A stretch of DNA of 64,000 bases from Acidobacteriota bacterium. GTDB taxonomy: Bacteria > Acidobacteriota > Blastocatellia > RBC074. The stretch is taken from assembly GCA_016196035.1 (NCBI GenBank), contig JACPYM010000020.1, forward strand, positions 1-64,000. The letters are read 5' to 3'. This document shows, in pieces, positions 1 through 64,000 of this stretch (the stretch's first letter is position 1; each line of letters opens with the position of its first letter). The position numbers were made by a program, and so were the translations under genes. The notes under the pieces are model-generated. The model searched no databases and was not told the DNA's origin. It worked only from the letters and a program-made list of their open reading frames with translations.

Positions 1-722
1 CGCCGCCGTGACCCGACGCGTCACTCGCCCTTTGCGGATTTGAACGGTTTTGTTTATCACCAGAATTGGTTACACAACTTGCTGATTGCCGCTTCGCTCG
101 GCGGCCATAGATGCTGACCCACAAAATTCGATGGGATCAGGGAATTTGAACTGGAAGACACGGGCGAACATTTGCGCGCCCGCACTTTGCCGAACAAAGA
201 GAGCGTCGCCGGGCTGTTGCTCATAGACGATCTGGAAAAGGCGCGCCAGCAATGGTTGGGACAGATACTGTGGTGCCGGCAGATGCGGCTCTCGACGTAT
301 GACGATGCGACCGACCAGTTGAGCAGCCTGCCGCTTGCCAAGTACGCCCCGCTCAAAGTCATCGCGATCCAACCCGGCTGGGATGAAGAGAAGCCCTTGC
401 GCTTTGTGCTGCAAACGAGTGAGGGCAAACAGGGCTTTTTGGATCTGAATCTCACGGCACCAATGTGCAGCCGGAGGTGCGGCACTTGCACCGCTTCGAC
501 GAGTATTTCCTGACCGAAGACCCCAAGGCCAAATACAAATGGCCCGCGCGGATTTGGACGGCCATCGAAAACAACCGCGTCATTTCCGGTATGACCGCAG
601 AGCAAGTGCGCATGAGTTGGGGCGAGCCGGAGAAAACCGTGCGCACGGCAATGGGCGAGCAATGGACGTTTGCGGCAGGCGTGCTGACCTTCAGAAACGG
701 CGTGCTCACGGGGATACAATGA
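1..722 (+). pseudogene. 5'-truncated, frameshifted hypothetical protein with BamE-like tail
   Basis: The frame open from base 1 has a TGA at 112-114, continues in the same frame from about 115 to 450, then needs one extra base near 448-452 to join the frame that ends with TAG-free tail and stop at 720-722. Joined this way, the product reads smoothly through LHRFDEYFLTEDPKAKYKWP. The last 45 residues (ISGMTAEQVRMSWGEPEKT, then EQWTF, then a hydrophobic strand) resemble the SmpA/OmlA/BamE pattern of G-M-T-x-x-Q-V plus W-x-F. I infer an envelope-associated hypothetical protein. The single missing base could be genuine decay or an assembly error, and the gene's beginning lies outside the window. 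Confidence 0.55.
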
Positions 723-748
723 ATTTACAAGCGTGTGTCTGAGTGCGG

Positions 749-777
749 TTGACACGCAAAAGCGGCTCTCATACTGT
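749..777 (+). promoter_or_regulatory. sigma-70-type promoter, likely leaderless start for the kinase gene
   Basis: TTGACA at 749-754, a 17-bp spacer and TACTGT at 772-777 match the vegetative consensus well. A start point 7-9 bases downstream of the -10 falls at or next to the ATG at 786. No Shine-Dalgarno sequence lies between the -10 and the ATG, so a leaderless mRNA is the simplest reading. Confidence 0.6.
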
Positions 778-785
778 ACGCCGCG

Positions 786-2525
786 ATGGCCGCTAAATTC
801 TGTTCCTATTGCCAGCAAAGCTTTCCGACGGCGCACACGGTTTGTCCGCACGATCAAACCGTGTTGTCGTTGCCCGATCCCTATCAAATGATCGGGCGCA
901 CGCTGCTGGAAAAATACCGCGTCGAAGCACTGGTGGGTTTGGGCGGCATGGGTGCGGTGTATTGCGCCTATCACACCGGCCTGGATCGCCGCGTCGCCTT
1001 CAAGATTTTGCAACCCAACATCGCTGTGGCCGACGAACACCTGGTTGAACTGTTTGAACGCGAAGCCAAAGTCGCCGGGCGTTTGTCGCACCAAAACATT
1101 GTGGATGTCAGAGACGCCGGACGCACGCCGGACGGCACGGCTTACATTGTGATGGAATGGCTGGAAGGGCGCACGCTGGACGAAGAGTTGCGCGCGCAGG
1201 GGGCGTTAAGCTTTGCGCGCGCCGGCGAGATTTTGCGGCAGATCACCGCCGCCCTCGCCGAAGCGCATTCCAAACAGGTCGTGCATCGCGATTTGAAACC
1301 GGCGAATGTCATGCTTGTGCGGCGCTCTTTCGATGGCGAAGGCGGGCGCGAAATTGTTAAGGTGCTCGATTTCGGCATCGGCAAGATTCTCACAGAGACA
1401 GGCGCTTCTGTTTCCGCCGTGATGGGCACGCCGAGTTATGCCAGCCCGGAGCAATTGCAACTGGGCGGCAAGATTGACGGACGTTCAGACATTTATTCGC
1501 TCGGCGTGATTCTCTATCGCATGCTGAGCGGGCAGTTGCCGTTTCAAAGCGGTTCGTTGTCGGATTTGGTGCAGATGCAATTGGTGATGATGCCCGCGCC
1601 CTTGCGTTCGTTGCGGCCCGAGACGCCCGCGGTGTTGGACGAACTGGTGATGCAGATGCTGGCCAAAAATCAGGAGCAGCGTCCGGCGAGCGCGCTGGAA
1701 GTGGCGCAACGTTACGACCAGGCCTTGGGCGCAATCGGGGAAGCCAATACGCTCAACTGGGCCGCACAGGCGCCGACGCTTTTACAGGATAGCGGACGCA
1801 GTGCGCTACCACCGCCGCCCTTGTTTCAACGCACCGAATCACTGCCGAATGCGCCGACGCCGCGCCGCTTCGAAGTCAAAGCCGGACAGACGGCCAACGC
1901 CCAACCCGCCGAGTTGCCCTCACACGCCGTTGCACCACCGCGTCGTTCACTGTTGGCGCCTGGCGTATTGTTGGGTGCGGCTTTGGCGGGCGGCAGCTTG
2001 ATGCTCTATCGCTACGGGTTTGACGCGGGCGCGAACAGTCGTCGTGACCTGGCCATGACGCTGACTTCACCAACGCCGCTGCCCACGCCCAGCGTGACTG
2101 TTACGCCCACGCCTAAGCCGTCGCGCCCCGTGAGCGAAGTGAAAACGCGACCGGCGGAAAAAAAAGCAACGCCGACCCCGACGCCCTCACCGACTGCCTG
2201 GCCTGGGCCGCCTCGTGACTTCCGGTTTGGCACACCACCGGATCGGCGGAATGGACGACGGCCTGGCTTTGGGGAACCACGCGTGTCTGTCAACGGGCGA
2301 CCGTCCGAATCGCCCTCGCCCGCTGAGCGCGAACAGTTCAACCGCCAATTCTCGCAGCAACAATTGTCAGTCGCGCGGCAGCTTTATCAGAAGGGTCTCT
2401 ACAAAGGTGCACTCCGCAGTTGTGAGCAAGCACTGCGTCTTGATCCCAACAATACCGAAGCGGCTACCCTGCAAAAGAAAATCCGCGAGGCAGTGAAGAT
2501 TCTCAATGACAAGAATGAGCAATAG
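786..2525 (+). CDS. Membrane Ser/Thr protein kinase, PknB/Hanks type
   Basis: 579 residues. The N-terminus has a short Cys motif (C6, C9, C20) like a partial zinc ribbon. The kinase domain spans about 37-315: glycine loop GLGGMG (51-56), ATP lysine K73 in VAFKIL, catalytic D169 in HRDLKPANV, DFG at 195-197 and SPEQ near 220. A Pro/Thr-rich linker surrounds one transmembrane helix at about 388-408. The outer part is low-complexity (PTPTP-type) and ends in a TPR-like helical pair (residues about 525-570). It phosphorylates Ser/Thr of unknown targets. The next gene starts 18 bases downstream, so the two are probably cotranscribed. The start follows the -10 element closely and has no ribosome site. 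Confidence 0.93.
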   Translation: MAAKFCSYCQQSFPTAHTVCPHDQTVLSLPDPYQMIGRTLLEKYRVEALVGLGGMGAVYCAYHTGLDRRVAFKILQPNIAVADEHLVELFEREAKVAGRLSHQNIVDVRDAGRTPDGTAYIVMEWLEGRTLDEELRAQGALSFARAGEILRQITAALAEAHSKQVVHRDLKPANVMLVRRSFDGEGGREIVKVLDFGIGKILTETGASVSAVMGTPSYASPEQLQLGGKIDGRSDIYSLGVILYRMLSGQLPFQSGSLSDLVQMQLVMMPAPLRSLRPETPAVLDELVMQMLAKNQEQRPASALEVAQRYDQALGAIGEANTLNWAAQAPTLLQDSGRSALPPPPLFQRTESLPNAPTPRRFEVKAGQTANAQPAELPSHAVAPPRRSLLAPGVLLGAALAGGSLMLYRYGFDAGANSRRDLAMTLTSPTPLPTPSVTVTPTPKPSRPVSEVKTRPAEKKATPTPTPSPTAWPGPPRDFRFGTPPDRRNGRRPGFGEPRVSVNGRPSESPSPAEREQFNRQFSQQQLSVARQLYQKGLYKGALRSCEQALRLDPNNTEAATLQKKIREAVKILNDKNEQ

Positions 2526-2543
2526 CCGGTTGCGCCCTGGGCT

Positions 2544-4028
2544 ATGAAATCAATTAAGCTGAACTTGCCAATCTTTTGTCTCTGGCTCGCGTTGCTGCCG
2601 GCGGTCTTGGCCAGCATGGCACGGCCTTTCCAAACGGAGGTGCCGCTCAAACTCAATCAAATTGAACGCCTCCTGGAAATCAAATTTGAAGATGAATTGC
2701 TGGCCCGTGAAATCAGCCGGCGCGGCTTGGCCTTTCGCCTGGACGACCGTACTTGGGAGCGGTTGCAGAAACGCGGCTTGGGGGAACAAGCGCACCGTGC
2801 CCTCAAGCAGCAAGAAGAAACGCAAGCATACAACGCTTTCGCCAGTGCGGCGGATGATCCGGCCAAACGGCTGGCCTTTGGCAAAGCCTTTCTACAGCAG
2901 CATGCGCAAAGCACGCGCGCACCGGAAGTCAGCGCCGAAGTGCGGCGCTTGGAGTTGGAACTCTTCAACCACAGCTATCAACTTTACATCAGCAATCCTG
3001 ATACGGCGAAGTTGCAACAACTCCTGCAAGCCGGGCAGGTGTTGCTGAAAGAGCATTCCGATGTTGCAACATCCTTGAACGTGACCACGCTGTTGGCCTT
3101 GGCGACGGCCAAAGCGACTGTCGAAGGCTTTTATCAGGAGCTTGAACAAAGCCAGGCGCTGGTCGCGCAAGCCATTCGCTTGTTGGTCAATGACGCCGCC
3201 GCCGGAGAGGCGCGCGCGTTACAACAGGAATTACGTGTGCGCGCCTTGGGTGAACTTTATCGCGCGCAGGCGCTGTATTTCTTACGGCAAAGCAACTCCG
3301 ATCCGGAGCAGGCCTTGGCGGTGTTGAACAACGCCATCCAGGCGGCCCCGCTGACCGTGGGGAAAGAGGCCCGGACGTATTGGTTGCAGGCCCTGGCCCG
3401 TGAGCAGAGTTATCAACGGCAGTTCAAAGAACTCGCGACCCTGAACGATGAGGTGACAGGGAGACCGGTTCTTTGTGCGCGCCTGACAGAACTCCGAACC
3501 AAACTGGTTGAAGATTACACCCATGTAGTCGCACTGAGCGCGGCGGAGGTCAGGGAACGGGCTTTACACGAAGAAGCCAGCGCCGCGCTCAAAAAACTGG
3601 TGAACTCCGCGCCGCCGTGCACCCCAGCCTTGCCCGAAACGCATACGCCAGCGCCTCTGGCGCAGCGGGCGCGCAAGGTCAATGAAAATGCGCCCAAGCT
3701 GCGAACGATCTTTATTCGCTCAAAGACCGTTTACCTGAAACCCAATCAATTGGAAGCCGCCTTGCTCAAACGGCCAGACTTTCAAGCCGGCGAGTGGCGC
3801 ATCATTCGCAATGAAAAGGAGGCGGATTTGGTCTTGGAAATCGCCCTGCCGTTGCTGACCTGGAATTGGACGTTTGAGCTTACCCAACAGAAAACCACGG
3901 CCTTGCTGGCTACCGGCAAGATCAGGGAAGCGACGGCGGGCACCGCCGTCCCGCGCTTGGGAGATGAAGTGGTGCTGGCGCTCAAGCAAATTCGCCAGCA
4001 AGAGCAGGCCGAACCGCAAAAACAATAA
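2544..4028 (+). CDS. Secreted helical hypothetical protein, kinase-linked
   Basis: 494 residues, not recognised as a named family. Residues 1-24 form a signal peptide (hydrophobic FCLWLALLPAVLASMA). The middle is strongly helical and Ala/Leu/Gln-rich, resembling TPR or HEAT-like repeats (about 40-380). A distinct C-terminal segment (about 390-490) begins with a predicted strand TIFIRSKTVYLK and contains EADLVLEIALPL. I have the impression that similar segments occur in acidobacterial hypothetical proteins, but I cannot verify this. It sits 18 bases after the Ser/Thr kinase, whose own C-terminus is also TPR-like, so a role next to that kinase's extracytoplasmic part is a fair inference. No catalytic motif is visible. 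Confidence 0.75.
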   Translation: MKSIKLNLPIFCLWLALLPAVLASMARPFQTEVPLKLNQIERLLEIKFEDELLAREISRRGLAFRLDDRTWERLQKRGLGEQAHRALKQQEETQAYNAFASAADDPAKRLAFGKAFLQQHAQSTRAPEVSAEVRRLELELFNHSYQLYISNPDTAKLQQLLQAGQVLLKEHSDVATSLNVTTLLALATAKATVEGFYQELEQSQALVAQAIRLLVNDAAAGEARALQQELRVRALGELYRAQALYFLRQSNSDPEQALAVLNNAIQAAPLTVGKEARTYWLQALAREQSYQRQFKELATLNDEVTGRPVLCARLTELRTKLVEDYTHVVALSAAEVRERALHEEASAALKKLVNSAPPCTPALPETHTPAPLAQRARKVNENAPKLRTIFIRSKTVYLKPNQLEAALLKRPDFQAGEWRIIRNEKEADLVLEIALPLLTWNWTFELTQQKTTALLATGKIREATAGTAVPRLGDEVVLALKQIRQQEQAEPQKQ

Positions 4029-4908
4029 GGCGCAAGTGAGGAGTGATTGCCGCCAACCTGTGGGAAGGGCCGATATTCTTTGTTGACATCAATTAAGCAG
4101 GCGTGTTAGAAAGCGGTCGGTTGTCGAGGTTGGAACCAGCGCTTCAGACGACCAAGCTCACACGCTACATTCTCTTAATCGGTTCCACCTGAATAAATTT
4201 CTTCGATCCCCGTGTTCCTCCTCTTCCCGCTAAATAAAGCAAATGTCTTTGTGTTGTGATAAGCATTGTTCGGGCAAGCATATTGACACAGGACAGGCGC
4301 TCGTTGTTCCCAGCGCAGCCGGGAAGGCCGTGAATTAGGGATTGCTGGTTGCAGACTGGCATTGGTTTTTAAGTAACTTGTTAGGCCACATCCCCTCTCG
4401 TGATGCTGTTCTTGATTGATAAGCTGGGTTGCCAGTCGGGCTAATTCAGTAAGGTCAATTTAGGTGTTTGGTGAACTGTTAAGGTGAGAAGCGGTGCGCG
4501 CTGCTTCCATAGAACTCATCAAGATGACGATGGTTTTCTTTCCAAAGCTTCAGGCTCGATACTTCGGACAGCTCGCAAAAGTTGCCCGCTGGTTCGGCAG
4601 GCAAGGTATCTGCGTGGCAGCACCTCGACCTCACCTTGCAAAAGAATTATCGGCAGACAACCCGCTGATTCTTTTTCCTACTCTGAGGGCGTGTCCGTTT
4701 TCTAATCTCTTCAATACCAGCGTCGGCTTGCGTTGGCCTAAAAATAAGCCCCATTGGATTTTTACTCTTTCAGTATGCTTAAGAGATGGCGCTCAATGTT
4801 TGACCCGAAACAGCGACGCCGAGAATGAGCTTGCATTCAAATCATCTGTGGCCAAGCGGCTGGTTGGTAAGGCCGCGATCTGATAAAAGAACAAAGGAGG
4901 GTTTTGCC
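4029..4908. other. Long intergenic region without supported gene
   Basis: About 880 bases with lower GC than the neighbours and only short open frames (for example 4494-4883) that lack ribosome sites and recognisable sequence. A TTGACA at 4083-4088 followed by 18 bases and TAGAAA is a weak promoter candidate. The region probably holds the leader and promoter of the polysaccharide export genes. Nothing else can be supported. Confidence 0.5.
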
Positions 4909-6012
4909 GTGATTCAATTTATGTATGCGAGACAAGCGATGAGACAGGATGAAACAGCCTTTCCCAGGTTGGCGGTGGTTCGCCAAGTCATGTCATTGGC
5001 GTTACTGATCGCCCTGGTTGTCATCCCGGCGCGGGCACAGAATCGGCAAAATCCGGCCTCCCAGCCCGCTCCTGCAACTACGTCAGGCCCGACGGCGACG
5101 GCGGGGAATATCTTGGTTGATCCGAATGAAGATTACCGGTTGGCACCCGGTGACACGATTGATGTTTATGTCGAAGACGCCACGGAATTGACTCAGACTT
5201 ATCGCATTGCTGCTTCGGGGGCTTTTGAAATGCCCTTTTTAGGCGCGCTCAAGGCGCAAGGGAAAACCACGCAGGAATTGACGCGGTTCATTGCCGACAA
5301 TTTGCGCGAGCAGGATTATCTGAAAAAACCTGTCGTGCGCGTAACGGTCAAGCAGTACAGCGGGCAAATCTTTTTTATCCAGGGGGCGGTGCGCTCGCCA
5401 GGCTTATATCAGTTGGAAGGTCGGCCTTCGTTATTGAAGCTGATTAGCTTGGCGGGCGGGCTGCAAGAAAATTACGGGCCGCACGCGCTGATCCTGCGCC
5501 CGGTGAAAAAAAATGGAGCGCAACTGGCGGCGGTGAGCACTAATCCGGGCGCGGCGCAAGACGAAGCCGCTGACAATGATGATTACGAATTGATCAAAGT
5601 GGCGCTCACGCCCATTGTGCAGGATGGAAATTTCGATCAGAACGTCAAATTGGAGCCGGGCGATATTGTCAATATCCCTGCAACCAAGGTTTTTTATGTC
5701 GCCGGCGAAGTCGTGGCACCCGGTTCGTTTCAACTAAAAGAGGGGACGACCTTGCGGCAGGCGATCTCGCTGGCGCAAGGCACCACCTTCAAAGCCGCGC
5801 TCGGCCGCGGCGTGATCTTCCGTGATGAGCCGGGTACCGGGAAACGGCAAGAAATCCCCGTGGATGTCGCGGCCGTGATGAACGGGAAAAAAGACGACAT
5901 CGTGATTTTTCCAAACGATGTGATTATCGTCCCCAACAGCCGCGTGAAATCGGTCAGCAGTACGCTGCTCAATGCTTTCGGCGTGAATGCCGCAAGGATT
6001 CCGATTCGTTAA
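4909..6012 (+). CDS. Polysaccharide export protein, Wza/SLBB type
   Basis: 367 residues from the GTG at 4909. This start is chosen because AAAGGAGG at 4893-4900 lies 8 bases upstream; the ATG at 4921 is the alternative. A hydrophobic stretch around residues 26-42 ending in ARAQ is a signal peptide, and no lipobox Cys is present. A Poly_export domain follows (YRLAPGDTIDVYV onward), then two SLBB-type segments beginning near GQIFFIQGAVRSPG and KVFYVAGEVVAPGSF. Proteins of this family form the periplasmic/outer-membrane channel for capsule or exopolysaccharide. The Wzc-like partner follows after 66 bases. No flippase, polymerase or glycosyltransferase is adjacent. Confidence 0.9.
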   Translation: MIQFMYARQAMRQDETAFPRLAVVRQVMSLALLIALVVIPARAQNRQNPASQPAPATTSGPTATAGNILVDPNEDYRLAPGDTIDVYVEDATELTQTYRIAASGAFEMPFLGALKAQGKTTQELTRFIADNLREQDYLKKPVVRVTVKQYSGQIFFIQGAVRSPGLYQLEGRPSLLKLISLAGGLQENYGPHALILRPVKKNGAQLAAVSTNPGAAQDEAADNDDYELIKVALTPIVQDGNFDQNVKLEPGDIVNIPATKVFYVAGEVVAPGSFQLKEGTTLRQAISLAQGTTFKAALGRGVIFRDEPGTGKRQEIPVDVAAVMNGKKDDIVIFPNDVIIVPNSRVKSVSSTLLNAFGVNAARIPIR

Positions 6013-6036
6013 TGACCCACTGGTAAAGCAGTCTGT

Positions 6037-6052
6037 GCTACGCGCGCGTAGC
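6037..6052. repeat. 16-bp perfect palindrome between wza-like and wzc-like genes
   Basis: GCTACGCGCGCGTAGC is self-complementary and lies in the 66-base gap between the two export genes. It could be a processing or attenuation hairpin. Function is inferred only. Confidence 0.45.
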
Positions 6053-6078
6053 CGACGCAAGGAAACAACAGGTGTCCT

Positions 6079-8526
6079 ATGGAAATCGTTCCACTGCCGT
6101 CTGATGACAATCGGCGGCCCGAACTCAAACAAGTCTTAAACGGTCAAACCGGGCAGCCGGCCTTAAATCAAAGTGGTTTCATTGTGCCCCCGGTTTATGG
6201 CGAAATCGGCAATGGGCCTGGTTCCTATTATCCCTCCTATGACAAACCTGAAAAGGAAGAAGCCTTCGATCTGCGCGAATTCTGGCGCAAGGTCATGCGG
6301 CGCAAATGGTTGATTCTGGCGATTATCGCCATCGCCACGACCGTCACGGCGCTGAAGATTTCGCAAGCCCGCAATATCTACCAATCCACCGCCACTATCG
6401 AAGTCGGTCGCCGCGTGCCGAAGCTCGGCAAAGACAGCAGCATGAATCTGTTTTATGACTTCGATAACTCCGAGATCAAAACGGCGATGTTTTTGCTGAA
6501 AAGCACGCCTTTGTTGGAAGACGTCGTCGTCAATCTCAAGCTCGACGAGAACGAAAAATTTATGGGTGGTGCGGAGGTGCGCTCACTCTCCAGTATTTTT
6601 AAGCGCAAAGAAACCCCAGCCGAAACCAAGAAAGCGGACTATCCGACCGATACGCTGAATGAATTGGATGGCGCAGATCCCAATGTGAGCTTGAATCTGC
6701 GCTCGCGGGAAGAACGCGATAAATTGGCTCCTTACGTGGGTATGTTGAACAGTGGATTGCAAGTGACTGAATTGCGAGGCACTCGCCTGGTACAGATTGC
6801 CTTTAACCATACCGATCCGGAAATGGCTGCCATCGTGACCAATGGCGTGGCGCAAACGTTCATTGAACGCGTTTACTTAAAGCAGAATGAGAAAATCGAG
6901 AAGACCTCGACTTGGTTGGATAAATCAACGCGTGAATTGCAAGCCCAGCAACAAAAGGCCGAGCAGGCCCTACAGGACTACACGCGCAATAACAATATGT
7001 ATTCAACCGCGGAGGGCAAAGACGATTTAACCACGACCAAATTGGCTGAATTACATGGTCAAGAGATGAAGGCGGAAACCGACCGCTTGCTCAAGCAATC
7101 GCTTTACGAAGAAGTCAAACGTGGCAATGTCTCTAAATTGCCAGAAGCTTTTTCTGATCAAACGATCAATGAAGTACAGAAAAAACTCGGTGAGCTAACG
7201 GTAAGCGCCGCGCAATTGAGCGTGAAATACGGTTCCCGCAACCCGAAGTTCATCGAAGTCCAACAGCAAATGGAGGCGCTGCGCAAAGAGATTGACGAGA
7301 AAGTCGTCAAACTTGAGGATCGCCTGAAAGCGGATTATGAGCGCGCTGTCAGGGATGAAAACTCCCTCAAAGCTGCTTTGAATCGGGCCAAGGGGGAAGC
7401 TGTCCAGCAAAATCAAACCTCGATTCAGTACCGAATTCTCAAGCAGAATGTTGAGACCGCCAAATCGCTTTACACGGACTTTCTGCAAAAAACCAAGCAA
7501 GCCGAGATCGAGAAAGCCGAGACGACGCGGCACATCTCTGTCGCCCAACCCGCGACGCGCGGCTATCTGATCGGCCCGAAACGGCTACAGACGGTTTTTA
7601 TGGCTCTCTTGTTGAGCCTGGCCGCAGGCATTGGGCTGGCCTTCTTACTCGATCACTTGGACAACCGTATCAAGACGGTGGATGACGTGAACCGTTATGT
7701 GCGGTTGCCCGCGCTGGGGGTGATCCCCGAAATCAACTCCAATGCACCGCGTAAATTGCTGGGTTCGCGCCACGGCAGCGGAAAGCAGGAGCAATCCGGT
7801 TTTGCCATTGCCGGCGGATCAAATGTCACGTCGCTGGCTGATCGCCGGGCCGCGCATTCCGTGGCTGAGGCCTACCGCTCATTGCGAACCTCGGTGCTTT
7901 TGGCCGCCGCTGGGCGTCCGCCGAAAACGATTTTGGTTACCAGCAGCCAGCCCGGTGAGGGCAAAACGACGACGATCGTGAACACCGCCATTTGTCTATC
8001 GCAACTCGGCGCCAAAGTTTTGCTGATTGACGCCGATATGCGGCGTCCGCGTGTGCACAAAGCTTTCGGCATCAAAAACCGCCGCGGCCTCTCGACCTAT
8101 CTTTCCAATGATGTGCGCTTGCGCGATTTGATTCAGCCTACCAGCATTCCGAATCTGTCAGTCTTGCCCTCCGGGTTGGTGCCGCCCAACTCAGCGGATT
8201 TGGTCAGTTCGGAGAAGATGCGTTATATGCTGCATAAGCTGTCGGCGTATTATGACCACATCCTGATTGACACCCCGCCGGTGCATAGCGTGACTGATCC
8301 GATCATTCTATCGCGGCAAGTGGATGGCGTGATGTTGGTCGTGCACGGCGGCAAGAGCACCCGCGAAATGGTGCGCCACGCCCGGCAGGAATTGATCAAT
8401 GTCGGCGCGAAAATCTTTGGCGTCGTGCTCAACAACGTCAACGTTCAGCAGGATGGTTACGAGTACTATTACCATCGTTACTACTACGGTCAGCAGGATG
8501 AAAAGAACCAGGTAAGAGGCGCATAG
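6079..8526 (+). CDS. Wzc-like chain-length regulator and tyrosine autokinase
   Basis: 815 residues. An N-terminal Wzz domain has one membrane helix at about 77-94. A long coiled-coil periplasmic region follows (about 260-470), then a second helix at about 503-523. The cytoplasmic BY-kinase domain shows Walker A SQPGEGKTT (K629), Walker A' LLIDADMRRP (D651, D653) and Walker B ILIDTPP (D731). The C-terminus carries a tyrosine cluster at 794-803 (seven Tyr), the usual autophosphorylation tail. The family controls polymer length and export together with the Wza-type channel encoded just upstream. The one-polypeptide architecture is the proteobacterial form. The ATG is preceded by a weak AGGTG. 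Confidence 0.94.
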   Translation: MEIVPLPSDDNRRPELKQVLNGQTGQPALNQSGFIVPPVYGEIGNGPGSYYPSYDKPEKEEAFDLREFWRKVMRRKWLILAIIAIATTVTALKISQARNIYQSTATIEVGRRVPKLGKDSSMNLFYDFDNSEIKTAMFLLKSTPLLEDVVVNLKLDENEKFMGGAEVRSLSSIFKRKETPAETKKADYPTDTLNELDGADPNVSLNLRSREERDKLAPYVGMLNSGLQVTELRGTRLVQIAFNHTDPEMAAIVTNGVAQTFIERVYLKQNEKIEKTSTWLDKSTRELQAQQQKAEQALQDYTRNNNMYSTAEGKDDLTTTKLAELHGQEMKAETDRLLKQSLYEEVKRGNVSKLPEAFSDQTINEVQKKLGELTVSAAQLSVKYGSRNPKFIEVQQQMEALRKEIDEKVVKLEDRLKADYERAVRDENSLKAALNRAKGEAVQQNQTSIQYRILKQNVETAKSLYTDFLQKTKQAEIEKAETTRHISVAQPATRGYLIGPKRLQTVFMALLLSLAAGIGLAFLLDHLDNRIKTVDDVNRYVRLPALGVIPEINSNAPRKLLGSRHGSGKQEQSGFAIAGGSNVTSLADRRAAHSVAEAYRSLRTSVLLAAAGRPPKTILVTSSQPGEGKTTTIVNTAICLSQLGAKVLLIDADMRRPRVHKAFGIKNRRGLSTYLSNDVRLRDLIQPTSIPNLSVLPSGLVPPNSADLVSSEKMRYMLHKLSAYYDHILIDTPPVHSVTDPIILSRQVDGVMLVVHGGKSTREMVRHARQELINVGAKIFGVVLNNVNVQQDGYEYYYHRYYYGQQDEKNQVRGA

Positions 8527-8554
8527 CGCAGCTTACCTTCGTTCGTTACAAAAC

Positions 8555-8603
8555 AAGCGGTAGCCGCGTGGCTCAAACAAGTTTACCCACGCGACTACCG
8601 CTT
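8555..8603 (+). terminator. Terminator-like hairpin after the export operon
   Basis: Arms 8555-8571 and 8587-8603 pair over 17 bp with one mismatch and a 15-base loop, 29 bases after the wzc-like stop. Only a weak T run (AATCTTTT) follows, so rho-independent activity is plausible but not certain. Confidence 0.55.
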
Positions 8604-8751
8604 AATCTTTTGGCTCGCCGTTGCGCCGCTGATTCTGACTTGGCTGCCATCGCGCAGGTCTTTTGCCCAGGCGCGGGGCCGTGTGTTAGCCTCTGCCACT
8701 ACTTCAGTCTGACCACTAAATCCAAAATTCTTAAACCGCTAAGGAAGAACC

Positions 8752-9948
8752 ATGCCCAAGCTTTCAATTCGTGACCTCGCTTTGCAGGGAAAAAAAGTTT
8801 TCATTCGTGTGGATTTCAATGTGCCGCTCGAAAACGGCCGGGTTGCCGACGATACGCGTATCACGGCGGCGATCCCGACGATTCAATACGCCACCGACAA
8901 AGGCGCGCGCGTGATCCTGGCTTCGCATCTAGGTCGCCCAAAAGGGCAGCGCAATGCCAAATACTCGCTCAAACCTGTGGCAGAGCATTTGGCCAAGGTG
9001 CTGGGCAAGCCCGTAGCTTTCGCGACGGATTGTGTGGGAGAAGCCGCGTCGAGTGTAATCAATGCGCTGAAGGATGGTGAGATCGCCTTGCTTGAGAACC
9101 TGCGCTTTTATGCCGAGGAGGAAGCCAACGCGCCCGCCTTTGCCGCACAGCTTGCGAGCCTGTGCGATGTTTATGTCAACGACGCCTTCGGCACCGCGCA
9201 TCGTGCCCATGCTTCCACCGAAGGGATGACAAAGTTTGTCTCGCAAGCGGCAGCCGGTTTCTTGATGGAAAAGGAACTGCGCTATTTGATTGAAACGCTG
9301 AAAAGCCCGGCGCGCCCTTTCGTCGTCATTCTCGGCGGGGCGAAAGTCTCTGACAAAATCCAAGTCATCGAAAACCTGCTCAAATCCGCCGATGCTGTGC
9401 TGATCGGCGGCGCGATGGCCTACACATTTTTGAAAGCGCGCAGCAACGAGATTGGCAAATCGTTAGTCGAGTTGGACAAGCTCGAACTCGCGCAACGACT
9501 CGAAGCGCAAGCCAAAGAGCGCAACGTCAGTTTACTGTTGCCCACCGATCACCTGGTGGCCGCCAACCCCGACGACGGGGCGAACGCGCAAAACGTCAGC
9601 GTCACCGCGACGCCGGCAGATCGCATGGGCCTGGACATCGGCGCGGCCACACGCGCGGCCTATGCCGAAACGATTGCCAAGGCGCAAACGATTATTTGGA
9701 ATGGGCCGATGGGCATGTTCGAGAAAGCGCCGTTTGATCAAGGTACGCGCGCCATTGCCCAAGCCGTGGCCGCCGCTTCGGAGCATAACAACGCGACCTC
9801 GATCATTGGCGGCGGTGACAGCGTCGCCGCGATTCATGAGACGGGCCTGGCAAACAAGGTCACGCATATCTCGACCGGCGGCGGGGCCACGTTGGAATTG
9901 TTGGCCGGCGATGTCTTGCCGGGCGTGGCGGCGTTGACTGAAAAGTAA
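8752..9948 (+). CDS. pgk: Phosphoglycerate kinase
   Basis: 398 residues, the usual length. The enzyme transfers the acyl phosphate of 1,3-bisphosphoglycerate to ADP in glycolysis and works in reverse in gluconeogenesis. Family motifs are all present: [11 protein letters not shown] near the start, [16 protein letters not shown], the [15 protein letters not shown] segment, [11 protein letters not shown], the [11 protein letters not shown] nucleotide loop and [10 protein letters not shown] near the C-terminus. AAGGAAG lies about 6 bases before the ATG. It leads a pgk-tpiA-secG group, a common arrangement. The 104-base gap before tpiA contains three short CTTCGTG-type direct repeats. Confidence 0.98.
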
Positions 9949-10052
9949 CTTCACCCAATACACACTTATCCACGGAGTCACACGAAGAGCCATGCCATAA
10001 ACGCAAGCTTCTTCGTGCTTCTTCGTGCGACTTCGTGGGAAGAAAGAGAGAA

Positions 10053-10814
10053 ATGAGAAAACCTGTTATTGCCGGAAACTGGAAAATGTTCAAATTGGTC
10101 GGCGCGGCCATCGAAACGGCGCTGGCGCTGAAACCGCTGGTCGCCAATGCCAATCATTGCGAAGTCGTCATCGCCCCGCCTTACACGGCGCTCAAAGCTG
10201 TCGCGGATCGCGTCGAAGGCTCGAATCTCAAAGTCGCCGCGCAGGATGTCTCGACCGAGATCAAACACGGCGCGCACACCGGCGAGGTTTGCGGCGATAT
10301 GCTCAAAGATGCGGGCGCTGCGCACGTCATCATCGGCCATTCCGAGCGGCGGGCGCTATACGGCGACACTGATGCCAGCGTGAATCGCAAGCTGCGCGCG
10401 GCGCTGCACTTTGGTTTAACGCCCATTCTTTGTATCGGCGAAACGCTGGCTGAGCGCGATGCCGGCCAGGCTGAAAACGTCGTCAGCGCCCAATTGGCGG
10501 GCAGTTTGGCTGAGTTGACAGCCTCAGACCTGGCACGTATTATCCTCGCCTACGAACCGGTATGGGCGATTGGCACAGGGCGCACAGCCACTCCAACACA
10601 AGCCCAACAAATGCACGCATTCATTCGTCAGTGGTTGACTGAAAAGTTCGGCGCAGAGGCTGCCAACGCAATTCGGATTCTGTACGGCGGCAGCGTCAAA
10701 CCCGAAAACATTGCTGAATTGATGCGCGAAGCCGACATTGATGGCGCGCTGGTCGGCGGGGCGAGTTTAGAAGCCGACAGCTTCGCGCGCATCGTCAATT
10801 ACATCGGGCATTAA
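10053..10814 (+). CDS. tpiA: Triosephosphate isomerase
   Basis: 253 residues from the ATG at 10053. The in-frame GTG at 10035 would add six residues before the conserved [12 protein letters not shown] start, and a purine-rich AGAAAGAGAG lies just upstream of the ATG. The enzyme interconverts dihydroxyacetone phosphate and glyceraldehyde 3-phosphate. Catalytic residues are visible: N9 and K11 in AGNWKM, H96 in GHSERR and E168 in [11 protein letters not shown]. The phosphate loop YGGSVKPEN follows. It lies between pgk and secG on the same strand and completes a small central-carbon operon. Confidence 0.98.
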
Positions 10815-10853
10815 AGCCGGTAAAACAAGTCTTTCATCTGGTAGGTAACCGTT

Positions 10854-11327
10854 TTGTTTTTCTTAGCCCTTACACTCAAAGTGATTTTCGTGCTCACCTG
10901 CGTCTTTTTGATTCTGGTGGTGCTGTTGCAATCTGGCAAAGGCGGCGATGTGGCTTCGGCCTTTGGCGGCGCGGGCGCGCAATCGGCCTTCGGGCCGCGC
11001 GGCGCGTCCAAACCGCTAGAAAAGGCGACCGTGGTTGCGGCGATTCTGTTTATGTTTCTGGCGCTGATGTTTTCATTGCCAGGACTCAACGGACAAAGTT
11101 CCGTAGTGCGCGAAGGTGCTGCCGTGGCGGTGCCAACGCCTGGCCCGGCCTCCAATCCGGCGGTTTCACCTTCACCCGCTGCTTCGCCTGAAGCCAGCGC
11201 TAGCCCTGCTGCTGGCAAGGCTGACGCAAAGAAAGCGGATGACAAAAAAGGTGACAATAAAGCGGCAGCAGATAAAACGGCGGGCGCAAAAGACGCTAAA
11301 CCCGCAGCCACGCCAGATAAAAAATAG
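10854..11327 (+). CDS. secG: Preprotein translocase subunit SecG, long C-terminal tail
   Basis: 157 residues from a TTG start. An in-frame TAG at 10842 leaves no other usual start, and a TAGG sits about 9 bases upstream. The first 75 residues are typical SecG: helix one ([17 protein letters not shown]), the loop [21 protein letters not shown] and helix two ([15 protein letters not shown]). SecG supports SecYEG-mediated export. The remaining 80 residues are Pro/Ala then Lys/Asp/Ala-rich and low in complexity, making this protein longer than most SecG. The tRNA-Leu gene begins 34 bases after the stop. Confidence 0.95.
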
Positions 11328-11361
11328 CTCTTTGCTTGAAGCGTCGCGTCGCTTCCTAAAT

Positions 11362-11444
<83 letters not shown>

Positions 11445-11462
11445 CCCCCAATTTTGGGGTCG

Positions 11463-11563
11463 AAAAATCTCGAAAGCTTTGTCCTGCAATTTTTGCTTTT
11501 GTCACTGAACCGCTGCAAGTGGCGAGTGTGACAGGAAGGGGACAAGACTTTCGAGATTTTTTT
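11463..11563. repeat. Large inverted repeat downstream of tRNA-Leu
   Basis: Arms 11463-11484 and about 11540-11563 are complementary (AAAAATCTCGAAAG against CTTTCGAGATTTTT, plus GTCC against GGAC). An inner stem TGTCAC/GTGACA lies in the loop. The right arm ends in a run of T, so on the plus strand it could be a long intrinsic terminator or a structured small RNA. The rest of 11564-11692 shows nothing. Confidence 0.5.
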
Positions 11564-11692
11564 CATTGCTTGTTTACTCCTGGGAGTCTGACGGGGGAGG
11601 TAAGATTGATGTCGTGCTGATTGGCGAATAGTTTCAGCCAGAGTCTTCACTGTGCCCGGCATTGAGTGTGTCGAGTCACGATTTACGTTCGC

Positions 11693-12619
11693 TCATGCGC
11701 TGAAGAAGTGCCACATCGCCTCGCTGGCTGACGGCCCCAATGGATCGGTATAGCTGCCTGCCGCAGAGCCGCCCGACCAGGCGTGCTTCATTCCCTGCAC
11801 GAGCCATTTTTCCAGCACGGCGTGGCCGCTGTGGTCGCGGTAAATTTCCCGCGTGTACGCCCGCGTGTACGAATGACCCTGTTCGACTGCGCCCCGGCTG
11901 ACGCTGGCCGGGTTCAATTCAATCCCGGCGGCTTCGTGCACGCCCTCAACGCAAGCCCGCGTGCGCGCCCACTGCGCTATCACCTGAGTGGCATTGAGCG
12001 GTGCGACAGTCGCGTCTGCCGTTCCGTGAAACACGATCACGCGCGGCTTGTGGTTGCCTTCCCCCCGTGCCCGAAACGCCGCCAGCCCTTGTGCGCACGG
12101 GTCGGGGCCGCCTGCTTGCTGTGCTTTGAGCGCTGAGGGGACATCGCTCGCCGCCCTGTATTCCAGCCCCGAATGCACGCCGAGCGCGGCGAACAACTCA
12201 GGACACGTCGCGCCCAAAATCACCGCCATCGCCGCGCCTGCCGAAAGCCCGGCGACAAACACCCGCGCCGCATCAACGTTGTAGCTGGCTTTGATTTGCC
12301 CAACCAGGGCGGCAAGCTGCGCCGGTTCGCCGCTGCCGCGCGACTGATGCGCAGGCGCGAACCACTGCCAGCAGCGGAGCGCATTGCTGTGCGGAGTCTG
12401 TTCGGGATAGGCAACCAGAAAGTTGTGTTGTTCAGCCAGTTCATTCATCCGCGTTCCGGCGGCGAAATCATCAGGCGTTTGCGTGCAACCGTGCAGCATC
12501 AACAGCAGCGGCACGCCCCTGGCTCCATTATATTGCGACGGAATAAAGAGCTTGTACGTGCGCGCTGTGCCCGCGTGAACGATCCGCTCCTCGCTCCACT
12601 GTTTTCCACTCGTCGTCAT
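11693..12619 (-). CDS. PHB depolymerase family esterase
   Basis: 308 residues, alpha/beta hydrolase fold. The oxyanion segment LLLMLHGCTQTPDDFA (H43-C45) and the nucleophile elbow GLSAG (S126) are the family hallmarks. An acid-loop candidate FHGTADATVAPLN and a late histidine in GMKHAWSGG complete the triad. The family hydrolyses polyhydroxyalkanoate or related esters; feruloyl-esterase-like relatives exist. No signal peptide is evident, so it may act in the cytoplasm or use another export route. Its ATG overlaps the stop of a 34-codon ORF (shared base at 12619), which follows an acyl-CoA ligase. Translational coupling and shared regulation with the upstream TonB receptor are likely. Confidence 0.85.
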   Translation of the reverse strand: MTTSGKQWSEERIVHAGTARTYKLFIPSQYNGARGVPLLLMLHGCTQTPDDFAAGTRMNELAEQHNFLVAYPEQTPHSNALRCWQWFAPAHQSRGSGEPAQLAALVGQIKASYNVDAARVFVAGLSAGAAMAVILGATCPELFAALGVHSGLEYRAASDVPSALKAQQAGGPDPCAQGLAAFRARGEGNHKPRVIVFHGTADATVAPLNATQVIAQWARTRACVEGVHEAAGIELNPASVSRGAVEQGHSYTRAYTREIYRDHSGHAVLEKWLVQGMKHAWSGGSAAGSYTDPLGPSASEAMWHFFSA

Positions 12620-12723
12620 CAGCGCTTCGCTTCCTCTTCAACGCTCCGCAACCATTCGGCTGTAAACCGCTTGAATTCTGCTTGCGAGAAAACCTTCTTC
12701 AGTGTGAACGCGCGTTGGTTCAT
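12619..12723 (-). CDS. Small coupled ORF, 34 codons
   Basis: This ORF starts with ATG at 12723, four bases after the acyl-CoA ligase stop, and ends with a TGA whose A is the first base of the esterase ATG. The peptide begins MNQRAFTLKKVFSQAEFKRF and ends in an acidic then basic helix (EEEAKR). It is rich in Lys/Arg/Glu/Phe and looks like one amphipathic helix pair. GGTGAG lies about 8 bases upstream. The tight stop-start junctions on both sides argue that it is translated. It could be a real microprotein or only a coupling device. No family is recognised. Confidence 0.5.
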   Translation of the reverse strand: MNQRAFTLKKVFSQAEFKRFTAEWLRSVEEEAKR

Positions 12724-12727
12724 CAGC

Positions 12728-14251
12728 TCACTCACCGTTCATCACCTGTTCCTTGATGACTCGTTTGAGGATTTTGCCGGAGGCGGAGAGCGGAAACTCT
12801 TCCGCAAAAAAGATGCGTTTCGGAATCTTGTAACGCGCGAGCCGGCTCTGACAGAACGCGATGATCTCTTCAGCAGTGACCGCCGCGCCGGGGCGTTTGA
12901 TGAGCGCGGCCACTGCCCGTTCACCCCACTTCGCATCGGGCAGGCCGAAGACGGCGGCGGACGCGATGGCCGGATGTTCGTGCAGGATGGCTTCGACTTC
13001 CGCCGGATAGATGTTTTCGCCGCCGGAGATAATCATGTCCTTCACGCGCCCGGCGATGTAAAAGTAGCCTTCCTCGTCCTGCCGCGCCAGATCGCCCGTG
13101 AAAAACCAGCCGTTGCGCAGCGCGGCAGCCGTGGCTTCGCGCTTGCGCCAATAGCCAGAACAGACGTGCAGGCCGCGCAGCAACAACTCGCCCGTGTCGC
13201 CGCGCGCGACATCCTGACCGTGTTCATCCACGATGCGCGCTTCGGTGTGAAAGTTCGGAAAGCCAATGGAACCGGCCTTGCGCACCGAATCTTCGAGGGC
13301 GAGCTTGAAGCAGTTGGGGCCGACTTCGGTCATCCCGAACCCTTGTGTGAAAACGACGTCGCGCCGTTGATACGCCTCGATCAATGGCACGGGGCAGGGC
13401 GCGCCGCCCGTAATACAGAGGCGCAGCGAACTGAGATCGGCCTCGGCAAAGCGCGGCGCTTCCAGCATCATCTGAAACATCGTGGGCACGCCGAAGACGA
13501 TGGTGCAGCGATACCGCTCAAGCGCTGCCAGCCATTGCGTTGCCTCGAAGCCGCGCATCATCACCAACGTGCCGCCGATATGCAGCAGCGGCGTCGTCAA
13601 CACATTCAGGCCGCCCGTGTGAAAGAGCGGCGCGTGAATCGTCGTCACGTCGGACGAAACCAGGTCGAGCGCGAGATGCGTGTTGAGCGAATTCCACAGC
13701 AGCATCCGGTGCGAGAGCAGCGCGCCTTTCGGATGGCCGGTCGTGCCGGAAGTGTAAATAATCAGCAGCGGCATCTCAGCGTCGAAGTGTTCGACTTCCA
13801 CCGGCGCGGCGTGCGACGCGGCAAGCGCCGTTTCGTAATGCGGAGCAGTGACGGAGGAATCGAAGGCAAGGTAATGCGGGATGGAAACGATTGCGCGCAG
13901 CCTGTCGGTCGTTGCCGCGAATTCCGTTTCGTAAAGCAAAACCTTTGGCTCGCAATCTTCGAGGATGTAGGCGAGTTCGGGCTGCGTGAGCCGGTAATTG
14001 AGCGGAACCAGAATCGCCGTGAGTTTGGCGGCGGCAAAGAGGGCTTCGAGCGTTTCGGCGCGATTCAGCGCCAGCACGGCGAGGCGGTCGCCGCTCCTTA
14101 CGCCGCAGCGATCGCGCAGGTAATGCGCCAGCCGCGTTGCGCGTTCATCGAGTTCCGCGTAACTCAGGCGCGCGCCGGTCGCGGCGTTGATGATGGCTGT
14201 TTTCTGAGGCGTGAGCGCGGCGCGGCGCGCCATCCAGTCTCTGACGTACAT
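12728..14251 (-). CDS. Acyl-CoA synthetase (AMP-forming ligase)
   Basis: 507 residues of the ANL superfamily. It adenylates a carboxylic acid and forms its CoA thioester. The P-loop-like motif YTSGTTGHPKG is at 166-176. Further motifs are the GFGMTE adenine loop, TGDLARQDEEGYFYIAGR with the hinge aspartate, the GGENIYPAEVE segment and the C-terminal catalytic K493 in SASGKILKR. Overall pattern and length fit fatty-acid or aryl-acid CoA ligases; the substrate cannot be read from the sequence. It lies between a sigma-54-controlled TonB receptor and a PHB-type esterase, which suggests it activates an acid released from an imported ester. Confidence 0.93.
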   Translation of the reverse strand: MYVRDWMARRAALTPQKTAIINAATGARLSYAELDERATRLAHYLRDRCGVRSGDRLAVLALNRAETLEALFAAAKLTAILVPLNYRLTQPELAYILEDCEPKVLLYETEFAATTDRLRAIVSIPHYLAFDSSVTAPHYETALAASHAAPVEVEHFDAEMPLLIIYTSGTTGHPKGALLSHRMLLWNSLNTHLALDLVSSDVTTIHAPLFHTGGLNVLTTPLLHIGGTLVMMRGFEATQWLAALERYRCTIVFGVPTMFQMMLEAPRFAEADLSSLRLCITGGAPCPVPLIEAYQRRDVVFTQGFGMTEVGPNCFKLALEDSVRKAGSIGFPNFHTEARIVDEHGQDVARGDTGELLLRGLHVCSGYWRKREATAAALRNGWFFTGDLARQDEEGYFYIAGRVKDMIISGGENIYPAEVEAILHEHPAIASAAVFGLPDAKWGERAVAALIKRPGAAVTAEEIIAFCQSRLARYKIPKRIFFAEEFPLSASGKILKRVIKEQVMNGE

Positions 14252-14259
14252 TGCTTCTC

Positions 14260-14343
14260 GAAGGCGGAAGGCGGTAGTCGGTAGTCGGAATCCGGCAGTC
14301 GCTGCCCTCTTCCGAATTCCGAATTCCGGCTTCCGCCTTCGCC
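14260..14343. repeat. Twelve-unit heptamer inverted repeat
   Basis: The segment divides exactly into twelve 7-base units, from GAAGGCG GAAGGCG GTAGTCG GTAGTCG to ATTCCGA ATTCCGG CTTCCGC CTTCGCC. The second half is largely the reverse complement of the first. It fills the whole gap between the receptor stop (14344) and the ligase start (14251) and may form a hairpin that tunes readthrough. Confidence 0.8.
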
Positions 14344-17300
14344 TCAGTAATTGAACTTGAACGCGAACTGAATGATGCGCGGATTGGTCGTCACCGAGAT
14401 GATGCGGCCAAACGACGCGCCCGCGTTGAAGTCGCTCAGCGGATTCGCCAGGTTGACGTGATTGATGACGTTGAAGAACTCCGTGCGGAATTCAAAGTTC
14501 CGCGTCTCGCCGAAGTAGAAGCGCTTGAAGACCGAGAAATCCACGTTGGTCTGGCGCGGCCCGCGCAGGATATTGCGCCCGACGCTGCCGATGTCCGTGC
14601 CGGCGGCGTCGGCAATGAATTTGCCGCCCGAGCTGGGAATCGGCTGCCCCGCCGCGATGGTCGGTCGCGCGAAGGCTGCCGGATTGAAATAGTAACCCGC
14701 TGGCACGTTGCTCAGCGCCGTTTCGCGCGTTGCGCCCGCCGCGAAGTTCGGACGCGCGAGCGGCGCGCCGCCGCCCGACAAGCCGTAGAACGAACCCGCG
14801 CCCGTGTCCACGATGTCAATCGGCAAGCCCGACATCGCCGTCACAATGCTGGCAATCTGCCAGCCGCCCAACGCGATTTTGGCCGCACCGCCTTTCGGCC
14901 CCGGCAATTCATAAAATCCGCTGAAGACGAAACGCTGTGTGCGGTCAAAATCCGAGACGCCGCGATTGGCGCGGTTGTCGAGTTGATTGCCCAGCACGCC
15001 AATGGTTTCGCCCACGCCGCCGGGATTGATGACGCCGCCGATGCCTGCGCCGCCGCCCTGACCCGAAGCGTTGTCAATGGATTTCGCCCAGGTGTATGAG
15101 GCCAGAAATTGCAGCCCGCGCGCCAAGCGTTTGGTCAGACTGGCTTGCAGCGCGTGGTAACTCGATTGCGCCGTGGATTGATTGAGCGAGAAATTGTTGA
15201 TGCCCACGCCTTGAAAGGGCGCGCGCAAGGCCGCGTTGGCCGGTGTGTTCGTCGTGATGGTCGCGCCCGTGGCTTCGTTGACGATGGGCGAGGCCGTGCT
15301 GGCGAGCCGCGCCTGATTGAGCGCCACCTGCCGGAACAGATTCAACCCGCGCGTGCCGACGTAACCGGCTTCAAACAATAAATCTTTCGCCAGTTCATAT
15401 TGCACGTTCGCGTTGTATTGATGCAGGTACGGCGTGCGGATGTTGCGGTCAAAGAGATTGCCCGATAACGCCACGCCCGGCACGAAGGTCGGAAAGGCGG
15501 ATTGCGGCGGGGCGGGGAAGAACGGATCGGCAACCGGAATCGGCGTGGGAATGCCCACGCGCGCGCCGAAGACGTAATTGGGCGGCGCGATCACATTCAG
15601 CGTGATGTACTGAAACGACGTGCGCGAATAAAACACGCCGTAACCGCCGCGCACTGCGAGCTTGCCCGAAGCGAGCGGCGAATACGCGAAGCCGATGCGC
15701 GGCGCAATGTTGTTCGGGTCAATGCTGTTGAGCACGCGCTTGCCGACATTCGGAATGTCGGGCGAATCCTTGACGGCATTACCCGCTTCGACGAAACCGG
15801 CGAGCGGCGCAATCAAGCCTGTGGTCGCCGTGTTGCTCGCCGGGCGCGCTTTGTAAAGCGTCGGATCGAAGGTCGCCAGCCGTCCGCGCGTGTCGTATGG
15901 CGGCAAATCCAACTCGTAGCGCACGCCGAGATTGAGCGTCAGCTTGCGCGAGACCTTCCAGTCGTCCTGAAAGAAAAAGTTGTAATCGTGCGCGCGCAAG
16001 CTGCGGTCGCCGTTGCCGCTGCCGAAAACCGAGACGAGCACCTGCCCCTGCAAAAAGCTCTGGAAGCTGGCGAAGTCGAGTTGGCCGCGCGTGAAAAAAT
16101 TCAGCGTGTAGTTGTTTTCGTTGTAGCGGAACTCCGCGCCTGTGCGCAGCGTGTGCGCGCCTTTCGTAAGCGAGAGCGTATCGGAAGCCGTTGTCGAAGG
16201 CGCAGTCGCCTGCACGTCAATCGTCGCCGAAGTGCCGAAGACGATGCCGCCGGCGGCGGGTGCGATGCGAATCAGGCCGAGGCCGGGGAAAATGCCCGCA
16301 TTGGCGCGGCGAATGCCGAGGTCGGCGTCATTGAGCGGCTCTTGCGGGAAGGCGTCCACGCGGATGAAGTTGTAACCGACGCGCGCTTCGTTGACGACGT
16401 TCGGTGAAATGACGCGCGTGTATTGCAACACGCCCAGCCGGTTGTTGTTTTTCTGAAAATTGCCGAAGCCCGGCACGTTCGGCCCGCCGCCGAGAAAGCT
16501 CGGCAACGCCAGCGTCTGCGGCGCATTCGAGAAGAAGAGTTTGAAAGCGAGCGTGTTCTTCTCATTCAAACGCCAATCGAAGTTGGCGTTGAATTGATCT
16601 TCCTGAAACTTAGAGACCGCCGACCCGCTGTAACGCCCGCTGGCCTGCGGCGTCGGAATCAGGAATTGGCCGTTGTCGAGTTTGAAATTGAGCAAGCGCA
16701 GCGCCACCGGATCAAGGCGCGTCCCGGCGGGCGTGGTCGGCAGGAATGTGCTGAGCAGCGTCGCCTCGGAACGGTTGTCAGTCAGCCCCGGCGCGACCAG
16801 CACATTCGATGACAGGCTGTTGATCGGCGACGCGCCGTTGTCTTCGCGCATGCCCTGATATGACAGGAAGAAAAAGAGTTTGTCTTTGACGCCGGGGCCG
16901 CCGAGCGTGAAGCCAAAGACGTTGCGATCAAGCACAGGCCGCTGGCCGCCGACTGATTTCAAGACCGGACTGTTGGCGTTAAAGGAATCGTTGCGCAGGT
17001 ATTCATACGCCGTGCCATGAAATTCACCCGTGCCGCTTTTGGTCACGGCCTGCACGTTGCCGCCGCCCGAACGTCCGAACGTCGCGTCATACAACGAAGT
17101 CTGTACCTTGAATTCCTGAATCGTTTCGGGCGCGGGCACGGAAAGTGAGGGCGCGGAATTCGTCCCCATCGAATTGGCGTCCACGCCGTTAATCTGGAAA
17201 TTGTTGTTCGTGACGCGCGCGCCATTGACCGAGATGTTTTGCGAATTGCGTCCGACCGAAGTGTGATCGGGCAGATACGTCGCCGCGCCCGGCGAGAGAC

Positions 17301-17787
17301 CGAGAATCTGCGTGAAGTTGCGCGTGGCGAGCGGCAGTTCGGCGACCGTGCGCGCATCCACGACGCGGCCAAGCTGCGAGCTTTCGGTTTGCACGGTTGG
17401 CCCGGCGGCAGCGATCGTGACGGATTCCTGTGCGCCGCCGACAAGCAGGTCGGCGTTGATGACGGTCGTCTCGGTGATGGCGACGCGCACGTTGTCGAGC
17501 GCGGCTTGCTTGAAGCCCTGCGCTTTGATCGTGACCTGATAAAGGCCGGGCGGCAGCAGCGGCACGATATAATTGCCGTCGCCGCCGGTCGTCGTGGTGC
17601 GCGCGTCGCCGGTGGCTTTGTTGCTCGCGGTGACTTCCGCGCCCGCGATGAGCGCGCCTTTTTCGTCTTTGACAGTGCCGGTAATACGGCCCGTCGTCTG
17701 GCTCTGCGCCAGCGCCGAACTGCTGCATAGGATGATGCTGCAACAAACTGACAGGCACAGTGACAAGACGTCCTTGCTGGTGATCAT
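14344..17787 (-). CDS. TonB-dependent receptor, Oar-like
   Basis: 1147 residues from the ATG at 17787; GGAGGA lies 7 bases upstream, so the longer open frame is not used. A signal peptide ending in SSALAQ is followed by a carboxypeptidase-regulatory-like beta-sandwich (RITGTVKDEKGALIAGAEVTA through GYQV-type strand). A plug domain (ISVNGARVTNNNFQINGVDA) and a long outer-membrane beta-barrel follow, ending in aromatic FKFNY, a normal barrel terminus. The family imports large or scarce substrates across the outer membrane with TonB energy. A sigma-54 promoter lies about 100 bases upstream, next to the gene for a sigma-54 activator. Confidence 0.92.
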   Translation of the reverse strand: MITSKDVLSLCLSVCCSIILCSSSALAQSQTTGRITGTVKDEKGALIAGAEVTASNKATGDARTTTTGGDGNYIVPLLPPGLYQVTIKAQGFKQAALDNVRVAITETTVINADLLVGGAQESVTIAAAGPTVQTESSQLGRVVDARTVAELPLATRNFTQILGLSPGAATYLPDHTSVGRNSQNISVNGARVTNNNFQINGVDANSMGTNSAPSLSVPAPETIQEFKVQTSLYDATFGRSGGGNVQAVTKSGTGEFHGTAYEYLRNDSFNANSPVLKSVGGQRPVLDRNVFGFTLGGPGVKDKLFFFLSYQGMREDNGASPINSLSSNVLVAPGLTDNRSEATLLSTFLPTTPAGTRLDPVALRLLNFKLDNGQFLIPTPQASGRYSGSAVSKFQEDQFNANFDWRLNEKNTLAFKLFFSNAPQTLALPSFLGGGPNVPGFGNFQKNNNRLGVLQYTRVISPNVVNEARVGYNFIRVDAFPQEPLNDADLGIRRANAGIFPGLGLIRIAPAAGGIVFGTSATIDVQATAPSTTASDTLSLTKGAHTLRTGAEFRYNENNYTLNFFTRGQLDFASFQSFLQGQVLVSVFGSGNGDRSLRAHDYNFFFQDDWKVSRKLTLNLGVRYELDLPPYDTRGRLATFDPTLYKARPASNTATTGLIAPLAGFVEAGNAVKDSPDIPNVGKRVLNSIDPNNIAPRIGFAYSPLASGKLAVRGGYGVFYSRTSFQYITLNVIAPPNYVFGARVGIPTPIPVADPFFPAPPQSAFPTFVPGVALSGNLFDRNIRTPYLHQYNANVQYELAKDLLFEAGYVGTRGLNLFRQVALNQARLASTASPIVNEATGATITTNTPANAALRAPFQGVGINNFSLNQSTAQSSYHALQASLTKRLARGLQFLASYTWAKSIDNASGQGGGAGIGGVINPGGVGETIGVLGNQLDNRANRGVSDFDRTQRFVFSGFYELPGPKGGAAKIALGGWQIASIVTAMSGLPIDIVDTGAGSFYGLSGGGAPLARPNFAAGATRETALSNVPAGYYFNPAAFARPTIAAGQPIPSSGGKFIADAAGTDIGSVGRNILRGPRQTNVDFSVFKRFYFGETRNFEFRTEFFNVINHVNLANPLSDFNAGASFGRIISVTTNPRIIQFAFKFNY

Positions 17788-17882
17788 TGGCTTTTCCTCC
17801 TGCGGCCCGTGCGGAGCCGGTGAAAGTTGCTGGACAAATGCTTGAAATCTCGCAGTGCAAATGGAGTGCAAGCCAAAGTCCC

Positions 17883-17899
17883 TGCAAACGGGATACCAA
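17883..17899 (-). promoter_or_regulatory. Sigma-54 (RpoN) promoter
   Basis: Reading the minus strand, TTGGTATCCCGTTTGCA aligns without gaps to the -24/-12 consensus TTGGCACG-N4-TTGCA. GG and GC are separated by exactly 10 bases and the TTGCA half is perfect. The predicted start is near 17871, giving an 85-base leader before the receptor ATG. Confidence 0.7.
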
Positions 17900-18040
17900 G
17901 CCGGGTGTGCGCTGGCGAGGTGGCGCGCTGCCCGGACAAACCAGCAATGTACCTTGGATTTAAGTTGGGCTTGCTTGTGCTTCGAACCGGCGCGGGAGCA
18001 GGCGACGAGAATGGCCTTGTGTAATTTCTGAGCAACCGCG

Positions 18041-18055
18041 TTGCACACTGCGCAA
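18041..18055. promoter_or_regulatory. Candidate enhancer dyad for the sigma-54 activator
   Basis: TTGCGCAGTGTGCAA (minus-strand reading) is a nearly symmetric 15-bp dyad, TTGC-N7-GCAA. It lies about 142 bp upstream of the -24 element, a normal distance for an NtrC-type enhancer site. TTGCAC half-sites recur nearer the promoter (around 17850-17875). Confidence 0.45.
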
Positions 18056-18076
18056 GAATTGAGCAGCACGAAAACC

Positions 18077-19453
18077 TCAAGACGCTGTGAGGTTGTATTT
18101 GCGGAGTTTGCTGTAAAGCGTGTTGCGCGTGATGCCGAGCAGTTCCGCCGCGCGGCTCAGATTGCCGCCGGTGGCGCTAAAGATGCGCTCAATGTGCAAG
18201 CGTTCCAGTTCTTCGAGCGAGAGAAATTGCTCGCCATCGGCGGCTGGCGCGACGGTCAGGTTTTGCTGGTCGCCCAGCGGCAGGTCGCTCGCGTGAATCA
18301 GGTCGCCGCCGCAAAGAATCATGGCGCGTTCGATCACATTGCGCAGTTCGCGGATGTTGCCGGGCCAGTGATAGCCGAGCAGCAGCGCTTCGGCTTTCGG
18401 CGTCACACCCGACACGCGGCGATTGAGCCGCTGATTGAAATGCGCGATGAAGTGCGCGATGAACGGCAGGATGTCCGCGCGCCGTTCGCGCAGGCCGGGC
18501 AGCGCGAGCGGCATCACGCTCAGGCGGTAAAAGAGGTCTTCGCGAAAGCGGCCACGTTTGATCTCGGCGGGCAGATGGCGGTTGCTGGCGGCGATGATGC
18601 GCACGTTGACTTCTTTTTCCTGCACGCCGCCGACGCGCCGAAAGCGTTTTTGTTCCATCACCGTCAACACGCGGGCCTGGATGGAAGGCTCCATCTCGGC
18701 AATCTCATCAAAGAAAATCGTGCCCGCGTGCGCTAATTCGAACAGCCCCGCCTTGCTCGTGACCGCGCTGGTGAAGGCTCCTTTCTCGTGGCCGAAGAGT
18801 TCGCTTTCGAGCAGTTCACGATTCAACCCGGCGCAGTTGATCGTCACGAACGGTTTGTCGCGCCGGTCGCTCAAACGATGAATCAGATGCGCGACCATGC
18901 CTTTGCCCGTGCCGGTTTCGCCCTGCAACAGCACCGTGGTGTCTGAAACGGCGAGCCGTTCAAGTGTCGCGTGCAGCCGCTGTATGGCTGCGCTCTGCCC
19001 CATAAAATATTCAGCCGCGAACTGTTGTTGCGCCAACCCGATCAGCAAGCGTTCGCGGCGCGCGCGGCTTTGTTCCAGCGTGCGCGCGATGAGAATCAAC
19101 AGGCTGTCGGCGTCAAACGGCTTGGTCAGGAAATTTTCCGCGCCAGCTTTGAGCGCGCGAATGGCCGTCTCAATCGTGCCGTGCGCGGTGAGGACGATGA
19201 TCGGCGCTTCGTCATCAATCGCCCTGATTTGCGGTAACAGCGTCAGGCCGTCGGTGTCGGGCAAACGCAGGTCGAGCAGGATCAATTGCGGCGCTTGTTC
19301 AGTAATGACGGCCAACGCCTGCGCGCCGGTTTCGGCTTCCAGCACGCGATAGCCTTCCGCTTCGAGCAGATTGCGCAGCCCGAAGCGCACCGAAGGCTGG
19401 TCATCAATGATCAGGATTTTATCCGGCAGAATTTTGACTTTGTTGTCGGGCAT
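18077..19453 (-). CDS. Sigma-54-dependent response regulator, NtrC family
   Basis: 458 residues. The receiver domain (about 10-125) has the acidic pocket IIDD, phosphoacceptor D61 and K111. The AAA+ domain (about 145-380) shows Walker A GETGTGKG (177-184), Walker B TIFFDE (245-250) and the sigma-54 contact loop as GAFTSA (225-230), not the usual GAFTGA. A Fis-type helix-turn-helix closes the protein (NLSRAAELLGITRNTLYSKL). Phosphorylation should drive oligomerisation and ATP-dependent opening of sigma-54 promoters. The gene starts 10 bases after its partner kinase. A sigma-54 site lies just beyond its stop, before the TonB receptor, which is the obvious target. Confidence 0.94.
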   Translation of the reverse strand: MPDNKVKILPDKILIIDDQPSVRFGLRNLLEAEGYRVLEAETGAQALAVITEQAPQLILLDLRLPDTDGLTLLPQIRAIDDEAPIIVLTAHGTIETAIRALKAGAENFLTKPFDADSLLILIARTLEQSRARRERLLIGLAQQQFAAEYFMGQSAAIQRLHATLERLAVSDTTVLLQGETGTGKGMVAHLIHRLSDRRDKPFVTINCAGLNRELLESELFGHEKGAFTSAVTSKAGLFELAHAGTIFFDEIAEMEPSIQARVLTVMEQKRFRRVGGVQEKEVNVRIIAASNRHLPAEIKRGRFREDLFYRLSVMPLALPGLRERRADILPFIAHFIAHFNQRLNRRVSGVTPKAEALLLGYHWPGNIRELRNVIERAMILCGGDLIHASDLPLGDQQNLTVAPAADGEQFLSLEELERLHIERIFSATGGNLSRAAELLGITRNTLYSKLRKYNLTAS

Positions 19454-19463
19454 TGAGTTTCAA

Positions 19464-21365
19464 TTATGCGATGAGCGGCAATTGGATGACAAAGCGGGTT
19501 CCGCTCTCAGGCGCTGAATGCACGGTGATCGTGCCGCCGTGATCGTGAATCGTTTTGCGCGTGATGGCGAGTCCCAGCCCCGTCCCTGTGGCGCGCGTGG
19601 TGAAAAACGGCTCGAAGATTTTCTCGATGTCAGCGGGCGCGATGCCAGAACCGGTGTCGCGGACTTCGATATGCAATTGCCTGGGCGCGTCATCCGGCGA
19701 CGTGAACGCGGCGATGCGCACCGCGCCGCCCGGCCCCGTGTGTTGCAGGGCATTGTCGAGCAGGTTGGCGAATACGCCGTGCATTTTGCGGCGGTCGAAA
19801 CGCAAGCCGGGCAGAGCGGTCTGACAGTCACAGCCGAGCGTCACGCCTTTGGCTTCGGCCTGCGGTTTGAATTCGGCCAATACCTCGTGCAGCACTTCGC
19901 CGATGTCGGCTGGCGCGGCTTCCAAACGCGGCGGGCGGCTGTGTTCGAGCAGTTGTTCCATCAGATGATTCAAGTGGTCAACTTCGCTGTTGACGACGGC
20001 GAGGAAGGGTTGGGCGATTTCGCGGTCTGCGAGTTTGCGCGCCAATGCGCTGAGCGTCGTCGTGATGCCGAAAAGCGGATTGCGGACTTCGTGCGCGACG
20101 CTGGCGACGAGTTCGCCGACCGCCGCCATGCGTTCGCTCAAGATCATCTGCTGAAAGAGCTTCACATGCGCCAGCAACTGCGCCGCCTGCGCCGCGAAAA
20201 TCATCGCCAGTTGCCGGTCTTTTTCCAGAAAGCCGCCTGCTTTGTTCAGCACGGCCAGCGAGCCTAAATGTTGCTCACCAGCCTGCAACGGCGCGGCGAG
20301 CATTTCGCGCACGCCCAGCAAGGCGGCGGCGGCGCGGCTGATGTGCGGATCGCTGGCGGCGTCATTCGTCAGATACGGCTCGCCGGTTTTCAGCACGTGC
20401 GCGACGATGGAGGGCTGATGCAACCCCGTCTGCAAGCGGCTGAGTTTTTCATCGCTGACACCATACCCCGGCGTTTGTGCCCGCAGTTGCCGCGACGCTT
20501 CGTCGTAAAAGAGCAGGATGCACATTTCGGCGCCGAGCAAGCGCGCCACCTTGCGCGTCAGCAATTCGCACACGCGGCTGGCGTCATTGCCCGCGCCGAT
20601 CAGCAGCGAGATGTGATACAGCCCGCTCAGCCGTTCGATGTCGCTGTGCAATTGCCCGGCGGTTTCATTCAGCAGTGCGGCCAGACGGCTGATTTCATCC
20701 TGCCCCGCGACCGTCACCGGGTCGTAATGGCTGCCAGTGGCAAGCTGGCGCGTCATCCGCTCGACCTGACGCACAGGCCGCAACACTTTGAAGTAATGAA
20801 ACGCCGTCGTGAACGTTGCGCCGCCGAGCCACAGCAAAGCCGCCAGCATGAGCGCGCCGGTTGAAATCTGTGTTACGACACCGGCGACAAGCAGAATCAT
20901 CAGCAGCGCCAGCCAGCCGGCCAGCAGTTGCGCGAGCAGGCTGCGGCGCGGATTGAACAGCGTCCAGCGCGAGTCCTCGGTTGCCGCTTGCAGGTGAGTT
21001 TCGATTTCCTGAATCGCGCGGATGGCTTCCGCGCGCGTGGCGAAGATGTTTGATTCGAGGTCTTGCGCCGCGCCCAGATAGCGCAGCATCGAACGCGTGA
21101 ACCCGCTCGAGGAATATCGCACGGTCGCCAGCCCGTAGCGGTCGTGCAGCCCTTTGATGCGCTCGCCGTAGTAATCAATCAGCTCCGGCGCGATCTCCGT
21201 GCCTTCGTAATTAACGACCGCGTAAATTCGGCGGCCTTGTTGGTGGTAGGCCGTGCGGACGTATTGCTCCATTTCCTCCACCTGCGCGCGGCTCTCGATG
21301 CGCAGCCCGGCGAAGTTGATGAAGAGAATGTTCCGCGTCTCGTCGAGAATGAATCGTTCGCGCAT
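19464..21365 (-). CDS. Membrane sensor histidine kinase with unusual N-terminal domain
   Basis: 633 residues. Residues 1-120 form a soluble domain (NILFINFAGLRIESRAQVE, GRRIYAVVNYEGTEIAPEL) that resembles, from memory, the C-terminal tail of some acyl-CoA:acetate CoA-transferases. Two membrane helices follow (about 143-164 and 171-192), then HAMP (193-246), GAF (about 250-395), HisKA with H425 in ASVAHEVRNP, and HATPase_c with the N, G1 (DTGSGIAP) and G2 (GTGLGLAI) boxes. With no signal peptide and two helices, both ends should be cytoplasmic. It is the cognate kinase for the sigma-54 regulator 10 bases downstream and lies 10 bases after the KAS III-like gene. Confidence 0.92.
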   Translation of the reverse strand: MRERFILDETRNILFINFAGLRIESRAQVEEMEQYVRTAYHQQGRRIYAVVNYEGTEIAPELIDYYGERIKGLHDRYGLATVRYSSSGFTRSMLRYLGAAQDLESNIFATRAEAIRAIQEIETHLQAATEDSRWTLFNPRRSLLAQLLAGWLALLMILLVAGVVTQISTGALMLAALLWLGGATFTTAFHYFKVLRPVRQVERMTRQLATGSHYDPVTVAGQDEISRLAALLNETAGQLHSDIERLSGLYHISLLIGAGNDASRVCELLTRKVARLLGAEMCILLFYDEASRQLRAQTPGYGVSDEKLSRLQTGLHQPSIVAHVLKTGEPYLTNDAASDPHISRAAAALLGVREMLAAPLQAGEQHLGSLAVLNKAGGFLEKDRQLAMIFAAQAAQLLAHVKLFQQMILSERMAAVGELVASVAHEVRNPLFGITTTLSALARKLADREIAQPFLAVVNSEVDHLNHLMEQLLEHSRPPRLEAAPADIGEVLHEVLAEFKPQAEAKGVTLGCDCQTALPGLRFDRRKMHGVFANLLDNALQHTGPGGAVRIAAFTSPDDAPRQLHIEVRDTGSGIAPADIEKIFEPFFTTRATGTGLGLAITRKTIHDHGGTITVHSAPESGTRFVIQLPLIA

Positions 21366-21375
21366 CGCGTTTCCG

Positions 21376-22368
21376 TTACGTCCAGCGAAAAGCCAGACAG
21401 CCTAAAGCCACGCCGCCGCCTGAACCGCACAGGATAATCACATCACCTGATTTCAGCTTGCCCTGTCGCGCCGCATCGTCCAGCGCCATCGGGATGCAGG
21501 CCGAACCGGTGTAACCCCACTTGTCCATAATCGTGTGCGCTTTTGCCAGCGGCTGCGCGAGCGTTTTCATCACCGTTCTGATGGTACTCAGGTTGAGTTG
21601 GGTGAAGAAAAACATGCCGACGTCGTCGAGCATCAGGCCGCTGCGTTTGAGTACTTGCCCAATCATCTGCGGCCAGCGTTCGAGGTTGAAGGACGAAGGA
21701 ATCTTCTGCACGAATTCCAGCAACTGCTCGCGTTGCGCGGTCTGAAAATGATTGAGCGGCTGCCGCGCGCCGCCCGCGTAGATGCCCATGTGGCCGTAGT
21801 AATTGCCGTCCGCCGCCAGTTGCGAAGCCAGGAAACCGGGACCGTCAGTGCTGGCCTGCAAGACAACTGCGCCCGCACCGTCGGCAAAGAGCGTACAGGT
21901 TTTCTTGTCGTTCCAGTTCAGAAATTTGCTCATCGCATAAGCGCCAATCACCAGTACGTGATTGTATTGCTCATCCGCGCTGATGAATTTCGCCGCCGCG
22001 TCGAGCGCCGTGACAAAGCCCGCGCACGCGCAATTCACATCAAATGTGGCGGCATTGATCGCGCCGAGCCGGCTTTGGACGAGGGAAGAGGTCGCGGGCG
22101 AGATGAACTCCGGCGTGTCTGTCGCCAGGATGATGAGGTCGAGTTGTGCGGGCGCAATTCCGGCTGTGGCCAACGCCCGCTCGGCCGCCCGCACTGCCAA
22201 ATCCGCCGTGCTTTCGTCCTCCGCGCAAATATGGCGTTCGTTGATACCGATAACGCCGGAGACGAATTCATTGATGTCTTCGCCCAGCATCAGGCTGAGA
22301 TCGTGATTGGTCAGCGTCTTTTCCGGCGCATACGAGCCGGTTCCGGCAATTCTGGCGTAGCGGGTCAT
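21376..22368 (-). CDS. 3-oxoacyl-ACP synthase III-like thiolase-fold enzyme
   Basis: 330 residues, FabH-like. The thiolase fold and nucleophile are clear: DVNCACAGF places catalytic C115, and the C-terminal GSGGGVALG matches the glycine loop. The other two catalytic positions are altered. The usual PHQAN segment reads FTQLN (His replaced by T256) and the usual GNTSAAS reads GYTGSAC (Asn replaced by Y286). Standard decarboxylating condensation is therefore doubtful; acyl transfer or another Claisen-type reaction is possible. The gene heads the kinase-regulator pair with a 10-base gap. Its ATG overlaps the original stop of a broken phosphoesterase gene. Confidence 0.88.
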   Translation of the reverse strand: MTRYARIAGTGSYAPEKTLTNHDLSLMLGEDINEFVSGVIGINERHICAEDESTADLAVRAAERALATAGIAPAQLDLIILATDTPEFISPATSSLVQSRLGAINAATFDVNCACAGFVTALDAAAKFISADEQYNHVLVIGAYAMSKFLNWNDKKTCTLFADGAGAVVLQASTDGPGFLASQLAADGNYYGHMGIYAGGARQPLNHFQTAQREQLLEFVQKIPSSFNLERWPQMIGQVLKRSGLMLDDVGMFFFTQLNLSTIRTVMKTLAQPLAKAHTIMDKWGYTGSACIPMALDDAARQGKLKSGDVIILCGSGGGVALGCLAFRWT

Positions 22369-22905
22369 GCGGTTCCTTTCTCTCTTTGAAGTGGGACAAG
22401 TGTGGCCCGGCTTACTGCGCGGCGCGCTTGTCCCAACGTGTATTCGTACAGGGTCTTCAGGGCGTTTGCAAAGTCGCCAGCGCGCGCGCTCAAACGGTTT
22501 GACTGACTCCCGATTCCTGGTTCCTGATTCCTGACAAATTGAAAATCAGCCGGTATTTTCAGTTTAGCAGGAATCAGGAGTCGGGAATCAGGAGTCAGTC
22601 AAAGGTCTTTGGCAGATATTTTAAGGACTTTGCAAAAGCCCTGACAGGGTCTTCGAATCCGCACCGCTGAATTTTACGGTCAGTGTGCTGGCGTCGGCTT
22701 CGAGCGTGATGAAGCCGTAGGCGCTGCGGGCAAAGAGCGAACGTTTTACGTTGCGGTCTACGCCGCGAATTTTCGCGTCGCCGCCGCCGTTGACGAAAAA
22801 GTGTAGGCCGCCTCTGGGTTTGAGGTATTGCATATCGTGTTCGTGCCCGGCGAAGTAAATGTCTGCCTCTAATGAGCAATTCTCTCAAAGCGCCGAAGCC
22901 ACGGT
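22365..22905 (-). pseudogene. Metallophosphoesterase remnant, interrupted by a MITE
   Basis: The frame with IYFAGHEHDMQYLKPRGG (GHEH metal motif) and FFVNGGGDAKIRGVD matches the C-terminal third of purple-acid-phosphatase-like metallophosphoesterases. Upstream, HRGFGALRELLI is in another frame and joins after removing one base near 22873. All earlier sequence is missing. Downstream, the frame is cut by the 186-bp element. Removing the element and one copy of its 10-bp duplication restores KTLYEYTLG and an open frame to a TGA that overlaps the KAS III start codon (ATGA). The intact gene was probably the first member of that operon. Confidence 0.75.
22458..22643. mobile_element. 186-bp MITE with 10-bp target duplication, ISAs1-like ends
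   Basis: Terminal inverted repeats CAGGGCGTTTGCAAAGTC (left) and its partner at 22626-22643 match at 17 of 18 positions. ACAGGGTCTT occurs directly on both sides (22448-22457 and 22644-22653) as a perfect 10-bp duplication. The interior has no gene, only a heptamer inverted repeat (about 22501-22535 against 22566-22600). CAGGG ends with 8-10-bp duplications are what I recall for the ISAs1 family, so an ISAs1-type transposase probably moved it. Confidence 0.85.
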
Positions 22906-22948
22906 GCCAAGCACACCGGCACTGTCTGTCGCGCGGTCACGAAGCCAG

Positions 22949-25225
22949 TTATTCGCGGCGGTCGTTGGCGAACAAGACGACATCGCTAACCATCAGCCCG
23001 CGTTCGCAGGCCAGCGTCTTGCCGTCGCGCGACCAGGCGAAGCGGAAGATTTGATCGCTCGTGAAATGCGTTAGCTGTGAGGCGGCGCTGCCATCCAGTG
23101 GCTGGCTCCAAAGATTGGATACACCGTGTTGCGTGACGATATAACAAAGCGCGCGGCTGTCGGGCAGCCAGCGCACCAGGCTGTATTCGGGCAAAGTTGC
23201 GGTCTCGATCACGGCCGGTTCGCCTCCGGTAAAAGGCAGTACCGCGAGTGTGAGTTTGAACTGTTTTTCGTCCAGCAAGAGACAAGCAATCCATTGGCCA
23301 TCGGGCGAGACGACAGGACGCACGGCGGTTTTATCGGTAAGTTGAATCGGCGCTCCACCCGCCATTGGCACTTTCCACAACGTAGGGTGGTCGTTGCTCC
23401 ACGACGAATAAACGACCCATCTCCCATCGGGCGAAAGCGAAGGTGCGGTGTCGCCTTTGCCGCGCGTCAATTGCAATGGGTTATTGCCGTCCACCTCCAT
23501 GCGCCAGATGGCGCGCGCGCCGCTGCGATCCGACACAAACACTACATAGCGCCCGTCGGCGGAAACCACCGGCAGCACATCGGTGTGCTTGTCCCGCGTT
23601 ACTTGTTGCGGTTGGCCGTCAACACTACTCATCCAGAGATCGAGATTGCCGCTGGCGTGCGAGGCATAAACCACACGCCCGTCCGGCGTCCAATCCAGCC
23701 CGAATTGCTCGCTGAAGTTATCGCCAAAACCGGCTTGCATCTGTGTCGCCCGGTCGTCAGTCAGCCCTACGTTTTGCGCGGGTAAGAGCCAGAGGCGTGA
23801 GACGCGCGTGATTTGACGCGAGACCAGCGTCGCCGCCTCAGACGGCAGACTGACACCGTCGTAATTCGTCAGATCGTGCGTGAGGCGGCGCGCCGCGCCT
23901 TGCGGATAGGTCAGCAACCAAAGCGGGTCGCCATAGACGGCGGAGCTGCTGCGCCAGGCATTCATCACCAGCCCGCTGCCATCGCCGAGCCAGGCAAGTT
24001 GCCCGACTGCCGACCAGGCTTCGCGCCCGATGGGACGCGCCGCGCCATCTGCCGGATTGACCGCCAGAATTTGCAACGCGGCTTCACCGCCGAGGCCATC
24101 ACCCGCCGCACAGGCAATCAGCTTCCCGTCCGGCGACCACGCGGGGCCGTGCAACGAAATCATCTCAGGCCTTTTGCGCGTCAGCAGCTTGCGCTCTGCC
24201 GCGTTCTCCAGGTTGGCGACGACCAACGCATCTTCTCTTTGCGCCGGGTGATGGCGCACGAAGGCTGCGGCTTGTCCGTCCGGCGCTAAGGCGACCGGGC
24301 CATCCACGCCGGACAATACCTTTTTGGGCAGACCGCCCAGCAGTGGAATTTGAAACAACGCGCCCGTCGCTTGCCCGCGCGGCTGCGCAACGTAATAGAC
24401 CAGCGTATCGTCAGGTGAAAATGTCACGCCCAGGAATTTCGTATCCGCTGCCGCCCAAAGCGTGACCTGACTCGCCACGGTGGCCTGCCGGATGAGCAGG
24501 CTTTGCGCATCGCTCGTGCCTTCGACGTAAGCCACATACTTGCCGTCGTGCGAGACGGCCGTGCGCAAGACTTGCCCCGAAGTCGTCAGCTTCGCCATCT
24601 GAAATTGCTGGAAGGCCGTGCTGGCCTGCGTCGCCGCGCGGTGTGGCAAAAGAAAATACCCCAGGCTCAATACGATCAATCCAACGCCAGCCGCTGCCGC
24701 CCAACGCAGGTAAGTTTTCTGACGCAACGGCGCGTCAAACACAACAGGCAGAGGCGGCAAGACTGGGGCAGCTTTCACTACAACTGCGGACATCGGCGCG
24801 CCGTTGTTTGGTTCGACGGCGTGGCCGTTGGCCGCTTCGACCTGCACGGGCGCGGCGAAGCGGTAACCGCGTTTGGGTACCGTCTCGATCCAATCGCCCT
24901 CGCCCAGCACGCGCCGAATCTGCGAAATGTTCTGGGTCAGATTGCTTTCTTCCACGAAGCTGTCCGGCCAGAGCGACTGCATCAATTCTTCTTTTGGCAG
25001 AATCCGCCCGCTGTTTTCGACCAGCACCAGCAAGGTTTCAACCACCTTGGGCGAGAGCGAAACGATCTTGCCGTCCCGCATCAGCAGCCGTTCGGCAGCA
25101 TCCAGCAGGAACGGGTCAAAACGGTATAAGTGCTGGTTTAAGTCATTGATTTGGTTTTGCATACCGGTCAAATCAGGCGTCTTCAGAAGTTGCTTGGAAT
25201 TCTCTGGGGACTCGCTTCTACCCAT
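22949..25225 (-). CDS. ToxR/CadC-like winged-helix regulator with TolB-type propeller
   Basis: 758 residues. The N-terminal OmpR-type winged helix (about 33-127) includes LSPKVVETLLVLVENSGRI and TVPKRGYRF. One membrane helix lies at about 178-198 (GVGLIVLSLGYFLL). The remainder is a periplasmic PD40/TolB-like beta-propeller with repeated SPDG-x-W/L motifs. It is a one-component membrane regulator: the propeller probably senses a ligand or protein and the wing binds DNA. It has no phosphoacceptor. AAAGG lies 8 bases before the ATG. It is divergent from the TonB receptor at 25389, 163 bases away, and is the best candidate for its regulator. Confidence 0.92.
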   Translation of the reverse strand: MGRSESPENSKQLLKTPDLTGMQNQINDLNQHLYRFDPFLLDAAERLLMRDGKIVSLSPKVVETLLVLVENSGRILPKEELMQSLWPDSFVEESNLTQNISQIRRVLGEGDWIETVPKRGYRFAAPVQVEAANGHAVEPNNGAPMSAVVVKAAPVLPPLPVVFDAPLRQKTYLRWAAAAGVGLIVLSLGYFLLPHRAATQASTAFQQFQMAKLTTSGQVLRTAVSHDGKYVAYVEGTSDAQSLLIRQATVASQVTLWAAADTKFLGVTFSPDDTLVYYVAQPRGQATGALFQIPLLGGLPKKVLSGVDGPVALAPDGQAAAFVRHHPAQREDALVVANLENAAERKLLTRKRPEMISLHGPAWSPDGKLIACAAGDGLGGEAALQILAVNPADGAARPIGREAWSAVGQLAWLGDGSGLVMNAWRSSSAVYGDPLWLLTYPQGAARRLTHDLTNYDGVSLPSEAATLVSRQITRVSRLWLLPAQNVGLTDDRATQMQAGFGDNFSEQFGLDWTPDGRVVYASHASGNLDLWMSSVDGQPQQVTRDKHTDVLPVVSADGRYVVFVSDRSGARAIWRMEVDGNNPLQLTRGKGDTAPSLSPDGRWVVYSSWSNDHPTLWKVPMAGGAPIQLTDKTAVRPVVSPDGQWIACLLLDEKQFKLTLAVLPFTGGEPAVIETATLPEYSLVRWLPDSRALCYIVTQHGVSNLWSQPLDGSAASQLTHFTSDQIFRFAWSRDGKTLACERGLMVSDVVLFANDRRE

Positions 25226-25342
25226 TTTTCAGCCTTTCTTTAGGACTTTTCGCGGGGGCTTCCAGTTATATGCCGCTGCGCCGCGCAGATCAATACACCA
25301 TTACATACACGCTTTGCTGGGATGAAAAGACGCAAAACCCGT

Positions 25343-25369
25343 GAGCGGCAATTCGCCGCTCGCTTTTTC
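25343..25369 (+). terminator. Intrinsic terminator-like hairpin in a receptor leader
   Basis: GAGCGGC (25343-25349), loop AATTC and GCCGCTC (25355-25361) form a perfect 7-bp stem followed by GCTTTTT. No plus-strand gene ends here. It lies about 20 bases before the TonB receptor start, so it may act as an attenuator. Confidence 0.55.
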
Positions 25370-25388
25370 TATCCACAGGAGGAGAGTC

Positions 25389-28300
25389 ATGAAGTCATAC
25401 GTTTTCATCGCAATCTTGCTGCTGCTGTTCAGCGGATTGAACGCTGCGGCGCAAACCATCAACGGTTCCATTTCAGGCAGTGTCGCCGATCAGAACGGCG
25501 CGAACGTCGCCGGTGCCAGAATTACCGCTACGCACCTCGCTACGCGCGCCACCCGCGAAGCCGTCACCAATCAGGACGGACTCTATCGCATCGCTGGGCT
25601 GCCCATCGGCGCTTACTCGGTCAAAGTTGAGATGAGCGGGTTTCAACCGCAAATCAACGAACGGGTTGAGGTCAGCGTCGCCGTGGATTCCGCCGCGAAT
25701 TTCACGCTCAGCGCGGGCACGGTGCAGGAAGTCGTGACCGTGACGGAATCCACGGCCTTGCTGGAAACGACGCAAAGTCAGGTGACGAAAGTCGTCAGTG
25801 AAAAACAGATTCTCGAACTGCCCGGACGCAACAACCTGAACGGACTGGCGCTGCTCAATCCGGGCGTGCTGCCGAATCAGAACGGACGCCCTGGCTCCGG
25901 CTTTGCCGTCAACGGCAATCGGACGCGCTCGAATAATTTCACGATGGATGGCGCGAATAACAACGACCAATCGCTTTCGATTCCGCGTCAGGTGCTGCCG
26001 CCCGAAGCCATCGGTGAATTTCAGATGATTACCAACACCTTCGCCGCCGAGTTCGGACGCAATTCCGGCGCGTTCGTCAACGTGATTACGCGCTCGGGCA
26101 CGAACGATTTTCACGGCATCGGGCATTACACCTGGACGGGCAACGGGCTGAATGCGCTGACGACGAATGAGCAGCGCACTTACACAGCACAACGCGCGGC
26201 GGGGCTGGCGGACAAGCAAGCCTTGCGCGCCGCCCGCAGCGTCACCGTACAAAATCTGTGGGGCGGCACGTTGGGCGGCCCCGTCAAAAAAGATCACACG
26301 CACTTTTTCACCAGCTTTGACGAAGCGCCGTTTCGCACGACGGTCAGCAGCGTCTCGCGCGTGGCAATGACGCAGCAGGCCGTGAATAACCTGAAAGCGA
26401 ATGCCGCGCTTTTCGCGCCCGGCGCATTGGATTACCTGCTGAAAAACTTTCCCATCGCCAACGACCCGACGCCGCAGGGTTCCGTCAACATCACTGATCC
26501 GGTGAGCGGCGCAACCATCACGAGCGTGCCTTTTCAGCGTTACAACCGCACGCTGAATTCCGGGCTGGCTTACGGCACGGATTTCTGGCGTTATCTGGCG
26601 AAGGTCACGACGCGCCTTAACAGCAAAGACAATCTCTCGTTCCGCTACCTGATTGATAGCTTCGACAACATAGGCGCTCCGACCAGCTTGCCCGGTCAGG
26701 AAGTCGGCCAAACGACGCGCAACCAGTCGTTCACCATCAATGATGTTTACGCGCTCACGGCCAAACTGGTGAACGAATCGCGCCTGACTTACAGCCGCCG
26801 CAATATCAACTTTCCCGAAAAGCTGGGGACGGCTTTGGCGGTGACGGGCACCGGCGGCGCGTTCACGCTCGGCAACACGAACTTTCCGCAATTCCGCGTG
26901 GACAATTCGTATGAACTGACCGACAACGTTTCATACCTGACCGGCAATCACTCACTGAAATTCGGCGTCAACGCGCTGCGTTACGACTTGAACAGTTTCT
27001 TTGCGCCGAACCTGCGCGGCTCGATCAGCTATCCCAGTTTGTCGGCGCTGCTCTATGACCGCAACGCTTCGTTTTCGCAGTACGCCGGCACCGGCTCGGT
27101 TCCGGCGCGCACGTATGAAACCGGCGTGTTTGCGCAGGACGATTGGCGCGTGAATGCTGATCTCACGCTGAACTTGGGCTTGCGTTATGAATACGTGACG
27201 ACGCCGTTCGGCTTTTTCTCGAAGGCCAAATCCGACCTGAACAACTTCGGCCCGCGCGTAGGCATGGCGTGGAATCCGAAGCGATTTTTTGACGGGCGTT
27301 TCGTGCTGCGCTCAGGATTCGCGCTGAGCTACGATCAGGTGTTTCAAAACATCCTGCTCAACGTGGCGCGCAACTATCCGCGCGGTGTCAACGTGACGAC
27401 CGGCCCGGTCAATGGCGCGCGGCCTTACGACGGATTGCCCGCCGCACCTGCGCCTGAAGAATACGTGCGACGTGGCGGCGATCCGAATCTGCTGGCGTTG
27501 CGGCTCTTCTCACCGAACAAACGCATCGCGCAACCGATGTCGCGGCAATGGACGCTGGGCGTGCAATATCAATTGGGGCGTGATTACGTCGTGAAGCTCG
27601 ATTACATCGGCACGCAGGGCAGCAACCTGGTGCGCGAGTTCGAGCAGAACATCGGCTTCAACGCGCCGCTCGGCAACGGCCAGCGCAAAGACCCGTCGAA
27701 AGGTTCGATTCTGGTGGGCGACGGTTTCGCCAGTTCGATTTATCACGCCGGACAGGTGACGCTCGAAAAACGCCTGAGCCAGGCGCACTTTGGCGATTTC
27801 ACCTTCAACGCGAATTACACCTGGAGCGCCTTTATCAGCGACAGTGACGACGTGCTGGGCGGACAAGCCAATCGCACGCTGCCCGCTGACCCGCGCAATC
27901 CGAAACTGGATCGCGCGCGTTCGGGCTTCGATCAACCGCACCGCTTTATTTTGAGCGGCGTTTACACCGTGCCGGAGCTATTCGCCGGCAGTCCTGTGAT
28001 GCATCGCATGCTCAGTGGCTGGGAATTGAGCGCCATCACGACGCTGGCCTCCGGCACGCCTTACACCGTGCTGAACGCCAACAACGCGCTCGGCATTTTG
28101 CCCGGACAGGTCGCCACCATCACCGATTCGCAGCGCGTTTCGATCAATGCTGGTGGGCAGTTCCCCCTCGTCACCGGCGTGCGCGCCGACGGGACGCTCA
28201 TCAATCCGAGCGCGTATTTCATCGCCAACCGCGTCAATTCCGGCGTCATCGGCACGCTTGGCGCGAACACCTTGCGCACGGGCGGCACGGTCAACGCGGA

Positions 28301-28511
28301 CTTGTCGCTGGTCAAAAACCTCAAGACCTTCCGCGAAAGCCAGCGGCTGCAATTGCGTTGGGAGATGACGAATGCGTTCAATCGCCGCAACTTCACCGTC
28401 ATTCCGGCGAACGTGGCGAGCGACAACACGAACCTCGATCTGTTCCTCAATCTGGGACAGACCAATGTGGCGGGACGCACGATGCTGTTTACGATGCGTT
28501 ACTTCTTTTAA
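25389..28511 (+). CDS. TonB-dependent receptor, Oar-like
   Basis: 1040 residues from the ATG at 25389, which follows AGGAGGAG; the open frame extends 16 codons further without a ribosome site. A signal peptide ends in LNAAAQ. A carboxypeptidase-regulatory-like domain follows (INGSISGSVADQNGANVAGA), then the plug (FAVNGNRTRSNNFTMDGANN) and a large beta-barrel ending TMRYFF. The function is TonB-dependent uptake of an unknown substrate. It is followed by membrane proteins and a cytochrome P460 on the same strand and faces a ToxR-like regulator gene. A GGGCTGTCG/CGGCAGCCC hairpin (28524-28548) lies 12 bases after its stop and may set the ratio of receptor to downstream mRNA. Confidence 0.93.
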   Translation: MKSYVFIAILLLLFSGLNAAAQTINGSISGSVADQNGANVAGARITATHLATRATREAVTNQDGLYRIAGLPIGAYSVKVEMSGFQPQINERVEVSVAVDSAANFTLSAGTVQEVVTVTESTALLETTQSQVTKVVSEKQILELPGRNNLNGLALLNPGVLPNQNGRPGSGFAVNGNRTRSNNFTMDGANNNDQSLSIPRQVLPPEAIGEFQMITNTFAAEFGRNSGAFVNVITRSGTNDFHGIGHYTWTGNGLNALTTNEQRTYTAQRAAGLADKQALRAARSVTVQNLWGGTLGGPVKKDHTHFFTSFDEAPFRTTVSSVSRVAMTQQAVNNLKANAALFAPGALDYLLKNFPIANDPTPQGSVNITDPVSGATITSVPFQRYNRTLNSGLAYGTDFWRYLAKVTTRLNSKDNLSFRYLIDSFDNIGAPTSLPGQEVGQTTRNQSFTINDVYALTAKLVNESRLTYSRRNINFPEKLGTALAVTGTGGAFTLGNTNFPQFRVDNSYELTDNVSYLTGNHSLKFGVNALRYDLNSFFAPNLRGSISYPSLSALLYDRNASFSQYAGTGSVPARTYETGVFAQDDWRVNADLTLNLGLRYEYVTTPFGFFSKAKSDLNNFGPRVGMAWNPKRFFDGRFVLRSGFALSYDQVFQNILLNVARNYPRGVNVTTGPVNGARPYDGLPAAPAPEEYVRRGGDPNLLALRLFSPNKRIAQPMSRQWTLGVQYQLGRDYVVKLDYIGTQGSNLVREFEQNIGFNAPLGNGQRKDPSKGSILVGDGFASSIYHAGQVTLEKRLSQAHFGDFTFNANYTWSAFISDSDDVLGGQANRTLPADPRNPKLDRARSGFDQPHRFILSGVYTVPELFAGSPVMHRMLSGWELSAITTLASGTPYTVLNANNALGILPGQVATITDSQRVSINAGGQFPLVTGVRADGTLINPSAYFIANRVNSGVIGTLGANTLRTGGTVNADLSLVKNLKTFRESQRLQLRWEMTNAFNRRNFTVIPANVASDNTNLDLFLNLGQTNVAGRTMLFTMRYFF

Positions 28512-28571
28512 GGCCAAGGCGAAGGGCTGTCGCATCACACGGCAGCCCTGCGGCGAGAAAAAGGAAAAGTA

Positions 28572-29438
28572 ATGATGAGCAAGTTACTAGCTTGGGGGCG
28601 GCTGTTCGTCGCGGTGGCGATGGTCGTCTTCGGGATTCAGCATTGGGTTTATTTGAATTTCGTGACGCGCGTTTTTCCGAAGCCGCCGCTCTGGATTCCG
28701 GGCCAATCGCTGTTGGCTGGGGTGGCTGGAGCTTTTCTGATCGTCGCGGGTGTAGGAATCGTTGCCGAACGACAGGCGCGCACCTTGGCCTTGCTGCTGG
28801 GCGGCCTGATTCTTTTGTCGTTCATCGTGTTGGGCCTACCTGCGGTGTTAGCGCGTCCTTCAAATGGTGGCGCGTGGACGAGCGCAGGCAAGGCGCTGGC
28901 ATTGGCTGGCGCAAGTCTGCTGGTGGCCAGCAGCCTGCCGCCTGGCTTGGCTGAGGCTGCGGGCTGGCGGACTTGGCTGGTGCAGCTCATTCCGGCGGGC
29001 CGATTTTTTCTGGCGTCGTTTTTCGTGCTGGGCGGAACCATGCATTTCATCTACACGGCCTTCGTGATCAGCCTCGTGCCTGCCTGGATACCCGGACGAT
29101 TGTTCTGGGCGTATTTCACCGGCGCGGCACTCATCGCTGGCGGGCTGGGAATAATGCTGCCGTGGACGGCGCGGCTGGCGGCGACGCTTTCAGGCGGCAT
29201 GATTTTTCTCTGGGTGCTGGTGCTGCACATTCCCAGAGCGCTCGCCAGCCCGCATAACGCGAATGAACTGACAGCGGTGTTTGAAGCGCTGGCGATGAGT
29301 GGCGCGGCGCTGCTGGTGGCGACAACGTTCCCTCGCTGGCCTCCGCTGAGGCACGCGCAACCGTGGCTGGCAGCACGGCTATTTTTTGAAGCGAAAGGAA
29401 TCTCGTTATGTTCGACAACGCACTTGCACAACCATTGA
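28572..29438 (+). CDS. DoxX-like multi-pass membrane protein
   Basis: 288 residues with about eight hydrophobic helices. The two halves look like an internal duplication: the first contains FGIQHWVYLNFVTRV then PLWIPGQSLLAGVAGAFLI, the second contains GGTMHFIYTAFVISLVPAWIPGRLFW then AYFTGAALIAGGLGI. The Q/M-H-(W/F)-x-Y plus P-x-W-I-P pattern is the DoxX/DoxX-like signature. A paralogue lies at 30954. Substrate and function are unknown; DoxX relatives are tied to quinone/thiosulfate or oxidative-stress roles. ATG ATG starts after AAAAAGGAAAAG. The end overlaps the next gene by 31 bases. Confidence 0.8.
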   Translation: MMSKLLAWGRLFVAVAMVVFGIQHWVYLNFVTRVFPKPPLWIPGQSLLAGVAGAFLIVAGVGIVAERQARTLALLLGGLILLSFIVLGLPAVLARPSNGGAWTSAGKALALAGASLLVASSLPPGLAEAAGWRTWLVQLIPAGRFFLASFFVLGGTMHFIYTAFVISLVPAWIPGRLFWAYFTGAALIAGGLGIMLPWTARLAATLSGGMIFLWVLVLHIPRALASPHNANELTAVFEALAMSGAALLVATTFPRWPPLRHAQPWLAARLFFEAKGISLCSTTHLHNH

Positions 29439-29914
29439 AAGACGCTACGGCCAACACAGGCGCGCATCATCTGCTGACCATTCTTTACGGCGGCTTGCTT
29501 GCCGGAGCGCTGGACATCACCGCCGCCTTCATCAACAGCGCGCTCCACGGGCGCAGCCTCATCGGCGTGCTGCAATCCATCGCGGGCGGCTTGCTGGGGC
29601 GCGGCGCTTATCAAGGCGGATGGAAAACGGCGACGCTCGGCTTCGTGCTGCATTTTTGCATCGCTACGATTTGGGCGGCGCTCTATTACGCGGCGAGCCT
29701 GAAGCTGCCGCTGCTCACACGCCACACGATAGTGTGCGGATTGCTTTACGGCGTCGTGGTCTATGCGTGTATGTACCTGATCGTGCTGCCGCTCTCGGCG
29801 TTGCAATTCAAGTTTTTCAATCAACCAGCCGACGCCATCCTCACCGGCGTATTGATTCATCTGTTTTGCGTCGGCTTGCCGATTGCGCTGACCGTGCGTT
29901 GGCGCACGCAATAA
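29408..29914 (+). CDS. Four-helix membrane protein, YagU-like
   Basis: 168 residues. Hydrophobic helices lie near 22-45 (LLTILYGGLLAGALDITAAF), 76-95, 104-128 and 140-160. The G-x-x-A-G-x-L-D first helix and overall size recall YagU/DUF1440 inner-membrane proteins, a family of unclear function; this match is by pattern only. GAAAGGAA precedes the ATG, which lies inside the end of the DoxX-like gene (31-base overlap), so translational coupling is likely. The next gene, cytochrome P460, begins 14 bases later. Confidence 0.7.
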   Translation: MFDNALAQPLKDATANTGAHHLLTILYGGLLAGALDITAAFINSALHGRSLIGVLQSIAGGLLGRGAYQGGWKTATLGFVLHFCIATIWAALYYAASLKLPLLTRHTIVCGLLYGVVVYACMYLIVLPLSALQFKFFNQPADAILTGVLIHLFCVGLPIALTVRWRTQ

Positions 29915-29928
29915 CCAGGAGAAATTCA

Positions 29929-30432
29929 ATGATCGTGAAAAGAACCGTCACTCTGATCGTACTGACTACGGCGTGTTTGCTCGCGCCCGTGCTGTCGGGA
30001 ATGCCCGCCGATAAGGTCGCTTATCCGCAAGGCTATCGGCAGTGGGTACACATCAGCAGCGCCCTCATCGGCCCAGCCAATCCCGCGTTTGCCACGTCCG
30101 GCGGGATTCATCACATCTACGCCAATGAAAAAGCAATGGAAGGTTATCGCACCGGAAAGTTTCCCGATGGCTCAATCCTCGTGGCGGACTTCCTTGAAAC
30201 ACGCGAGAGCGCGGCGCAGCCCGGCATCACGACCGAAGGCGCACGACGCCGCATAGATGTGATGATGAAAGACAGCAAGCAATTCGCTGAGACGGGCGGC
30301 TGGGGCTTCGAGCAATTCAAAGGCGACAGCCAGACAGAACGCATGGTTATGGCTGAAGGCGCGGCCAAATGTTTCGCCTGCCATTCGACACAAAAAGGAA
30401 CGGACGCCGTGTTCAGCAAATTTCGCCCGTGA
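29929..30432 (+). CDS. Cytochrome P460 family protein
   Basis: 167 residues from the ATG at 29929, chosen because AGGAG lies 7 bases upstream. An N-terminal signal segment (VTLIVLTTACLLAPVLSG) targets it to the periplasm. The family start YPQGYRQWVHISSALIGP is clear, and a single c-heme site CFACH (C148, C151, H152) lies near the C-terminus. P460-type proteins bind heme covalently and oxidise hydroxylamine or nitric oxide, or detoxify by peroxidase-like chemistry. Lys cross-linking cannot be judged here. Two DoxX-like proteins in the same operon suggest a link to membrane redox or stress. Confidence 0.88.
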   Translation: MIVKRTVTLIVLTTACLLAPVLSGMPADKVAYPQGYRQWVHISSALIGPANPAFATSGGIHHIYANEKAMEGYRTGKFPDGSILVADFLETRESAAQPGITTEGARRRIDVMMKDSKQFAETGGWGFEQFKGDSQTERMVMAEGAAKCFACHSTQKGTDAVFSKFRP

Positions 30433-30453
30433 TGAATTAAAGGAACAAAACCT

Positions 30454-30894
30454 ATGAAACGAACCTTCGCTCTTATTCTCGCCGCCCTGGCTGTAGCTTC
30501 TCTGTTCGGGCTGCTTGTGCATGCTGTGCTGGTGGCCGCGCACCTTTCGGAGCCAGCCGCCACCACGGTTTACGGCTTGACTCCCCGGCGACTCTGGGCC
30601 ACCACGGCCATTGTGCTGGCGCTGGTCGGCGTGGTCATCGGTGGGCTGGCTCTGGCCCGCCCAGCCAGTCGTTTCGGCCCCGCCTCTGGGCGGCTCGGAG
30701 CCATCGTGGCCCTGGTGGCGGGGCTGATCGCTGCGGTCAACGGCGGGCTGAATTTGGCCATTGCCAAAGGTGGTCCCGGCACCGGCAACGGAGTAATCGG
30801 TGGTGCCGCGGCCTTGGTGCTGGGGCTGATCGCCACAGCCCTCGGCGGGCTGGCTCTGGCCCGCTCCCGCCGTTCTGGAAATGGAAGTCGCTGA
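30454..30894 (+). CDS. Small four-helix membrane protein
   Basis: 146 residues, Gly/Ala/Leu-rich, with hydrophobic helices near 6-30, 48-68, 84-103 and 115-136. Helices two and four end in the repeated phrase GGLALAR, suggesting an internal duplication of a helix pair. The tail is basic (SRRSGNGSR). AAAGGAAC lies about 9 bases before the ATG. I do not recognise a characterised family; it resembles small conserved membrane proteins such as DUF6223, with low certainty. It lies 21 bases after cytochrome P460 and 59 bases before a DoxX-like gene, so it belongs to this operon. Confidence 0.7.
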   Translation: MKRTFALILAALAVASLFGLLVHAVLVAAHLSEPAATTVYGLTPRRLWATTAIVLALVGVVIGGLALARPASRFGPASGRLGAIVALVAGLIAAVNGGLNLAIAKGGPGTGNGVIGGAAALVLGLIATALGGLALARSRRSGNGSR

Positions 30895-30953
30895 TATGCC
30901 GTATAGCGGCCGGCAGGGCGGAAACATCTGGTGGATTTTGCAGCGCCTCGTCA

Positions 30954-31877
30954 ATGAGCCGTATTTTTGAGGTAGCCGCACCTATGCTTTCAGCAACAAA
31001 TTTCTGGATGTGTTTTGCCGGGCTTATTTACCTTGTCGCCGGAATTATTCTATTTCGCCAAGAGATCGGCGCGGCGCGCGGCTGGGACAAGCTCATCGCC
31101 CTGGGCGGTGTTTTCATTGCTGCTTCACTCGCCGCCTTCGCGCCGGAGCATTTCAGCGGCCCGGAGTTTATTCAGAATATGGTTCCGCCCTGGATGCCTG
31201 CGCGCTCGTTCTGGACGCCGTTTGTCGGATGTGCGCTGTTCGCGGCAGCGACCAGTCTCACGGTGAAGAAGCTCGTCCGCTTGTCGTCCACATTGCTCGG
31301 ACTGATGTTCTTTCTCTTTGTCTGCATGATTTATCTGCCGAGCGCGCTCGCGCATCCCACCTCACGATTGGCGTGGACCTTCGTGCTGAGAGAACTCTCT
31401 TTTGCCGCAGGCGCCTGGGCGCTCGCCGGATTGCACAGTCGCGCCTCGTCACCGCAACTATCGCAATGGATGATTTTATTCGGGCGCATCGTCATCGCGG
31501 TGGCTGCGCTCTTTTTTGCCGTACAACATTTTCTTCACCCAGATGTTGCGCCCGGCATTCCTTTGCAAAAGCTGACGCCCGCATGGGTTCCATTCTCCGG
31601 CGTATTGGCCTACCTGACGGGAACAATTCTGCTGGTCGCGGGGATCGGACTGGTACTGAACAAACGGTCGCGGACAGCCGCAACCGCGATTGGCGCATTG
31701 ATGACCGCCCTCACGGTATTCCCCTATCTGGTTATTTTGCTCCTCGCTCACGAGCCAACGGAGATCAATCAAGGGATAAATTACGTCGCGGACACAATGC
31801 TCTACGCCGGAGCAGCACTCGCCCTAGCATCAGCATTGCCGCGCGATTTTGATCGCGTGGGGAACAAGCAACTGTAG
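30954..31877 (+). CDS. DoxX-like membrane protein, end altered by IS insertion
   Basis: 307 residues, about eight helices, paralogous to the protein at 28572. It shares VPPWMPARSFWTPFVGCALF and YLPSALAHP with that protein's PAWIPGRLFW and HIPRALASP blocks. Its second half repeats the pattern (AVQHFLHPD, LTPAWVPFSG). The start at 30954 has no strong ribosome site; an ATG at 30984 is an alternative. The stop TAG (31875-31877) is made by the first bases of the IS3 element. Without the IS and one ACT copy, the frame runs on into the pseudogene at 33083. The natural C-terminus is therefore uncertain. Confidence 0.75.
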   Translation: MSRIFEVAAPMLSATNFWMCFAGLIYLVAGIILFRQEIGAARGWDKLIALGGVFIAASLAAFAPEHFSGPEFIQNMVPPWMPARSFWTPFVGCALFAAATSLTVKKLVRLSSTLLGLMFFLFVCMIYLPSALAHPTSRLAWTFVLRELSFAAGAWALAGLHSRASSPQLSQWMILFGRIVIAVAALFFAVQHFLHPDVAPGIPLQKLTPAWVPFSGVLAYLTGTILLVAGIGLVLNKRSRTAATAIGALMTALTVFPYLVILLLAHEPTEINQGINYVADTMLYAGAALALASALPRDFDRVGNKQL

Positions 31878-33078
31878 TGGTCCCCAAAACTGGACACTTA
31901 ACTGGGGTAAAATACCCCATCCAGATAAGGAGACCATTGATGCCAAAACAACGTGAATTCAAAGCTGCACAAAAGTCGCGTGCCGTCCTCCAAGTTCTGA
32001 CCGGACAGAAGAGCGCCGCCCAAGTCTGTCGCGAGCTTCAGATTCGCGAGAATCTGCTCTCACGATGGAAGAAACAGTTTGTTGAGCAAGCCAGCCTCGT
32101 CTTTGAAAAAGAATCCGCTTCTTCTTCCGATGATGGGCGCGTTGCTGATCTCGAGCGTCTGGTCGGGCGCCTGACCTTGGAACTGGAGGCCTCAAAAAAA
32201 GCCTCGCAGCTCTTGCTCTCTCACGCGCGTAAAAACGGGAGGTCATCTTGAAGTTACAACCTGACTATCCCATCAAACTGCTGTGTGACCTGCCGGCCTT
32301 GTCGCGCAGCAGTTGGTACTTCAAGGCTGCCGAATGCGAGGAGGCGGACTTGAAGCAAGCCATCGAGCAGGTCATCAAACAATTCCCGGCTTATGGTTCA
32401 CGGCGCGTGACACATCGCCTGCGGCGAGACCAGTCTGAATTCAGGACCAGCGGTCGCAAGCGCCTGCGCCGCGTGCTGGGCGAGATGGACTTGAAGCTGC
32501 GGCGCAAAACCATCAAGAAACAAACGACCGATTCGCGGCATTCGTTTCCGCGCGATCCGAATCTGGTCAAGGAACTGGAAATCCTCCGGCCCGAGCAGGT
32601 CTGGGTTGGAGACATCACTTATGTTCGCTTGGGAGATGGCAGCTTCGTTTACCTGGCGATCCTGATGGATGTCTTCACGCGCATCATTCGCGACTGGGCG
32701 CTCTCACGCGGGCTGGGCGGCGAACTAACACTGGCCGCACGCGCACGCGCGCTGAGCCACGCACGACCGGAAATCCACCACTCGGATCAAGGCGTGCAAT
32801 CCGCCGCGACCGCTTGCGTGGCCGCGCTCAAAAAACGCAAGGTCAAAGTCAGTATGGCCGCCGTCGGCCACGCGGAAGAAAACGGCTACGCCGAGCGAGT
32901 GAGCCGGACGATCAAAGCGGAAGAAGTAGCTTTGAACGAATACCCCGATCTGCTGTCAGCGCAGCTTCACCTGAGGCGATTCATTGACGACGTCTACCAT
33001 ACCAAGCGCATTCATTCCTCGCTAGGCTATCTGACGCCGGCAGAGTTCGCTCCGTGTCCAGGTTTACGGGACCATTAC
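31874..33078 (+). mobile_element. IS3-family insertion sequence, about 1.2 kb
   Basis: The ends are inverted: GTAGTGGTCCCC then CTGGACAC on the left, and the complement ending GGGACCATTAC on the right (GTAATGGTCCC when reversed). ACT lies directly outside both ends (31871-31873 and 33079-33081), a 3-bp duplication as expected for IS3. Alternative ends keeping TG and CA (31873-33079 or 31878-33074) give no duplication. Two overlapping transposase genes fill it. Confidence 0.85.
31940..32251 (+). CDS. IS3-family transposase OrfA
   Basis: 103 residues from the ATG at 31940, with AAGGAG 8 bases upstream. It has a helix-turn-helix of the IS3/IS911 type (TGQKSAAQVCRELQIRENLL, then SRWKKQF) and a leucine-zipper-like C-terminal coiled coil (VADLERLVGRLTLELEASK). 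OrfA binds the IS ends and, in this family, pairs with OrfB. Its TGA overlaps the TTG start of orfB by four bases (TTGA). Confidence 0.93.
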   Translation: MPKQREFKAAQKSRAVLQVLTGQKSAAQVCRELQIRENLLSRWKKQFVEQASLVFEKESASSSDDGRVADLERLVGRLTLELEASKKASQLLLSHARKNGRSS

Positions 33079-33087
33079 ACTGAGTAG
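32248..33087 (+). CDS. IS3-family transposase OrfB (DDE integrase)
   Basis: 279 residues from TTG at 32248, with GGGAGG 7-8 bases upstream. HTH_21-like and rve integrase domains are present. The triad is visible as D122 in WVGDITY, D180 in HHSDQG and E216 in GYAERV, with the classic 35-residue D-E spacing, so the enzyme may be active. The stop TAG at 33085-33087 lies outside the IS right end: the last residues are encoded by host DNA. The copy therefore has a chimeric C-terminus that depends on its insertion site. Confidence 0.93.
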   Translation: MKLQPDYPIKLLCDLPALSRSSWYFKAAECEEADLKQAIEQVIKQFPAYGSRRVTHRLRRDQSEFRTSGRKRLRRVLGEMDLKLRRKTIKKQTTDSRHSFPRDPNLVKELEILRPEQVWVGDITYVRLGDGSFVYLAILMDVFTRIIRDWALSRGLGGELTLAARARALSHARPEIHHSDQGVQSAATACVAALKKRKVKVSMAAVGHAEENGYAERVSRTIKAEEVALNEYPDLLSAQLHLRRFIDDVYHTKRIHSSLGYLTPAEFAPCPGLRDHYTE

Positions 33088-33666
33088 CCCGTCAAGCGAG
33101 CCAGTTAGACAACTCATTGGCATTCCCGAAGCTGAGTTACAGCAGCTTGCCGCCTACCTTCCCAAAGGTGGTTCCATCGCCACCTTTCCGGTAGGTGAGA
33201 CGCAAACCAGAGCGGCTAAAGCCGTGGCGGCCTTAGACAAAACCGGGCGCGTTTTGACTGTGCTGGTCTACTCGATTGGCGGGCGCAGTGAGCCGCTCGA
33301 ATTAGGGGTTTTCGCTTTTGAAGATGGCAAACTGACAAAGCTCGCTTCGACCAAGCTGCCGGGGAGCTACATCTACACCAACATCTATGACCGTTTCGCG
33401 GCCCTCTTCGGTATGGCGGACGTAAATGGGGACGGTCTGCCTGAGATCGTCGTCACTTCCAGTCAAGGCGCCAGCCTCGGCGCGCAATTGCGGTCTTTTC
33501 CTTCGACGGAGAAAACCTCAACCAGATTGCCGAGGTGGACGGTCATCAAATTCAGATGATCGGCACCGGCGTCGGCAGGCCGGTTGTTTTCAAGTCAAAA
33601 TCAAGGGAAGAGGATAAAGAACATAGCTTCGCTTGGAAGGCTGGCAGGCTTGAGGAAATTAAGTAG
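33083..33666 (+). pseudogene. Frameshifted FG-GAP/VCBS-like protein fragment
   Basis: From the IS junction, one frame runs SSPSSEPVRQLIGIPEAEL through FGMADVNGDGLPEIVVTSS (DxNxDGxxE calcium-binding-like motif of FG-GAP repeats). After a one-base shift near 33483 it continues AIAVFSFDGENLNQIAEVDG to the stop at 33664-33666. The start is lost to the IS insertion. With the IS removed, the frame is continuous with the DoxX-like gene, which may be chance. The product would have been a secreted propeller-type repeat protein. Confidence 0.6.
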
Positions 33667-33686
33667 CCGAGAGTATTCCGTTCAGT

Positions 33687-33713
33687 GGCGCTGGATTTAC
33701 TGAATCCAGTGCC
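33687..33713. terminator. Hairpin downstream of the FG-GAP remnant
   Basis: GGCGCTGGATT (33687-33697) and AATCCAGTGCC (33703-33713) form an 11-bp stem with one G-T pair and a 5-base loop. No T run follows. The remaining 200 bases up to 33916 show only the GGAGG before the next start. Confidence 0.45.
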
Positions 33714-33916
33714 GCCTTTGTTCATCATCGAATTCCCCCCGCCTGTTTCTCCCGCACGCCGCTTTTGCCTTTTGGCCCCAGGTCGGCGTAACCTCAGCCC
33801 GCATTTCAACGTCACAACAAATGAAACCCAGAAAATCAGACCCGCTGCAAAAAGCGCCAGAGCCATCCGTATTCGCTTGCGCCTTTTGACGGCAGTCACG
33901 TACCCGGAGGCTCAAA

Positions 33917-36900
33917 ATGAAACGCTTGCTGTTGGCAGTCCTTTCCTTTGCACTCTTCGCAACCATCGCGCCGCTTGTCGCGCAACAACAAACCGCCCAA
34001 GCGCCCGAAGCCGCCGCGCTCGCCAACCTGAAATGGCGCAGCATCGGCCCGGCCAATATGGGTGGGCGCGTCACCGACATCGTCGGCGTGCCCGGCGATC
34101 CGTTTACCTATTACGTCGCGGGTGCCAACGGCGGCATTCACAAGACGACGAATGGCGGCACGACGTTTAAGCCGATTTTTGAAAACCAGGAAGTCTATTC
34201 CATCGGCACCATCACGATTGCGCCGTCCGACAACAACGTCCTTTGGGCCGGCAGCGGCGAAGGCGATCCGCGCAACAGCGCCAGCTTCGGCAACGGCGTT
34301 TATCGTTCGACCGACGCGGGCGAATCGTGGAAGTATCTGGGTCTGGCCGACACCGAAAAAATCAAACGCATCAAGGTGCATCCGAGCGACCCTGACACGG
34401 CCTGGGTCTGCGCGCTGGGCCACGAATGGGGGCCGAATGCCGAACGCGGCGTGTTCAAAACCACCGACGCCGGCAAGTCGTGGCGCAAGGTTTTGTACCT
34501 GGACGACACGACCAGTTGTTCTGACCTCGACATTGATTCGCAAAACTCGCGCATCCTTTACGCCGGGATGTGGACGAACCGGCGCAAGGCCTGGACGTTT
34601 GAATCGGGCGGCGGCAGGACGGCGCTCTATCAATCCAAAGACGGCGGTGAGACGTGGAAGAAGCTCACGCAAGGCTTGCCCAAAACCGATATGGATCGCA
34701 TCGGCGTGGCCGTCGCCGCTAGCAATCCGAACATCGTGTACATCGTTACCGAGACCAAGACCGAAGGCGTGCTCTTCCGTTCCGAAGATCGCGGCGAATC
34801 GTGGCGCGCGGTCAATTTCGATCCGAACATCAACTTCCGGCCTTTCTACTACAGCGACCTTCGCGTTGATCCGAACAACCCGGACGCGCTGGTCAGTCTG
34901 AGCGGCAGCTTGAGTTTGTCGCGCGATGGCGGGCGCACCTTTGCGCGCATAGCCAACAACGTGCACGGCGATCATCAGGCGTTTTGGTGGGATCCGAAAA
35001 ATTCCAATCGCATGCTCAGCGGCAGTGATGGCGGCTGGCAGGTCTCGAACGATTACGCGCGCACCTTTGAGATCATCAACAACGTCGTGTTGTCGCAGTA
35101 CTACCACATCACCTACGACATGCAGCAGCCGTATTACAGCGTCTACGGTGGCTTGCAGGACAACGGCAACTGGGTCGGCCCCATCGGCACCGGCTTCCGC
35201 GAAGGCATACGCAAGAGCGACTGGGCCACGGTCAGCGGCGGCGATGGCTTCTTCGTACAGCCCGAACTGGACGAGCCGAACTTTGTTTATTCCGATTCGC
35301 AAGGCGGTTCGTTGTCGGTGATTGATACCAAGACGGGCGTCTCGCGCACGATCAACCCGTACCCCCGCAACGTCGGTTCGACGGGCGGCGCGATTGCCGA
35401 TTACAAATACCGCTTCAACTGGAACCCGCCCATCGTCGCCTCGCCGCACAATCCGAAGGCGATCTATTTCGGCGGCAACGTGATTTTCAAGACGACCAAT
35501 CGCGGCCAGTCGTGGGAAGTCATCAGCCCTGACCTCTCGACCAACGACAAGAGCAAACAGCAAAGCAGCGGCGGCCCCGTCGGCGTGGACAACACGGCGG
35601 CGGAATTCCATTGCACCATCCTGACCATTTGCGAATCGCCCGTAAAACCGGGCGTCATCTGGGCCGGCACCGACGACGGCAACGTGCAAGTCACACAGGA
35701 CGGCGGCAAGACGTGGAAGAACGTGATCGCCAACATCAAGGGACTGCCCGCGAATACTTGGATTCCGGCGATTGAGGCTTCGCATTACGACGCGGGCACA
35801 GCCTACGTCGCTGTTGATCGGCATCGTGATGACGACCTGTCGCCGTATGCGTTTATGACGACCGATTTCGGCGCGACCTGGAAGCCGATCAAAGGCAACC
35901 TGCCCGCCAAAGGCTGGGTGCACGTCGTGCGCGAAGACCCGAAGGTGAGGAACCTGCTTTATGCCGGAACTGAACTGGGCGTGTTTGCCTCGTGGGATGG
36001 CGGCGCGCGCTGGGTTTCGCTGCGCAACAACCTGCCGCCGGTCGCGGTCAACGACATCGCGATTCATCCGCGCGACAACGACCTGATCGTCGGTACGCAC
36101 GGACGCGGCGCGTGGGTGATGGACAACATCGCGCCGTTGCAGCAACTCGCCGCCGCAATGGCGAGCGATGCTTTGGCCTTCGACATTCGCCCCGCGATGC
36201 GGATGCAGTTGTGGGGCAAGGATGCTTCGCTCGGCAGCAAAGAATTCGCCGCGCAAAACCCGCCGCAGGGCGCGCTGATTGACTATTACCTGAAGGCCGA
36301 TCAGCAAGGCCCGATCACCATCACCATTGCCGACAGCAAAGGCCAGACGATTCGCACCATTCGCAGCATGGCGAATAAAGCGGGTGTCAATCGCGCCATC
36401 TGGGATTTGCGGCACGAAGGCCCACCGCCGGGCGCAGGCGGCTTTGGCGGCGGCGGGGGCTTTGGCGGTGGCGGAGCAGGCGGCCCTGGTGGGCGTGGCG
36501 CAGGCGGCTTTGGTGGTGGCGGTCAACGTGGTGGCGGGCCGGGCGGCGCTGCACCCGGCGGCCCGGCTGGCGGTGAGGTAGCGGCTGAATTGGCCGAACT
36601 GGCAGGCCGCTTCGGCTTTGGCGGTGGCCCGCCCGCGTTGCCCGGCGATTACACCGTGACCATCAACGTGGCGGGCAAGAAGCTGACCAAGACCGTCAAA
36701 GTCCAACTCGACCCGCGCGTCAAAGTCAGCGACGCCGACCTGGCCGAACAACTCGCGCTCGGCAAGGAGGCCGGCGATCTCTCGAACAAAGTCAACCGCG
36801 TCGTCCAGCGCGTCGAAGACCTGACCAACCAGTTGAATGCGCTGGCCGAGAAGATGCGTGGCGGTGGGCCGGGCATGCTGGCCGGCGGTGAAAATGCCGG

Positions 36901-37222
36901 CAACGGTTCATCCGTCAACGCTGCCGACCTCAAAACCGCGCAGGATGATTTGAAGAAGCTGCACACCAAGCTGGTGCGCGCCTGCAATATGGGCTACCGC
37001 TGCCAGGGCATGTTGCGCGAAGAGGCGCAGTCGCTGGCGGGCGGCATCAATAACGCCATCGGCGCGCCGACCGTAGGGCAAAAGACCGTCTTGCGCGAAT
37101 TGCAAAGCGAGACCGCGGCGGCCATCGCCGAACTCAATCGCATCAGCGAGGCTTCGCTCAAGAAGCTCAACGAACAACTGGCGGCGCAACCACACATCAC
37201 AACTGGCGCGCCGATCAAGTAA
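33917..37222 (+). CDS. Secreted BNR/VPS10-type beta-propeller protein
   Basis: 1101 residues with GGAGG 8 bases before the ATG. A signal peptide ends in IAPLVAQ. Residues 30-770 form sialidase/sortilin-like propellers with many Asp-box repeats (for example [44 protein letters not shown]). A C-terminal region of about 330 residues is interrupted by a glycine-rich stretch at about 838-885 (GGFGGGGG-type). It ends in a helical hairpin segment ([20 protein letters not shown]). Similar large proteins are common in Acidobacteriota and Bacteroidota and are often called glycosyl hydrolases. No glycosidase active site is visible, so a binding or structural role outside the cytoplasm is safer. Confidence 0.88.
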
Positions 37223-37227
37223 GGTTT

Positions 37228-37356
37228 GTCCCTGGGTACGCAACGCTTCCAGCGTGCGGGCTTGGCATTAGACGGGCAGATGCCGAAGGAAAACCCTCCG
37301 GCATCATTCGGTTTGAAGCCAAGACCGCACGCTGGAAGCGCTGCGTACCCAGGGAC
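37228..37356. repeat. 129-bp palindromic element, 39-bp arms
   Basis: Arms 37228-37266 and 37318-37356 match at 37 of 39 positions (GTCCCTGGGTACGC at the outer edge) with a 51-base loop containing a smaller GCCGAAGG/CCTCCGGC-type hairpin. It begins five bases after the propeller gene's stop. It looks like a MITE or REP-type element, and one transcript would fold it into a very stable hairpin. Confidence 0.8.
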
Positions 37357-37365
37357 GTGCCGCTT

Positions 37366-37474
37366 CTAGTACTCCATCAAGCTGAAAATGAGGGATGTAG
37401 GGCGGGATTAAATCCCGCCCTACATCCCGGATGCTCTCTCAGCATCCATCACTTACAGCTTGATGGATTACTAG
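37366..37474. repeat. Three-stem palindromic element before the DUF3500 gene
   Basis: Outer arms CTAGTACTCCATCAAGCTG (37366-37384) and 37456-37474 pair at 18 of 19 positions. Inside lie a perfect 18-bp hairpin (37392-37409 with 37411-37428) and a smaller one (GGATGCT/AGCATCC, 37429-37447). The right end is 11 bases before the next start codon, so it forms part of that mRNA's leader. Confidence 0.8.
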
Positions 37475-37485
37475 CAAGAACCATC

Positions 37486-38682
<1,197 letters not shown>

Positions 38683-38732
38683 CTCGAAACGTCCGAGTTT
38701 GGAGCAATGACAGAAATGCGTGCACCGGCGCG

Positions 38733-38830
38733 CAGGTGTTCAGAGTTCCGCCTTTAGGCGGTCGCGGCGCGTAGCGCCGAAAACGCGCCTGCGGCGCGCC
38801 ACCGCCTAAAGGCGGAACTCTGAACACCTG
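38733..38830. repeat. 98-bp palindrome with perfect 30-bp arms
   Basis: 38733-38762 (CAGGTGTTCAGAGTTCCGCC at the outer end) is the exact reverse complement of 38801-38830. The 38-base loop is GC-rich and partly self-complementary. It lies in the gap between the DUF3500 gene and the S9 peptidase gene. There is no coding content and no target duplication. Confidence 0.85.
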
Positions 38831-38896
38831 CTGCCACGGCGCGTAGTTAACGGGTAAGCTATTGGAAGCGGCTTGAACGCTGCACAAGGAGCATCA

Positions 38897-40927
38897 ATGA
38901 CCAGATCACGTTTCGTCAGTTCCATCCTGCTGGCGCTGTTGTTCGTCGCGCCGGCCCTGTCGCAAAACAAACCACGGCTGCTCGACAAAGAGACCTTCAT
39001 GGACATGGAGTCGGTCGGCAGCCCGAACATCGCGCCCGATGGCAAGACGATTCTGTTCACCCGCACCTGGGTGGACAAAGTCAAAGACCAGTCGCGCAGC
39101 AACCTCTGGATCACCGATACCGACGGCACGCGCGTGCGCGAATTGACCAGCGGCGCGCGCAACGACAGCGCGCCCGAATGGTCGCCCGACGGCAAGCGCA
39201 TCGCGTTTCTGTCTGACCGCGACGGCACCAATCAGTTGCACGTGCTCTGGCTGGACACGCGCGAGATCGCGCAGTTGACGCATCTGGAACAAGCGCCGTC
39301 GAATACAAAATGGTCGCCCGATGGCAAATGGCTGGCCTTCACCGCCTTCGTGCCCGACACCGATCCGATCTTGAACATACGGCTGCCCGAACGTCCGCGC
39401 GGGGCCGAATGGGCGCGGCCCGCCGTGCTGGTTGATCGTTTGTCGTGGGCGGCGGATGGGCGCGGGCCGACGCCGAAAGGCAACATACACGTGTTTGTGA
39501 TTGATGCGGCGCTGGGCGGCACGCCGCGTCAGATCACCAGCGGCAAGTTCAGTCACAACGGTTTTGACTGGTCGCCCGACGGCAAGACGATTTATGTCAG
39601 CGGCATTCGCAAACCTGACGCCGAATATACGCGCAACGACAGCGAAATTTACGCGGTGGATGTGGGGACGCTCGACATCAAGCCGCTGACCGATCGCAAG
39701 GGGCCGGACAGCAACCCCAACGTTTCGCCCGACGGCAAGCTGGTCGCGTATATCGGCTACGACGAAAAGAATTACACCAACCACGTGTCGAGCCTGTATC
39801 TGATGAACAACGACGGCACGAACAAACGAATGATTGCGGGCAACCTGGACAGTACGCCGCAAAACATCGGCTGGTGGGCAGCCAGCAATGGGCTGTATTT
39901 CACTGTCGAATCAAAAGGCAAGACCGATATTTGCTGGCTCAGTCTGGCAGACGGCGCCGTCAAGAAAGTCTCGACTGGCACGCACCTCGCGGGCTTTTCG
40001 GTCGCCAACAACGGCCAGATCGCCGCCATCAGCAGCACGCTCAAAGAACCCAACACGCTCGTTACGTTCAAATCCGATGACGTGACGAAGCTGAACAAAC
40101 TGGTGGACGTGAACAAGGACGTGCTCGCGGGCGTCAAGCTGGGCGAGCCGGAAGAGTTGTGGTTCACGTCGAAAGACGGCTTGAAAGTACAGGGCTGGCT
40201 CATCAAACCGGCGAATTACGAAGCGGGCAAGAAATATCCGCTGGTGCTCTGGATTCACGGCGGCCCCTGGTCAATGTATTCGACCGCGTGGAGCTGGTCG
40301 TTTCAGAACTTCGCCGCGCAAGGTTACGCCGTGCTGTTCACCAACCCGCGCGGTTCGACCGGCTACGGGCAGGACTTCGTCAACGGCATTCAATACAGCT
40401 ATCCGGGCAAAGACTACGACGACCTGATGGCGGGCGTGGATGCGGCGTTGGCGAAAGGCTTCATTGACGAGCGCAACCTGTTCGTTTGCGGCGGCAGCGG
40501 CGGCGGCGTGTTGACGGCGTGGATTGTCGGCCACACGGAGCGTTTTGCGGCGGCGGTTTCGATGCGGCCCGTGATTGATTGGCATTCGTTCGTCGGCACG
40601 ACTGACGGCGCGAGTTGGTACTATCAATTCGACAAGTATCCGTGGGAAGACCCAATGCAATATGCCGTGCGTTCGCCGCTGCATTACGTGGCGAACGTCA
40701 AGACGCCCACGATGGTCATGACGGGTGAAGCCGACTTGCGCACGCCGATGGGTCAGAGCGAAGAGTTTTACCGCGCGTTGAAGATGCTCAAAAAAGAAAC
40801 GTTGCTGGTACGTATGCCGGAGGAATTTCACGGCTGGCGGCGGCCTTCGCATCAGATCGCGCAACAGTTGTATCTGATGGCGTGGTTTGAAAAGCATATG
40901 CGCAAGGAACAGGCGGCAGGGCGTTGA
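38897..40927 (+). CDS. S9 family serine peptidase (prolyl oligopeptidase type)
   Basis: 676 residues from the ATG at 38897, with AAGGAG 6 bases upstream. A signal peptide ends in VAPALSQ. Residues 30-400 form a TolB/DPP-type beta-propeller with SPDGK repeats. The C-terminal alpha/beta hydrolase domain (about 420-676) has the oxyanion region LWIHGGPWSMY, the nucleophile in GGSGGG (S534), D613 in GEADLRTP and H645 in EFHGW. Such enzymes cleave short peptides or acyl-peptides in the periplasm. The gene ends in a strong terminator and appears monocistronic. Confidence 0.94.
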   Translation: MTRSRFVSSILLALLFVAPALSQNKPRLLDKETFMDMESVGSPNIAPDGKTILFTRTWVDKVKDQSRSNLWITDTDGTRVRELTSGARNDSAPEWSPDGKRIAFLSDRDGTNQLHVLWLDTREIAQLTHLEQAPSNTKWSPDGKWLAFTAFVPDTDPILNIRLPERPRGAEWARPAVLVDRLSWAADGRGPTPKGNIHVFVIDAALGGTPRQITSGKFSHNGFDWSPDGKTIYVSGIRKPDAEYTRNDSEIYAVDVGTLDIKPLTDRKGPDSNPNVSPDGKLVAYIGYDEKNYTNHVSSLYLMNNDGTNKRMIAGNLDSTPQNIGWWAASNGLYFTVESKGKTDICWLSLADGAVKKVSTGTHLAGFSVANNGQIAAISSTLKEPNTLVTFKSDDVTKLNKLVDVNKDVLAGVKLGEPEELWFTSKDGLKVQGWLIKPANYEAGKKYPLVLWIHGGPWSMYSTAWSWSFQNFAAQGYAVLFTNPRGSTGYGQDFVNGIQYSYPGKDYDDLMAGVDAALAKGFIDERNLFVCGGSGGGVLTAWIVGHTERFAAAVSMRPVIDWHSFVGTTDGASWYYQFDKYPWEDPMQYAVRSPLHYVANVKTPTMVMTGEADLRTPMGQSEEFYRALKMLKKETLLVRMPEEFHGWRRPSHQIAQQLYLMAWFEKHMRKEQAAGR

Positions 40928-40945
40928 TTGCAAGGATGGCCGAAA

Positions 40946-40989
40946 GTACGAGTGGCTGTTGCCGCAGCCACTCGTACACCTTTCTTTTT
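40946..40989 (+). terminator. Intrinsic terminator of the S9 peptidase gene
   Basis: GTACGAGTGGCTG (40946-40958) and CAGCCACTCGTAC (40965-40977) form a perfect 13-bp stem with a 6-base loop, followed by ACCTTTCTTTTT. It lies 18 bases after the peptidase stop. Confidence 0.85.
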
Positions 40990-40995
40990 GCCTTC

Positions 40996-41172
40996 CTATC
41001 CTCTGGCCGACGTCCCTGCAATCCCACCCAAAATTGCCTGAAAGCCTTCCAGGTCAGCTTCCAGATTTTCGATGACCGCTTCGGCCAGTTCGCCCGGGTT
41101 GGGCAGGTTGTCCAGATCGGCCAGCGATTGATCCTTGATCCACGAAATGTCCAAGCTGGTTTTCAATTGCGG
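40996..41172 (-). pseudogene. Remnant of a type I restriction methylase (HsdM) C-terminus
   Basis: The minus-strand frame reads LDISWIKDQSLADLDNLPNP then GELAEAVIENLEADLEGFQAIL. This closely follows the HsdM ending LDIFWL-(K/R)-DESLED-x-x-NLP-(E/D)-P and its final helix. A stop at 41173-41175 cuts it upstream and no further methylase sequence follows. The rest, up to 41400, holds short scrambled frames that I cannot assign. The fragment marks a lost type I restriction-modification locus. Confidence 0.65.
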
Positions 41173-41400
41173 TTAGGCAATCTTGGCAATGGGCCGACAC
41201 TCCGCACGCGTATGTTGCTCAGGATGCGCGCGGATTTCGTCAATGGCGCGGATGACCGATGGTTCAAGATAGGTCATTCCGCACCACGCACCTGGCGCGC
41301 ACCGCTTGGCGCATCTGGTTGAGAATCTGCTGATACATGGCGCGGAGTCTGGCCTCGAACGCAAGGGCGGAAAAAAGTCGAGCCAGTTATGCGGCAGGCT

Positions 41401-42615
41401 TTAGCCAAAGCAATACAGCTTCCCATCCTGCGCGCCAATTACCACACGCCCGCCCGCAATCGCCGGGGAAGCCGAGACGGCTGCGCCCGCGTTGAACTCC
41501 CAGACCTTCGCGCCGGTGTTCAAATCCAGCACGTAAAAGCGCCCGTCGTTGGAGCCGATGTAAACGCGGCCACCGGCTATGGCAGGCGAAGACTCGACGC
41601 GGGCGTTGGTGCGGAACGACCAGAGTTCTTTGCCGTTGGCGGCGTTGAGGCAGTGGACGACTTTGTCGCGTCCGCCGAGGATCACTTTGCCGTCAATGAC
41701 CGCCGTCGAAGAGTAAAAGGGGAACTGGCGTTGCGGGTGCATGTAGCGCCAGACGCGGCGGCGCGTTTTGAGGTTGATGCTCAGGACTTCGTTGGCGAAG
41801 TTGCCGAAGAAGGCTTGCAGCCCGGCGGGCGTGTTGAGAATCGTGACCGAGGCGCCGGTGTTGCCGATGCCCGCGAGGTGCGTCACTTCTTTGCCGTCGC
41901 TGATGCGGATGCCGTGGAAGATTTCGTCGCAGCCGCCAAAGTAGGCGATGCCGTCCACGATACAGGGTGTGCCGTGGACATAGTTCTCGGTCTTGAACTG
42001 CCAGATGGTCTTGCCGGAGCGCGCTTCAAAACAATAGAGCGAACCGTCGTAAGAGCCGATCAAAACTTTGTCGCCAACAATGACCGGTGAGCATTTGATT
42101 TCGCCACCGCTTTTGTACGTCCACAGGCCCTGGCCGTTCGTGGCGTTGACGGCGTGAAAGGTGCCTTCCAGATCGCCTACGAAGACGAGGCCATTGGCGA
42201 CGGCGGGGGAGGATTCGCCGACGGCTTCTTTGGTTTTGTATTTCCACTTCGGCTTGCCCGACCAGAGGTCTACGGCAATGAGTTCGCCAGCGTTACTGTT
42301 CGACCCGGTGCCGACGTAAACGGTGGCATCGGCGATGGCGGCGGACGATTCGATGATCTCGCCCGCGTTGAGCGACCACATCTGTTTCAGATTTGCATTG
42401 ATGGTCGAAGGCGAGACGCCGGTTAGGTTGTAGTTGCCGCGAAATTGGGGCCAGGCGTCAGACGATTGCGGATTGCGGATTGCGGATTGCAGATTAGCGG
42501 GATTGAGCAAGCTGTAAGTTGCCGCAGTCATTGCGCTGGCGAGCCAGGTTCTGCGGCTTACGGAAATCCGCAATCCGCAATCCGCAATCCGCAATCCGTT
42601 ATTCAGTATGCCCAT
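41401..42615 (-). CDS. PQQ-like beta-propeller protein with Tat-like leader
   Basis: 404 residues. The ATG at 42615 lies inside the end of the alcohol dehydrogenase gene (13-base overlap), indicating coupled translation. The N-terminus has a twin-arginine-like motif SRRTWLASAM and a hydrophobic stretch. The rest is a seven- or eight-bladed propeller with blades such as VYVGTGSNS, VFVGDLEGTFHAVNA and VYIGSNDGRFYVLDL. Residues about 8-18 (RIADCGLRIS) and 41-52 (NLQSAIRNPQSS) are encoded by the two arms of a heptamer inverted repeat. No PQQ-dehydrogenase vicinal cysteine pair is seen, so cofactor use is doubtful. Export to the periplasm is likely. Confidence 0.85.
   Translation of the reverse strand: MGILNNGLRIADCGLRISVSRRTWLASAMTAATYSLLNPANLQSAIRNPQSSDAWPQFRGNYNLTGVSPSTINANLKQMWSLNAGEIIESSAAIADATVYVGTGSNSNAGELIAVDLWSGKPKWKYKTKEAVGESSPAVANGLVFVGDLEGTFHAVNATNGQGLWTYKSGGEIKCSPVIVGDKVLIGSYDGSLYCFEARSGKTIWQFKTENYVHGTPCIVDGIAYFGGCDEIFHGIRISDGKEVTHLAGIGNTGASVTILNTPAGLQAFFGNFANEVLSINLKTRRRVWRYMHPQRQFPFYSSTAVIDGKVILGGRDKVVHCLNAANGKELWSFRTNARVESSPAIAGGRVYIGSNDGRFYVLDLNTGAKVWEFNAGAAVSASPAIAGGRVVIGAQDGKLYCFG
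42464..42602. repeat. Heptamer inverted repeat inside a propeller gene
   Basis: The left arm has GATTGCG units at 42464, 42471 and 42478 with GATTGCA at 42485. The right arm has CCGCAAT units at 42568, 42575, 42582 and 42589, flanked by CGGAAAT and CCGTTAT. The arms are complementary and 70-75 bases apart. Both are translated in the propeller gene at 41401-42615. Confidence 0.85.
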
Positions 42616-43745
42616 TCGTAAAGCTCCTTTGCTCCTGCCGCGCTAAACGTGCGCGGATTAAATGTGCCCGTCCATTGTTTGGACGCGGCTGTGGCTAATG
42701 TTGGTAAATCAGCGTGGGGAATTTCAAGTGCGGTGAGGCTGCTCGGCAAGCCGCCCACATGCGCCAGTTGCGCGAGCCGTTCGGCTAATTGTTCGGCGAA
42801 TGTGAGGCCAATGACTTGCGCGAGTTCGGCGTAACGTTCACCGACGGTGCCCGTGTTCCAGCGGACGACGTGCGGCAGCATGACGGCGATGGCGATGCCG
42901 TGCGCGGTGCCGTAATGCATGGTCAGCGGATTGGCGCAGGCGTGCGTCGCGCCGAGCATCGAATTTTCAATCGCGATGCCCGCGTAATGTGCGCCCAGCA
43001 GCATTGCGCCGCGCGCTTCGATGTTTTGCGGTTCAACCAACACGCGTTCGTAGTTGGTGGCGAGCAAGCGCCAGGCTTCTTTGGCGAAGAGGTCAGAGAG
43101 CGGATTGCGGTTGAGTGTGACAAAACTCTCGACCGCGTGCGCGATGGCGTCGTAGCCAGCCGTGGCCGTGAGTTCCGTGGGTTGTGTCAATGTCAAGCGC
43201 GGGTCAAGGATGGTGATTTTGAAGGCGGCTTGCGCGTCGCCACAGGCCATTTTGACGTGCGTTTCGGCGTCCGAAATTAGCGCGTAAGTTTGCGCCTCGC
43301 TGCCCGTGCCGGCGGTAGTTGGAACCCCGATCATCGGCAGCATGAGGTTGCCAGCGGGGTTGCCGGAGACTTTGTCGTGACCCCAGTAATCACGCATCGT
43401 GCCGCCGTTGGTCAGCACGAAGTTGATGCCTTTGGCGGTATCGAGCGAACTGCCGCCGCCAAGGGCGATGATGGAATCAACGCCGTGTTCAGCGGCGACA
43501 ACTCTTCCGGCTTCAACCATTGCGGTATCGGGGTTCTCGCCAAAGTCGTGAAAACGGAAGGCCGTGACGCCCGCTTGGTTGAGCAGTTGGGTGGCTTCGT
43601 CAACGTAACCGCAAGACAGAATGCCGCGATCTGCGACGAGCAGCGCGCGTTTGAATTCGAGTTCGCGCGCCAGCATGCCGAGTTGGGCGAAGGTGCCGTC
43701 GCCGAAGATGACACGGGTGCGCGGTTGAAAATCGAAAGTCTGCAT
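42603..43745 (-). CDS. Iron-containing alcohol dehydrogenase
   Basis: 380 residues from the ATG at 43745, just before the conserved start MQTFDFQPRTRVIFGDG; the open frame extends 17 codons further without support. Family motifs: nucleotide loop GGGSSLDTAKG (96-106), VPTTAGTGSE, and the metal ligands in GYDAIAHAVESF, the GATHACANP segment and HYGTAHG. It uses NAD(P) and Fe2+ to interconvert alcohols and aldehydes in the cytoplasm; the substrate is unknown. It lies 65 bases after leucine dehydrogenase and overlaps the following propeller gene, all on the minus strand. Confidence 0.94.
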   Translation of the reverse strand: MQTFDFQPRTRVIFGDGTFAQLGMLARELEFKRALLVADRGILSCGYVDEATQLLNQAGVTAFRFHDFGENPDTAMVEAGRVVAAEHGVDSIIALGGGSSLDTAKGINFVLTNGGTMRDYWGHDKVSGNPAGNLMLPMIGVPTTAGTGSEAQTYALISDAETHVKMACGDAQAAFKITILDPRLTLTQPTELTATAGYDAIAHAVESFVTLNRNPLSDLFAKEAWRLLATNYERVLVEPQNIEARGAMLLGAHYAGIAIENSMLGATHACANPLTMHYGTAHGIAIAVMLPHVVRWNTGTVGERYAELAQVIGLTFAEQLAERLAQLAHVGGLPSSLTALEIPHADLPTLATAASKQWTGTFNPRTFSAAGAKELYEWAY

Positions 43746-43810
43746 AAGGATTTGAACAGCGCTTGATGTGGAGTGCCGCGCCGAGCCACAGCACACTATA
43801 GCGTGCCGTC

Positions 43811-44869
43811 TTAACCAGCCAACTTTTCTGCGACCAGACGCCGCGCCGCCGCTTCGGTCGTGATGTCTTCAGCCGCGGCCAAAGCGTAAATGCGCGCAAG
43901 CGTTTGGCCGATGTGGCGCACTTCGCTGTCGGCGCGCTCAGCAGGCCAGCCCAACGCTTCGAGGCCGGTGATGGCGATGGCGCCGCCGCTGTTGATGGCA
44001 AAGTCGGGCGCATACAGAATGCCGCGCGCGTGCAAACGTTCAGCATCGGCGGCGGTTGCCAATTGGTTGTTGGCCGCGCCTGCGACGGCGCGGCATTGCA
44101 GGCGCGGGATCGTCTCTTCATTCAACACGCCGCCTAGCGCGCAGGGCGCAAAAATATCGCAGTCCGTCTCATAAACCTCTCCCTCAGTAAGGCAGCGCAG
44201 GCCTAGCCCGTGTTGAAAATAATCACGGGTGCCCGGTTCGGCCTCGCTAAACCAAACCTCGGCCTCGGCACTCGCCAGCAAGCCCAGTAAGGTGCCGCCG
44301 ACGCTGCCCGTGCCTTGCACGATGATGCGGCGTCCAAAAAGCGAGGGAGTGCCGAAAAGCTGCTGGCAGGTGGCCTCCATCGCCGCGAAGACGCCCAGCG
44401 CAGTGGCCGGGCCGGAACTGCCCGCTCCGCCATTCAATTGCGAACAGGAATGCACGAAGGGCGCGCCATGTTCGGCGATGATGTCCATGTCTTCAGAAGT
44501 CGTGCCAACATCGGGGCCGGTGTAATACAACCCGCCGAGTTGTTGAATCAGCGCACCATAGCGGCGCAACAGATCGGCACGCGCGGTTGAGTCGAAATCC
44601 GGTGGTAACGCGATGACCGCTTTGCCGCCGCCGCGCGGGAACCCCGCGACCGCGAATTTATTGGTCATCCCGGCGGAAAGCTGCAACACATCGGTCAAGG
44701 CAGCTTGCCAATCAGAATAGTGCCGCATCCGCGTGCCGCCAGTGGCTGGACCCAGTTTAGTGGAATGGATGGCGATGAAAATCCAGGCACCAGTGGGCTG
44801 GTCGAAGCGGATGATCACCTCTTCGCCAGCCCACTCTTTGATCAAGGCTTGTGTGTCGTGTTGGTTCAC
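43811..44869 (-). CDS. Leucine (branched-chain amino acid) dehydrogenase
   Basis: 352 residues, Glu/Leu/Phe/Val dehydrogenase family. The N-terminal domain shows GPATGGTRMRHY, substrate lysine K71 and catalytic K83 in FPRGGGKAVI. The NAD-binding domain has GTGSVG at 186-191. A late segment CALGGVLNEETIP and AGAANNQLA match the family. The short length and the GGTRM pattern fit leucine/valine dehydrogenase better than glutamate dehydrogenase. It converts branched-chain amino acids reversibly to 2-oxoacids with NAD. The gene begins 13 bases after a propeller gene and is followed by an alcohol dehydrogenase. Confidence 0.9.
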   Translation of the reverse strand: MNQHDTQALIKEWAGEEVIIRFDQPTGAWIFIAIHSTKLGPATGGTRMRHYSDWQAALTDVLQLSAGMTNKFAVAGFPRGGGKAVIALPPDFDSTARADLLRRYGALIQQLGGLYYTGPDVGTTSEDMDIIAEHGAPFVHSCSQLNGGAGSSGPATALGVFAAMEATCQQLFGTPSLFGRRIIVQGTGSVGGTLLGLLASAEAEVWFSEAEPGTRDYFQHGLGLRCLTEGEVYETDCDIFAPCALGGVLNEETIPRLQCRAVAGAANNQLATAADAERLHARGILYAPDFAINSGGAIAITGLEALGWPAERADSEVRHIGQTLARIYALAAAEDITTEAAARRLVAEKLAG

Positions 44870-44882
44870 GCTGAATGGAATA

Positions 44883-46391
44883 CTAATTCGCCCCTTTGCT
44901 GGCCGTTGGCGTGGGCGTCGGTTTCGCCATCGTCGCCCCAGTTGCCAGCGAGAACAGTTGATTGCGATTCATGATGAATAGCGCGCCATTCGCCGGGACG
45001 GGCGAGGAATAGACCGAACTGCCCAGGTTCGTTTCGGTCAGCAGTTTCTTTTCCTTGCCGGCCTGCATCACGACGACGTCGCCGTCTTCGTCGCCGAGAT
45101 AAACCTTGCCGTCAACGACCAACGGCGAACCCCAGATCGCGGCGAACATATCGTGCGTCCAATAGGCCTGGCCAGTCTTGGCATCCAGGCAATGCAGGAA
45201 GCCGCTGAAATCGGAGTAGTAAAGCAAGCCGTCGGCTATCGCGCCGGTCGAGACCGTGCGGCGAATTTTGTCGTATTGCCAGAGCAGTCCCGATTTGGTG
45301 ATGTCACCGCGTTTGGTCGGATCAATGCAATAGAGGTGGCCGACGCCTTCGCCGTGTTCGGGGTCTTGGCCGTTGGCGATGTAAACCTTGTTGTCCCAGA
45401 GCACCGGCGTGGCGATGACTTCGTTGCGTGTCTTGGGCCAGACCGAATCTTTTGGATTGGTGTCGAATGACCAGAGCAACTTGCCATCGGCGACCGTGTA
45501 GCCGCGCACGCAACCGTCGCCTTCGCCGATCACGACCTGTTCGACATCGCCGAGCTTGCCGACCGCCGCCGATGACCATTGACCGTGCAAAATCTTGTCG
45601 AAGACGTTGTTGACTTCCCAGACCAGTTTGCCGGTTTTTTTGCTAATCGCGATCATCGAGGGCGCTTTGGGTGAAGGGATGTTGACGTGGCTTTCATCCT
45701 GGCCGTTCGAGGTGCTGATGATGATCAAGTCGCCCCAACTCACCGGCGACGAGTTGGACATGTTGTGCGGGTGCGCGCCGACTTCGTCAATCATGTCGAA
45801 CTTCCAGAGGATGTCGGCGTCGAACTTGCCTTTGAATTTTTCGTCCTGCACCGCGCCGTCGTTCTTGTCGTCGCGGAAGCCTTTGGTGTCGAGGCACATC
45901 AATTCGCCGCGATTGGTGACGTAATACAGCTTGTCGCCTTCGATCAACGGCGAAGAGCAGACGCCCTGATACGGCCAATCGTTGACGCGCCCAGCGGTCA
46001 GTTTTTCATTGGTCTGCTGCCAGAGAAATTCGCCGGTCTTTTCGTCAAAGGCCATCAACACGCCGCGGTCGCCGCCCTGTTTGGGATCGCGCAGGCCTTC
46101 GTTGTTGGTGCCAATATAAACCTGGCCGCCCGCGACGACCGGGTTGCCGTAACTTTGCGAACCGAGCGCGGCGACCCATTTGATGTTGGTCTTCTTCTCG
46201 ACATTCCAGGTTGTCGGCAGGCCTTTCATATTCGAGACCATGTTGCGGTCGGGCGTACCACCCCACATCGGCCAGTCACCGCTGCCGGGGTCAGAAGCCA
46301 CAACCGCACCGGTACCGGTGTAAGAAAGAAAGACCCCAAGCAATGCGAAGGTGCTCAAGATCAACGAGGCTTTTAGCAAAATAGATTTCAT
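44883..46391 (-). CDS. Secreted PQQ-like beta-propeller protein
   Basis: 502 residues with AAGGAG 6 bases before the ATG. Residues 1-33 form a signal peptide (LLKASLILSTFALLGVFLSY). The mature start DWPMWGGTPDRNM and the repeated phrases VYIGTNNEGL, LWQYDKIRRTV, VYLGDEDGDVVV mark an eight-blade PQQ-like propeller. Blades carry W-x-K/T and G-x-(V/L)-Y motifs of quinoprotein alcohol dehydrogenase-like folds. No heme motif is present. It lies between the toxin gene and leucine dehydrogenase in the minus-strand cluster. A binding or assembly function is as likely as an enzymatic one. Confidence 0.88.
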   Translation of the reverse strand: MKSILLKASLILSTFALLGVFLSYTGTGAVVASDPGSGDWPMWGGTPDRNMVSNMKGLPTTWNVEKKTNIKWVAALGSQSYGNPVVAGGQVYIGTNNEGLRDPKQGGDRGVLMAFDEKTGEFLWQQTNEKLTAGRVNDWPYQGVCSSPLIEGDKLYYVTNRGELMCLDTKGFRDDKNDGAVQDEKFKGKFDADILWKFDMIDEVGAHPHNMSNSSPVSWGDLIIISTSNGQDESHVNIPSPKAPSMIAISKKTGKLVWEVNNVFDKILHGQWSSAAVGKLGDVEQVVIGEGDGCVRGYTVADGKLLWSFDTNPKDSVWPKTRNEVIATPVLWDNKVYIANGQDPEHGEGVGHLYCIDPTKRGDITKSGLLWQYDKIRRTVSTGAIADGLLYYSDFSGFLHCLDAKTGQAYWTHDMFAAIWGSPLVVDGKVYLGDEDGDVVVMQAGKEKKLLTETNLGSSVYSSPVPANGALFIMNRNQLFSLATGATMAKPTPTPTASKGAN

Positions 46392-46444
46392 CGTAACTCC
46401 TTGGTTGGGTGTTTCATTCCTTACCCAAAATAGCGCGACACAAT

Positions 46445-46777
46445 TCAGTGTAACCCTAGCCAGTCACGCAGCGACTGTTCGAGGGTGCTGCGGTCATGGC
46501 TCGTGAGAGAGCCAATCGTTTTTACAATCAAACTCTTCTCAATGGTATAAATCCCTCGTTTAACTGCCGACGCCACATTCAAGCCTGCTCCTTGCCAATC
46601 GTGCAGGACAAATTCGGTGGGCAGTAAGCCGGTAATACGGCTGGTTAATGGAACTATCAATAAATCATGCGAAATGTGTGGTGCATTGACCACGACAGCA
46701 GGCCGTACCTTGCTGCCTGTTAAATTGGAAAACGGGTAACGGACAAGCACGATCTCACTATGCGAGTAACTCGGCAT
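46445..46777 (-). CDS. MazF/PemK-type toxin
   Basis: 110 residues from the ATG at 46777. AGAGG at 46787-46791 is 9 bases upstream, which favours this start over ATGs at 46783 and 46786. The family pattern is plain: EIVLVRYPFSNLTGSKVRPA in the first strand pair, then LIVPLTSRI and a C-terminal helix. These toxins are sequence-specific mRNA interferases. The start lies 20 bases inside the antitoxin gene, the usual coupled arrangement. Confidence 0.88.
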   Translation of the reverse strand: MPSYSHSEIVLVRYPFSNLTGSKVRPAVVVNAPHISHDLLIVPLTSRITGLLPTEFVLHDWQGAGLNVASAVKRGIYTIEKSLIVKTIGSLTSHDRSTLEQSLRDWLGLH

Positions 46778-46955
46778 AGACATCATCCTCTTGATTGTCC
46801 CAAACATTTTCCAGCGCAACCTGACTGGCATTCAGCCAAAAGGTAGATTCGTCCAACAACGGCGTTACTAGAACTTCCGTGCCTTCGGGAATTTCAATCT
46901 TTTCGAGCAATTGAATCTGCCCTCCTTTTATGACTGCCCGTATTGTGTTGAGCAT
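46758..46955 (-). CDS. Antitoxin of the MazF/PemK-type pair
   Basis: 65 residues with GAGGAG 6 bases before the ATG. An N-terminal strand-rich half (TIRAVIKGGQIQLLEKIEIP) resembles AbrB/DUF104-like DNA-binding antitoxins. The C-terminal half is acidic (NQEDDVYAELLA), as expected for the segment that wraps the toxin. Its stop overlaps the toxin start. It likely represses its own operon, but no clear operator palindrome is visible in the 25-base gap upstream. Confidence 0.82.
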   Translation of the reverse strand: MLNTIRAVIKGGQIQLLEKIEIPEGTEVLVTPLLDESTFWLNASQVALENVWDNQEDDVYAELLA

Positions 46956-46980
46956 CTCAACTCCTCTGGCTCATTAACGA

Positions 46981-49272
46981 CTACTTGTTCGGTGTTACCT
47001 TGATGTTATCAAAATAGACTTCGTTCTGATTGTCGGTAAAAACGCCCGCGCTGCCTTTGCGGTTGCCGATGGGATCAGTCCATTCCAGCATCCAGTCGGC
47101 TGGCTCAGCCTCGCCGACCGCCCAGGCTTTGCCGCGCGCGCGCGTTTTGCCGCCGGGCAGGTTTTGCACTTCGAGTTTCAGCCGATACCAGGTGTTCGGC
47201 TTCATCGCGAAGGGTTTGCTGAACGAACGTTTCGGTTCGATCTGCCAGGAGCGCAGTTCCAGTTTTTGCACGTTGCCGAACAAGACCAGTTCATAACGCT
47301 GCGCGACGACGCCGATGTCGCCCATCTGGCGGCGTTTCTCGACGGCGCTGACATCGGCTTCGATGGTGTAATTGGATTCGGTCACCGCGCCGAAGAGCGA
47401 GCGCGTGCGTTTGAAAATGCCCAGGTTTTCTTTCTTGGCCAGAATCTTGTTGCCATCCACTTCGCGCACGACATATTTGCCGCCCGTGTTGAGCCAGGTG
47501 CCGGGCGCTTGATCCACGGCGATGCCGGAGAAATCTTCGGCGGTCGGCAGGGGCGAAATCACGCGGATGCGCGAGACGCCGGTGACGCCTGCGACGGTCG
47601 CTTTGAGTTGTCCGGCTTGAATCACTTCGTTGGCGGCGGCGGTGAATTGCAGGCCCGTGGCATTGCCTTTCAATCCGGCGAGCGACCAGGTCGGGTTGGT
47701 TTCTTCGCGGATGAAGCGGCCTTTGTCATCAAACAAGCGGACACGGAATTTGTTGGTGGCGCCGGGTTGCAGCACCAAATCCGCCGGAATGACTTGCACG
47801 TGGGCGACGGTGGCGGTGGCAGGCGCGTTCTCGGCTTTTTCAGGCGCGGGCGGCAAGGCAGCGGCTTTGGTCTTGCCGATGCAATAGACGTGCTTGGTCG
47901 AGACCAGGTAAACGCGCCCGCGTGAAATCGCTACGCCGCCGATGATCTGTTCATTTGAAGCGATGGCTTCGTCACCGGCTTCAGTGGTGAGTTCCACTTT
48001 GGTGATGGGTTCGAGTTCGACCTTGCTCAAAATCGTCGCGCCGGTCGGGCCGGGTTTGACGATGTAAAACGCGCCGTTTTCGGTGCCGACATAAATTTTG
48101 CCATCCGCAAACACGGGCGAGGCCTTTTGAATCGTGCCCAGGTTTTGTTCCCACAGCTTTTTGCCGTCGGTCAGGTTGAAGGCGAACAGGTTCGCGCCCG
48201 CGTCCACGTCATACAGGATGTTGCCATCAATGACGGGCGAGCCGGGGCCAAGCTGGAAATTGGTGATGGCGTATTTGATCTTGTCCGCATTCAGCAGCTT
48301 GCCCGCCGCGTCTTTGCCGATTAGCCCTTTGGCCGAAAGATCAAGCGCGGCCAGATGACCCATCTCGCTGACTTCCAGATTCTCTTCCTGATGGCTGACA
48401 TAGGCGATGCCGTCTTTCACGACAGCACCCGGATTGACGCCGCGTTTGCTCATCGGATAGCGCCACACGGGTTCGCCCGTGGCGACTTTCATCGCACAAA
48501 CCGAACCGTCGCCGCCGCCCGCGATCAAGATGCACGTGCCATCCGGCGCGGTCGCCACAACGGGCGTTGAATAGGTTGTGTCATACGGACGTTCGCCGGG
48601 TGTGCTGATCCAGACCGTTTCGCCCGTGCGCTTGTCAAAGGCGTAATAGCGGTGCCGCCGCGCTTGAATGTCGCCGAAACCATCCGTCACGGTGCTGACG
48701 ATGACCAGATCGCCTTCGACAATGGGCGACACGGTGCGTCCGCCGTGCGTCGTCCACGAACCGAATTCGTCGGTGAACGAGCGATCCCAGAGCAATTTGC
48801 CGTCGAAGGAAAGCGCCACCAGATCATTGCACGCGCCGAACGCATAAACATTGCCGGTGGTCGGATCGCCGACGGGCGATGACCAGGCCACACGGCGCGG
48901 CGGCACGTCGGTCGAATACACGTCGAATTTGTATTCCCAGACGACCTTGCCCGTGTCGGCATCCAGCGCCATCACGCGCTCCTGCAAGGTCTCGCCTTCG
49001 CCCGCGCTGTTAAAAACGAAGACGCGATTGTTCATCACAATCGGTGCTGAACGGCCTCCGTAAGGCACTTTCCATAAGAGGTTCTCGCCCTGCGTTGACC
49101 ATTTTTCAGGGAGTTTCTTTTCCAGCCCAATGCCATCGCGGGTCGGGCCGCGCCAATCGGCCCAATCGCTGCCTGATTTGGCGCGCGCGGGCGATTGCGC
49201 AAAGCTTGTCGCAACGAGAAAAAGCGTGAGTGCCAGCGTCAGCCAGGTGATGTGCTTGAACGAAGTTTTCAT
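46981..49272 (-). CDS. PQQ-like propeller protein with C-terminal jelly-roll domain
   Basis: 763 residues. A signal peptide ends in VATSFAQ. The mature start DWADWRGPTRDGIG is the W-x-x-WRGP signature shared by the propeller cluster. Propeller blades occupy about 35-470 and are followed by a Pro/Ala linker. An Ig-like strand region lies at about 490-580. The last 180 residues (NYTIEADVSAVEKRRQMGDI, FDNIKV) resemble the concanavalin-like fold of DUF1080/laminin-G-type domains, which often bind sugars. It heads the minus-strand cluster, 25 bases before the antitoxin. The multi-domain form differs from the six shorter propellers nearby. Confidence 0.88.
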   Translation of the reverse strand: MKTSFKHITWLTLALTLFLVATSFAQSPARAKSGSDWADWRGPTRDGIGLEKKLPEKWSTQGENLLWKVPYGGRSAPIVMNNRVFVFNSAGEGETLQERVMALDADTGKVVWEYKFDVYSTDVPPRRVAWSSPVGDPTTGNVYAFGACNDLVALSFDGKLLWDRSFTDEFGSWTTHGGRTVSPIVEGDLVIVSTVTDGFGDIQARRHRYYAFDKRTGETVWISTPGERPYDTTYSTPVVATAPDGTCILIAGGGDGSVCAMKVATGEPVWRYPMSKRGVNPGAVVKDGIAYVSHQEENLEVSEMGHLAALDLSAKGLIGKDAAGKLLNADKIKYAITNFQLGPGSPVIDGNILYDVDAGANLFAFNLTDGKKLWEQNLGTIQKASPVFADGKIYVGTENGAFYIVKPGPTGATILSKVELEPITKVELTTEAGDEAIASNEQIIGGVAISRGRVYLVSTKHVYCIGKTKAAALPPAPEKAENAPATATVAHVQVIPADLVLQPGATNKFRVRLFDDKGRFIREETNPTWSLAGLKGNATGLQFTAAANEVIQAGQLKATVAGVTGVSRIRVISPLPTAEDFSGIAVDQAPGTWLNTGGKYVVREVDGNKILAKKENLGIFKRTRSLFGAVTESNYTIEADVSAVEKRRQMGDIGVVAQRYELVLFGNVQKLELRSWQIEPKRSFSKPFAMKPNTWYRLKLEVQNLPGGKTRARGKAWAVGEAEPADWMLEWTDPIGNRKGSAGVFTDNQNEVYFDNIKVTPNK

Positions 49273-49364
49273 AAGCGGATACCGTGAAGGTTCTTTGGAA
49301 TTTGTGTTACTTGAAATTACTAAGACCGAATTTGCGTGATGTCGGTTGCGCGGAATTTAAGTCT

Positions 49365-49393
49365 TCTTGACCCGATTGCACCGAAACTATAAT
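49365..49393 (+). promoter_or_regulatory. Promoter candidate for the plus-strand propeller operon
   Basis: A perfect TATAAT at 49388-49393 is preceded by TCTTGACC (49365-49372), giving a -35 with 15-17 bp spacing depending on alignment. It would give a leader of about 140 bases before the ATG at 49543. It lies in the 270-base gap between two divergent operons. Confidence 0.5.
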
Positions 49394-49542
49394 GTCCCGC
49401 CGTACACAGTTCAAGACGGACTTTCCCGAAACCTGCTGGAGGATTTCAGCGTTCAGGCAAACGTCCCCCATCACAGCATCAAATCAATCCGGCGATGGAA
49501 ACAAAATCACAAGATTGGAAGCTCACTTTAGGAGGCCACGCT

Positions 49543-50346
49543 ATGCGACGCTCGCGCTATCTTTTTCTGCTCTTCGCCCTGCTCTTTGCCGGCACCGCCT
49601 GGGCGCAGAGCCTCAATGAAGACTTACTGGCCGCCGCCCGCAAAAGCGATGCCGCCGCCGTCAAGGCGTTGCTGGCCAAGGGCGCCGATGTGAATGCCAA
49701 ATCGCCTTATGGCGCAACGCCGCTGTTTTTTGCCTGTGATCGTGGCAGCGCCGAGGTCGTCAAAATCCTGCTCGAGGCGGGCGCGGATGTGAACATCAAA
49801 GACACCTTTTATAAATCCACGCCGCTGACTTGGGCCATCCAGCACGATCATGCCGAAGTGGTCAAACTGTTGGTGGCGAAAACACCGTCGAGCAAAGAAT
49901 CCGCCACCGCGCAGGCCGTGGCGCAAGGACAGCCCAAAACGGTCAATGCCTTATTGGCGCTGGGCGGATTCAAACCCGAATCGCTGTCGCTGTGGCTGAC
50001 GATGGCCGAGAAAAACGACGCCAAAGAAGTCGCCGAGGCGCTCAAAGCCGCGGGCGCAAAACCGCAGCCCAAGACGGAATTCAAAGTCGAACCGGCGCAG
50101 TTGAAGCGTTACGAAGGCACCTATAAAAACGAGCAGGTCGAACTGAGTTTTCGCGTCAAAGACGGCAAATTGATCGGCACCTCGAACGGGTTCGATTTTG
50201 CGATGCTCCCCCAGGCCGCGCATACCTTTGAGCCGGAAGGCCAACCTTCCACCGTGGTCTTCAAACTCGAAGGCGAAAAAGTCGTCGCCCTGACCATCAA
50301 AGGCGCGGGCGGCGAATTGACGATCAAAAAAGTGGAGGCGAAATGA
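49543..50346 (+). CDS. Secreted ankyrin-repeat protein
   Basis: 267 residues from the ATG at 49543, with GGAGG 7 bases upstream. A signal peptide ends in AGTAWAQ. Three ankyrin repeats (about 24-125) include LLAKGADVNAKSPYGATPLF and LLEAGADVNIKDTFYKSTPL. The C-terminal 90 residues form a beta-rich domain (YEGTYKNEQVELSFRVKDG) like those attached to some beta-lactamase-type or lipocalin-like proteins. The protein should act in the periplasm by binding another protein. Its stop overlaps the next ATG (ATGA), coupling it to a propeller gene. Confidence 0.85.
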   Translation: MRRSRYLFLLFALLFAGTAWAQSLNEDLLAAARKSDAAAVKALLAKGADVNAKSPYGATPLFFACDRGSAEVVKILLEAGADVNIKDTFYKSTPLTWAIQHDHAEVVKLLVAKTPSSKESATAQAVAQGQPKTVNALLALGGFKPESLSLWLTMAEKNDAKEVAEALKAAGAKPQPKTEFKVEPAQLKRYEGTYKNEQVELSFRVKDGKLIGTSNGFDFAMLPQAAHTFEPEGQPSTVVFKLEGEKVVALTIKGAGGELTIKKVEAK

Positions 50347-51884
50347 AGCCTAAAGCGTTTTCGGTTTGGCTGTACGGCAGGCTGCCAGCCTGCTGTACCT
50401 TGGGCGAAGGGCGCAGTCAATTTGGCTCCATCAGTGGCCGAGCCGCAGCAGGCTGGCAGCCTGCTGTACTTTACGAGCGTGGGCTTAATGCTCAACACGT
50501 AACGCAAAAACGCTGTAAATTAATTGCGCCTGTTATTCTGGTTATTCTGAACGCTACTTTGTTGTTACCAGCGTTCGCCCAAAATTGGCCGGGCTTTCGC
50601 GGCGCCAATGCCGCTGGCAATGGCGACGGCCAAAATGCGCCGGTCAGTTGGGACGTGACCAAAAACACCAACGTCGTTTGGAAAACGCCGATTCCCGGAC
50701 TTGCCCACGCCAGCCCGATTGTCTGGGGCGATAAGCTATTCGTCGCCACCTCTGTCAGCAGCGCGCCGCAAGGCAAGTTTCGCATCGGGCTTTACGGCGA
50801 TGTGGATTCGGACAAAGACCTTTCCAAACACGCCTGGAAAGTTTATTGCCTGGACAAGAAGACCGGCAAAATCCTCTGGGAACGCACCGCCAGCGAAGGC
50901 GTGCCCAAGGTCAAACGCCACATCAAATCCACGCATGCCTCGCCCTCGCCGGTGACGGATGGCAAATATGTCGTGGCTTTCTTTGGTTCCGAAGGGCTGT
51001 TCTGTTACGACTACAAAGGCAAGCTGGTTTGGAAGCAAGACCTGGGCATCTTGGATTCGGGTTGGTTTTTTGACCCCGATTATCAATGGGGCATGGCGAG
51101 TTCGCCGATCATTTATCAGGGCAAAGTGATTGTGCAATGCGACCAGCAAAAAGGCTCGTTCATCGCCGCCTTTGACGTGAAGACCGGCAAGGAAGTCTGG
51201 CGCACCAAACGCGATGAAATCCCTTCGTGGGGTTCGCCGACGGTGTTTGAAAGCAAAGGCCGCGCAATGATCGTCACGAATGCGACCAAACGCATTCGCG
51301 GTTATGATCCGGCGACAGGCAAAGAGTTGTTTGAGCTTTCCGGCAATTCCGAAGTCACCGTCGGCACGCCCGTTGTCGGCCACGATCTGGTGTTTGTGAC
51401 CGCCGGGTATCCACCCATCCAACCAATTTACGCCATCAGGCCGACCGCGACGGGCGACATCACGCTGGCTGAAGGCCAGGAAACCAATGATCACATCGCC
51501 TGGAGCAAGAAACGCGGCGGCACCTACATCCCCACGCCCATCGTTTATGGCGATTACCTATACACTTGCTCCAACAATGGCGTGCTGACTTGTTACAACG
51601 CTAAGACGGGCGAGCGGCTGTATCAGCAACGCATCGCTGCGCAATCGAATGCCTTTACCGCGTCGCCGATTGCTGCCGATGGCAAGCTGTATTTTGCCGG
51701 GGAAGACGGCGATGTATTTGTTGTCAAAGCCGGCCCGCAATACGAATTGCTGGCGACCAATCCGGTGGGCGAATCACTGCTGGCGACACCTGCAATTTCA
51801 GCAGGCATGATCTTTGTGCGTAGCGTCAGCAACCTATACGGCATTGCTGACGCCAGTGCGGCGAAACAAAAGGCCGCGAAATAA
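50343..51884 (+). CDS. PQQ-like propeller protein with repeat-derived N-terminal extension
   Basis: 513 residues if started at 50343, the only in-frame ATG before the conserved region and one that overlaps the ankyrin gene's stop. The first 55 residues are encoded by a palindromic repeat (GRLPACC and AAAGWQPAVL come from its two arms). A signal-like helix LIAPVILVILNATLLLPAFA then precedes NWPGFRGANAAG, the cluster signature. The propeller follows with VWGDKLFVATSV, LFCYDYKGKLVW and LYFAGEDGDVFVVK. An internal non-ATG start nearer the helix cannot be excluded. Periplasmic localisation is likely. Confidence 0.82.
   Translation: MKPKAFSVWLYGRLPACCTLGEGRSQFGSISGRAAAGWQPAVLYERGLNAQHVTQKRCKLIAPVILVILNATLLLPAFAQNWPGFRGANAAGNGDGQNAPVSWDVTKNTNVVWKTPIPGLAHASPIVWGDKLFVATSVSSAPQGKFRIGLYGDVDSDKDLSKHAWKVYCLDKKTGKILWERTASEGVPKVKRHIKSTHASPSPVTDGKYVVAFFGSEGLFCYDYKGKLVWKQDLGILDSGWFFDPDYQWGMASSPIIYQGKVIVQCDQQKGSFIAAFDVKTGKEVWRTKRDEIPSWGSPTVFESKGRAMIVTNATKRIRGYDPATGKELFELSGNSEVTVGTPVVGHDLVFVTAGYPPIQPIYAIRPTATGDITLAEGQETNDHIAWSKKRGGTYIPTPIVYGDYLYTCSNNGVLTCYNAKTGERLYQQRIAAQSNAFTASPIAADGKLYFAGEDGDVFVVKAGPQYELLATNPVGESLLATPAISAGMIFVRSVSNLYGIADASAAKQKAAK
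50372..50469. repeat. Palindromic repeat translated in a propeller gene
   Basis: GGCAGGCTGCCAGCCTGCTG at 50376-50395 recurs inverted at about 50446-50469. The two arms are complementary over 24 bases with one mismatch, and each arm is itself partly palindromic. The whole lies in the 5' end of the gene at 50343. Confidence 0.75.
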
Positions 51885-51934
51885 TCCAGGCATATTCCGT
51901 TCGCACCAGTTCTTCATTCAGGAGCAACCGACCT

Positions 51935-53302
51935 ATGACTCGACTGACGCTCAAATTCACCTTTGTACTTTGTCTCTGCCTGCTGGCACTCTCTGCCTCG
52001 CGCCTTACCAGCAGCAACGCGGCCACCACGTCCAACTGGCCGCAGTGGCGCGGCCCCGACAGCCAAGGCATCTCAACTGAGAAAAATCTGCCGACGGAAT
52101 GGAGCGACACCAAGAACGTGCTCTGGAAAACGCCGATTCCCGGGCTGGGCTATTCGCAACCGATTATCTGGGAAAAGAAAGTCTTTTTGACCACCGCCAT
52201 TGAAGGCGGCCCCGCCCCCGCCGAGCATAAAGCGCCCAAACACATGATCGGCGAACAGGAATACAAGCATCCGGATTGGTACGGCTCCGACAAGCTTCAC
52301 ACCTTCAAAGTGCTTTGCCTCGACCGCGACAGTGGCAAGGTCATCTGGGATAAGACTTCCTACGAAGGGCCGGTCTTCGATCATCGTCATCGGCGCAGTA
52401 CGTATGCGGGCGCGACGCCGGTGACCGATGGCAAGCTCGTGGTTGCTTACTTTGGCCCCGAAGGCGTTTACTGTTACGACTTCAGCGGCAAATTGCTGTG
52501 GCAAAAAAATCTCGGCGGCATTGATACCTTTGGCTTTGGCACAGGCACCTCACCCATTCTGTATAACAATTTAGTGATCCTGGTTTGCGATCAGAGCTTG
52601 GCCGTGCCGAAAGGCTCGTTTATGGTCGCGCTTGACAAAACAACGGGCAAAGAAATCTGGCGCGTCGCCCGCCCAATTCAGGGCAGTTGGTTCACACCCG
52701 TGATCGTGACCGTCGCGGGCCGCACCGAAATGATCACCAGCGGCAACGAATTCCTGATTTCCTATGACCCGGCCACCGGCAAAGAACTCTGGCGCACAGG
52801 CGGTTTGAAAAGCCACGCCATCGCGACGCCGATTGTCGGCCACGGCTTGGCCATACTTTCATCAGGGTTTCCTTCCAAGGTGGTGACGGCGGTGAAACTC
52901 GGAGGATCGGGCAACCTGGATGGTACTGAAAAGATCGCTTGGCGTTACAGCAAAGGCACGGCCTATGTGCCGTCGCCGATTTTGTACGGCGATTATGTTT
53001 ACCTGATGAGCGACGCGGGCATCTTGACATGCCTGAATGCCAAGACGGGCGAGGTCGTTTATGAAGGTGGCCGCGTGCCGATTGCGACCAAGTTTTATGG
53101 CGCTTCGCCGGTGGCGTTTGAAGACAAGCTTTTGCTGACCAGCGACGACGGCGACACCTTTGTGATCAAAGCCGGGCCGAAGCACGAAGTTTTGGGCACG
53201 AATTCATTGGGCGAGCCGTGCCGGACTTCGATTGCGATTGCGGATGGCAAGCTGTTTATTCGGGGCGAGAAGAATCTGTTTTGCATTGGTAAGAAAGGGT
53301 GA
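51935..53302 (+). CDS. Secreted PQQ-like beta-propeller protein
   Basis: 455 residues; AGGAG lies about 12 bases before the ATG. A signal peptide (FTFVLCLCLLALSAS) precedes NWPQWRGPDSQGISTEKNLP. Shared cluster phrases include WKTPIPGLGYSQPIIW, YCYDFSGKLLWQ, KGTAYVPSPILYGDY, YEGGRVP and the ending FIRGEKNLFCIG. These make it a close paralogue of the proteins at 53903 and 55866. It is predicted to form one eight-bladed propeller. No heme site or vicinal Cys pair is present. It lies 50 bases after the preceding propeller gene and 6 bases before a Uma2 gene. Confidence 0.9.
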   Translation: MTRLTLKFTFVLCLCLLALSASRLTSSNAATTSNWPQWRGPDSQGISTEKNLPTEWSDTKNVLWKTPIPGLGYSQPIIWEKKVFLTTAIEGGPAPAEHKAPKHMIGEQEYKHPDWYGSDKLHTFKVLCLDRDSGKVIWDKTSYEGPVFDHRHRRSTYAGATPVTDGKLVVAYFGPEGVYCYDFSGKLLWQKNLGGIDTFGFGTGTSPILYNNLVILVCDQSLAVPKGSFMVALDKTTGKEIWRVARPIQGSWFTPVIVTVAGRTEMITSGNEFLISYDPATGKELWRTGGLKSHAIATPIVGHGLAILSSGFPSKVVTAVKLGGSGNLDGTEKIAWRYSKGTAYVPSPILYGDYVYLMSDAGILTCLNAKTGEVVYEGGRVPIATKFYGASPVAFEDKLLLTSDDGDTFVIKAGPKHEVLGTNSLGEPCRTSIAIADGKLFIRGEKNLFCIGKKG

Positions 53303-53308
53303 TGAACC

Positions 53309-53782
53309 ATGACATGGGACGAGATTATTAACAGCCCTTATCTGCAAGATTTGCCGTTCAAAATTGAGACCAATCGCTTTGGGCAAATCCTGATGAGTCC
53401 GGCATCGAACAAGCACGGTAGAATGCAATTCGATGTGGGTTATGGAATGCGTCGCAAGAGTAAAGGCGGCCAAGTGATCACCGAGTGTGCGATTGAGACG
53501 GCTGACGGTGTCAAGGTGGCGGATGTCGCTTGGCTGTCAGATGAGTTTTTTGCGGAATATGGTGAGGTCACTCCATACCCCAAAGCGCCGGAGATTTGTG
53601 TCGAGGTCGTTTCTCCCTCCAATTCCAAGCTGGAAATTAAGCAAAAGGTTGAGTTGTACCTTGCACGTGGGGCACAGGAAGTTTGGGTGGTGAGTAGCAA
53701 TCATCAAGTTACTTATTATGGTCACACCGGCCAACTCAAAAAATCGCGCATCCTACCTGGCGTTAAGTTTTGGAAAAATTGA
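53309..53782 (+). CDS. Uma2-family (DUF820) putative nuclease
   Basis: 157 residues. The PD-(D/E)xK pattern of the Uma2 family is visible as VADVAWLSDEFF, then EICVEVVSPSNSKLEIKQK, followed by YLARGAQEVWVV. These proteins are presumed nucleases with unclear roles and are abundant in cyanobacteria and some Acidobacteriota. It starts 6 bases after a propeller gene and lies 120 bases before the next one. It is the only cytoplasmic-looking protein in the plus-strand operon. Its lower GC than its neighbours hints at independent acquisition. Confidence 0.88.
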   Translation: MTWDEIINSPYLQDLPFKIETNRFGQILMSPASNKHGRMQFDVGYGMRRKSKGGQVITECAIETADGVKVADVAWLSDEFFAEYGEVTPYPKAPEICVEVVSPSNSKLEIKQKVELYLARGAQEVWVVSSNHQVTYYGHTGQLKKSRILPGVKFWKN

Positions 53783-53902
53783 GCTACAGGCTTGAACGCA
53801 AGTCTGCATCTTGCTTTTGTCGTAACGTAGTTTTACGAACACCCTGCTGTATGCCTGACCGTGATTGAATCCTGCACAAGAACGACTCAGGAGAAACATA
53901 GA

Positions 53903-55252
53903 ATGAAACATAAATTCGTTTGGTTGTCGGCGTTGCTGAGTTTATCCGCAGCGCTTTTTGTGTTACCCGCCTTGCACGCCGCGCCCAATAGTAACTGGTC
54001 GGCGTGGCGCGGCCCGGAAGGCAATGGCGTCTCGACCGAAACCAACCTGCCGGTCGAATGGAATACCTCCAAGAATATCAAATGGAAGACGGCGATTTCC
54101 GGTCAGGGGCATTCTTCGCCCATCGTCTGGGGCGACCGCGTTTTTCTGACTTCGGATGTCGAGGGCGAAGTATTGGCAGGCGCAGCCGCCGTCAAGCACA
54201 AGCTGGAAGGGCAGGATTTCATTCACCCCGACAGTCGTGGCGCCAATCGCAAACATGCTTTCAAAGTGATTTGCCTGGATCGCGCGTCCGGGAAAATTCT
54301 CTGGGAGCAAGTCGCCTACGAAGGCAGCGTTTATGACGACCGCCACAGCAAAGGCAGTTACGCCGCGCCCACGCCCGCGACCGATGGCACGCACGTTTAC
54401 GCCTGGTTTGGCGGCGAAGGCGACGGCTTGTATTGCTATGACTTCAGCGGCAAGCAAGTCTGGAAGGCCGCGCTCGGCAAGATTGCTTCGATAGGCATGG
54501 GCCCGGGCGCTTCACCCGTCTTGGCGAGTAACGCAGTCATCCTGCAATGCGACGAAGACGAAGGGAAAAACTCCTTTATCGCCGCCATAGATAAAAAGAC
54601 GGGCAAGCAACTCTGGCGCGTGCCCCGCCAAGTGCAGGCCAGTTGGTCAACCCCGCTGGTCATCAAAACGGCGCAACGTGCGGAAGTCATCACCAGCGGC
54701 AATGAATGGATCATTTCGTATGATCCGCAAACCGGCAAAGAGTTGTGGAAGGTGCCCGGTCACCAGAGCAACGCCATCGCTTCGCCGCTGATTGGTCATG
54801 GGTTGGTCTACGTCTATGCCGGTTACCCGGTCAAAAAGACGGTGGCGATTAAATTGGGTGGCGCGGGCCAATTAGATGACAAGAGCATCGCCTGGAGTTA
54901 CGACAAAGGCACGGCCTATGTGCCGTCCTCGATTCTTTATGGCGATTATCTGTATCTGATGAGTGACCGCGGCATTATCACCTGCCTGGACGCCAAGTCG
55001 GGCAAGATCGTTTATGAAGGTGGGCGCGTGCCTGTTCCGGCCACGTTTACAGCTTCGCCGGTGGCCTTTGATAACAAGCTGTTACTCACCAGCGAGGATG
55101 GCGATACTTACGTCATCAAAGCTGGCGCGCAGCACGCGGTGTTAGCCACCAATTCGGTCGGCGAACCGGTTTATGCTTCGCCAGCGATTGCGGGCGGTAA
55201 CATCTTCATTCGCGGCGAAAAATATCTTTATTGCATTGGCGCTGGCAAGTAA
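53903..55252 (+). CDS. Secreted PQQ-like beta-propeller protein
   Basis: 449 residues from the ATG at 53903, with CAGGAG upstream; the 14 earlier codons have no start support. A signal peptide ends in PALHA. The mature start SNWSAWRGPEGNGVSTETNL and blocks WKTAISGQGHSSPIVWGD, YCYDFSGKQVW, KGTAYVPSSILYGDYLYLM, YEGGRVPV and FIRGEKYLYCIG are shared with the propellers at 51935 and 55866. It ends 21 bases before a small lipocalin-like gene. The strong conservation between paralogues suggests recent tandem duplication with similar structural roles. Confidence 0.9.
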   Translation: MKHKFVWLSALLSLSAALFVLPALHAAPNSNWSAWRGPEGNGVSTETNLPVEWNTSKNIKWKTAISGQGHSSPIVWGDRVFLTSDVEGEVLAGAAAVKHKLEGQDFIHPDSRGANRKHAFKVICLDRASGKILWEQVAYEGSVYDDRHSKGSYAAPTPATDGTHVYAWFGGEGDGLYCYDFSGKQVWKAALGKIASIGMGPGASPVLASNAVILQCDEDEGKNSFIAAIDKKTGKQLWRVPRQVQASWSTPLVIKTAQRAEVITSGNEWIISYDPQTGKELWKVPGHQSNAIASPLIGHGLVYVYAGYPVKKTVAIKLGGAGQLDDKSIAWSYDKGTAYVPSSILYGDYLYLMSDRGIITCLDAKSGKIVYEGGRVPVPATFTASPVAFDNKLLLTSEDGDTYVIKAGAQHAVLATNSVGEPVYASPAIAGGNIFIRGEKYLYCIGAGK

Positions 55253-55273
55253 CTTAAACAAAGGAGGTACACG

Positions 55274-55768
55274 ATGAAACTAAATAACACACTTGGTAGC
55301 TTGCTTTGTTTGTTACTGGCCGGATTGGCGCTGGCGGACACCAAGCCGAATTTCAGCGGCAACTGGGTGCTCGATAAAGATCGCAGCAATGGCAAGCAGC
55401 CCGGTTTTGACCAAACGATTAGCGTCAAACACACGGGCGATCAACTGACACTGGAAACGAAACAGAAGACCGCCCGCGGCGAAGTCGCCTTCAACGAAAG
55501 CTACGCTTTCAATGGACAGGAAATGGATTTTGAACCCCAAGGTATGCCACCTGGCTCAAAAGGCAAGCGTAGCGCTACTTGGTTGCCCAATGGGCGGGGC
55601 ATTCTAGTCAACGATACGGTTACCGGGGCAGATGGCAAGTTAGTGCGGAAGATGACCCGCAAATGGCAACTTTCCGCTGACGGCAACACGCTGACCATTG
55701 ATTACTATATTGACGATCCGCAACGCGGTGAATATGAAATGAAGCGCATCTTCAATAAGACCCCTTAA
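55274..55768 (+). CDS. Small secreted beta-rich protein
   Basis: 164 residues with AAAGGAGG 6 bases before the ATG. A signal peptide ends in LAGLALA. The mature start TKPNFSGNWVLDKDRSNG resembles lipocalin-like or DUF-type proteins in which FSGTW-x-LD begins a beta-barrel. Further strands are GDQLTLETKQK, GILVNDTVTGADGKLV and NTLTIDYYIDD. It is unrecognised beyond this pattern. It lies between two paralogous propeller genes (21 bases after the first) and probably shares their mRNA. A hairpin follows its stop. Confidence 0.75.
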   Translation: MKLNNTLGSLLCLLLAGLALADTKPNFSGNWVLDKDRSNGKQPGFDQTISVKHTGDQLTLETKQKTARGEVAFNESYAFNGQEMDFEPQGMPPGSKGKRSATWLPNGRGILVNDTVTGADGKLVRKMTRKWQLSADGNTLTIDYYIDDPQRGEYEMKRIFNKTP

Positions 55769-55787
55769 CAACCAACTAACCTGAAAC

Positions 55788-55825
55788 ACCGAAGACAGCG
55801 AGCGGTATTCACCGCTGTCTTCGGT
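55788..55825 (+). terminator. Hairpin in the propeller operon
   Basis: ACCGAAGACAGCG (55788-55800) and CGCTGTCTTCGGT (55813-55825) form a perfect 13-bp stem; an alternative AGCGGT/ACCGCT pairing lies in the loop. Only a short T-poor tail follows. It could be a partial terminator or an mRNA processing element before the last propeller gene. Confidence 0.6.
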
Positions 55826-55865
55826 TCATTCAATCCACCAGAAAAGCTTCAATTTAAGGAGCGCG

Positions 55866-57233
55866 ATGAGCAGAACTAACAGCACCCGTTTTGCAGTTAC
55901 TCTCTTTTGTTATCTGGTCAGCCTGAATTGTCTGGCGCAAACCAACTGGCCCCAATTTCGCGGGCCGCAAGCCAGCGGCGTGGCCGAAGGCAAAAACTTG
56001 CCTGATGAATGGGGGCCGGACAAAAACATCGTTTGGAAAACGGAGTTATCCGGACGGGGTCATTCTTCGCCGATCATTTGGGGCAATCGCATTTTCCTGA
56101 CCAGCGACCTCGAAGGCGAGGTTATCCCCGGTCAAAAAGCCATCCACCACGTGCGTAACAAAGAAACCTGGGTGCATCCCGATGCATTGTCGGGCGACAA
56201 AAAACATACGTTGAAACTAATTTGCCTCGACCGCGATACCGGAAAAATTCTCTGGGAACGCATCGCGCACGAAGGCGCTGTGTTAGACGACCGGCATAAG
56301 AAAAACACCTATGCCTCGGGCACGCCAGTAACAGACGGCAAATTTGTCTATGCCTTTTTTGAAGCCGAAGGGCTGTTCTGTTACGACTTCACCGGCAAGT
56401 TAGTCTGGAAAACCAGCCTGGGCCAGGTTGCCAAGATGGGCATGGGGCCGGGCACCTCGCCGGTGCTTTACGAAAACCTGCTCTACCTGCAATGCGATCT
56501 GGAAGACGGCGGCGCGGGCGGCTTCCTGGCCGCCGTAGACAAGCGCACCGGCAAAGAGGTCTGGCGCGTCAGCCGCAATCATCGCAAAACGCACGCCACC
56601 CCCCTGATCGTGCAAAACGGCCAACGCACCGAATTGATTGCCAACGGTTGGGAGACCATCGTTTCTTACGACGCGAAAACCGGCCAGGAACTCTGGCAAT
56701 GCGAAGGCGTTAAGGCCTGGGGCATTCCCAGCCCCGTCGCCGGGCACGGCATGGTTTTTCTGGCCGCCGGTTACCCCAGCAAACGCGCCATCGGCGTCAG
56801 GCTCGGCGGCACGGGCAAGCTTGATGGTACACCGAATGTCGTTTGGAGTTACACCAAAGGCACGGCCTATGTTACTTCGCCGATCCTTTACGGCGATTAT
56901 CTTTACCTCGTTAGCGAAAAAGGCATCCTGACCTGCCTGGATGCCAAGACCGGCGAGATTAAATACGAAGGCGGCAGAGTCCCGACGCCTGCGACCTTCT
57001 TTGCCTCGGCTGTGGCTTTTGACGGCAAGTTATTCCTGACCAGCGAAGACGGCGAAACTGTTGTCATCAAAGCCGGGCCGGTGCATGAAGTGATTCGAAC
57101 CAATAATGTTGGTGAGCCGGTGATGGCTTCTCCGGCCATTTCCAATGGGAAAGTGTTTATCCGTGGTGAAAAGCATTTGTATTGTATCGGTGCGAGTGAA
57201 AAGGGGAGTAACAAGCTGAGCGCGAGTAAATAA
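55866..57233 (+). CDS. Secreted PQQ-like beta-propeller protein
   Basis: 455 residues; AAGGAG lies 5 bases before the ATG. The signal peptide ends in LNCLAQ. NWPQFRGPQASGVAEGKNLP begins the mature protein. The shared blocks SGRGHSSPIIWGNRIFL, FCYDFTGKLVW, KGTAYVTSPILYGDYLYL, YEGGRVPTP and FIRGEKHLYCIG place it with the propellers at 51935 and 53903. It is the last gene of the plus-strand operon and is followed by two strong hairpins. A Ser/Lys-rich tail (SEKGSNKLSASK) is unique to this copy. Function is unknown; it lacks heme-binding and vicinal Cys motifs. Confidence 0.9.
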   Translation: MSRTNSTRFAVTLFCYLVSLNCLAQTNWPQFRGPQASGVAEGKNLPDEWGPDKNIVWKTELSGRGHSSPIIWGNRIFLTSDLEGEVIPGQKAIHHVRNKETWVHPDALSGDKKHTLKLICLDRDTGKILWERIAHEGAVLDDRHKKNTYASGTPVTDGKFVYAFFEAEGLFCYDFTGKLVWKTSLGQVAKMGMGPGTSPVLYENLLYLQCDLEDGGAGGFLAAVDKRTGKEVWRVSRNHRKTHATPLIVQNGQRTELIANGWETIVSYDAKTGQELWQCEGVKAWGIPSPVAGHGMVFLAAGYPSKRAIGVRLGGTGKLDGTPNVVWSYTKGTAYVTSPILYGDYLYLVSEKGILTCLDAKTGEIKYEGGRVPTPATFFASAVAFDGKLFLTSEDGETVVIKAGPVHEVIRTNNVGEPVMASPAISNGKVFIRGEKHLYCIGASEKGSNKLSASK

Positions 57234-57246
57234 CTGGTAAAGCACC

Positions 57247-57336
57247 GCGATTTGCCAACTTGTTGTATTCGAGTTGGTAAATCGCAAAGAAGGCCAGGCG
57301 ACAAACCTAGAATTTGCTTGTCGCCTGGCCTTCTTT
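57247..57336. terminator. Tandem hairpins between convergent genes
   Basis: The first stem pairs 57247-57260 with 57272-57285 (13 of 14). The second, AAAGAAGGCCAGGCGACAA at 57286-57304, pairs perfectly with 57318-57336 over 19 bp and ends in A/T runs on both sides. It should terminate both the propeller operon and the receptor gene at 57357. Confidence 0.85.
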
Positions 57337-57356
57337 GTATTGATGATTGCCCAGCC

Positions 57357-60300
57357 TCAAAACAACAGCTTCACGCCGAATTGCACTCGGCGCGGACTTT
57401 GCGCCGACCGTATGCTGCCGAACGAGGGTGAACCCAGGAAGTTATCCGGCAGATCGAAGTTTACCGTGTTGAAGAGGTTGAAAAACTCCGCGCGCAATTG
57501 CAGGTTCAGATGTTCTTTCAACGCCGTATTCTTGACCACCGAGAAATTCACGTTCTTGTAACCCGGCCCGTCCAGCAGGTTGCGGCCTGCGTTGCCAAAG
57601 GTGCCGGGGCGCGAGAATTGAAAGGCTTGGGTGTTGAACCAGCGTTCAGGCGTGGGGTTATCGAGGCGCGCTTGGCCAATCAGGTTCGGGCGATCATTCG
57701 CGCCAAAGCCCAGATTGGAGCGGCCCGTGTTGCTGTTATCAATGTCCGACAACAGCGCGACGGTGAAGGGGCGGCCCGTCTGCAAGGTGATCACACCATA
57801 CGATTGCCAACCCGCCAGGAAGCCTTTAGCCAAACCTTTCGCGCCTTTGCCGAAAGGCAGATCATAGGCGTAGCTCAACGAAAAACGATGACGCAGATCA
57901 AAGGCCGAGCGCCCGCGTTCGGCGCGCAGATTCAAACTGTCCTGCGGGAAATTTGGATCGCCCGCGCTGGTGAACAAGCCCGACGCGTTGTCTATGGATT
58001 TCGACCAGGCGTAAGACGACAACACTGACAGCCCGTCCGTCAGGCGTTGTTGGAAGCTGGCCTGCAAGCTGTGGTAAATCGAGTTCGCGCTCGATTCCTG
58101 ATAGGTGATGTCTTCGTAACGCGGATCGGGGCGCAGGTAAGTAATCAGCGGATTGGGCAGCTTTGGCCCCGGACGCGGCTGATTGATGTCGCGCGCGGCG
58201 ATCAGCTTGGTGCCTTTGCTGCCGACGTAGCTCAGCTCAAACAAACGGCTCGCGCCGAGTTGGCGTTGGATGCCCAGATTCCAGTGCTGCACATACGCCG
58301 TGCGCAAATCGCGTTGGAAGGCGTTGGCCGATTGCGGCAACGCGATAGGGAAGCTGGCCGGGAACGGATCGTTGACCAGCAGCGGCAACTGTTGCAGCGG
58401 GAAATAGAGCCGCAAATTGAAATATGGCGCGTTGAAATAGAGACCTTCGCCGTAGGCCATTGGCGCTTGGTCGTAATAGACGCCATAGCCGCTGCGCACG
58501 ACGGTGTTGGGAGTTAGTGTCCAAGCGACACCAAGTCGCGGGGCGAAGTTATTCTTGTCCGCCAGATAACCAGCGCGCGGGACAGTGCCCGTGCCGACAG
58601 GCGTTAGCGTGCGCGTGCTGACGTCATACACATTGGCGCGGTCGTGGGCGTCCACGGCGGGCGAATTGAATTCGTAACGCAGCCCCAGCGAAAGGGTCAG
58701 ATTGCGCCGGATACGCCAGCCATCATTGACGAAAAAATTATAGCTTTCGGTGCGCAAGGCCTGCGGGTTATCCACCTTGGCGCCGCCGGTGAAAATCGGC
58801 GCACCGAGCAACAAGTCGGCCAAGGCACTGCCCGTGATCGCCGGAATCGGGCGGCCGTTGTCATCCAAACGAAACGCCGAAAACGTCAGGAAGCCGCGTG
58901 ATTGCACATCGCGGAAGGCGTTCTGCTGCGCTTTACGAATGTCTGCGCCAAATTTGAAAAGGTGCTGGCCGTGCGACCATGTCGCGGTGTCGAGCAGTTG
59001 GAAGACGTTGGTCACGCTGAATTGCGGGTTGTTGTATTCGTCGCCGATGGGCGAATAGCCGGTCAACGTGATGAAGCTCAAACCAAAATCGCGCGGCCTA
59101 GTCGCCAGGCTCGCCATGCCGACTTGCTGGTTGATGTTGCGGCCTTGATTCTCTTGGTTGACGCTCGACGACGTGCGGCTGAAGGCCAGGCGCACGTCGT
59201 TGATGAACGCGGAAGAGAAGATATGCGTTTCGCCGAGCATCAGGTTCTGTCCACGGCGCGGCACGTTGTTGCCGTAACCGGGAATCTGCGCAAAGTTCGG
59301 GCCGGAAAATGGCTCGAACAGCAGGCGATCATTGAAACTGTAACGCGCGGTCAATTGCGCCGCGGTGCTGAGTTGATGATCCAGCCGCACATCGAAGAGA
59401 TCATTGCGGTCGCGTTGCGTGGGTGACGAAACGAAATTGGCGAACGGTGTGCTGCGATTCGGCAGCGGATAAAGCGCGGCAATCTTTGCCCCAACCGGAT
59501 TGATAAAAAACGACGGCAGTTGATTGCCGGGAAAGGGAAAGCCCTCGCCCGGCTGGCCCGGCGGGATGACCGGTTTGGGCAATACGCTTTGCGAAAAATC
59601 GCCGTTACGTTCGGCCAGCGTCGGCACGTTGGTCACGCGCGTGAGGCCTTCGCGCAAACGTGTGCCTTCGTAATCGGTGAAGAAGAAAGTCTTGTCTTTG
59701 CGCACGGGGCCACCCAGCGAAAAGCCGAATTGATTGCGCTGGTATTGCGGCGCGGGTTCGTTGCGCGGCGCAAAGAAGTTGCGCGCGTCGGTGACTTTGT
59801 TGCGCAGAAATTCATAGGCGGTGCCGTGCAAACCGTTCGTGCCGGATTTAAGTACGACATTGACCTGCGCGCCCGCGCTGCGGCCAAACGAAGCGTCATA
59901 GGTGCTGGCGAGGACTTCAAACTCGCGCACGGCATCCACCGGCGGTTTGACGCCGAAGCCGTTGAGCTTGGGGTCTACGTTATAGACGCCATCAAGCAGA
60001 AAGTTGTTGGCGTCTTCACGCGTGCCGTTGATGTTGAAGGCGAAATCACCGCGCACCGAACCGGCAGAACCTTGGGCGGCGGGCGACGCGCCGGGGACGA
60101 GCAACGAGAACTCAAGGAAGTTGCGGCCATCCAGGGGCAAGCCCGTGATTTGAGGATTCTCCACAACAGTGCTGCGCGCGCTCGAACCTTGTTTCAGCAA
60201 GCCATACTCGGTGATTTGGACCGGCAGGTCGGTGGCAGCCGCGACATCCAATGACGCATCATGGCGGATTTCCTGGCCGACCGAAACGACGATGTCGACG

Positions 60301-60569
60301 ACGTGGCGGCGAAAGCCTTTGCCTTCAATCGAAAGTTGATAAGCGCCAGGCCGCAACAACGTCAGGGCAAAATCGCCGCTTTGATTTGAGGTGACGGTGC
60401 GGGTTTCGTTGGTTTCCTGATGCGTGGCTTTGACCTGAACGGCAGGGATGACAGCGCCCTGGCTGTCAGTCACACGTCCGCGAATGGCGCCACGATAGTT
60501 TTGTGCCGAGGCCGGAAGGGCGAGCAGCAGCAGTGAGAATATGAGTCGCAGGAAAGAACCGATCTTCAC
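57357..60569 (-). CDS. TonB-dependent receptor, Oar-like
   Basis: 1070 residues from the GTG at 60569, chosen because AGAAAGG lies 7 bases upstream and the signal peptide [20 protein letters not shown] starts there; the longer frame to 60692 is not used. A carboxypeptidase-regulatory-like domain ([20 protein letters not shown]) is followed by a plug ([20 protein letters not shown]) and a barrel ending in VKLLF. It is a single gene with no regulator beside it, unlike the two other receptors in the window. Substrate unknown. Confidence 0.92.
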
Positions 60570-61039
60570 GTAAAAGCCTTTCTGGATAGTCCGCCGCCGT
60601 GGACGTGTTGGGCACGTGTGCAAGGTGGCATTGGTTGAATTTCTGTAGTGCAGGAGATGACTCTGTATCAGCAATCGCGCCGCATCATACAAGCCGGATT
60701 GCCCTTGTCACAAACCGGATTTTGTTTTGTGCATGCGGTTGGTCAGCCTATAAGAACGTCACGCCGCGCGGTTGGGTTTCGGCCAACCTTGGGAAAAGCT
60801 GTCAAAATGCCAGAAACAAGGCGGCTGGGCGAACGTCGCGCAACCCGCCGAAGTTGCGCGACGTTCGCCGCTGGCTCCCAGGTGTCCCAAATGGCTCGTT
60901 AGTGCCTTGCAGGACGCACAAAAAGACGCTAAGGTCTGCCCCGTTTCAACGGGCGAAACATCTCATCAATTCAAATACTTTTCTGGTCAACTTACATTTG
61001 GCAACCGGCTTTCGGTTCTCTACTTCTGGGGGGGAGTTT
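60570..61039. other. Intergenic region with a perfect 16-bp hairpin
   Basis: The 470 bases between divergent genes carry the leaders of both. GCGAACGTCGCGCAAC (60829-60844) pairs perfectly with 60853-60868 around an 8-base loop. The open frame upstream of the methyltransferase has no recognisable sequence and no ribosome site. I see nothing else. Confidence 0.5.
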
Positions 61040-62059
61040 ATGAACGAGCAGGCTGTGGCGCCTTCGCCAGCACTGTTTTTTGAGGCGGTCAACGCCTATC
61101 AACGCACGGCCGCCATCAAGGCCGCCGTCGAATTGGAAGTCTTCACGGCCATCGCCGAAGGGAACTCTACCTATTACGCCGTCGCCGCGCGTTGTCGCAC
61201 TTCGGAACGCGGCATGCGCATCCTGCTGGATTATCTGGTCATCATCGGCTTTTTGACCAAGTCCGGGGATCAATATGCTTTGACGCCGGATTCAGCGCTG
61301 TTTCTGGACAAGCACAAACCGACGTATGTGGGTGGCGCGATTGAATTCCTGCTGATGCCGGAAATGATCGAGGCGCACAGCAACCTGAGCGAAGCCGTGC
61401 GCAAGGGCGGCACGGTGCTGGGCGAGCAAGGCACCGTTTCGACGGAAAATCCGGTCTGGGTGAATTTCGCGCGCGCGATGATGCCGCTGATGATGCTGCC
61501 CGCACAGGGCATCGCCAAGATCGTCGAAGTCGAGCAAACGCGCCCGGTCAAGGTGCTGGACATCGCCGCCGGGCACGGCATCTTCGGCATCGCCTTTGCC
61601 CAAGCGAATCCGAATGTCGAGGTGACGGCGCTCGATTGGCCGAAGGTGTTGGAGGTCGCGCAAGAGAATGCGCAGAAATTCGGCGTCAAAGATCGCTTTG
61701 CCACGTTGGCGGGCAGCGCGTTTGAATTGGATTGGGGCAGTGGTTACGACGTAGTGCTGGTCACGAACTTCCTGCACCATTTCGATGTGCCAACCTGCGA
61801 AGCGTTGTTGCGCAAGGTGCACGCCTCGCTCAATCCCGGCGGACGCGCCGTGACGCTTGAATTCGTGCCGAACGAAGATCGCGTCACCCCGCCGCAATCC
61901 GCCGCTTTCGCGTTGACGATGCTCGGCTCGACCCCGGCAGGCGATGCTTATACGGCGGTCGAATACAACCTGATGTTTCGCAATGCGGGGTTTGCCTACA
62001 CCGATTTATTTCCGGTGCCGCAAACCGTCGAGCATGTGCTGGTATCTGTGAAAGGATGA
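61040..62059 (+). CDS. SAM-dependent O-methyltransferase-like protein
   Basis: 339 residues from the ATG at 61040, just after a G-rich ribosome site (GGGGGGAG). The N-terminal winged-helix dimerisation domain (about 8-100: FFEAVNAYQRTAAIKAAVEL, RILLDYLVIIGFL) and the C-terminal Rossmann fold match small-molecule O-methyltransferases of the acetylserotonin/polyketide type. The SAM motif is VLDIAAGHGIFGIAFAQ, followed by TALDWP and the VTNFLHHFD region. Substrate unknown; such enzymes often methylate hydroxylated aromatics. The last codons (GGA TGA) are already part of a heptamer repeat. Confidence 0.9.
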   Translation: MNEQAVAPSPALFFEAVNAYQRTAAIKAAVELEVFTAIAEGNSTYYAVAARCRTSERGMRILLDYLVIIGFLTKSGDQYALTPDSALFLDKHKPTYVGGAIEFLLMPEMIEAHSNLSEAVRKGGTVLGEQGTVSTENPVWVNFARAMMPLMMLPAQGIAKIVEVEQTRPVKVLDIAAGHGIFGIAFAQANPNVEVTALDWPKVLEVAQENAQKFGVKDRFATLAGSAFELDWGSGYDVVLVTNFLHHFDVPTCEALLRKVHASLNPGGRAVTLEFVPNEDRVTPPQSAAFALTMLGSTPAGDAYTAVEYNLMFRNAGFAYTDLFPVPQTVEHVLVSVKG

Positions 62060-62150
62060 GGGATGAAGGCGGAAGGATGAAACAGAAGTTCCGGTTCATC
62101 CTTCCGCCTTCATCCTTCATCCTTCATCCTTCATCCTTCCGCCTTCATCC
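62054..62150. repeat. Heptamer inverted repeat between convergent genes
   Basis: The left arm is GGATGAG GGATGAA GGCGGAA GGATGAA (62054-62081). The right arm is eight units, TTCATCC TTCCGCC, four TTCATCC, TTCCGCC, TTCATCC (62095-62150), complementary to the left. It includes the methyltransferase stop codon and ends two bases before the rsgA stop, so it probably serves as a shared terminator. Confidence 0.88.
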
Positions 62151-62152
62151 TT

Positions 62153-63244
62153 TCATTCATTTCCCCGTCGTTTCGCGCGTCCGCGTTCCTCGCCTGCCCG
62201 CGCCAGCTTCTTCATCTTCTGCTTTTGCTCGTTCAACTGTGCGTAAGACTGTTGCCGTTTGGTCAGGTGCGCGAGTTCCTGTAGCATCTTCTGGTAATTT
62301 TCCAGACGTGAACGCGTGAGCGTGCCGTCGGCGATGGCGGCGCGGATGGCGCAGCCCGGTTCGCGCCCGTGTCCGCAGTTGCTGAAGCGGCATTGCAAGG
62401 CGAGTGCTTCGACATCGGTGAAGACTTGTTCGATGCCTTCATCGCCTTCCCACAACTGCAACTCGCGCATGCCGGGCGTGTCGAGTACGAGGCCGCCTTG
62501 CGGCAGCAAGATCAATTCGCGGTGCCGTGTCGTGTGCTGGCCGCGTTCGTCGCTCTCGCGTACCTCGCTGATCTTTTGCCGATCAATGCCAAGCAGGCGG
62601 TTAATCAGTGTGGACTTGCCGACGCCAGAGGTGCCGACGATGGCGATGGTCTGACCCGGCGCAAAATAAGCTTGCACCTCGGCGACGCCTTGACCGTGTT
62701 TGGCGCTGATGGCGTGGACGGGCGCGCCGTTGCTGACGGCTTCCATTGCGGCGACTTTGCTGGCGACGTCTGCGCAAAGGTCGGCTTTGCTGAGCAGCAC
62801 GACAGGTTTGACGCCGCTGTTGACCGCGACTGTCAGGTAACGCTCCATGCGGCGCGGATTGAAATCCTGATTGAGCGACGTCACAAGCAGGATGGTGTCA
62901 ATGTTCGCGCCGACGACCTGCTCTTCGGTTTTGGCGCCGGCGGTCTTGCGCGTGAATTTGCTGCGGCGCGGCAGGATGGCGTGGATGCGCGCGCGCGGCT
63001 GATCGGGCCGTTTCTTCAACGCGACCCAATCGCCCACGGCGGGCAGGTCGGCACGACTCTGCGCCTCGTGCCGCAACTTGCCGGTCGTCTCGGCCAGAAT
63101 TTCGCCTTCGTTGGTGAAGACGCGATAGAACTGGTTGTATTCCAAAACCACGCGCCCCGGGTGGCAGCCTTCTTCGGCGAAGGGTTGAAAGTGCGCGGCG
63201 AATTCTGCGTTCCAGCCGTAGCTGGTCAAATGCTCGAAACTCAT
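62153..63244 (-). CDS. rsgA: Ribosome small subunit GTPase RsgA
   Basis: 363 residues with AGGAGAT 8 bases before the ATG. RsgA helps late 30S maturation. An OB-fold N-terminus is followed by a circularly permuted GTPase domain: the G4 motif LLSKAD comes before G1 GTSGVGKST and G3 DTPGMRE. A zinc site near the end is C-x-x-x-NCGHGREPGC. The C-terminus is a basic helix (KQKMKKLARAGEERGRAKRR). Length and motif order are typical of YjeQ/RsgA. It stands alone and converges on the methyltransferase gene. Confidence 0.96.
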   Translation of the reverse strand: MSFEHLTSYGWNAEFAAHFQPFAEEGCHPGRVVLEYNQFYRVFTNEGEILAETTGKLRHEAQSRADLPAVGDWVALKKRPDQPRARIHAILPRRSKFTRKTAGAKTEEQVVGANIDTILLVTSLNQDFNPRRMERYLTVAVNSGVKPVVLLSKADLCADVASKVAAMEAVSNGAPVHAISAKHGQGVAEVQAYFAPGQTIAIVGTSGVGKSTLINRLLGIDRQKISEVRESDERGQHTTRHRELILLPQGGLVLDTPGMRELQLWEGDEGIEQVFTDVEALALQCRFSNCGHGREPGCAIRAAIADGTLTRSRLENYQKMLQELAHLTKRQQSYAQLNEQKQKMKKLARAGEERGRAKRRGNE

Positions 63245-63520
63245 TGCTGGTTATCTCCTAAAGTTGGTTGGCCTGGTTGATTTGCTTGGGTGGCGTTGGC
63301 GAGCGCGAGTTGGTTGCCGCACGCAAAGACACTTCCGGTGTCACGCGAAAGGCAAACGTAGTAGGGCGTGCGCGGGAACAAACAACTCACTGATTAGGAG
63401 ACAGTCATAGGCGTTTTGTAAACGAATCAAAATGATGGCGCATTGTACGCAGCCGCGCGCGCCTTTTTCAAATGCAGCCGGAAGCAAGAGGGCCAAGGTC
63501 AAAGCGAGCGGTGGGCGACC
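63245..63520. other. Intergenic region, no gene seen
   Basis: 276 bases upstream of rsgA. No supported ORF, RNA or repeat. It presumably holds the rsgA promoter, but I could not pick a convincing one. Confidence 0.5.
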
Positions 63521-63807
63521 TATGGAATGCGGGGACTCGTCAGCGCTTTTCGTTCTTGCCTAGATCGGATTTCATTTGCGTATATGGCAGGGCGTGCAAT
63601 GTTGGTACGGTACCGCGCGCGTCAGCAAGCGGAGACGCCGCTGCTAAACCAGTTCGCCTTGCTTAACGCGCCGCTTGCTGACGCGCGCGGTACCGTATCG
63701 CTGCGCGGCTTTTACCTTACACCGAAGTGAAAAACCGATCTAAACGTTCGCGGTTCCGCTGAAATCTCAAGGGCGAACGCAAAGCGGTGACGAGTCCCAC
63801 TCCATAG
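63521..63807. repeat. Nested palindromic element, about 287 bp
   Basis: The core arms 63605-63631 and 63670-63696 (outer edge TACGGTACCGCGCGCGTCAG) are perfect 27-bp inverted repeats around a 38-base loop. Outside them, GACTCGTCA-GCGCTTT-CGTTC near 63531-63552 is complementary to sequence near 63773-63800, and TAGATCGG (63562-63569) to CCGATCTA (63733-63740). The arms have diverged and differ in length. No transposase is present. Confidence 0.7.
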
Positions 63808-63815
63808 TGCGCAGG

Positions 63816-64000
63816 TTACTTCATCAACAAAGGCTGCATCTTGGGCGAATCCATATTTTCTTTGGTCAGCAACTCGACGCCGGTGTCAATGCGCCGTTCG
63901 GGTGTTTTCCCGGCCAGTTTATCCACGATGGTCTTGACGCCTTCGTAACCCATCTTGAACGGGTTTTGCAGCACCAGCGAATCAATCGCGCCGTCCTTTA
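63816..64000 (-). CDS. Sugar ABC transporter substrate-binding protein, C-terminal part
   Basis: The last 61 codons are in the window; the gene continues past base 64000. The sequence [20 protein letters not shown], then [20 protein letters not shown] and [10 protein letters not shown] matches the end of RbsB-type periplasmic binding proteins (the Q-x-P-x-x-MGYEG segment and the TGV-x-L-(V/L)TKENMD segment). It should capture a sugar or related ligand for an ABC importer whose other genes are not visible. Confidence 0.8.

Follow-up and report, generated by a model that had tools for sequence, protein, structure and literature searches.

A multicopy MITE with ISAs1-type ends carries a heptamer stem-loop core that behaves as a separate module

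The stretch of DNA analysed here, positions 1-64000 of contig C20 of a 9.59-Mb acidobacterial draft genome in 139 contigs (the window), contains a short palindromic element in the frame of a phosphatase-like gene, which raises the question of what kind of element it is, what moved it, and where its interior of tandem heptamers comes from. Its terminal inverted repeats agree at 17 of 18 positions and it is bounded by perfect 10-bp duplications (Table 1). The element is predicted to fold as DNA into one long hairpin of -57.2 kcal/mol, compared with -22.3 ± 3.2 kcal/mol for shuffled sequences (z = -10.8). None of the listed open reading frames of at least 60 residues lies wholly within 22458-22643, and no Rfam family matches the element at its gathering score; the matches obtained, mostly to microRNA hairpins, fall far under the gathering scores and were taken as chance.

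Table 1 Features of the element, of the gene remnant at its insertion site, and of a second MITE family. Positions are those of the window unless a locus is given.
Feature	Position	Strand	Basis or remark
MITE, ISAs1-type, 186 bp	22458..22643	+	genome-wide copies
Left target-site duplication, 10 bp, ACAGGGTCTT	22448..22457	.	repeat comparison
Right target-site duplication, 10 bp, ACAGGGTCTT	22644..22653	.	repeat comparison
Left terminal inverted repeat CAGGGCGTTTGCAAAGTC	22458..22475	+	
Right terminal inverted repeat CAGGGCTTTTGCAAAGTC (family consensus)	22626..22643	-	
Central stem-loop, left arm	22498..22546	+	GAYTCCT heptamers at 22503-22534; 49 nt, 86% complementary
Loop, 8 nt	22547..22554	.	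either orientation among copies (16:16)
Central stem-loop, right arm	22555..22603	-	heptamers at 22568-22598
Purple-acid/tartrate-resistant-phosphatase-like C-terminal remnant, 3' end cut by element, 5' part missing	22654..22880	-	
Last codons of phosphatase remnant past element (YEYTLGQARRAVSRATLVPLQREKGTA stop), overlapping next gene's start	22365..22457	-	
Second MITE family (CTCAGTAGTTCCAAA ends)	L239:454-644, L243:411-600, L249:447-639, L253:364-545, L273:941-1110		

When the element and one duplication are removed, the minus-strand frame continues as ...FSGADSKTLYEYTLGQARRAVSRATLVPLQREKGTA*, reading ...SKTLYEYTLG..., and its stop overlaps the start of the next gene. What the element interrupts is a frame for the C-terminal ~90 residues of a protein resembling purple acid phosphatase. 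An 83-residue piece aligns to residues 216-298 of the 313 in tartrate-resistant acid phosphatase 1ute (E = 0.00069), about three residues beyond the junction being included, and the PF14008 match is sub-threshold with no gain from joining (15.9 versus 16.1 bits). Since only these C-terminal residues are present and an in-frame stop lies directly upstream, the gene was already a remnant, broken upstream, with the element in its tail.

The element used as query gives 81 matches in its own genome, many of which pair up as forward and reverse hits to a single palindromic copy, and most full-length places cover query positions 11-196, i.e., the element with its flanks excluded. Among the own-genome loci sampled, 41 copies are end-paired, defined as having both ends at no more than five mismatches each and seven summed, with single-ended copies left out. 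The 10-bp duplication is exact in 10 of these 41 and present at up to two mismatches in 26, compared with 1 of 1640 control combinations of left and right flanks from different copies passing two mismatches at 10 bp; exact duplications of 6-9, 11 or 12 bp were not found in any of the 41. A clean 10-bp duplication is missing in the other 15, a few of which (e.g., L025) look like shifts in end calling, while the remaining ones may be recombined or decayed. With many short, non-coding copies, the element is a MITE. This is in agreement with an earlier sequence-only reading of this DNA, which described near-identical 18-bp ends beginning CAGGG and a perfect 10-bp duplication, called the element a MITE and proposed a genome-wide search for the 18-bp ends. 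Its placement of the insertion inside a gene holds as far as the restored frame goes, with the qualification that the gene is a C-terminal remnant preceded by a stop. The perfect duplication was also taken to indicate a fairly recent insertion; that argument is weakened by 9 of the 40 other copies having exact duplications too.

Three individual copies deserve mention. One (L015:1440-1746), lacking a duplication, is central in a palindrome with arms of ~27 bp, and another (L006:1468-1801) lies within the stem of a different heptamer stem-loop, built of AGACTTC units, with that repeat as its duplication. A copy at a contig end (C117:444), considered as a collapsed full-length partner, proved to be a MITE cut by another sequence, presumably IS1 from the way it reads.

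Within the window, the tandem GAYTCCT pair is confined to this element (6 matches, 0.27 expected). Three tandem units at up to two mismatches have at least 98 forward and at least 113 reverse matches in the genome, and none in the control. The exact triple-heptamer matches group, by reading, into 23 places. A CAGGG-type end, scored at up to four mismatches within 170 bp, a level reached in 0 of 3000 random windows, is found on at least one side in 15 of the 23; two places are within elements of a second MITE family with the unrelated ends CTCAGTAGTTCCAAA, and six are in neither family. Five copies of the second family were found among the loci examined; they are 170-193 bp long, all contain GATTC-type heptamers, and their flanks suggest a 5-bp AGACT-like duplication. 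The suggestion that the element is a vehicle for spreading heptamers is thus borne out in part: it fits GAYTCCT at the 15 places with an end, and leaves the places in the other family or in neither unaccounted for. The further statement that the interior repeats are of the kind seen elsewhere in the window does not stand, the other heptamers being different sequences without such ends. These other stem-loops and arrays are located at 14260-14340, 42464-42598 and 62053-62152 (GAAGGCG-like, GATTGCG/AATCCGC, TTCATCC), and no ISAs1-type ends were seen at them. At L247:152-503, another palindrome, made of other repeats, is nested within a GAYTCCT heptamer pair.

The two arms of one copy resemble each other more than arms drawn from different copies do (mean score 23.6 versus 20.1), and 0 of 5000 permutations reach the observed score. 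In five copies both arms are identical within the copy, though the copies differ from one another; the left arms of many copies fit the right arms of certain other copies better than their own. This permutation test was used in place of RNAalifold, which finds two-sided changes in 19 of 51 pairs of a 32-copy alignment, because the heptamer register makes that alignment unreliable. Among the 32 aligned copies the loop is found 16 times in each orientation, four of the calls being weak (score differences below 3). Forms without a hairpin also occur (L077, which has a perfect duplication and is 85 bp long; L063; L080; L241), and may be either ancestors or deletions.

Searched as DNA, the element gave no match in 10 further genomes from its family, including one of the same genus, nor in plasmid and phage collections, and the bare 15-bp end is present in 5 of 98 genomes, the source genome counted. 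In the same-genus genome (G001), the GAYTCCT core is absent from the 260 bp viewed by the ends (L100, L104). The same ends enclose other interiors in two further genomes. In one of them, G006 from another genus, they surround a different, ACCTANA-like heptamer hairpin. The period-7 score exceeds the 99% shuffle level in 8 of the 9 G006 elements scored (L102 being the exception) and in 0 of 4 elements of the other genome, G008, and the one G006 hairpin that was folded gives z = -9.8. Two further occurrences of the 18-bp end enclose unrelated interiors, at L189:3523-3714 in an Anaerolineae bin, with a perfect 10-bp duplication, and at L225:3692-3843 in a Limisphaerales bin. A MITE in a Gammaproteobacteria bin (L199) was not taken to add another phylum, its interior being G006-like and the bin of neighbouring accession prefix.

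The presence of the same ends around another heptamer in another genus, and of the same core in another MITE family, argues that the core is exchangeable, and the 16:16 loop orientation that it is invertible. It behaves as a module separate from the ends, swappable and invertible, and may itself be mobile. There is an appreciable, if less than even, chance that the heptamer hairpin is instead immobile: slippage and template switching would have made it once, within an ancestral MITE, so that the other GAYTCCT hairpins are MITEs that have lost their ends or recombined. The 15 of 23 places with at least one CAGGG-type end would be expected from such a history, as would the single-ended and decayed copies that exist (L064, L072, L246). 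It accommodates less readily the other settings of the core, namely the second MITE family with its unrelated ends, the inverted arrays flanking a PF05635 gene (L262) and the six of 23 places at which it stands alone, and also the sharing of this core by several subterminal types (L065/L075/L076, L074, L233) that have the same ends.

The ends themselves point to the ISAs1 family. The exact 18-bp end occurs in 70 stretches of a 257-Gb collection of named genomes, where arithmetic predicts ~8 matches by chance. In a Pyrinomonadaceae bin (L193:3485-4806), the identical 18 bp (18/18) terminate an element of 1322 bp on either side; it encodes an ISAs1-family transposase (NF033564, E = 8.2e-68), and with so few matches expected in 257 Gb, an inverted pair around an ISAs1 gene is not chance. 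Similar end pairs, with 0-3 mismatches per end, lie 1291-1308 bp apart at L221, L207 and L184, and the ISAs1 locus L134 has three mismatches in each end. The proteins of L193, L134 and L221 score 223-232 bits against NF033564 (cut-off 70), L207 and L184 being called ISAs1 from their translations alone. C/TAGGG ends are also found on further ISAs1 elements within the class. The pairing of such ends with an ISAs1 transposase in L193 and similar elements, together with these C/TAGGG ends, supports the assignment of the MITE ends to the ISAs1 type at the level of sequence, as the sequence-only reading had proposed; the full-length element with the same ends for which it called exists in the Pyrinomonadaceae bin and was not found in the source genome.

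ISAs1 elements duplicate 8-10 bp of target. L130, a separate ISAs1 element with CAGGG ends from a relative, is bounded by a perfect 10-bp duplication. Of the five full-length elements with ends of the MITE type, L184 has an 8-bp duplication; in the other four (L193, L207, L221, L134), none between 6 and 12 bp was seen at one mismatch or less. The MITE thus has ISAs1-like ends and a duplication in the 8-10 bp range, and no autonomous partner was detected in its genome. Such a partner is usual for MITEs of this kind, although not strictly defining. NF033564 and PF13808 have no matches in the source genome, a draft of 139 contigs in which assembly loss is possible, and as no ISAs1 transposase is detectable there, its source is lost, unassembled or external. 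The genome G008 has MITEs with these ends, yet its own ISAs1 gene (L131) has another end sequence. The terminal 18 bp are the sole sequence common to the MITE and L193.

It is very improbable that the likeness of the ends to ISAs1 is a coincidence and that a transposase of another family moved the element. The missing ISAs1 gene and the seven matches to PF01609 (DDE_Tnp_1) of other kinds in the same genome would fit such a history, against which stands the identity of 18 bp at both ends of the L193 element, beyond chance. None of the seven PF01609 genes, considered as autonomous partners, has paired ends, and six of the loci lack a site within three mismatches of the 15-bp end; the weakest match, L098, has one at three. 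Least credible of all is a selected regulatory hairpin, a terminator or mRNA stabiliser, in place of a mobile element, a role that the very stable fold and the location between two genes would suit, and that is contradicted by dispersed copies each with its own 10-bp duplication, by the copy inside the stem of another heptamer hairpin and by the lack of an Rfam family at gathering score.

We conclude that the element is very probably a non-autonomous MITE with ISAs1-family ends, moved in trans and carrying an exchangeable and invertible heptamer stem-loop core. An ISAs1-type DDE transposase supplied in trans, from a source now presumably lost or unassembled, would recognise the 18-bp ends, and insertion at a 10-bp staggered cut would generate the observed duplication, in this case at the 3' end of the already broken phosphatase gene. 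The middle of the element does not derive from the insertion sequence; as a tandem-heptamer stem-loop, a kind of module of which this genome has many versions that differ in sequence, it may have been acquired from the heptamer stem-loops of the genome, or stem from their invasion of the element, and travel as a passenger of the MITE. Exchange or templated copying between the arms would be the simplest explanation of the arm match within copies, and exchange between inverted arms could flip the loop.

Heptamer arrays are a wider feature of this genome. In a 464-kb sample (20 own-genome stretches plus the window), 25 arrays have period 7, compared with at most five for each of the periods 5, 6 and 8-11, and inverted pairs of arrays occur at period 7 only (six pairs, none after shuffling). 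A GAYTCCT locus (L254) encloses a small open reading frame, and the same place on contig C76 is a match to PF05635 (23S_rRNA_IVP; L262). The genome has 11 PF05635 matches, nine of them over the cut-off (L255-L263), and a fixed detector finds inverted heptamer arrays flanking eight of these nine genes and 12 of 23 PF05635 genes in relatives (L286-L314; 29 fetched, 23 with full flanks). The six short-flank loci and the two own matches under the cut-off were dropped before counting. The detector fires at 0 of 400 random own positions and 0 of 18 ISAs1 loci, and other periods give 0 around PF05635 genes except period 9, at two of 23. The flanking heptamer differs between PF05635 genes, and that of L262 is the heptamer of the MITE. 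Compared with such a gene-bearing stem-loop, the MITE has the inverted heptamer arrays and lacks the IVP reading frame, its loop being 8 nt. No description of this association was found in the literature within reach of the search, which excluded most subscription papers, or in the accessible part of PMC4679880.

A broader idea, which we offer tentatively and consider unlikely on present evidence, is that heptamer stem-loops are self-standing mobile or self-copying DNA modules, defined by period 7 and inverted arms and not by sequence. The gene-bearing form would encode the PF05635 (IVP) four-helix-bundle protein, which would help to make or spread the stem-loops, and gene-less forms would invade other elements, such as the ISAs1-type MITE, as exchangeable cores. 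The association of heptamer stem-loops with PF05635 genes would open a protein family that has long been puzzling to tests of its function.

With respect to known systems, the element extends a known kind, as a large MITE family with ISAs1-type ends whose genome has ceased to show the transposase. The modular core sets it apart, with a hairpin that can be exchanged or inverted without regard to the MITE ends around it. The element resembles the ISAs1 family (NF033564) in its 18-bp ends starting with CAGGG, identical on L193, and in a 10-bp duplication like that at L130, and differs in being a 186-bp MITE without a transposase, compared with ~1.3 kb, that has only the terminal 18 bp in common with L193. 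Among the bacterial MITEs that descend from insertion sequences or transposons are TIMEs and MITEAba12. Such elements are short and multicopy, with inverted-repeat ends, a duplication, a stable hairpin and no coding capacity, as given in the accessible part of PMC4133298, and the present element has all of these traits. Unlike them, its core is an exchangeable, invertible heptamer stem-loop found also in unrelated elements.

Heptamer repeats are known in Cyanobacteria as STRR. Those of Beggiatoaceae and Cyanobacteria (TAACTGA) are abundant, mostly intergenic 7-bp tandem units according to the accessible part of PMC4679880, and the 7-bp tandem units are the point of likeness. Here, in contrast, inverted pairs form stems, and many different heptamers occur per genome. 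In the intervening sequences of 23S rRNA, a long inverted repeat holds the IVP/S23 reading frame (PF05635) in its loop. The PF05635 reading frames described here have a corresponding place, but lie outside any rRNA seen in their loci, between heptamer stems that vary by gene, whereas the MITE has the stem without the gene.
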